A stretch of DNA of 25,287 nt from the IMG/VR virus record IMGVR_UViG_3300032220_001393, positions 1 through 25,287 of that record, one strand, 5' to 3'. Position numbers and translations under genes: made by a program. Shown in pieces: positions 1 through 25,287 of the stretch. Below the pieces are notes generated by a model that was given only the letters and a program-made list of their open reading frames with translations, ran no database searches and was not told the origin of the DNA. This DNA is from a virus. The number at the start of each line of letters is the position of its first letter. The first letter of the stretch is position 1.

Positions 1-1
1 A

Positions 2-736
2 GCCGAAGCCGACAAAGCGACCGCTTTCGCTGAGAAAATTAAGACCCTCGTTTCAATGGGTCTGTCCTATGAGAACATTCAAAACGTCATAGGCGCAGGT
101 TCTGAAGCAGGAACGTCAATAGCGGACGCTCTAATTTCGGGTGGCAAGGACGCTATTGACAAAGCGAACGCGATCCAAACCAGCCTCACCAGCATGGCGA
201 CCAAAGCCGCGGAATCGGTGTCGGGTTCTTTCTACAACGCTGGCGTCACAATGGCTGAAGCAGTCGTGGCAGGCTTGGAGAGCGTTTTTGCTACGATCGC
301 ACCTCTGATTTCCAATATGACAACCGCTCAAGTGACTGCCGCGCAAGCGGTCGCCACAACCACCACCAGCCAATTCGGGAACCTACCAACCACAGTCGGC
401 GTGACAGGCGGTCAGGCAACGAACCTCGCAAACGGACGGTTGGCAAACGGTGGTGCAGTCATTAACGGCATCTACTTACCACCAGGGCTGGACTTCAGCG
501 GTTTCCATGCAAAAGGTGGTATCGCTACTAAGGCTTCGTTCGGCGTAATCGGCGAGTCGGGACCAGAAGCGATATTGCCTCTCTCACAACTTGACTCCAT
601 GTTAAATGGTGGCGGAGGCGGAATGAGCGTCACCGTTAACGTTTCGGGTTCAGTTATTTCGGAGAGAGATTTGGTTGAGCAAATCCGAGTAGGGTTGCTT
701 CGTGCACAGAAATCGGGACGTCAGGTAGTTCTCTAA
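2..736 (+). CDS. Tail tape measure protein, C-terminal part (5' truncated)
   Basis: The frame is open from base 2, so the true start lies before the window and only about 244 residues are seen. Tape measure proteins line the tail tube and set tail length; they are made after the tail-assembly chaperones. The visible part is Ala/Gly/Thr-rich with long helical stretches, followed by the motif GVIGESGPEAILPL (near bases 540-582). A G-E-x-G-P-E-A-I-x-P-L motif is typical of the C-terminal end of siphophage tape measure proteins. A Gly-rich linker and a short hydrophobic/charged tail end the protein. The minor tail protein gene begins one base after the stop, the usual order. Family call is by motif and position, not by search. 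Confidence 0.85.
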   Translation, partial: AEADKATAFAEKIKTLVSMGLSYENIQNVIGAGSEAGTSIADALISGGKDAIDKANAIQTSLTSMATKAAESVSGSFYNAGVTMAEAVVAGLESVFATIAPLISNMTTAQVTAAQAVATTTTSQFGNLPTTVGVTGGQATNLANGRLANGGAVINGIYLPPGLDFSGFHAKGGIATKASFGVIGESGPEAILPLSQLDSMLNGGGGGMSVTVNVSGSVISERDLVEQIRVGLLRAQKSGRQVVL

Positions 737-737
737 C

Positions 738-2489
738 ATGGCTTTACCGAACATTCGCGTTTACATTCGCCCTGACTCTATTTTCGTGGTTGGCGGTACC
801 GCCGTTCTTGGTTCGCAACAACTCGGTGCAACGTTTCAACTCGGTGCTCCAGCAGGAGCGTTGGTTGAATTAACGTCCTACGTTCAGCAGGTGTCGGTTC
901 GCCGAGGGCGCACCAGAGTCACCGACAGTTTTGACGCTGGATCAGCCTCAGTCTCAATCATTGATCGGAATGCGATATTCAGCCCCGACAACGTTCTCAG
1001 TCCGTTGTACGTTGCTGGCGTCAACTACGTTAAACCGCTACGCCAATTCCGCATCACCGCCACATTCAACAGCGTGGAGTACGACCTTTTCAACGGTTAC
1101 ACAAACTCTTACGATTACGAATACGAACAAGGGATTCAGGCAGGTCGGGTTACCATTTCAGCGAGTGACGCTTTTCGTTTGCTCAACTTGGCGACTATTA
1201 ACTCAATCACCTCAGCGTCCTTGTCTGAACCTTCTGGAACCCGTATCGGCAAACTCCTGACACAAATCGGAGTGCCGAACGGTCTGCAATCAATTGAGGA
1301 AGGGGACTCGGTCGTTGGTCCCGATCCGACGGGAGCACGAAGTGCGCTTGAGGCGATTCAACAATTGGAATCCACCGAACTTGGTGCGTTCTTTATTCGG
1401 GGCGACGGTGTTTTCGCTTTTAAGGCACGCCACACTGTTCAACAGTTAGCGTCAGGCGCCGTCACAGCGCCTCTGGTATTCAACGAGGCGGTTGCTACCC
1501 GAATTAACCTTGTTAGCAATCCTTCGTTTGAGTCGGGTACGACGGGTTGGGCGAGTGCGAACACTGCTGTGCGATCCACCTCGGTTGCTTTTGCAGGTTC
1601 GGCTTCGTATCAAGTCACAATGAGTTCTACGTCCGATTCAAATATTGCTTACGTGACGGTCACCCCGACCGTCGTGGGACCGCATACCTTTTCAGCATAC
1701 GTCTACACCCCTGTGGGATCAACGATCGCAGGGCGAACCATTAGCGTGGATAGAGAAAGTGGAACGGCAACCAGCAGTCTGGTTTCAAGCACAAATGCGA
1801 CCTTAACCGCTGGTCAATGGACACGAGTTTCCGTCACTAGAAATGTGACCGTTGTGGGAACGATGCTTATGGTGATGCGTATTTCGGGAACGCTCTCTAC
1901 CGCATTGACACAAGTTGTCAACGTTGATGGCGTCCTCATGGAGAATTCCGCTTCCGCAAACGTCTATATGGAAGGGACCGTCGCTCCTGCTATACCGTTT
2001 CATGCGATCACTCAGTCCCTCAACGATGAAGCGGTCTACAACGATGTCACGGTTTCGTCGCAGGCAGGCGTTCAACAAATCGCAACCGATGCCACTTCAA
2101 TCGCCACCTACTTCACAAGGTCGCTTTCCAAGTCCGACACCTTGATTTCAAGCACATCCGAAGCAGGCGACCACGCCCTGTTCCTTTTGAACTACCGAAA
2201 AGACCCCGAACTCTACATTGATTCCATTGACCTGAAACCAACAGCGCTCCCGACAGCCACCGCTATATCCTTGTTGACCGCCGAAATCCTTGATCCGATC
2301 ACGGTCACAAAGTCGTACGGAAGGACAGCGGACATTAAACGAACCCTGACCATCCAAGGGATTGACCACAACATCCGCCCGTCGGACTGGACGATGACGT
2401 TCGCAACCGCCGAACCTGTGTCAGGCGACGGATTTATTCTTGATTCTGCAACATACGGTGTACTTGACGTGAATACACTTTCATTCTAG
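738..2489 (+). CDS. Minor tail protein with inserted carbohydrate-binding-like module
   Basis: A 583-residue protein directly after the tape measure gene, the place of distal-tail/tail-hub components at the tail tip. Residues about 1-250 and 415-583 look like one mixed beta tail protein. Between them (about 253-412) lies a module starting NLVSNPSFESGTTGW and ending in beta strands with VDGVLMENSA. The opening N-x-x-x-N-P-S-F-E-x-G and the late D-x-x-x-L-E are hallmarks of CBM_4_9-type jelly-roll carbohydrate-binding domains. Such insertions in tail hub proteins are thought to help bind host surface sugars. No enzyme motif is seen. The start follows the upstream stop by one base. The tail role is well supported by context; the exact subunit (Dit or Tal-like) is not resolved. 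Confidence 0.75.
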   Translation: MALPNIRVYIRPDSIFVVGGTAVLGSQQLGATFQLGAPAGALVELTSYVQQVSVRRGRTRVTDSFDAGSASVSIIDRNAIFSPDNVLSPLYVAGVNYVKPLRQFRITATFNSVEYDLFNGYTNSYDYEYEQGIQAGRVTISASDAFRLLNLATINSITSASLSEPSGTRIGKLLTQIGVPNGLQSIEEGDSVVGPDPTGARSALEAIQQLESTELGAFFIRGDGVFAFKARHTVQQLASGAVTAPLVFNEAVATRINLVSNPSFESGTTGWASANTAVRSTSVAFAGSASYQVTMSSTSDSNIAYVTVTPTVVGPHTFSAYVYTPVGSTIAGRTISVDRESGTATSSLVSSTNATLTAGQWTRVSVTRNVTVVGTMLMVMRISGTLSTALTQVVNVDGVLMENSASANVYMEGTVAPAIPFHAITQSLNDEAVYNDVTVSSQAGVQQIATDATSIATYFTRSLSKSDTLISSTSEAGDHALFLLNYRKDPELYIDSIDLKPTALPTATAISLLTAEILDPITVTKSYGRTADIKRTLTIQGIDHNIRPSDWTMTFATAEPVSGDGFILDSATYGVLDVNTLSF

Positions 2490-2499
2490 GAGAACAAAA

Positions 2500-2994
2500 A
2501 TGGCAACCTTCCCAGCAAAAACCTCGTACAACAACGGCGACTACTACTACAACACGGACGTCAACGACTTCGGCGACCTGATCAACAAGTTGTACGGCAA
2601 CGGTGCCACGACGATCCCGTTGGCTTCAACGGTCATCAGCGCTAAAGGTGACTTGTTGACTGGTTCCGCTTCAGGTGTCCTCAGCAAAACAGCGGTTGGC
2701 ACTAACAACCAAGTTCTGTTTGCTTCATCGGGAGCGACTGGTGGCGTGGCGTGGGGTTTGATCACGTCGGCAATGATCACCGACGGGACGATCACAGGCA
2801 CCGACATCGCTGGAACCACAATCACAGCCAGCAACGTCACCGCCAACACTCTGACTTCAACTCAAATGGATCGCACCACCGTCTACTGCCGAGGAACCAC
2901 ATCGCTCGCTAACGCTTCCGCCCTCATCCACTACGGTACGTCCGCACCAGCCTCTGGTACGGGTGGCATCGGCGACATTTTCTTTCAATACTGA
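2500..2994 (+). CDS. Tail fibre / appendage protein
   Basis: 164 residues. The start is preceded by a clear ribosome site, AGGAG, about 8 bases upstream. The N-terminus (KTSYNNGDYYYNTDVNDFGD) resembles the short segment found at the head of many phage fibre proteins, where it joins the fibre to the tail. The middle is a low-complexity Thr/Ala/Gly/Ser beta-type region with ISAKGDLLTGSASG and repeated TxTGTDIAGTTITASN-like phrases, typical of trimeric fibre shafts. The C-terminus (GTGGIGDIFFQY) resembles the end of fibre proteins that carry short G-D-I-F/Y-x-x tails. It lies between the minor tail protein and three more adhesin-like genes. A tail-surface role is inferred from composition and neighbours. 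Confidence 0.65.
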   Translation: MATFPAKTSYNNGDYYYNTDVNDFGDLINKLYGNGATTIPLASTVISAKGDLLTGSASGVLSKTAVGTNNQVLFASSGATGGVAWGLITSAMITDGTITGTDIAGTTITASNVTANTLTSTQMDRTTVYCRGTTSLANASALIHYGTSAPASGTGGIGDIFFQY

Positions 2995-2996
2995 TT

Positions 2997-4046
2997 ATGG
3001 CTGTCCACATTAAAACTGGTGCTTCCACTTGGGATTCCATTGACGGAACTCAAAAGATTCACGTCAAAGACGGTGCTTCGTCGTGGAACCAAGTGGAAAA
3101 GGTGTTCGTTAAAACAGGCGCTACCACGTGGACGCAGGTTTATCAGTATGACGTGACGGGACCGACCGTCCGAACATTCACAAACACAGGTCAATCAAAC
3201 GGGAACATGAGGTTCGCATGGTCAGGCGGTGCACTTGTTACCGACGCCGATTCAGGCGTAGCCTCAGCAAAAGTTCAGGTTCAATACACGCCTTGGGCAG
3301 GTTCGGGCGAAGGATGGTCCGACTTCTATATTTTGAGCGCTGGTCAATGGGGTGCCACTTCAGGGATTCTGGATTTCACCCCATCAACGGCGAAGCGCAG
3401 ACAGTGGAGTGGCACATATCCATATGCGGAAACGGTCCCTCGTTACTATCTCAGTTTCCGAGTTGTTGCTGTTGACAACGCAGGCAACTCAACAACAACC
3501 GCCGATGTTGGGGCACTGACCAAACCGTACGGGACGTTGACTGTTCTGCCCAACAGCACTGGTGCCAGCGGTGCCGACTCATACGCAGTAAGCCCTGCCC
3601 AATGGTTTGGTTTAACACAAGGCGGTGTTCGTTTCGGTGACGGTACCGCGTCAGGATTAGGGAACTGGACGAACGGTGCTTACTTCTACGACACACAACT
3701 TGAAAGCGCCTGTCTCGGTTATGCGCCTGACTCTGGCACATTCTTTATTCAGCGTAAAGGCTCACAAGGCATTTCAGGCAATGCGTATTTCAAGTATCAC
3801 AACCTCACATTCTCGGCAGGAACGACCAACGCTACCTTCGGTGGCGACTTTGTCGTATTTGACCTGACAGGAACTAATGTCTCAGGGACTCTTGCCATGC
3901 CTGCTAACTGGTTGTCTGCCATACCATCAGGGACCGCTAGAGGTTTCGGTATGTTATACGGTGGCGTTAATACCATTATTAAAGTGCTTTATTCACATGG
4001 CGAGTCGTTTAGTGAAACAGGCAAGATCACCATCACGTTCACCTAA
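2997..4046 (+). CDS. Tail fibre/adhesin with three N-terminal Trp repeats
   Basis: 349 residues, starting two bases after the previous stop with no good ribosome site, so translational coupling is likely. The N-terminus has three near-copies of a 13-residue unit with pattern (I/V)-x-(I/V)-K-x-G-A-x-x-W-x-x-(V/I): VHIKTGASTWDSI, IHVKDGASSWNQV and VFVKTGATTWTQV, within residues 3-48. Similar K-x-G-x-x-W repeats are common in phage tail proteins. Residues about 52-175 look like an immunoglobulin/fibronectin-like beta domain (VAVDNAGNSTT near its end). The rest is Gly/aromatic-rich beta structure, probably a receptor-binding tip. No enzymatic motif is seen. Function inferred from repeats and location in the fibre block. 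Confidence 0.65.
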   Translation: MAVHIKTGASTWDSIDGTQKIHVKDGASSWNQVEKVFVKTGATTWTQVYQYDVTGPTVRTFTNTGQSNGNMRFAWSGGALVTDADSGVASAKVQVQYTPWAGSGEGWSDFYILSAGQWGATSGILDFTPSTAKRRQWSGTYPYAETVPRYYLSFRVVAVDNAGNSTTTADVGALTKPYGTLTVLPNSTGASGADSYAVSPAQWFGLTQGGVRFGDGTASGLGNWTNGAYFYDTQLESACLGYAPDSGTFFIQRKGSQGISGNAYFKYHNLTFSAGTTNATFGGDFVVFDLTGTNVSGTLAMPANWLSAIPSGTARGFGMLYGGVNTIIKVLYSHGESFSETGKITITFT

Positions 4047-4055
4047 GGAAAAACA

Positions 4056-4664
4056 ATGCCGATCAAAACATTCACAGTTTCAGACGTTCTCACCGCATCT
4101 GATACAAACACATACCTTGCTAATTCGGGTTTAGTTTCTATTCAACCAACATCGGTTACAAACGGAACGGTCACAGGCAACATTGTGACATTCACAAACG
4201 TAGCGTCCGTGACATTGAACGGAATATTTACGACCGCCTACAGTCAATATCGTTTAGTTATTACCGCCACAAACGTTGCTGGCACAAGTGCCTACTCTCG
4301 TTTCCAAACCACGATCGCAGGAACCGCTCAGACGACGAGTTATGCTTCCAAATCAATGTGGACGAACATGAGTGTGGCATCAGTTGTTTGGCAGGATTAT
4401 GACGCACCTTCCAACGCTATATCTATCGGACCGACTGGCACAGGAACCTACCCTTCGCTGGCAACAATTGACGTAGCCTTCCCAGCGAGCGCCACACAGA
4501 GTTATTTCACGGGCACGTTTGCTGGAACTCAAGTAGGAGTTGCGAACTACATGGGAATGATCGGTGGAGTTTGGCAATCCGCTACAGCATTTGACGGTAT
4601 AAAATTGTTCGCGGCGACAGGTCAAAACATCAGTGGTGAAATACGTGTCCTTGGATACAGGTGA
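4056..4664 (+). CDS. Tail fibre knob-like structural protein
   Basis: 202 residues, with AAGGA upstream as ribosome site. The N-terminus FTVSDVLTASDTNTYLAN matches a linker also found at the start of the next gene (FVAGQILTASALNTEF), so both proteins probably attach to the same partner through this segment. The remainder (YSQYRLVITATNVAGTS, then a Thr/Ala-rich core, ending GEIRVLGYR) follows the pattern of a compact beta knob seen at the end of many phage fibres: an aromatic strand, a middle strand with W and Y, and a final strand with L-x-G-(Y/I). No catalytic residues are evident. It is probably a virion surface protein; the partner is unknown. Confidence 0.6.
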   Translation: MPIKTFTVSDVLTASDTNTYLANSGLVSIQPTSVTNGTVTGNIVTFTNVASVTLNGIFTTAYSQYRLVITATNVAGTSAYSRFQTTIAGTAQTTSYASKSMWTNMSVASVVWQDYDAPSNAISIGPTGTGTYPSLATIDVAFPASATQSYFTGTFAGTQVGVANYMGMIGGVWQSATAFDGIKLFAATGQNISGEIRVLGYR

Positions 4665-4667
4665 CGC

Positions 4668-5417
4668 ATGAGTTCTTTTGTCGCTGGTCAAATCCTCACT
4701 GCGAGCGCGCTCAACACCGAGTTCGCCGCGGTACCGCCTATCGGTTCTGTCATCATGTGGGCTGGTGCAACATCAAGTTTGCCGACGGGTTGGATCATGT
4801 GCGACGGGAGTTCGCAATCCACTTCGGGGACGTACGCTAACCTTTTCACCACGATCCAGTACCGATACGGTGGTTCGGGAGCAACGTTCTATCTACCGAA
4901 ACTAAATGCTTCGTATGTACCGATCGGAACCAGCACGCTAAATACGGACGGTTCACGCCAAACAACCACACCCTCGCTGACGGTTTCCACTTCCAATGTT
5001 GGTTCAAGCGGTCACGCTCACACATTCAACTTCACGCTAAACAACCATGCGTCAACAGGACACAACCACACTATTGGTTCAGCAGGAAACTCAGGTAATC
5101 AAAGTTCAAACCACCAACACAACTTTACAACAGCAGGGCGTGGTGCTTTCCACTCTCACTCGTACTTGAAATCAAATACGTCAAACATTGGTGCTACCAC
5201 TGGTAACGATGGACCCGATCACACTCACAATGGTTCAACGAGCATTCAGGGTCTTGACACAAACCACACTCACCCCGTCGTATTCAACGCCACTACAGCG
5301 GATACGGGACACGCTCACACGGTTGCCACTTCAACGTGGGCGACTCCAACTGCCGATAATACGCACGCTCACACTGTTCCAGCGTCGTTCATGGTGTTTA
5401 TTATTAGGTACGCATGA
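4668..5417 (+). CDS. Tail collar-domain fibre tip with HxH metal-binding repeats
   Basis: 249 residues. The N-terminal linker FVAGQILTASALNTEF is shared with the preceding protein. Residues about 23-90 form a phage tail collar domain: IGSVIMWAGATSSLPTGWIMCDG, then a conserved Y-x-x-L-F and F-Y-L-P, the classic collar pattern. The second half carries eight H-x-H motifs (HAH, HNH, HQH, HSH, HTH, HTH, HAH, HAH) spaced through a Ser/Thr/Asn/Gly-rich chain. In T4 gp37, comparable HxH repeats bind iron ions along a slender receptor-binding needle. The stop overlaps the next start by four bases. The collar assignment is strong; the metal-binding needle is inferred from the T4 comparison. Confidence 0.85.
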   Translation: MSSFVAGQILTASALNTEFAAVPPIGSVIMWAGATSSLPTGWIMCDGSSQSTSGTYANLFTTIQYRYGGSGATFYLPKLNASYVPIGTSTLNTDGSRQTTTPSLTVSTSNVGSSGHAHTFNFTLNNHASTGHNHTIGSAGNSGNQSSNHQHNFTTAGRGAFHSHSYLKSNTSNIGATTGNDGPDHTHNGSTSIQGLDTNHTHPVVFNATTADTGHAHTVATSTWATPTADNTHAHTVPASFMVFIIRYA

Positions 5418-6115
5418 TTTACGACCCACGACCACACTGGGGAGATGTTGACTATCTCTTCAAAACGGTACGTCAAGACGACACAGGAGAAGGGTACTTC
5501 AGCATCGCTAGGGTTTCTAACCCTTCACAATTTTCTGGACGGACACCGAGCGGTGACTACATTCGGTGCGACGAACGAAACAAAATCGGACCACGAGGTT
5601 TTCACGAATGGGACGAAACAACTCAAGCGTGCATATGCGGACGAACTGACCGTCCTCAAGAAGTCACAGGTCAACACCTACCGTTAATGACGGACGTCAG
5701 AACATTCCTTTCGGTCATTGAAGCCCTGCCCTACGGGTTCATCATCTATACCGAACTGGACGACGACTCTAAAGTTGACGCCATTATCAACACTCCCAAA
5801 ACGCACCACGCTCGTACCCTTCAAGAGATGTTCAAATATATGTTGGAGTGGGATTGGGCATACACCGAACTTGGGAATCGTGAACCGATCGCCGAATGCT
5901 GTCACGGAATGGTTGAAGTGCTAGAAATTCCTGAACGGATCAAGGAATGGTTGTTGAACACAATGCCACCCGACAAAATTGGCAGGTTCCTTGCTGGTGA
6001 AACCGATGCGATGGTTCGCCGACAAGATGACATTCCCGACATCATTGTTCCGTTTTGGGATTGGTTCAAAGAAAAACGTAACCAATGCAGAACCTTTGGT
6101 ATGTTTGACCAATGA
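5414..6115 (+). CDS. Conserved-looking protein of unknown function
   Basis: 233 residues, not recognised. It starts in a four-base overlap with the collar gene and ends in a four-base overlap with the oxygenase gene, so the three are probably made together. The N-terminal 80 residues contain an R-C-D-E-R, then GFHEWDETTQACICGR, with Cys residues that could form a small metal site or a surface-exposed loop. The C-terminal part is helical and rich in Trp, Asp and Glu. It has no signal peptide and no membrane segment. Composition and lack of repeats make it unlike a fibre. It may be a tail-assembly or fibre-folding helper, or work with the oxygenase, but neither is shown by the sequence. Confidence 0.6.
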   Translation: MIYDPRPHWGDVDYLFKTVRQDDTGEGYFSIARVSNPSQFSGRTPSGDYIRCDERNKIGPRGFHEWDETTQACICGRTDRPQEVTGQHLPLMTDVRTFLSVIEALPYGFIIYTELDDDSKVDAIINTPKTHHARTLQEMFKYMLEWDWAYTELGNREPIAECCHGMVEVLEIPERIKEWLLNTMPPDKIGRFLAGETDAMVRRQDDIPDIIVPFWDWFKEKRNQCRTFGMFDQ

Positions 6116-6777
6116 TTGACATCGCCTTCCCGAACGGCAAACACAACCAAATCATGATCATTGACGGATTGGTTGAACCAGCGCTCTGCAAAGAACTGTT
6201 GAACTTCCTGAAACCTGTCTATTCACAAGTTTCAACAACAGGTCAGACGATGGGCGGTATCATTCTAAGCGCCAAGTTTTCAGACGATTTGTCGTTGGCA
6301 AGGTCAACGTTTGAGAATCAGCAAATACCGTATCCGTCTGAGATACAAACCATTGAGGACACCTTGGTTGAGTCGCTGACAGTTGCGATTGAACTTTATC
6401 GGCAAGAATTCCTCGGACTTGCCGATTGGGAATTGATCCAAGATTCAGGGTTTCAAGTTCAACGGTATTTGAAGGGTCGTGGCTTTTACCGTTCCCACGT
6501 GGATTCTTTCCCAGCGACCAGTTCATCCAACCGAGTCGCCGCGGCTATTTTCTATTTGAACACAGTCAAAGACGGCGGTTGCACTCGGTTTCCTTTGCAC
6601 GACGTTTCGGTTTCCCCACGTCAAGGACGTCTAGTTTTGTTCCCTGCGACGTGGACGCATTTGCATGAAGGACGCCTACCGATTTCCAATGACAAATGGA
6701 TCATCAGCACGTTTTTGCTGAACAAGCCGTTTAGAAATCCGCATCAGGATCACCCTCACGACGATCACGACCACTAA
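6112..6777 (+). CDS. 2-oxoglutarate/Fe(II)-dependent oxygenase (prolyl 4-hydroxylase-like)
   Basis: 221 residues. This superfamily uses 2-oxoglutarate, O2 and Fe(II) to hydroxylate proteins or other substrates. The metal triad is visible: H129-x-D131 (in YRSHVDSF) and distal H185 (in THLHEG). A basic residue about ten positions later (K195, in NDKWII) fits the 2-oxoglutarate binding position, usually Arg or Lys. The strand VAAAIFYLNTVKDGGCTRFP also follows the P4H pattern (YLN ... GG-x-T-x-F). The C-terminus is a His/Asp-rich tail, unusual for the family and perhaps metal-binding. The gene sits directly after the fibre genes in a four-base overlap chain, so a virion protein could be a substrate; that is inference. 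Related enzymes are frequent in aquatic phages. Confidence 0.85.
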   Translation: MIDIAFPNGKHNQIMIIDGLVEPALCKELLNFLKPVYSQVSTTGQTMGGIILSAKFSDDLSLARSTFENQQIPYPSEIQTIEDTLVESLTVAIELYRQEFLGLADWELIQDSGFQVQRYLKGRGFYRSHVDSFPATSSSNRVAAAIFYLNTVKDGGCTRFPLHDVSVSPRQGRLVLFPATWTHLHEGRLPISNDKWIISTFLLNKPFRNPHQDHPHDDHDH

Positions 6778-6780
6778 ACT
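6775..6780 (+). promoter_or_regulatory. Possible -10 box of a leaderless transcript
   Basis: TAAACT lies exactly six bases before the ATG at 6787, which itself has no ribosome-binding sequence. This matches the -10-to-start spacing of the better promoters at 16456 and 16982. No -35 match is present 16-18 bases upstream, and the box overlaps the end of the oxygenase gene, so support is weak. Confidence 0.3.
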
Positions 6781-6786
6781 AGCCTT

Positions 6787-6954
6787 ATGAACCCGACCGA
6801 AATTCCTGTTGATTCAAATCAGGTCATTGAATACTTGTTGAACCAAATCCGCCTGCTTAGTTTGCAGGTGGCGATCGCTGACGCCAAGGCGTTTTACCTT
6901 GCTTCGGAACTTGAAAAGGTTAACTTGAGCGTGGTGGAATTGACTGCCGACTAG
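6787..6954 (+). CDS. Small helical protein (55 residues), unknown
   Basis: An ATG-to-TAG frame of 56 codons fills the gap between the oxygenase and the PA14 gene. The product begins MNPTEIPVDSNQVIEYLLNQ and is Leu/Ala/Glu-rich, with a heptad-like run (L-x-x-Q-I-R-L-L-x-L-Q-V-A-I-A-D-A-K) suggesting one amphipathic helix or coiled coil of about 40 residues. There is no signal peptide or transmembrane stretch. No ribosome site precedes it, but a TAAACT box does. It resembles short helical proteins found between tail and lysis genes in actinophages only in size and position. Coding is supported by composition matching its neighbours and by filling an otherwise empty gap. Function unknown. Confidence 0.55.
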   Translation: MNPTEIPVDSNQVIEYLLNQIRLLSLQVAIADAKAFYLASELEKVNLSVVELTAD

Positions 6955-6971
6955 CATAGGCGCAGGCGTGA

Positions 6972-7005
6972 CCACCGTGTCCCTACGAAAAGGGTATGAC
7001 GGTGG
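6972..7005 (+). promoter_or_regulatory. Hairpin enclosing the PA14 gene start codon
   Basis: CCACCGT (6972-6978) pairs with ACGGTGG (6999-7005), and inside it CCCT (6981-6984) pairs with AGGG (6991-6994). The ribosome-site-like AAAGGG lies in the inner stem and the ATG at 6996 lies in the internal loop. In the mRNA this could limit translation of the secreted PA14 protein until unfolded. Seen directly; regulation is inference. Confidence 0.45.
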
Positions 7006-8366
7006 AACGAGGACGAGGACTATTTTGGCGTGACCGACGCTTGTTCCGTCTTTGGCTTGTCACCACTTGGATGATTCTGAGTTTCGGAACGGGTGCCAAA
7101 GCCTCAAACGACGGTCTAGACGTCACCGTCTACAAGTTCTACGACGGTCCACCTGTCCTTGACGCCTTTGGGAACCTCGCCCCAGAGAACACTCAACTCT
7201 GCGAAAGTTCCATGACGTGGACTTCGGACATCAACTTTGAATGGGGCGGAGATGTAGTTGCTGGTTGTGACTACGATCAGGTTGTTGTTCACTTTTCGGG
7301 TTCACTCACACTGCCCGAACGAACACTCCTAGTGGTCGCCCACGACGATGGCGCCGCGCTAATCCTCAATGGCTACTATTGGATAGACCAATGGTACGAC
7401 GTCGGTTGCCAATGGGATTTTGTTTGGGCAGACGCTGGAACTTACACACTGGACTTTTGGTACTATGAAAACGGCGGTGGAGCGTGCGCCCAACTTCTCT
7501 ACACCGACGAGAACCAATACTCGTACGAACCTGTCCCGTCCGCATGGTTTACCAATGAACCTGCGCCGACCACAACCGTAGAGGAGACGACCACAACATG
7601 GGAAGTGCCAACAACGTCCATAGCAGTGGAGACGACCTCTACTACTATTGCCCCAACGACGAGTGTCCCTGTGGAGGAAGTTCCACCCACCGAGACGACT
7701 ATTGGCGAACCCACTCCTACGGTTACGACCGAAACGCCGACCACTCTGTCGCCCACAACAACTTCAAGCGAGCCTTCCCCGACGACGGAACCGACTCCTG
7801 ATACCGAGCCAGCGCCCGAAACCACCGTAGAGGACGAAACAACTACCACGTCTGAACCGTCGGTGCCTGAGGACTCGGTGCCTGCTGACTCAATCCCTGA
7901 GGAATCCGTCCCTGAGGAAATAACAACGGAACCGCCAACCGAGGAAACACCCGAAACAACCGTCCCCGACGAGGAGATCAGTCAAGAAGTCGCTGACCTT
8001 CTGACCTCGGACTTTACCGAACTTTCCACTGAGGAAATCGTCGCTGAACTTGATCCCGAAGTGCTTGCCGAATTAACCGATGAGCAAATCTCTGAGTTGA
8101 TTGAGAACATCGCCGACGCCGAGTTAACCGACGAACAGGCTGAGGCTATAGCGGAAGCGCTATCGGACGCACCCGACGAAGTCAAGCAGGAATTTGAATC
8201 CCAAGTTGACGTTTTCTCAGGGCAATTTGATGCCTACGTACCTCTGAACTCCCTCATCACGGTCGGTGGACGCCGAGTGATAATCGCGGCGACATCCGCA
8301 GTCCTTCTGCTACCTGCACCAACAACTGCTGGTAGCAACAACTCCTCAAAGAAAGGTAGAAAATAG
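6996..8366 (+). CDS. Secreted, membrane-anchored PA14-domain protein with Thr/Pro-rich stalk
   Basis: 456 residues. A basic start and hydrophobic stretch (about residues 14-35, ending near GAKASND) form a signal peptide or anchor. Residues about 40-180 match a PA14 domain: VVAHDDGAALILNGYYWID, then AGTYTLDFWYYENGGGACAQL. PA14 domains are beta-barrel modules, often sugar-binding. Next comes a long Thr/Pro/Glu-rich stalk (about 185-330) with TTTT runs and acidic SVPE repeats. A helical acidic region follows, with two T-D-E-Q units (about 335-400). The C-terminus has a hydrophobic segment (VIIAATSAVLLLPAP) and a basic tail, like a membrane anchor. It directly precedes the lysis genes, and its last base is shared with the next start. 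It could alter the infected cell surface, block superinfection, or be displayed on virions; none is shown. Confidence 0.7.
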   Translation: MTVERGRGLFWRDRRLFRLWLVTTWMILSFGTGAKASNDGLDVTVYKFYDGPPVLDAFGNLAPENTQLCESSMTWTSDINFEWGGDVVAGCDYDQVVVHFSGSLTLPERTLLVVAHDDGAALILNGYYWIDQWYDVGCQWDFVWADAGTYTLDFWYYENGGGACAQLLYTDENQYSYEPVPSAWFTNEPAPTTTVEETTTTWEVPTTSIAVETTSTTIAPTTSVPVEEVPPTETTIGEPTPTVTTETPTTLSPTTTSSEPSPTTEPTPDTEPAPETTVEDETTTTSEPSVPEDSVPADSIPEESVPEEITTEPPTEETPETTVPDEEISQEVADLLTSDFTELSTEEIVAELDPEVLAELTDEQISELIENIADAELTDEQAEAIAEALSDAPDEVKQEFESQVDVFSGQFDAYVPLNSLITVGGRRVIIAATSAVLLLPAPTTAGSNNSSKKGRK

Positions 8367-8536
8367 TGAAACGGTTACTTCGTGAAGTGGTAGCGCTCGG
8401 TTGGAGCGTGGTCGGTGCAGGTTTTGTTTTGATGACCGTGAGCGGTTCTGTTTTCAGAACGGGCATGGTGCTAACCTTGACTGGGGTTTGTGTACAATTG
8501 CTAGGCTTATTGCTAAAGGAGAATGACGATGAATAA
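8366..8536 (+). CDS. Small two-helix membrane protein, holin-like
   Basis: 56 residues from a GTG start whose first base is the last base of the upstream TAG stop. The product begins VKRLLREVVALGWSVVGAGF. It has two hydrophobic segments, about residues 10-27 and 33-50, separated by a short turn with one Arg. It has a basic N-terminus and an acidic C-terminus (KENDDE), so an N-in/C-in hairpin topology is likely. It overlaps the next gene by eight bases and stands first in the lysis block. Phages often pair a holin with a second small membrane protein (antiholin or second holin); that role is inferred from size, topology and position. No cellular family is recognised. Confidence 0.6.
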   Translation: MKRLLREVVALGWSVVGAGFVLMTVSGSVFRTGMVLTLTGVCVQLLGLLLKENDDE

Positions 8537-8792
8537 AGCACAAGACATTTTCGGGCGGATTGTGGCTACATTTTTGTCGTCCGCATTGGCAATAGTTGGT
8601 GGCTCGTCAGTCATCAACGCCTTTACTGAAAACGATATCTCAATCTTTCAGTCTGCAGGACTCGCTGGTATCGCCGCGTGTGCTCAAGTCGTGGAGCGCC
8701 TCGCGCGTGCTTCGCTTGACGGGACACTCACATCGCAAGAGATCAACGAGGCTTTCCTACCCACCAAAACCGACAAAGGAACACCAGAATGA
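8529..8792 (+). CDS. Holin
   Basis: 87 residues. Two in-frame ATGs occur; the second (8529) is chosen because AAGGAG ends seven bases before it, while it would be only one base before the first (8523). The product has a hydrophobic helix (RIVATFLSSALAIVGGSSVI, about 10-29), a second (AGLAGIAACAQVV), and a charged C-terminus with DGTLTSQEINEAF. This layout, with the D-G-x-L-(T/S)-x-x-E-I-N-x-A-F ending, is familiar from small actinophage holins. Holins form lesions in the inner membrane that release endolysin. Its stop overlaps the endolysin start by four bases, which strengthens the call. Confidence 0.75.
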   Translation: MNKAQDIFGRIVATFLSSALAIVGGSSVINAFTENDISIFQSAGLAGIAACAQVVERLARASLDGTLTSQEINEAFLPTKTDKGTPE

Positions 8793-9523
8793 ACCGACCG
8801 TACACAGGCTTTGATAACAACGCCAACGGCAAACGAGCAGGACTTGAGAAGTTCGTAGAATTGACCGTCGCCTACTTCAACCGTGGCGTCTACAACAACG
8901 GGACATGGTCGGTCCGCAACATGAACAACGGCAACCTTGCCAAACCGAAACCGTCGGTTCACGGGACTGGACGAGCCGCGGACTTGAGTTGGCGAAAGAA
9001 CGGTGTCAAAGGATTCGGCGACCACGCTCTTGCTTGTCAGGTTGTTGATTTCTGGGTGGCGAACGCTGAACTCTTTTTGGTTGAGGAAATACACGATTAC
9101 TTCCCAGCGCCTTTCGGACGTGGTTGGAAATGTGACCGTTCGGCTTGGAAAATATATGACAAGCCTTCCATCGGTTCAGCGCCTGGTGGCGACTGGTTTC
9201 ACGTGGAGATCGCCCCAACCCACGCTGACAACCCTGCATTTTACGAGCAAGCCTTCGCCAGCCTCGCAGGTGCAAAGCCAGCAGTAGCAACTCCAGCGCC
9301 GACGCCAGCGCCGACAGGTTTGACGTTGACGTATCCTGGCTCCGCTCTCAAGGTCGGTTCAAAGGGCGAAGCAGTCAAACTTGTTCAGACAATTGTTGGA
9401 GCGAAAGCGGACGGTAACTTCGGTGCCAAGACCGCTGAACTCGTCAAGGTTTGGCAGGCAGGTCACAAACTGCAAAACGACGGTGTGGTTGGTGCTCAAA
9501 CGTGGAAAGCAATGTTCGGTTGA
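8789..9523 (+). CDS. Endolysin: M15-type peptidase plus peptidoglycan-binding domain
   Basis: 244 residues. The catalytic domain (about 1-160) shows the M15/VanY zinc-peptidase signature S-x-H-x-x-G-x-A-x-D: H58 and D65 in SVHGTGRAADL. The second half is D135-W-F-H138 (GDWFHVEI), giving the expected two His and one Asp ligands plus an acidic residue near the last His. Such enzymes cut peptide cross-links or D-Ala bonds in peptidoglycan. A Pro/Ala/Thr linker (about 175-190) leads to a C-terminal PG_binding_1-type domain (GSKGEAVKLVQTIVGAKADG, then GVVGAQTWKAM). There is no signal peptide, so release depends on the holin. Position directly after the holin supports the role. Confidence 0.9.
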   Translation: MNRPYTGFDNNANGKRAGLEKFVELTVAYFNRGVYNNGTWSVRNMNNGNLAKPKPSVHGTGRAADLSWRKNGVKGFGDHALACQVVDFWVANAELFLVEEIHDYFPAPFGRGWKCDRSAWKIYDKPSIGSAPGGDWFHVEIAPTHADNPAFYEQAFASLAGAKPAVATPAPTPAPTGLTLTYPGSALKVGSKGEAVKLVQTIVGAKADGNFGAKTAELVKVWQAGHKLQNDGVVGAQTWKAMFG

Positions 9524-9526
9524 GCC

Positions 9527-9883
9527 ATGAGCGAGGGAAGCATTGTCACGCTCATCGTGTCCATCATCTCGGCTTCAGGTGCCATCGGTGCTTCGGTTGC
9601 AGGGTACCTAGTTCAAAAGAATCAACGTTCGCTTGAACGTAACCAGCGAGTATTTCGCCGTGAGAATTCTGACCAACACGGTGCAACTTTGGCTTTGATC
9701 AAGGAAATTCAAATCACAACGCATGAAACTAAAGATGACGTGCGTGCGCTACGCTCTGATTTTGATAGCCATGTAAAGCAAGATGATGAACCCGTCAAAA
9801 TTCGCGCCGTGAGGAGCACTGCCAATGGCAACAAAACGATCACCAAACCAAAATCAGCACGATCTACTAAACGCGCTGTCTGA
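9527..9883 (+). CDS. Membrane-anchored lysis-block protein (DUF2746-like)
   Basis: 118 residues, starting three bases after the endolysin stop. The N-terminus has one transmembrane helix (IVTLIVSIISASGAIGASVAGYLV, residues about 5-28). A charged, helical, coiled-coil-like region follows (QRSLERNQRVF, then KEIQITTHETKDDVRALRSDF), ending in a basic Lys/Arg/Ser tail. Small proteins of this layout follow the lysin gene in many actinophages and are often labelled DUF2746 or Rz-like; the match is by pattern only. It could span toward the cell wall or outer layers and help the last lysis step. Its last 59 bases overlap the next gene in another frame. Confidence 0.6.
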   Translation: MSEGSIVTLIVSIISASGAIGASVAGYLVQKNQRSLERNQRVFRRENSDQHGATLALIKEIQITTHETKDDVRALRSDFDSHVKQDDEPVKIRAVRSTANGNKTITKPKSARSTKRAV

Positions 9884-10139
9884 CACGCCAGACGATAAGT
9901 CAACGTCTGGATTCGCTTGTTCAGTTGACCGAATACGTCAAACGGTCAACGTTGAAACTCGCACCTTGATAGATCAACGAATAGAGGAAATCCGTAGTCG
10001 GAGAGATTTTGTTGCACCGAAACGGTCTGGTGGCGTTAACTGCTCGTGGCTTGCGAGAGTGTTAACCGAGAACGGATACACCGTTTCGGCTTTCGTGGTT
10101 CAAAACCATGTAGGGAAGAGGTGCCGTTGTGGGTATTGA
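9825..10139 (+). CDS. Small basic protein, possible DNA-binding
   Basis: 104 residues. The ATG lies inside the end of the preceding gene but is preceded by GAGGAG at a suitable distance, so this start is plausible. The N-terminus is polar; the middle (IDQRIEEIRSRRDFVAPKRS) is basic and helical. The C-terminus, NCSWLARVLTENGYTVSAFVVQNHV followed by GKRCRCGY, looks like a helix-turn-helix with a short Cys-rich end. A sequence-specific DNA-binding role is possible but not proven. It shares ten bases with the phosphoesterase gene, so the two are probably co-translated. Confidence 0.5.
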   Translation: MATKRSPNQNQHDLLNALSDTPDDKSTSGFACSVDRIRQTVNVETRTLIDQRIEEIRSRRDFVAPKRSGGVNCSWLARVLTENGYTVSAFVVQNHVGKRCRCGY

Positions 10140-11298
10140 GGACGCTTTGAGCGCTGGCAATCAAGGGACAGCGAGAGACCGACTTGGCAAACTCGTAGAG
10201 TTACTTGAGCGGTCGGGGATCAACCCCGACGAAATTGGGCGAGTTGACAAAATAAATGTGTGGCAAGGTTTCCTCAAAGACAACGAGGGCAACCCTCAAC
10301 TAGTGGATATGGCTGGCGTTGTTCTTTCGCCAGAGTGGTCGCAGGAACCCGAATACCCCGTCGTCCAGCAGTGCGCCCCGACTGTTATCAAGCCAATCAA
10401 AACGAACATTCAGTCAACTATAACTACTACATTTGTGGTTTTGCCTGATCCGCAAATCGGGTACATGAGGCTTTCGGATGGCGAAATGATCCCATGCCAC
10501 GACGAGGACGCTATGGACGTGGCACTCCAAATAACGCGCGCTTCAAAGCCAGACACAATCATCAACCTCGGCGACTTTTTGGACCTGCCCGAATGGTCAT
10601 CCAAATTCCTCGTCTTGCCCGAATTCGTCCTGACGACTCAACCGACTATTGACCGAGCGCACCGCTTCCTCGCCGAACAACGAGCAGTTGCACCAGAAGC
10701 CAAAATGGTCCTCATTGCTGGCAACCACGATGACCGACTCGGTAAGGCGATCGCCAAAAATGCGATGGGCGCACTCCGCCTTCGCCGAGCCGAAGCGCCC
10801 AGCGAGTGGAGCGTCCTTTCGCTACCGTTTCTTCTCAGGCTGGACGAACTCGGTGTGCAGTACGTGGGCGGATATCCTGCTGGACGGTACAAGATTGCCG
10901 ATGCCTGCCCTGACGCTGGTCTGACGCCGTTATACGCCGTACACGGGGAAAAGTTAGACGTAGCCAAGGTTGCTCGGACTGAACGCCAATCCATCGTGCA
11001 AGGTCACATTCACCGTCAGGCTTTGCACTACGAAACCTACGAAGTTGACGGTCGCCCCGAAACCGTCCTCGGCGTGTCACCAGGATGCCTGTGCCGAGTT
11101 GACGGTGCGGTCCCTTCCACCAAGAATGGAATTGATGAAACTGGACGTCCGTTGACTCGTTGGGAGAATTGGGAACAAGGCATGATGATTGTTTCGGTTG
11201 ACAACGAGACGGGACGTTGGGATATTGAGTTGATCCGAATTCACTGCGGTGAGGCGGTTTGGCGTGGAAAGAAATATCGCTCAACAAGACTTGACTAG
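10129..11298 (+). CDS. Calcineurin-like metallophosphoesterase
   Basis: 389 residues from a GTG start with GAAGAGG upstream. Metallophosphoesterases use two metal ions to split phosphodiesters or phosphomonoesters. The motifs appear in order: D107-x-Q109 (LPDPQIG; the family usually has D-x-H, so Gln replaces a metal-binding His), G148-D149 (NLGDFLD), G198-N199-H200-D201 (AGNHDDR), H272 (VHGE), and G292-H293-x-H295 (GHIH). About 100 residues precede the catalytic domain and contain a short W-Q-G-F and a Pro-rich linker. Similar proteins are frequent in actinophages, where the substrate is unknown; nucleic acid is possible. Its stop overlaps the -35 box of the next promoter. Confidence 0.85.
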   Translation: MGIEDALSAGNQGTARDRLGKLVELLERSGINPDEIGRVDKINVWQGFLKDNEGNPQLVDMAGVVLSPEWSQEPEYPVVQQCAPTVIKPIKTNIQSTITTTFVVLPDPQIGYMRLSDGEMIPCHDEDAMDVALQITRASKPDTIINLGDFLDLPEWSSKFLVLPEFVLTTQPTIDRAHRFLAEQRAVAPEAKMVLIAGNHDDRLGKAIAKNAMGALRLRRAEAPSEWSVLSLPFLLRLDELGVQYVGGYPAGRYKIADACPDAGLTPLYAVHGEKLDVAKVARTERQSIVQGHIHRQALHYETYEVDGRPETVLGVSPGCLCRVDGAVPSTKNGIDETGRPLTRWENWEQGMMIVSVDNETGRWDIELIRIHCGEAVWRGKKYRSTRLD

Positions 11299-11319
11299 TG
11301 CTTTAGCCTAGTTTAGTGT
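11291..11319 (+). promoter_or_regulatory. Sigma70-type promoter, likely leaderless
   Basis: TTGACT (11291-11296) and TAGTGT (11314-11319) are 17 bases apart, the ideal spacing. The ATG of the next gene is at 11327, seven bases after the -10 box, so transcription would start about at the start codon. No ribosome site is present, which fits a leaderless mRNA. Confidence 0.55.
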
Positions 11320-11326
11320 TGTTTCC

Positions 11327-11548
11327 ATGAGCAACCCACCCGACGACATTTGCCCAGCCTGCTTAGGCACCACCATGATCCTTCTGCCATCGGTAGACGA
11401 CATTGACGAGTTCCTCTGTCCCTGTTGCACCCGATGGACTGACGGATTTCCAGGATTGGCGATCCGAAATGGCGTCCGACGCCACTACATCATCAGCCCT
11501 TCCGAACCTAACGAATTCGCCATCTACAACGGCGCTCCCGATCTCTAG
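11327..11548 (+). CDS. Small zinc-ribbon protein
   Basis: 73 residues. Two knuckles, C9-P-A-C12 (DICPACLG) and C31-P-C-C34 (FLCPCCTRW), are spaced like a four-Cys zinc ribbon. The rest is short and polar, with a basic patch (RNGVRRHY). It appears to be the first gene of a new transcription unit, judging by the promoter 7 bases upstream and the absence of a ribosome site. Small zinc ribbons of this type can bind nucleic acid or modify host polymerase, but nothing here decides the function. Its stop codon lies inside an inverted repeat. Confidence 0.65.
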   Translation: MSNPPDDICPACLGTTMILLPSVDDIDEFLCPCCTRWTDGFPGLAIRNGVRRHYIISPSEPNEFAIYNGAPDL

Positions 11549-11569
11549 TACACCCCTGTGGTGTAGTAG
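11545..11569 (+). repeat. Inverted repeat, possible operator or transcript hairpin
   Basis: CTAGTACACC (11545-11554) and GGTGTAGTAG (11560-11569) are complementary apart from one G/G mismatch, around a five-base centre CCTGT. It overlaps the zinc-ribbon gene stop and lies about 26 bases before the Gam-like gene. There is no T run after it, so it is not a standard terminator. Confidence 0.5.
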
Positions 11570-11595
11570 GAAAACAAACCAACCCGAAAGGAATC

Positions 11596-12153
11596 ATGAG
11601 CATGACCATCCCCGAACTCAAGCACGAACTTGACGACGTACTGACTGATGACGAGAAACGAGAACGTTTCCGCATTGAGGACGACGGTTCAGCAACTTGG
11701 GCAATGCGAAAACTTGCCGAAATTGTGACCACTCAGAAAGAAACCGAATTCTTGCTGAAGTCCGAACAAGAACGACTTAACCATTGGTTTGAGAGCGTGA
11801 TGAAACCGCTCCGAGACAAGGCTACGTTCTTTGAGAGCATCCTCGGCGACTACGCAGTCCGAGAACGCTTTGCCAACGATCGCAAAACGATCACACTGCC
11901 TCACGGCAAAATCAGCACCCGACCAGCGTCCGACAAATGGGACATTGACAACGACATCCTGATGGCGTTCCTCAAGTCAAGCGACTACAAAGAACTGATC
12001 AAGGTCAAAGAGGAACTTTCGCTTTCCGCTTTGAAGAGCGCCTTCTCAGTCACCAAAGATGGCAATGTGGTAACTCCCGAAGGTGAACTCGTGCAGGGAA
12101 TCACAATCCGACCCACCGACATTTCAGTCTCAATCAACCCGACAACAGAATAG
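11596..12153 (+). CDS. Gam-like host-nuclease inhibitor
   Basis: 185 residues, with GAAAGGA upstream of the ATG (a second ATG follows two codons later). Mu Gam-type proteins bind double-strand DNA ends and shield them from host exonuclease. The layout fits: a long helical N-terminal half with a coiled coil (KLAEIVTTQKETEFLLKSEQ, then WFESVMKPLRDKATFFESIL), followed by the compact beta part with KTITLPHGKISTRPASDKW and the C-terminal VVTPEGELVQGITIRP. The K-T-x-x-L-P-x-G-x-(I/L) and G-E-x-V-x-G-(I/V) elements are typical of Gam-like proteins in phage recombination modules. A RecA-fold ATPase gene follows nine bases later, which supports a recombination role. Recognition is by pattern. Confidence 0.7.
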   Translation: MSMTIPELKHELDDVLTDDEKRERFRIEDDGSATWAMRKLAEIVTTQKETEFLLKSEQERLNHWFESVMKPLRDKATFFESILGDYAVRERFANDRKTITLPHGKISTRPASDKWDIDNDILMAFLKSSDYKELIKVKEELSLSALKSAFSVTKDGNVVTPEGELVQGITIRPTDISVSINPTTE

Positions 12154-12162
12154 GAAAACAAC

Positions 12163-13092
12163 ATGAGCAAATCGCTGTTTCAACCAGCATCAAAGCAACA
12201 AGCGAGAGCGAGGGTAGCATTCTCAGGCTCCTCTGGCTCAGGCAAAACGTACTGGTCGCTCGCATGGGCAAGCGTCCTCGCCGAAGGGAACAAGGTAGCG
12301 TTCATTGATACGGAACGAGGCTCGGCAAGCCTCTACGCCGATCAGTTCGCCTTTGACGTCCTAGAAATGCGACCGCCCTTTCACCCCGACCGATTGGTTG
12401 AGGCGCTCCAAGAAGCAACCAAGGCAGGGTACCGAGCAGTCGTTGTTGACTCGCTCACACACTTTTGGAGCGGTCAAGGCGGAACGCTAGAAATTGTTGA
12501 TCAAGCGTCCAGCAGGTTCAAAGGCAACACGCACGCCGCGTGGCAAGTAGGAACTCCGATCCAGCAACGAATGGTTGACGCCCTACTCGGCTTTGAAGGT
12601 CACTTGATCGCAACGATGCGAGCCAAAACCGAATGGGTGATGGAACCCGACGAGCGAGGACGAGTCACACCTCGCAAGGTCGGACTCGCACCCCAGCAAC
12701 GTTCCGACATAGAATTTGAATTCACAATGATGATGGAAATTGAAGCGTCATCACATCGGGCTTCGGTTTCCAAGAGTCGCTTCGCCGACTTTGCCGACAA
12801 GGTGTTCGCACCAAACGAATGCCACTCAAGCGCCGAGCAGTTCCTCGGATGGTTGAAGTCAGGCAAACAAATGGTGAGCCGAAACATCGGTGACGGAATC
12901 AAACAGCAGATCAGCCTCCTGAACGATCTGCAACGGGACTACTTGCGAGAGCAATGGAAACTTCTCGGTTTACCGAAAGCCGAACACCTTGATGAGGACT
13001 CGGTTGAAACCGCTCAACTGATTTTGAGAGAGGCGCTTCAAATTGTGCCGTTTGAGGAACCAGCCGAGGAACTCGCTGAAGCACCCTTCTGA
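12163..13092 (+). CDS. Sak4-like RecA-fold ATPase (AAA_24)
   Basis: 309 residues. Sak4-type ATPases work as single-strand-annealing or recombination partners in phages, usually with an SSB or other partner. Walker A is G22-S-S-G-S-G-K28-T29; an acidic FIDTERGSASLYAD follows (about 48-60), and Walker B is VVVDS with D96. The P-loop start, Asp/Glu after beta 3, and a T-M-R-x-K motif (151-155) match the AAA_24/Sak4 group. Residues about 240-309 form a helical C-terminal extension (LLNDLQRDYLREQWKLLGLP) with an acidic end, not part of the core. It is next to a Gam-like gene. A DNA-packaging or helicase ATPase is less likely because of the short RecA-like core. Confidence 0.8.
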   Translation: MSKSLFQPASKQQARARVAFSGSSGSGKTYWSLAWASVLAEGNKVAFIDTERGSASLYADQFAFDVLEMRPPFHPDRLVEALQEATKAGYRAVVVDSLTHFWSGQGGTLEIVDQASSRFKGNTHAAWQVGTPIQQRMVDALLGFEGHLIATMRAKTEWVMEPDERGRVTPRKVGLAPQQRSDIEFEFTMMMEIEASSHRASVSKSRFADFADKVFAPNECHSSAEQFLGWLKSGKQMVSRNIGDGIKQQISLLNDLQRDYLREQWKLLGLPKAEHLDEDSVETAQLILREALQIVPFEEPAEELAEAPF

Positions 13093-13103
13093 GGTACGTC
13101 CGC

Positions 13104-13140
13104 ACCCGATGGTGGAGCCGTGTGAGTTCCACCATCGGGT
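13104..13140 (+). repeat. Strong hairpin 1 in the non-coding block
   Basis: ACCCGATGGTGGA (13104-13116) is perfectly complementary to TCCACCATCGGGT (13128-13140), with an 11-base loop. It begins 12 bases after the Sak4 stop. A 13-pair stem could end transcription of the recombination operon, protect the 3' end, or belong to a structured RNA. No T run follows. Confidence 0.65.
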
Positions 13141-13148
13141 CGGCACGC

Positions 13149-13169
13149 GCAAGGCATGAGCAACCTTGC
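13149..13169 (+). repeat. Hairpin 2 in the non-coding block
   Basis: GCAAGG (13149-13154) pairs with CCTTGC (13164-13169) around a nine-base loop. It lies nine bases after hairpin 1 and two bases before hairpin 3, making a run of three. Confidence 0.5.
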
Positions 13170-13171
13170 AG

Positions 13172-13204
13172 ACGCCCGAACCCGACATCGGGCGTATTAA
13201 TTTT
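13172..13204 (+). terminator. Probable rho-independent terminator (hairpin 3)
   Basis: ACGCCCGA (13172-13179) pairs with TCGGGCGT (13188-13195), eight pairs with a loop of eight, followed by ATTAATTTT. A GC stem followed by a T-rich run fits a terminator ending the recombination operon. The remaining 68 bases to the initiator gene hold a ribosome site (GAGGAG) and no convincing promoter; TAAAGT near 13244 has only a poor -35. Confidence 0.5.
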
Positions 13205-13272
13205 GAGAGTATCAGATCGGCGATCAACTTTCGCTATCTGCAGGTAAAGTTTCCCACAATCCGAGGAGCAAC

Positions 13273-14043
13273 ATGAGCGCTTTATTAATGAGCGAGCGTT
13301 TCGTGGCGGTATTCCCATCGCTGGTCAAAGCGTTAGGTGGACTGCCCGAAGCAACAATCACTCAAGAAATTCACTACCAAATTCAAGTCGGCGGACGGAA
13401 CCACGAAGGTCAAGTGTGGGTTCCAGCAACGGTTCAGAACTTAGCCGATGCGATAGGAATCTCTAAAGACGCTGTCACCAGATCGTGCCGACACCTTCGT
13501 GACATCGGCGTTTTGGTCACCGCCAACCCTGAGGCATTTCAACGTCGGACGTGGTGGCGAATCAACTACGACGTCCTACTCCATTTAGCGAAATCGCAAA
13601 ATGCATCAAGCGAAATCGCAAGTTCTCAAGTTGCGAAATCGCCAAATCCAAAGAGCGGAATCGCAAGTTCATCTACTACTAAAGAAACTAAGAAGGTAGA
13701 TAAAGAAATAGCACCTTCCGATGAAAACGACGACGTCAAATTCGTACCAACCAAAGAGAACGCTGGCAACAGTGGAATGCTGGTCAAATTGTTTATTGAC
13801 AAGTTCCTCATCCTCTACTACCAAACGCCTGACCAACAACTGATCGGGCGAGTCGGACGGGATGCCAAACGGATGCTCGGTCAAGGACGAACCTTTGAGG
13901 AACTCAAACCTGCGGTTCTGCTCTGCGCCGAGTCAGGTCACGGGAACCTTCCTAGCGCCTACACTCAACTGCTCGCCAAAGGGCGAAAGAAAGAACCTAA
14001 AGGGTTCAACGGTATTCGTGAGTTCCTTGAGGACTCCGAATGA
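13273..14043 (+). CDS. Winged-helix replication initiator, O-like
   Basis: 256 residues; GAGGAG lies five bases before the ATG. Residues about 51-84 (VPATVQNLADAIGISKDAVT, then RHLRDIGVLV) form a winged helix-turn-helix: helix, recognition helix, then wing. A polar linker (about 105-160) follows, and its DNA holds four iterons. The C-terminal half (about 165-256), with KLFIDKFLILYYQ and GRTFEELKPAVLLCAESG, is a separate helical domain like those in DnaD- or O-type initiators that contact the helicase loader. Lambda O has the same order: DNA-binding domain, linker containing the origin repeats, then the protein-contact domain. The helicase-loader gene follows in a four-base overlap. Origin binding is inferred from this layout. 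Confidence 0.75.
   Translation: MSALLMSERFVAVFPSLVKALGGLPEATITQEIHYQIQVGGRNHEGQVWVPATVQNLADAIGISKDAVTRSCRHLRDIGVLVTANPEAFQRRTWWRINYDVLLHLAKSQNASSEIASSQVAKSPNPKSGIASSSTTKETKKVDKEIAPSDENDDVKFVPTKENAGNSGMLVKLFIDKFLILYYQTPDQQLIGRVGRDAKRMLGQGRTFEELKPAVLLCAESGHGNLPSAYTQLLAKGRKKEPKGFNGIREFLEDSE
13588..13711. other. Putative replication origin: four iterons plus AT-rich segment
   Basis: The core GCGAAATCGC occurs at 13588-13597, 13610-13619, 13633-13642 and, with one change (GCGGAATCGC), 13655-13664. Start-to-start spacing is 22, 23 and 22 bases, about two helical turns. Copies 1 and 3 are read in one codon phase and copies 2 and 4 in another, so the repeat is conserved as DNA, not protein. Each core is a near-palindrome (GCGA-AA-TCGC). 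The next 47 bases (13665-13711) are about 72% A+T by hand count, suitable for strand opening. This copies the layout of lambda ori inside gene O. Confidence 0.75.
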
Positions 14044-14693
14044 CTCCCGTTCAGGTCAGCGAAATCCTCGCCTACGCCTCCTCAGGGTACCCTCACATCA
14101 ATCTGAGCAAAGAAACGGTATCTGTCTACGTTGACTTGCTCGGCGACCTTGACTACGGCACCGCTAAGCGTGCTGTGAGGCGCTTGGTGGCGACGTCGGA
14201 CTACTTCCCTTCCCCAGCATCAATTCGGCGTGAAGTCGCCTCCCTGAGCGGAATGCTCGCCCCAACTGCAAACGAGGCGCTTGAACAAATCCGACGCCAA
14301 ATTGAACTGCGAGGAAGCGGTGCGAACATGGAGCGGTGGTTGCATCCAGCGGTGGAGGAAACAGTCAGGGCGCTTGGTGGCGTCAGGGAGTTCGCCATGA
14401 CAACCAACTTTGACACGATGCGCGCCCACTTCCTTAAAATGTACGAACGGGCAGTTGAGAAGCACGACAAAACTACGCTCCTAACCAAAGGCGCACAAAT
14501 TGGAGAACTGAATGAAGCGGTCCGAACCTCCGAAAAGAAAGACGCCGTTAAAGCGATCAACCAAACCAATCAAACGGACACCGTTGAAGTCGTCACGCTC
14601 CAAACAAGCGACCCCGAACGTCAAGAAGTTAATCGCCGAAAGGTCACGGAACTTTTGCGAAGCCAATCTCAGCGGATGCACGAGAACAGTTGA
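14040..14693 (+). CDS. Putative replicative helicase loader (G39P/P-like)
   Basis: 217 residues, starting in a four-base overlap with the initiator gene. The N-terminal 90 residues (VSEILAYASSGYPHINLSKE, then VDLLGDLDYGTAKRAVRRLV and DYFPSPASIRREV) match the small helical domain of phage helicase loaders such as SPP1 G39P. A helical bundle with a Y-F-P-S-x-A-x-I-R signature is typical. These proteins bring the host DnaB-type helicase to the initiator at the origin. The C-terminal part is polar and flexible (MRAHFLKMYERAV, then Lys/Thr/Asn-rich). Its last 182 bases are also read in another frame as the HNH gene. The call rests on the domain pattern and on following an O-like initiator. Confidence 0.65.
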   Translation: MTPVQVSEILAYASSGYPHINLSKETVSVYVDLLGDLDYGTAKRAVRRLVATSDYFPSPASIRREVASLSGMLAPTANEALEQIRRQIELRGSGANMERWLHPAVEETVRALGGVREFAMTTNFDTMRAHFLKMYERAVEKHDKTTLLTKGAQIGELNEAVRTSEKKDAVKAINQTNQTDTVEVVTLQTSDPERQEVNRRKVTELLRSQSQRMHENS

Positions 14694-14859
14694 CCACCTG
14701 CACCACCGACTCCTTCGTTCTCAAGGTGGAAAGGAAACCGTAGAGAACCTGATCGGTGTCTGCTGGTCCTGCCACGAATCCATCCACCGAAACGTCAAAG
14801 AGTCCTACGACAGCGGACTTCTCCTCCGCTCGTGGACCGACTACCAACAACCCGAATAA
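14512..14859 (+). CDS. HNH endonuclease
   Basis: 115 residues. The start lies 182 bases inside the helicase-loader gene, but GGAG lies seven bases before it and the basic N-terminus (MKRSEPPKRKTPLKRSTKPI) is typical of small phage HNH proteins, so the long overlap looks real. The nuclease core contains C49, C56, the D61-H-L-H-H65 motif, N79 (VENLIGVC), C84-x-x-C87 and H88/H92: two zinc knuckles around the beta-beta-alpha metal fold. HNH proteins nick or cut DNA and in phages often act with terminase or as mobile nucleases. Its place among replication genes, far from terminase large, makes a recombination or repair role as likely as packaging. Confidence 0.85.
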   Translation: MKRSEPPKRKTPLKRSTKPIKRTPLKSSRSKQATPNVKKLIAERSRNFCEANLSGCTRTVDHLHHRLLRSQGGKETVENLIGVCWSCHESIHRNVKESYDSGLLLRSWTDYQQPE

Positions 14860-14880
14860 ACAAACCCGAAAGGAAACAAA

Positions 14881-15222
14881 ATGAATCCGTTTACAGCAAA
14901 ACTCCTGAAAGACCTCGAGGCAATGAACGAGGAAATTGATGAAGTGATGTTTCAACTTGCCCGACCCGAAGGGAGCAACATCACGATTGACAATAAGGAC
15001 GTTTGGATCATGTTTGACAGAGTCCAGCACGAACTTGGACGAGTTGAAATGCAACTACGAATGCTCTCCGAAAACGAGAACGCTCTCTTAACGATGTTTG
15101 ACGGTGAAGTCAATGCGCTTCAACCAGCGTCACTCATCCACGTTTCAGGCGGAACACTCAAAACAACAACACGCCCAAACTCCCCGATCCAGCAACACGT
15201 GCTATATTCCGACAATGGTTGA
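14881..15222 (+). CDS. Small protein of unknown function, helical
   Basis: 113 residues; GAAAGGA upstream is a good ribosome site. The N-terminal two thirds are helical and acidic (KLLKDLEAMNEEIDEVMFQL, then MFDRVQHELGRVEMQLRMLS), consistent with a coiled-coil dimer. The last 30 residues are Thr/Pro/Ser-rich and probably disordered. No enzyme motif, signal or membrane segment is seen. The stop overlaps the next start by eight bases. Its place between the HNH nuclease and a RusA-like resolvase suggests a replication-related accessory, but nothing in the protein shows a function. Confidence 0.6.
   Translation: MNPFTAKLLKDLEAMNEEIDEVMFQLARPEGSNITIDNKDVWIMFDRVQHELGRVEMQLRMLSENENALLTMFDGEVNALQPASLIHVSGGTLKTTTRPNSPIQQHVLYSDNG
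15203..15208 (+). promoter_or_regulatory. Possible -10 box before the next small gene
   Basis: TATATT lies exactly six bases before the ATG at 15215, the same spacing as in the other suspected leaderless genes here. No -35 match is visible, so this is weak; the gene may simply be co-translated with its neighbour. Confidence 0.3.
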
Positions 15223-15526
15223 CCACTCCGCAATGAGGACCGCCGTCCATAACGCCTCACATCACGAGCAATGTTCGTGCGTCCTGCAGGACCGAATCAA
15301 GCAGTTCAGGCTTGGCAGAAACGCCACTGACATCAACCTGATCTACGATCTGCTCCTTGAGCGCATTGACGAGTTAGAAGTTGCCCTTGACGAGGTTGGC
15401 AACGCTCTCGTTTCAATCATCGGTGAGTCCGAAAACAAATGGGATCAACGCTATTTTGACGAGGGAACCGCTGTCTTGTTGGACTTGGCGTGTGAGACTT
15501 TTGAACACGCCCGTTTCCACGAATAG
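15215..15526 (+). CDS. Small protein of unknown function
   Basis: 103 residues. The ATG at 15215 is chosen over one 117 bases upstream because the extra residues would only repeat the out-of-frame sequence of the previous gene, and because TATATT sits six bases before it. The protein is His- and Asp/Glu-rich (HNASHHEQCSC near the start), with a helical middle (DLLLERIDELEVALDEVGNA). Two Cys and several His near the N-terminus could bind a metal. No family is recognised. It lies between a coiled-coil protein and the RusA-like gene, overlapping both. Confidence 0.55.
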   Translation: MVDHSAMRTAVHNASHHEQCSCVLQDRIKQFRLGRNATDINLIYDLLLERIDELEVALDEVGNALVSIIGESENKWDQRYFDEGTAVLLDLACETFEHARFHE

Positions 15527-15893
15527 CCCACGCACCTTTGAACTTCGGATCAACCAGCGCCCAATGACGCTGAACGCCGAACGGTCCCTGCACCACATGG
15601 CAAGGGCGAAAAAGGTAAAAGCCATCCGAGAGTACGGTTGCTGGTTGGCGAAACAACAAGCGATACCTTTCCTGCAAGCGGTCCACGTTGAAGTTGAACC
15701 GAAGTTGAAAGGGCGACTTCAGGACGCCGACGCCTGCCACCCCACGGTGAAAGCCCTCATTGATGGTTTGGTGGATGCTGGCGTTCTCCGTGATGACACG
15801 CCTGACATCGTTCTTTCCATCAAATACATCGCTCCTGTCAAAGCGTCAGCCGATCACGTCATTTTGAGATTGATTGAAACGGTCGTTGCTTAG
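15492..15893 (+). CDS. RusA-like Holliday-junction resolvase
   Basis: About 133 residues from a GTG at 15492. The start is uncertain: TTG at 15501 is equally possible, and the first ATG (15564) would remove the first strand, FELRINQRPMTLNAERS. RusA-type enzymes cut four-way DNA junctions with a cluster of acidic residues. The signature is present: L-Q-D78-A-D80, then K87-A-L-I-D91-G-L, then G-V-L-R-D101-D102. This matches the family pattern D-x-D-N, K, D, D-D. The N-terminal N-x-x-R-x-x-H-H matches the usual region before the catalytic core. It probably resolves recombination or replication intermediates before packaging. The frame overlaps the preceding gene by 35 bases. Confidence 0.8.
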   Translation: MRLLNTPVSTNSPRTFELRINQRPMTLNAERSLHHMARAKKVKAIREYGCWLAKQQAIPFLQAVHVEVEPKLKGRLQDADACHPTVKALIDGLVDAGVLRDDTPDIVLSIKYIAPVKASADHVILRLIETVVA

Positions 15894-15914
15894 GTTGCTT
15901 TAGTACGGTACAGT
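15886..15914 (+). promoter_or_regulatory. Sigma70-type promoter
   Basis: TTGCTT (15886-15891) and TACAGT (15909-15914) are 17 bases apart. The expected start of transcription is about 15921, and AAAGGAGG (from 15926) precedes the next ATG. The -10 region contains GTAC-G-GTAC (15903-15911), a small palindrome that could be bound by a regulator. Confidence 0.5.
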
Positions 15915-15939
15915 CGGGTCAAGCCAAAGGAGGCTACAA

Positions 15940-16434
15940 ATGGAACAACCCGATAACTTGTTTGACCTAATTGACCACCTCATCCGAATCCCAGCCCCGT
16001 CGGTGGAGGAGTCCCCAACCTCAACCGCCAGAGCAATCCGAGAGGACAGGGACGGAACAACATCCAAACGCCAAAAGGAAGTCCTCAACGCCCTCAAAGA
16101 ACGAGGCGTCCTCGGACTGACTTGGAAAGAACTCGGCTGGAAACTTGACCTGCATCACGGGCAATCATCAGGGGTTCTTTCCAGCCTGCACCGCGCTGGA
16201 CTTGTTTTCGCCCTCAAAGAAGCACGAGGCAACTGCCAACCCTACGTTCACGGAAGTTTCCGCCACCTCGTTGAAACCCACGACCGAGTGGACTCGCCCG
16301 TCCAGACCAAATCAGGCAAGAAACGAGCAAGGCTTGAGGAACTCGCCGATGCGGTCAGGATTTACCTTCATTATCCAACCGACGACAATTTCAAGCGGAT
16401 GAAGGTTGCTTCGTCGGAGTGCGATGCAGAGTAG
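15940..16434 (+). CDS. Winged helix-turn-helix protein, probable regulator
   Basis: 164 residues with an excellent ribosome site (AAAGGAGG) and its own promoter. Residues about 45-90 (KRQKEVLNALKERGVLGLTW, then LHHGQSSGVLSSLHRAGLV) form a MarR-like winged helix-turn-helix. The phrase T-W-K-E-L-G-x-x-L-x-x-H-H-G-Q-x-S-x-x-L-S-x-L-H-x-x-G is recurrent in actinophage proteins. The N-terminal 40 residues are acidic and polar; the C-terminal part is charged and helical. It could repress or activate the promoters around it, but the target is unknown. It is the first of a run of small regulator-like genes between the replication block and the helicase. Confidence 0.65.
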   Translation: MEQPDNLFDLIDHLIRIPAPSVEESPTSTARAIREDRDGTTSKRQKEVLNALKERGVLGLTWKELGWKLDLHHGQSSGVLSSLHRAGLVFALKEARGNCQPYVHGSFRHLVETHDRVDSPVQTKSGKKRARLEELADAVRIYLHYPTDDNFKRMKVASSECDAE

Positions 16435-16461
16435 ACAACGGTATAGCAAGCACGCTATAGT
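16432..16461 (+). promoter_or_regulatory. Sigma70-type leaderless promoter with overlapping inverted repeat
   Basis: TAGACA (16432-16437, five of six matches) and TATAGT (16456-16461) are 18 bases apart. The next ATG is seven bases after the -10 box, with no ribosome site, so the mRNA is probably leaderless. TATAGC (16442-16447) and GCTATA (16454-16459), six bases apart, form an inverted repeat over the spacer and -10 box, placed like an operator. Confidence 0.6.
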
Positions 16462-16468
16462 TGCACCC

Positions 16469-16708
16469 ATGAACGACCCGAATATCTACGAACCAGAAAC
16501 CGACCTAGACAAAGCACGAATTCTGACCGAAATGATGCGAGAGCATCAGTCAGCAGTCGTCCGCATCGGCATTCAACGGCGGTCCGTCATCCGACGTCTC
16601 CGAACCAACCATGTCCCGTACAAGCGAATAGCCGAAATCTGCAACGTCACCGATCAGGCTCTTTTCGCCGATCTCCGAAAGCACCCTGAGACTCAAAATG
16701 TGGAATGA
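16469..16708 (+). CDS. Small helix-turn-helix protein
   Basis: 79 residues. The ATG at 16469 is preferred to one 63 bases upstream because it sits seven bases after a strong -10 box and the upstream part reads through the promoter. The C-terminal half (RRSVIRRLRTNHVPYKRIAE, then CNVTDQALFADLRKH) is a compact helix-turn-helix, and the N-terminal half is an acidic helix. The product may bind the inverted repeat in its own promoter. It overlaps the next gene by 11 bases. No named family is recognised. Confidence 0.6.
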   Translation: MNDPNIYEPETDLDKARILTEMMREHQSAVVRIGIQRRSVIRRLRTNHVPYKRIAEICNVTDQALFADLRKHPETQNVE

Positions 16709-16928
16709 GTACCACCCCTTTGACCCGACCGAACCGTACCCTGAGGTGAATGCCTACCTGTGGGTGATTTCTAACAGGTTCCTCGTGGTTGCCCAGAATC
16801 GGGCGGAAGCGGACATTCTGGCACGTGCCTACGGGGTGGCGGACGTAGCGCCACACGTCGCCACACGGAGGGCTTATCCGCACGATACGTGGATGCTTCC
16901 GATGGCGAGCGACTTCGTTCGGGCGTAA
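16698..16928 (+). CDS. Small protein of unknown function
   Basis: 76 residues, starting in an 11-base overlap with the helix-turn-helix gene. It begins MWNEYHPFDPTEPYPEV, with a strand-like AYLWVISNRFLVVAQNRAEA followed by a helix (EADILARAYGV) and a polar end. The short alpha/beta pattern and aromatic N-terminus suggest a folded domain, but no family or motif is recognised. It is the last gene before a new promoter. A role linked to the preceding regulator is possible from co-translation only. Confidence 0.5.
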   Translation: MWNEYHPFDPTEPYPEVNAYLWVISNRFLVVAQNRAEADILARAYGVADVAPHVATRRAYPHDTWMLPMASDFVRA

Positions 16929-16958
16929 AACCGCAGGTCAAAGCCACAAAAGAATAAC

Positions 16959-16987
16959 TTGACTACGGTTGAGTTGTATGGCATGAT
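16959..16987 (+). promoter_or_regulatory. Sigma70-type leaderless promoter
   Basis: TTGACT (16959-16964) and CATGAT (16982-16987) are 17 bases apart, and the ATG at 16994 follows the -10 box by six bases. The 65-base gap holds no other gene and no ribosome site. This is the third promoter here with a start codon directly at the expected start of transcription. Confidence 0.55.
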
Positions 16988-16993
16988 CTAACT

Positions 16994-17485
16994 ATGAGAA
17001 CAAACAACTATTCAGCAAATTGCCACTTTTGCCAAAAACACGTGCCAGCGCGCATGGGGATTTGGTCCTACGGCGAAACCTACTGCAACGACCAATGCGA
17101 AACCGACCACTACGCCCGATACGCCGAGCGCATGAAAATAGTCGCCGAGGAACGCCGACAACTGCAAATCAACAGTTTCATCCCACAGTGGGTTGCAGAG
17201 GCAAACCTTAAACCAGCGACCTACGAGAAGGTTCTCCTCAAGGCTTCAAAAGGTCGCACCGCCGACCTCAACGAGATGACCTGCGAGGAAGTTGCGAAGG
17301 TTCTTTCGGATGTCAGCGACAGGGCACGAGCCAAAGAAAAGAAGGTCAAGCGAGAAGCCCTGAAAGCCGACGGGAAATGCACCCGATGCGGTGGCGCAGG
17401 GCGGTCCGACAAGTGGTGCCAGACGGGTTACACCTGCTACGAGTGCAACGGTTCGGGACTCGCCCAACCAAAGGTCAAAGTATGA
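16994..17485 (+). CDS. Protein with two zinc-binding ends (DnaJ-type C-terminus)
   Basis: 163 residues. The N-terminus has C10-x-x-C13 and C31-x-x-x-C35 (NCHFCQ, YCNDQC), a likely zinc knuckle. The middle is helical (RYAERMKIVAEERRQLQINS). The C-terminus holds CTRCGGAG and CYECNGSG, the paired C-x-x-C-x-G-x-G units of the DnaJ zinc domain, with another Cys between. No J-domain is present, so it is not a full DnaJ. Such mixed zinc proteins in phages may bind nucleic acid or a host chaperone; the sequence does not decide. It is first in a run of small genes and is probably expressed from its own promoter. Confidence 0.65.
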   Translation: MRTNNYSANCHFCQKHVPARMGIWSYGETYCNDQCETDHYARYAERMKIVAEERRQLQINSFIPQWVAEANLKPATYEKVLLKASKGRTADLNEMTCEEVAKVLSDVSDRARAKEKKVKREALKADGKCTRCGGAGRSDKWCQTGYTCYECNGSGLAQPKVKV

Positions 17486-17505
17486 AAACCAAACAAGGAG
17501 AAACC

Positions 17506-17775
17506 ATGAGCGAAATACGATTGTTAGATAGCGAAGCCTTACAAGCCTTGCGACACGGGGAGGTTCCGACTGACCTGCAACTGTCCGAGGGCTTCAACTT
17601 CGCTGTCAACATAGTCAACCGAGAGGACGCATTGTTGGCGCTTGACGCTTACAACGAGTTCGGCAAAGCGGTGATCAACGGTGAAAAGAGTCGCAAGAAT
17701 CGTGAGTGGGCAATATTCATGTGCCTGCGCCGAAGCGCCGAGGACAGGATGTTGAGGTTTCAAGATGCAAAGTGA
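17506..17775 (+). CDS. Small protein of unknown function
   Basis: 89 residues. The ATG at 17506 is chosen because AAGGAG ends five bases before it; an in-frame ATG at 17482, overlapping the previous stop, is an alternative. The product starts MSEIRLLDSEALQALRHGEV, with an alternating hydrophobic pattern, then a helical middle (DALLALDAYNEFGKAVI) and a basic helix (RKNREWAIFMCLRRSAEDRM). No motif is recognised and there is no membrane segment. It overlaps the WhiB-like gene by 11 bases. Confidence 0.55.
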   Translation: MSEIRLLDSEALQALRHGEVPTDLQLSEGFNFAVNIVNREDALLALDAYNEFGKAVINGEKSRKNREWAIFMCLRRSAEDRMLRFQDAK

Positions 17776-18250
17776 ACCAGCACCAAAAATGCTAGAGGTT
17801 GACCGAGAATGGATGACTCAAGCGTCCTGCAAAGGGACTCCGCCGAGCGTGTTCCATCCTGCCAAGGGCGAGTTCGGTTTGATGAAACAAGCCTTAACCA
17901 TCTGCAACGGGGAACCGAAAACCCGAAAGAAGGCAGGCAAACCACCCTGCCCCGTTCGTGAACAATGTTTAGCGTTTGCGATGAGCCTTCCTCAGTCCGT
18001 TGACCTTGTCGGTGTGTACGGTGGCAAAACACACAAACAGCGACTGGTCATGCGCCGAGAAATCAACCGAGAGAACGGTGGCATACGTCCACCCTGCGGA
18101 ACGACCGCAGGTTTTAACTTCCACCGCCGAAACGCCGAGCCAGCCTGCATTGACTGCAAAATCGCTGAGCACAAACGCCGAGAGGATCGCAACCGACTCT
18201 CGCTTGAAAACAGGATCAAACACAAAGAAGCAAAAGAGGAGAACCAATGA
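17765..18250 (+). CDS. WhiB-like protein with wide Cys spacing and extra zinc-like domain
   Basis: 161 residues. WhiB-like factors hold a [4Fe-4S] cluster on four Cys and steer transcription or redox response. Here the Cys are C22, C47, C62 and C68. The normal family pattern is C, C-x2-C-x5-C; here the second and third are separated by 14 residues (CNGEPKTRKKAGKPPC), an insertion of about twelve. The turn motif GVYGGKT follows, as in WhiB proteins. The C-terminal half (RPPCGTTAGFNFHRRNAEPA, then CIDCK) has a Cys/His pattern resembling a small zinc-binding domain found in other actinobacterial proteins. An alternative start is M9. It could bind DNA or host sigma factor, as phage WhiB does in mycobacteriophage TM4. 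Confidence 0.75.
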   Translation: MQSEPAPKMLEVDREWMTQASCKGTPPSVFHPAKGEFGLMKQALTICNGEPKTRKKAGKPPCPVREQCLAFAMSLPQSVDLVGVYGGKTHKQRLVMRREINRENGGIRPPCGTTAGFNFHRRNAEPACIDCKIAEHKRREDRNRLSLENRIKHKEAKEENQ

Positions 18251-18486
18251 AAAAGCGACGCACCCTACTCAAACGCATCATGAGTTTGACCGTTCGGGAC
18301 TACCACAAATGGAACCGAGCCAAAACAATCGTGGTGATTCTTTGCATGGTGATTGCTTTCTATTCAATCGGTGACGTCCAGAACGAACGAATCATTGACA
18401 AACCCTTGCTCGCTTTCGCCAGCATGGTTTGTGGGTTTATCGTGGTTTCACGGATTGACTTTGATTGGGAACCAAAGAACAAATGA
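18247..18486 (+). CDS. Small two-helix membrane protein
   Basis: 79 residues, beginning in a four-base overlap with the WhiB-like gene. It has a very basic N-terminus (MKKRRTLLKRIM), one hydrophobic helix at about 27-42 (TIVVILCMVIAFYSIG), and a second at about 53-69 (PLLAFASMVCGFIVVSR). The positive start should face the cytoplasm, so both ends are inside. It sits outside the lysis block and before the helicase gene, so it is less likely to be a holin. A membrane effector or superinfection-exclusion protein is possible, with no evidence beyond topology. Confidence 0.6.
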   Translation: MKKRRTLLKRIMSLTVRDYHKWNRAKTIVVILCMVIAFYSIGDVQNERIIDKPLLAFASMVCGFIVVSRIDFDWEPKNK

Positions 18487-19334
18487 CCACGACGGAACGA
18501 ACGATCACGGTAGTGGACGGGAACTACGTCATTTTGTTCCCGTACAACAAAACGCTGGTCGTCGCCGTTAAGAATCTGGACGGGCGGAAATACGAACCGA
18601 CCACCAAATCGTGGTTAGTTCCGATTCGCACACGTTCCGATGTGTGGCAGTTTGTGGAGGAAAACGACTTCACGGTCACACCCGAAGTCGTAGCCTCAGC
18701 CAAAGCCAACGTGAAGCCTGTGGACGCCGAACTCGGTGGGTCGCTTCAAATCAAAAGCGCCAAATTCTGGATCAAGTTCCCGTACGACCCCGAAGCAGTC
18801 AGCGCCGTGAAAGAAATCAACGGTCGCCGATGGGACGTTGACAACAAAGTCTGGATCGCACCCCTATCTAGCGTCCGAGCCGTTCGGGACTTCGTGGATC
18901 GTTTCGGACTTGAAACGATCGGTGTTGAGGACATCCCCGACAGCGACCCCGTCATAGAGCCAACCATCAGCCTTGACCAACAGTCGTTCATCATCCGTTT
19001 TGAGTACGACCGTGATCTCGCCGAACGAGTCCGTGACATCCCGACCGCTTCATGGGACTCGGTGGCTAAAGGGTGGCGCATCTCAAAACACGCCACCCAC
19101 GACGTTGCCGAATTCGCGCGCACGTCAACAGCGGTCATTGAAAAGTCAAGCGTTGAAATCCTTGATGAAGCAGTACGCCAAATGCAGAACATTCAACAAT
19201 CACGAGCAACCGACGCCGAATTGGTGATACCAACGTTGAACGGAACGTTGCTCCCCTTTCAACGGGCAGGCGTTTTGTACACCCTCAACGCTTTAGGTTT
19301 TCGCCAACAAGAAAACGGGACATGGTCGGTATGA
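18483..19334 (+). CDS. SMARCAL1-like helicase, N-terminal part with three HARP repeats (frame-broken)
   Basis: 283 residues from an ATG overlapping the previous stop by four bases (a TTG 18 bases earlier is less likely). Three copies of a roughly 55-residue unit lie near residues 7-62, 86-140 and 158-212. Each follows the pattern (F/I)-x-x-x-F-(P/E)-Y-(N/D), then (L/I)-x-x-(R/A)-x-(Y/W)-(E/D), then W. This matches HARP domains, which let SMARCAL1-type enzymes bind DNA forks and anneal strands. The end (LLPFQRAGVLYTLNALGFRQ) is the first SNF2 helicase motif, but the frame stops at 19334 before the ATP site. The ATPase continues in the +1 frame, which is open from 19297. The two pieces almost certainly come from one gene. 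Confidence 0.75.
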   Translation: MTTTERTITVVDGNYVILFPYNKTLVVAVKNLDGRKYEPTTKSWLVPIRTRSDVWQFVEENDFTVTPEVVASAKANVKPVDAELGGSLQIKSAKFWIKFPYDPEAVSAVKEINGRRWDVDNKVWIAPLSSVRAVRDFVDRFGLETIGVEDIPDSDPVIEPTISLDQQSFIIRFEYDRDLAERVRDIPTASWDSVAKGWRISKHATHDVAEFARTSTAVIEKSSVEILDEAVRQMQNIQQSRATDAELVIPTLNGTLLPFQRAGVLYTLNALGFRQQENGTWSV

Positions 19335-19371
19335 CACCTTTGCTGATATCAACCTCGCTAGAGTTGCCGAC

Positions 19372-20694
19372 GTGAACGGCGTCCTTATAGGCGATGAACA
19401 AGGTCTCGGTAAAACGGTACAAGCGATCGCCGTTCTTGAAGCAACCACCGCCTACCCTGCGATCATCGTAGTGCCAACTTCAGTCCGACTGAATTGGCGA
19501 CGAGAACTCCAACGCTGGCTACCGCACCGAACGGTCACCGTTTGCTACGGAACGAAACCCGAACCGATCACCACCGAAATTGCTGTGATCGGTTGGGATA
19601 CATTGTATGCATGGGCTGAACACCTCACCCCGAAAGCGGTCGTCTTTGACGAGTCCCACCTAGCCAAAAGCGGTGAAGCAAGACGGACCCACTCCGCAAT
19701 CATCCTCGGCGACAGAGCCAGAGACAACGGTGGCTACGTCCTCGCCCTTTCAGGAACTCCCGTCCTCAACAAGGCACAGGAACTGATGACTCAACTACGG
19801 ATCATCGGACGCCTTGACGAGTTCGGCGGTGCCAGAGGGTTCAAGCGTGACTTCAGCGCACCCGAAACCCGACCAATTCTCAACCGCCAACTCCGAGCAC
19901 GATGCTACGTCCGCCGAAGGAAGGACGAAGTCCTCACCGAACTCCCACCGAAACGGTACGCCAAAATCGTGGTGGAAGGCGACCCCGTCATCATGGAACG
20001 CTACCGAAAAGCCGAAGAGGACATCGTTGACTACATCGCAAAGATCGTGGAGGAAGGCGCCAAAGCGTCAGGGTTAACGGACGCTCAGGCTCGGCGAGTC
20101 GCAGGGTTGAAGGCGCTCCGAACGCAGTCCGCCCAACACCTCGTTGCGATCACCACGTTGAAACAAATAGCGGTGGAAGCAAAACAGCACGCCATCGGCG
20201 CATGGTTGACGGACTTCGTAGCCTCAGGCAAAAAGGTGGTCGTGTTCGGTTACCACCGCCGAATCGTTGATTGGATCGCCGACGAGTTCGCTGGCGGAAT
20301 CAAAATCCAAGGTTCAATGGACGACGAAGCAAAACAGGCAAACATTGACCGCTTCCAAAACGTCCCCGAACAACAGGTCATCTCCTGCTCACTCAAAGCC
20401 GCGGGAGTAGGAATCACACTCACCTCTGCAAGCGACGTCCTCTTTGTGGAACAAGGGTGGACACCAGCCGATCAAGATCAAGCGTCCGACCGATGCCACC
20501 GCATCGGGCAAACAGACTCGGTCACGGTCTACACCACCATTTGTGAAGGGACCATTGACGAGGCGATCTACGACCTGATTGAACAGAAACGCCTCGTGGT
20601 CAATGCGGTCACCGACGGGACAGTTGCCGACGTTGACTCTGCCGAATCGGTGCTGTCCGAACTTCTGGTCCACCTCGCTGGGAAACGCGCGTGA
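19372..20694 (+). CDS. SMARCAL1-like SNF2 helicase, ATPase core (frame-broken)
   Basis: 440 residues from the first GTG in this frame; the frame is open back to 19297, so the true reading probably enters by a shift from the preceding piece. Motif I is DEQGLGKT; motif II is the DEAH-type DESH (VVFDESH); motif III is LSGTP; the C-terminal RecA lobe has motif V-like AAGVGITLTSASDVLF and motif VI QASDRCHRIGQ. SNF2 enzymes translocate on double-strand DNA. With the HARP repeats the whole would be an annealing helicase, which rewinds stalled forks. A stand-alone product would lack the first helicase motif. The stop overlaps the second WhiB-like gene by four bases. Confidence 0.85.
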   Translation: MNGVLIGDEQGLGKTVQAIAVLEATTAYPAIIVVPTSVRLNWRRELQRWLPHRTVTVCYGTKPEPITTEIAVIGWDTLYAWAEHLTPKAVVFDESHLAKSGEARRTHSAIILGDRARDNGGYVLALSGTPVLNKAQELMTQLRIIGRLDEFGGARGFKRDFSAPETRPILNRQLRARCYVRRRKDEVLTELPPKRYAKIVVEGDPVIMERYRKAEEDIVDYIAKIVEEGAKASGLTDAQARRVAGLKALRTQSAQHLVAITTLKQIAVEAKQHAIGAWLTDFVASGKKVVVFGYHRRIVDWIADEFAGGIKIQGSMDDEAKQANIDRFQNVPEQQVISCSLKAAGVGITLTSASDVLFVEQGWTPADQDQASDRCHRIGQTDSVTVYTTICEGTIDEAIYDLIEQKRLVVNAVTDGTVADVDSAESVLSELLVHLAGKRA

Positions 20695-21137
20695 GCCGAC
20701 CCTCTTGGTGGGATAACGCCAAATGCCTCGGACTCGGATGCGAGATGTTCTTTTCGCCTCCGTACCCCGAAATAGAAACGTCCGCCGAAAGACGGAAACG
20801 TGAACTGTCAGCAAAAACGGTCTGCAAAGAATGCACCGTGAAAGCGAAATGTCTACAGGAAGCGCTCGTAAACAACGATGATGGAGTCCGAGGAGGAATG
20901 ACGGTGCCCGAACGACGAAGGCTGAGTACGCCAATCCCGTACAGACGACCGAACCCGATCAGTTCGGATTGGCAGATCATTGTCAGCAGACCTAACCTTT
21001 TGAACACGACCGAAATGCGTTTAGAGCAAAGCCTCACTTCAAAGAACTACTACCGAGTGGTCCGAGGCTCCGACGTGATCGCTACCTATTTTGATGAGAT
21101 GGAGGCGTGGATTGGCTTGCACAACGCATCGTTGTGA
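20691..21137 (+). CDS. WhiB-like transcription factor
   Basis: 148 residues from a GTG overlapping the helicase stop by four bases. The four cluster Cys are C12, C45, C48 and C54, with the normal C-x2-C-x5-C end (VCKECTVKAKC). An additional C17 lies near the first. The family turn GVRGGMT is followed by a basic E-R-R-R. WhiB proteins bind a [4Fe-4S] cluster and often contact the host sigma factor. Residues about 90-148 form an extra C-terminal part not found in short WhiB proteins, probably alpha/beta (RVVRGSDVIATYFDEMEAW). Its last bases hold the -35 box and operator-like repeat of the next promoter, so auto-control is possible. Confidence 0.85.
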   Translation: MSRPSWWDNAKCLGLGCEMFFSPPYPEIETSAERRKRELSAKTVCKECTVKAKCLQEALVNNDDGVRGGMTVPERRRLSTPIPYRRPNPISSDWQIIVSRPNLLNTTEMRLEQSLTSKNYYRVVRGSDVIATYFDEMEAWIGLHNASL

Positions 21138-21144
21138 TATGCTC
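21117..21144 (+). promoter_or_regulatory. Sigma70-type promoter with a perfect operator-like palindrome
   Basis: TTGCAC (21117-21122) and TATGCT (21139-21144) are 16 bases apart, followed by AAAGGAG and the ATG at 21165. CACAACG-cat-CGTTGTG (21120-21136) is a perfect seven-base inverted repeat occupying the spacer and touching the -35 box. A repressor bound there would block polymerase. Confidence 0.65.
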
Positions 21145-21164
21145 TACTACGCTAAAGGAGAACC

Positions 21165-22361
21165 ATGTCCGAACGTGTCCTCGTGACCAGCACCAAAGTG
21201 CCGATCAGCGAACTCAAACCGCATCCCCGAAATCCCCGTAAAGGAAACGTCGGTGCAATCGTTGACTCGTTGGAGTTCCACGGTCAATACCGTCCCATTG
21301 TCGCCCAAACGTCAACGGGATACATTCTCGCTGGCAACCACACGTTTCTCGCGGCGAAAGAACTCGGCTGGGACTCGGTGGCGGTTTCGTGGCTAGACGT
21401 GGACGATGCAACAGGGGAAAGAATCATGGTTGCTGACAACCGAACATCCGATTTGGCTTCGTACAACAACGACGCCCTTGCGGACTTGTTGCACTCACTT
21501 CCCGACCTTGACGGTACAGGTTTCACCCGACTTGATCTTGATGAACTTGACGGACTTTTCGAGGATACTCCCGAACCTGTAGACAAACCGATCTCAACAC
21601 CGAAACCGAAAGCAACGATCAGCATTGGTTCGGACCAATTGTGGGTGGACGAACAACCGCTTCAACAGTGGCTCGCACCCTTTGAAGGTCTGTCAAAGAA
21701 GGAAGTCGTACAACTCCTGTCCGACCGACTCGGCTTCCCCGAACCTGCCAAACCCGAAAAGGTGACTCGCCGAAGCCCCGAACGGATATCAGGCAACGTA
21801 GAAACAGTCAACATTGACTACCTGCAACCGTACAACGGCAACGCACGAGAAGGGGACATCGGTGCGATCTCCGAGTCGCTTCGCCACCTCGGTCAGTTCC
21901 GCCCCGTTGTAGTTCAACGGTCCACAAACCTGATCCTTGTCGGAAACCACACGTGGCGTGCCGCGAAACACCTCGGATGGAAACGAATAGCAGTCGCATG
22001 GGTAGAAGTGGACGATGAGCAGGCAAAACGCATCGTCCTCGTTGACAACCGAACCGCTGACCTTTCAGGGTACGACGACAACAACCTCATCGCTCTCCTC
22101 ACCAACCTTTCGTCGCTGGACGGGACAGGTTTCTCAGGCGACGACCTTGACGACCTTTTGAACGACGTCAAAAGCGACCGAGACCACCGACCCACCAAAG
22201 ACAAAACGATCCGATGTTCCGTTGACAAGTATTCGTGGAAAGTCCCGACCGCTGACTACATCAAATGGTCAACCGAAATGGGCGACATCAACCGATGCAC
22301 AATAATCGCTCAAAGGCTCGCCCTCCCCGAAGGATCGTGGACTTCGGAAAACCCGAAATGA
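21165..22361 (+). CDS. Double ParB-domain protein
   Basis: 398 residues; AAAGGAG precedes the ATG. Two ParB/Srx-fold domains occur, at about 3-130 and 210-345. Each has an N-(P/A)-R-x-G start (HPRNPRKGN; YNGNAREGD), a G-N-H-x-x-x-A-A box (AGNHTFLAAKELGW; VGNHTWRAAKHLGW), and a D-N-R-T loop. Both end in L-D-G-T-G-F followed by a D-L-D run. The same box occurs in the ParB-methyltransferase fusion downstream. The ParB fold serves DNA segregation, nuclease or CTPase functions; this version is common in phages near methyltransferases, with unknown role. The two halves are similar but not identical, so duplication is old. The connecting part (about 145-205) is Pro/Lys-rich. Confidence 0.8.
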   Translation: MSERVLVTSTKVPISELKPHPRNPRKGNVGAIVDSLEFHGQYRPIVAQTSTGYILAGNHTFLAAKELGWDSVAVSWLDVDDATGERIMVADNRTSDLASYNNDALADLLHSLPDLDGTGFTRLDLDELDGLFEDTPEPVDKPISTPKPKATISIGSDQLWVDEQPLQQWLAPFEGLSKKEVVQLLSDRLGFPEPAKPEKVTRRSPERISGNVETVNIDYLQPYNGNAREGDIGAISESLRHLGQFRPVVVQRSTNLILVGNHTWRAAKHLGWKRIAVAWVEVDDEQAKRIVLVDNRTADLSGYDDNNLIALLTNLSSLDGTGFSGDDLDDLLNDVKSDRDHRPTKDKTIRCSVDKYSWKVPTADYIKWSTEMGDINRCTIIAQRLALPEGSWTSENPK

Positions 22362-22368
22362 GCAACCC

Positions 22369-23322
22369 TTGACCAACACCGCTACCATCCTGATCGGCGA
22401 CGTCCGAAAACGCCTCGCCGAAATACCTGACCAGTCGGTTCAATGCTGTATCACCAGCCCACCGTACTACGGACTTCGTGACTACGGAGTGGACGGTCAA
22501 ATCGGTTTAGAGGAATCGCCCAGAGAGTTCGTGGACGCTCTCGTTGAAACCTTCAGAGAGGTGCACCGAGTTTTACGAGACGACGGGACACTTTGGCTCA
22601 ACCTCGGTGACAGTTACTACAACTATCGTCCAGGCAAAGGGCAAGCGATGGTCCAGCAAACGCTCGCCAACACAAAACAAGACCTCCCCGACTCGTGCCC
22701 ACGCCGAGCAAACAAACTTGATGGCTACAAAGAAAAAGAACTCCTCGGCATCCCTTGGCGAGTCGCCTTCGCCCTTCAGGACGACGGATGGTACCTCAGG
22801 CAGGACATCATTTGGGCGAAACCAAACCCGATGCCCGAATCAGTCAAGGACCGATGCACCAAATCCCATGAGCACCTTTTCTTGCTGACAAAAGCACCAA
22901 CCTACTACTTCAACCACGAAGCAATCAAAGAACCTGCAACCCGACCAAAAGGAAACCCACGCCAATTCGGAGCCTCCAATCAAGTCGGAACATTCCGAAA
23001 CGACGAAGGACGAATGTTCGTAGACGACGGAACCAGAAACAAACGTGACGTCTGGTTCATCCCAACCAAACCGTACAAAGGAGCGCATTTCGCCGTGATG
23101 CCCGAAGCCCTAGTTGAACCCTGCGTCCTCGCATCAACCAACCCCGAAGCACCAACCAACACCGTCCTTGACCCGTTCACAGGATCAGGAACAGTCGCCG
23201 TGGTAGCACTCCGCAACGGTTGCGACTTCATCGGAACCGAACTGAGCGCCGACTACGCCAAAATAGCAACCAACCGCATAGAGGAGGACCAGCCTCTATT
23301 CAACACCGTAACAGTGAAATGA
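22369..23322 (+). CDS. DNA methyltransferase (N4-C or N6-A, SPPY type)
   Basis: 317 residues. The only sensible start is TTG at 22369; no ribosome site precedes it. The catalytic motif S30-P-P-Y33 (TSPPYYGLRDYG) comes first, and the AdoMet-binding motif D268-P-F-T-G-S-G274 comes later. This order is the beta class of amino-methyltransferases. Between them is a W-L-N-L-G-D strand and a variable region that sets the target. SPPY is usual for N4-cytosine enzymes but also occurs in N6-adenine ones, so the base is unresolved. The enzyme may protect phage DNA from host restriction. No restriction endonuclease gene is adjacent, so a full restriction-modification system is unlikely. Confidence 0.85.
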   Translation: MTNTATILIGDVRKRLAEIPDQSVQCCITSPPYYGLRDYGVDGQIGLEESPREFVDALVETFREVHRVLRDDGTLWLNLGDSYYNYRPGKGQAMVQQTLANTKQDLPDSCPRRANKLDGYKEKELLGIPWRVAFALQDDGWYLRQDIIWAKPNPMPESVKDRCTKSHEHLFLLTKAPTYYFNHEAIKEPATRPKGNPRQFGASNQVGTFRNDEGRMFVDDGTRNKRDVWFIPTKPYKGAHFAVMPEALVEPCVLASTNPEAPTNTVLDPFTGSGTVAVVALRNGCDFIGTELSADYAKIATNRIEEDQPLFNTVTVK

Positions 23323-23333
23323 GGACACCCGAC

Positions 23334-23573
23334 ATGAACGAATGGATACCTGAGATGTCAATCTCGGAATGGCTAGAGTACGGTAAACGCCGTGGATGGA
23401 TCAGTGCAGTCGTCTGCTACCTCCACGACGGACCACCACTCACTCCCGACGAACAAACACAACTAGAAGCAGGCGACGACCCCTGCATCAACATCATCCG
23501 AGTTTACGAATCACCCGAACAAAAAGCCGAAGCCGAACAGGACTACGCACCAAACCACTGGAGAGAACAATGA
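23334..23573 (+). CDS. Small acidic protein of unknown function
   Basis: 79 residues. GAGGA lies about eight bases before this ATG; the in-frame ATG at 23319 overlapping the methyltransferase stop is the alternative. The product, MNEWIPEMSISEWLEYGKRR then GWISAVVCYLHDGPPLTPDE, is Trp- and acid-rich. W-x-x-x-G-x-x-x-G-W-(I/V)-S and C-Y-x-H-D-G are recurring in small actinophage proteins, with D-P-C near the end; two Cys and a His could bind a metal. No named family is assigned. It is nested between two methyltransferase genes and overlaps the next start by four bases, so it may take part in the same process. Confidence 0.55.
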   Translation: MNEWIPEMSISEWLEYGKRRGWISAVVCYLHDGPPLTPDEQTQLEAGDDPCINIIRVYESPEQKAEAEQDYAPNHWREQ

Positions 23574-24802
23574 CCAACATCGCCAAAGACCTACAACCAC
23601 TCGCAGTCCCGATTGACAACCTCACACCGCTGGACGAAAACCCACGCCGAGGCGACGTAGAAGCAGTCGCCAAATCATATAAACAATTCGGGCAACGGAA
23701 ACCAATCGTCGCCAAACGAGCCAAACCCGTCAAAGGTGGCAAACCCACAGGCATGGTCATCGCAGGCAACCACCAACTCCTCGCCGCGAAACAACTCGGC
23801 TGGACAGAAATCGCTGTTGTGTTCACCGACGACGACGCCAAAACCGCTAAGGCATTCGCGCTCGCAGACAACCGAACCCACGACCTCGGTGACTACGACA
23901 ACCTCATGCTCGCCGACATCCTAAACGAACTCAAAACAGACATGGACCTCTTTGACGCCACAGGCTACACACCGAAATCGCTCAAAGAAATCCTGTCCGA
24001 CAACGCCAAGAAAGCAAAATACGCTGGCGAAACCGACGCCGACGACATCCCCGAAACGCCCGAAACGCCTGTCAGCAAAATGGGCGACCTGTACATCTGT
24101 GGCGACCACCGCCTCCTCGTCGGCGACTCAACCGATCCCAAAAACTATGAACGCCTCCTCCAAGGCGTCAAAGCAAATATGTGTTTTACCGATCCGCCGT
24201 ACAACGTCAACTACGAAGGGACCAACGACAAAGCACAAAAGACGATCATGAACGACAACCTCGGATCGTTCTTTGCCGACTTCCTCAAATCGGCGTGCAC
24301 CAACATCATCAACCACACCGACGGTGGGTGCTACATCGCAATGTCGTCCAGCGAACTCGCCACCCTCCAAACCGCATGGATCAGTTCAGGAGGCAAATGG
24401 TCCACCTTCATCATTTGGGCGAAAAACTCCTTCACCCTCGGACGCTCCGACTACCACCGCCAATACGAACCGATCCTCTACGGATGGTCCGCCAAAGGAA
24501 CACGCCACTGGTGCGGAGACCGAAAACAAGGTGACGTCTGGAACATTGACAAACCACGCCGATCCGACCTCCACCCCACAATGAAACCCGTAGAACTCGT
24601 AGAACGAGCAATCCACAACTCCAGCCAAGCAGGAGACCTCGTCCTAGACCCATTCGGCGGTTCAGGCACAACCATGATCGCATCCGAACGAACCGACCGA
24701 AAAGCACGCCTCATAGAACTAGACCCTCACTTCGCCGACGTCATCGTCACCCGATGGGAACAACACACAGGCAAGAAAGCCCACCTAGAGAAAGCCGAGT
24801 AG
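23570..24802 (+). CDS. ParB-DNA methyltransferase fusion
   Basis: 410 residues; start ATG 23570 has GGAGAG upstream and overlaps the previous stop by four bases. The N-terminal ParB domain (about 8-150) contains DENPRRGD, AGNHQLLAAKQLGW and DNRTHD, the same boxes as in the double ParB protein. The methyltransferase part has D208-P-P-Y211 (TDPPYNVNYEG) and later D360-P-F-G-G-S-G366. The order makes it a beta-class enzyme, and DPPY favours N6-adenine. Fusions of ParB with methyltransferase are common in phages; the ParB part may help DNA loading. With the SPPY enzyme next door, phage DNA may carry two marks. The target is unknown. Confidence 0.9.
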   Translation: MTNIAKDLQPLAVPIDNLTPLDENPRRGDVEAVAKSYKQFGQRKPIVAKRAKPVKGGKPTGMVIAGNHQLLAAKQLGWTEIAVVFTDDDAKTAKAFALADNRTHDLGDYDNLMLADILNELKTDMDLFDATGYTPKSLKEILSDNAKKAKYAGETDADDIPETPETPVSKMGDLYICGDHRLLVGDSTDPKNYERLLQGVKANMCFTDPPYNVNYEGTNDKAQKTIMNDNLGSFFADFLKSACTNIINHTDGGCYIAMSSSELATLQTAWISSGGKWSTFIIWAKNSFTLGRSDYHRQYEPILYGWSAKGTRHWCGDRKQGDVWNIDKPRRSDLHPTMKPVELVERAIHNSSQAGDLVLDPFGGSGTTMIASERTDRKARLIELDPHFADVIVTRWEQHTGKKAHLEKAE

Positions 24803-24811
24803 GATCACCTC

Positions 24812-25279
24812 ATGGCAACCGCCAAGAAACCCACAGCCAAACCAGCAGTCCGCAAACAAGGACGCCCCAGCAAACTCACAACCGAAGTGCAAGACAAAAT
24901 TGTGAGAGCCGTATCCACAGGCAACTGGCTAGATACCGCCTGCGCCTACGCAGGAGTGGACGCCTCAACAGTCCGCCGATGGATGGCAAAAGGCGAAGGA
25001 GACGACGCAGAGGAGCCTTTTCGCTCGTTTTGCTCGTCTATAAAAGGAGCAAAAGCCGAAGCAGAAGTGCGAGCAGTCGCCCTAATCCAAAAAGCCGCGC
25101 AAGACGGAACTTGGCAAGCGTCCGCTTGGTATCTGGAACGTTCGTACCCTGACCGTTGGGGACGTCACCGTTTGGAGATCACGGGCGCCAACTCTCAACC
25201 CGTCCGAGTTGAGGTGGACATGGACAGCCTTGAATCCAAAATCAAATCGCTCTTAGAAAAAGAACAACCTCAAAAATAG
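24812..25279 (+). CDS. Probable terminase small subunit
   Basis: 155 residues. The N-terminus is Lys/Ala-rich with G-R-P-S-K-L. Residues about 25-60 (VQDKIVRAVSTGNWLDTACA, then AGVDASTVRRWMAKG) form a helix-turn-helix like those that bind pac or cos sites. The C-terminal part has AEAEVRAVALIQKAA then WQASAWYLERSYPDRWG, an ending common in small terminase-type phage proteins, followed by a charged tail. Small terminases recognise phage DNA and start packaging. The terminase large gene would be expected next, outside the window. A transcription regulator with the same fold cannot be excluded. The stop is followed by AAAAGGAA, a likely ribosome site for the next gene. Confidence 0.7.
   Translation: MATAKKPTAKPAVRKQGRPSKLTTEVQDKIVRAVSTGNWLDTACAYAGVDASTVRRWMAKGEGDDAEEPFRSFCSSIKGAKAEAEVRAVALIQKAAQDGTWQASAWYLERSYPDRWGRHRLEITGANSQPVRVEVDMDSLESKIKSLLEKEQPQK
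25028..25054 (+). repeat. Inverted repeat inside the terminase small gene
   Basis: TTTTGCTC (25028-25035) and GAGCAAAA (25047-25054) are perfectly complementary, 11 bases apart. The surrounding codons are locally T-rich, unlike the gene. It could be a pac/cos recognition element, which often lies in this gene, or chance. Confidence 0.35.
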
Positions 25280-25287
25280 AAAAGGAA

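Follow-up and report, generated by a model that had tools for sequence, protein, structure and literature searches.

Four copies of the decamer GCGAAATCGC, one of them with a single change, and the AT-rich tract that follows them very probably form the replication origin of an uncultured phage, of the type carried inside the initiator gene in lambda and SPP1; this judgement covers the mechanism proposed below. The iterons, their dyads, their conservation, the weak duplex, and the neighbouring loader gene are read directly from the sequence, and the remaining steps of the mechanism are inferred. The window, meaning the whole stretch of DNA analysed, is 25,287 nucleotides long, and the features discussed here are collected in Table 1.

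Initiator gene, iterons, and the AT-rich tract

Table 1. Coordinates, in the window, of the putative origin and of the genes and domains associated with it.
Feature	Position	Strand	Basis or remark
Gene for the replication initiator, 256 aa, with a winged helix at the N-terminus, then a linker predicted to be disordered and a C-terminal domain	13273..14043	+	PHROG matches, AF2 model
Winged helix-turn-helix domain, residues 13-100	13309..13572	+	AF2 model, pLDDT mostly 70-86
Putative recognition helix, residues 65-78, including Asp66 and Arg70	13465..13506	+	AF2 secondary structure; S64/D66/R70 invariance; Asp association
Iteron 1, GCGAAATCGC	13588..13597	+	Codon phase 0
Iteron 2, GCGAAATCGC	13610..13619	+	Codon phase 1
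Iteron 3, GCGAAATCGC	13633..13642	+	Codon phase 0
Iteron 4, GCGGAATCGC	13655..13664	+	Codon phase 1; single change versus GCGAAATCGC
AT-rich tract, probable DNA-unwinding element	13665..13730	.	Window's least stable 47-100-bp duplex; same place in relatives
Probable helicase loader gene	14040..14693	+	4-base overlap with the initiator gene end; PF11417, phrog_2289

The initiator matches the PHROG families of DnaD-like loaders and O-like replication initiation proteins, the best match being phrog_6493 (E 2.3e-14), over residues 1-157, which comprise the winged helix and the linker. Its AlphaFold2 model, built from 10 sequences (mean pLDDT 52.5), is reliable at residues 13-100 only. Residues 107-165 have a pLDDT below 50, and the linker is thus predicted to be disordered; as the iterons encode residues 106-131, they lie inside this predicted disordered linker. 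A Pfam scan of the initiator at E up to 1 gave HTH domains only, and the RepA_N domain (PF06970) was not found.

The product of the adjoining gene contains the Pfam domain Inhibitor_G39P (PF11417; residues 6-58, 24.5 bits for a cut-off of 22) and matches the helicase loader family phrog_2289 (E 1e-7). A replicative helicase, G40P-like or DnaB-type, was not recognised in the fragment by family-library searches covering part of its genes; since no DnaB-type helicase was seen, the host or the part of the genome absent from this contig would supply it. The initiator gene is immediately preceded by a Mu Gam-like end-protection gene (11596-12153) and an AAA_24 ATPase gene, weakly Sak4-like (12163-13092), a pair that probably constitutes a recombination module.

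Start to start, the four iterons are spaced by 22, 23, and 22 bp. The original prediction had placed four repeats (one with a single change), 22-23 bp apart, in the linker of a winged-helix initiator, and its positions and spacings proved exact. Every copy forms a dyad, GCGA-AA-TCGC, a point absent from that prediction. Iterons 1-3 are the sole exact copies of GCGAAATCGC in the 25-kb window. Allowing one mismatch, 7 matches were found across the 25 kb for 2.4 expected, a number reached in 1 of 100 shuffles; taken alone, this count is weak evidence for iterons. When codons were resampled synonymously with the protein kept fixed, at most two exact copies were obtained in 20,000 trials, and three copies in none (0/20,000). 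With any decamer allowed as the repeat, four linker near-copies were obtained in 3 of 1,500 synonymous resamplings, a test that is conservative because the peptide itself already carries a repeat.

The 47 bases after iteron 4 (13665-13711) are 72.3% A+T, in agreement with the 72% originally given, and they are also the least stable duplex of the window. When segments of 47, 60, 80, and 100 bp were ranked by nearest-neighbour energies, the least stable ones began at 13665, 13668, 13664, and 13659, respectively, each of them ranking first in the window.

Conservation in relatives and competing explanations

A profile scan of viral contigs gave seven initiator-bearing loci (L028-L034), with one initiator near-identical to that of the window and the others 38-56% identical. 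Related phages had been pointed to as the place to look for conserved iterons, and repeats are indeed kept at the homologous place in all seven loci: four sites each in L029-L032, 22-23 bp apart and with 0-2 mismatches per site, and two exact copies plus one degenerate copy in L033 and L034. In every related locus, the weakest 60-bp duplex is found where the iteron array ends; beside the iterons, this 60-mer is the least stable of the complete contig in G1197 (53.6 kb), G1198 (56.8 kb), and G1200 (53.8 kb), with one tie, in G1198. The relatives, whose initiators show 38-60% identity, thus keep both elements of the lambda-style layout that had been proposed, that is, the repeats and the adjacent stability minimum within the initiator gene.

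The agreement with GC skew, of which a minimum had been expected at the origin, is only partial. The window alone has no turning point. The maximum of the detrended cumulative skew falls at 31,482 in G1198, on the iterons (31,474-31,528), and at 21,972 in G1200, at most 0.35 kb from the iterons, which begin at 21,652. In G1197 it falls at 35,326, which is 5.8 kb away from the iterons (beginning at 41,078). An extreme close to the iterons was, therefore, found in G1198 and G1200, as a maximum and not as a minimum. As this polarity is opposite to the usual bacterial case, and as gene orientation confounds the signal, little weight is given to it; skew was rejected as decisive origin evidence, G1198 and G1200 versus G1197 being ambiguous.

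The repeats could instead be operators, through which the winged-helix protein would regulate the transcription of its own gene (autoregulation or copy control), with replication starting elsewhere. Operators are also dyads bound by a winged-helix protein, and GCGAAATCGC pairs 22-23 bp apart are found just upstream of reading frames, outside the initiator, in the Bacteroidota loci L010 and L017. Nevertheless, the iterons are separated from the upstream initiator start codon by more than 300 bp and adjoin the least stable duplex of the fragment, likewise in relatives, and the gene belongs to replication-initiation families, with a helicase loader gene next to it, which makes this explanation improbable; autoregulation could coexist with origin function. 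Less probable still is a role of the dyads as mRNA hairpins that act on the initiator message, controlling its translation or its stability. The 141-nt RNA folds better than its dinucleotide shuffles (z -3.1), but self-complementary repeats fold well whatever the cause, and RNA structure leaves unexplained where the AT-rich minimum lies, why many phages with other cores have the 22-23-bp helical spacing, and the association with the recognition helix.

Selection on a repeated linker peptide, with the likeness of the DNA as a by-product, is barely credible: the peptide is itself repetitive (AKS..SEIA..AKS..SGIA), but neighbouring copies are read in different phases and yield different peptides, the iteron copies of the L028-L034 family occupy all three codon phases, the repeat-bearing linker is predicted to be disordered, and three exact copies never arose in the 20,000 resamplings. 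The view that selection acts on the DNA and not on the protein, first drawn from the two phases of the window, is reinforced by the three phases of the relatives. Each of these three explanations accounts for some of the observations, but none for the conserved stability minimum, the loader gene, and the phase-independence taken together.

For an origin, the steps would be as follows. The winged helix of the initiator would bind each GCGA-AA-TCGC as a dimer, and the four dimers, on the same helix face, would build a nucleoprotein complex bending the DNA. This complex would melt the DNA between 13665 and about 13730, whereupon the G39P-like loader would put a DnaB-type helicase onto the opened strand, and theta replication would then start. 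Because the linker is predicted to be disordered, and is tolerant, the site would cost the protein little, and initiator and target would be inherited together. As the contig is incomplete, a second origin could be located elsewhere.

Known in-gene origins and frequency of the layout

In lambda, as in the Stx phages P27 and 933W, the origin lies in gene O, with P adjacent: the segment coding for the linker holds four dyad iterons, 20-24 bp apart and in mixed phases, which are followed by an AT-rich tract and then by the loader gene (PMC7466680). The layout of the window is of this type, with at least three repeats two helical turns apart in the linker, adjoining a melt-prone AT-rich tract, and a loader gene directly downstream. 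The annotated lambda iterons begin at codons 116-138 of O (three phases), versus 105-130 here. The two systems differ in the iteron sequence, ATCCCTCAAAACGAGGGA in lambda being unlike GCGAAATCGC, and in the loader, which is P-like in lambda and G39P-like here. No direct homology was detected by hhalign between alignment A3 and lambda O (probability 0.2, E 0.39); phrog_678 and phrog_391 are each matched separately by lambda O and by the initiator of the window, weakly in the latter case (9e-6 and 1e-5).

In SPP1, oriL lies inside gene 38. The genes for the replisome organizer G38P, the loader G39P, and the helicase G40P begin as in the window, with an initiator gene and then a gene with a G39P domain (PF11417 above cut-off here), the likeness resting on the loader; SPP1 has G40P, whereas no G40P-like helicase was recognised in the fragment. 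G38P binds oriL and G39P recruits the helicase (PMC5615212). Staphylococcus phage fPfSau02 has a DnaD-like initiator, a helicase loader, and a helicase, in this order, and its linker repeats, three in number, are spaced by 22 and 23 bp. Its initiator is 27.5% identical to that of the window over residues 1-144, but its core is AGGTCAAAATGACC-like and its recognition helix reads SESTIKR, versus SKDAVTR in the window.

A comparable arrangement is found in RepA_N plasmids, where the winged-helix N-terminal domain of pSK41 Rep binds four Rep boxes located centrally in rep, and where the encoded linker is dispensable (PMC5703833). Using VIA-align, the winged helix of the window was aligned with the plasmid Rep initiators 4pql, 4pt7, and 5kbj (Z 9.7, 9.6, and 8.8, respectively), as well as with 2v79, the N-terminal domain of B. 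subtilis DnaD (Z 9.0); since many unrelated winged helices align too, and scores of such size are common among them, the fold by itself proves little. RepA_N systems differ in that they are plasmids, in that their C-terminal domain contacts DnaG, and in their Pfam domain, which the initiator of the window does not match.

In a de novo search of viral contigs, 42 of 69 non-redundant O/DnaD-like initiators had at least three linker repeats spaced by 20-25 bp, versus 1 of 67 neighbouring next genes, a control whose amino-acid composition was not matched to that of the linkers. The initiator groups surveyed differ in iteron core. Three to four linker repeats at about 22-23 bp, with other cores, are carried by Staphylococcus fPfSau02, Listeria FHC174-PLM34, Acinetobacter Abp95, Vibrio 1.112.O, and Pseudoalteromonas H6/1. 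On lambda, the repeat detector returned pairs only, because the lambda iterons vary, and 42/69 is, thus, likely an undercount; with the same detector, no iterons at 20-25 bp were found in TP901-1 rep. An AT-rich tract 3' of the iterons was dropped as a general rule, as, in the AT-rich phages of this wider survey, no clear A+T enrichment was seen in the 60 bp following the iterons (65% vs. 62%, p 0.08, 42 survey genes).

Considering the survey, the named phages, lambda, and RepA_N plasmids, the arrangement is therefore common, and lambda is its best-known case. This suggests that in-gene iterons spaced by two turns are the usual layout of O/DnaD-like phage initiators, and not a lambda peculiarity. 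The original prediction had seen here a possibly little-described origin type, unexpected in such a phage, a claim that is not supported: the same layout occurs in most of the O/DnaD-like initiators surveyed, in lambda, as a textbook case, and in RepA_N plasmids (PMC5703833). The window provides a well-supported new example of a common in-gene origin, not a new kind of origin.

Iteron core, recognition helix, and the phage

Two copies of GCGAAATCGC 8-16 bases apart were found in 23 stretches of the viral collection, versus 4 for the reversed pattern CGCTAAAGCG, a control of equal composition and symmetry. Besides the near-copy of the window, 8 or 9 of these 23 stretches belong to the linkers of initiator-like genes, and the phages concerned are clearly different; six of the proteins, when checked, match replication-initiation PHROGs, and L005 does not. 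A two-copy scan of 84,980 genomes yielded 92 matches, mostly due to chance in coiled-coil or tandem-repeat sequences, and GCGAAATCGC was rejected as a generic genome motif; on inspection, L048, L050, and L113 are the only initiator linkers among the 92. In the literature, GCGAAATCGC turned up in four papers only, and, judging by title or abstract, phage replication is the subject of none of them.

Outside initiator linkers, GCGAAATCGC pairs at 22-23 bp are present at L010:1106-1137, L017:406-438, and L106:4712-4743, the first two just before a reading frame, and L106 having sequence in common with L010; given such pairs, the motif might double as an operator. In Mycobacterium parascrofulaceum, winged-helix initiator-like genes carry five GCGAAATCGC linker copies (L050/L149) and two related copies (L148), both elements being in one genome, while in Mycobacterium sp. 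OTB74 the linker of an initiator-like gene (L113:1304-1472) has eight copies. These mycobacterial arrays are probably origins of integrated or plasmid-like elements.

The same decamer is found in unrelated initiators, from other phages and from mycobacterial and gammaproteobacterial genomes, and the GCGAAATCGC-core initiators of three subfamilies are otherwise 20-26% identical to that of the window. In the predicted HTH, S64, D66, and R70 are invariant in alignments A2 and A3, whose iteron-sharing initiators have no more than 20-60% identity with that of the window. Asp occupies position 3 of the recognition helix in 8 of 9 independent GCGA-bearing initiators, versus 4 of 78 initiators without the core, gathered by protein similarity (Fisher p 7e-8), the association being post hoc and the cases partly picked by iteron. 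Exceptions are L023, L281, and L275, and also L113, which was not counted, as its helix is not confidently assignable. A first helix rule (Asp then Gln/Ala) was dropped: L149 (SADTVKR) and L148 (SRDVVKR) have the core without the rule, and L275 (TKDQIRY) has the rule without the core. As a lead and not a rule, the association between Asp and the core suggests that the initiator itself reads the iterons.

More tentatively, GCGA-AA-TCGC might be one 'dialect' of a shared recognition code, in which the same core would recur across winged-helix initiator subfamilies and host phyla when residue 3 of the helix is Asp. For an uncultured phage, the origin sequence could then be deduced from the initiator, or the initiator from the origin, and cassettes of a wHTH and its iterons may have been transferred between phages as units.

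The fragment contains two WhiB-like genes (17765-18250 and 20691-21137; Pfam Whib, E 2e-11 and 7e-14), from which the phage probably infects actinobacteria. In the phage collection searched, there is no close relative, the best initiator matches reaching about 24-29% identity across half of the protein. Two further genes, 18465-19334, with HARP domains and a helicase Q-motif region, and 19372-20694, with an SNF2 motor from motif I, apparently encode one SMARCAL1-like helicase split across them. In G1197 and G1198, the motor ORF likewise begins just before motif I, with a conserved promoter-like TTGACC...TAGAGTT between the parts. A frameshift was also weighed, but the reading frames of the relatives give no support to it.

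The probable origin is narrowed to about 150 bp, a defined and testable piece of DNA from a phage group that is uncultured and probably infects actinobacteria. Through the association of the recognition helix with the iteron core, initiator specificity, origin prediction, and incompatibility become testable across phages.
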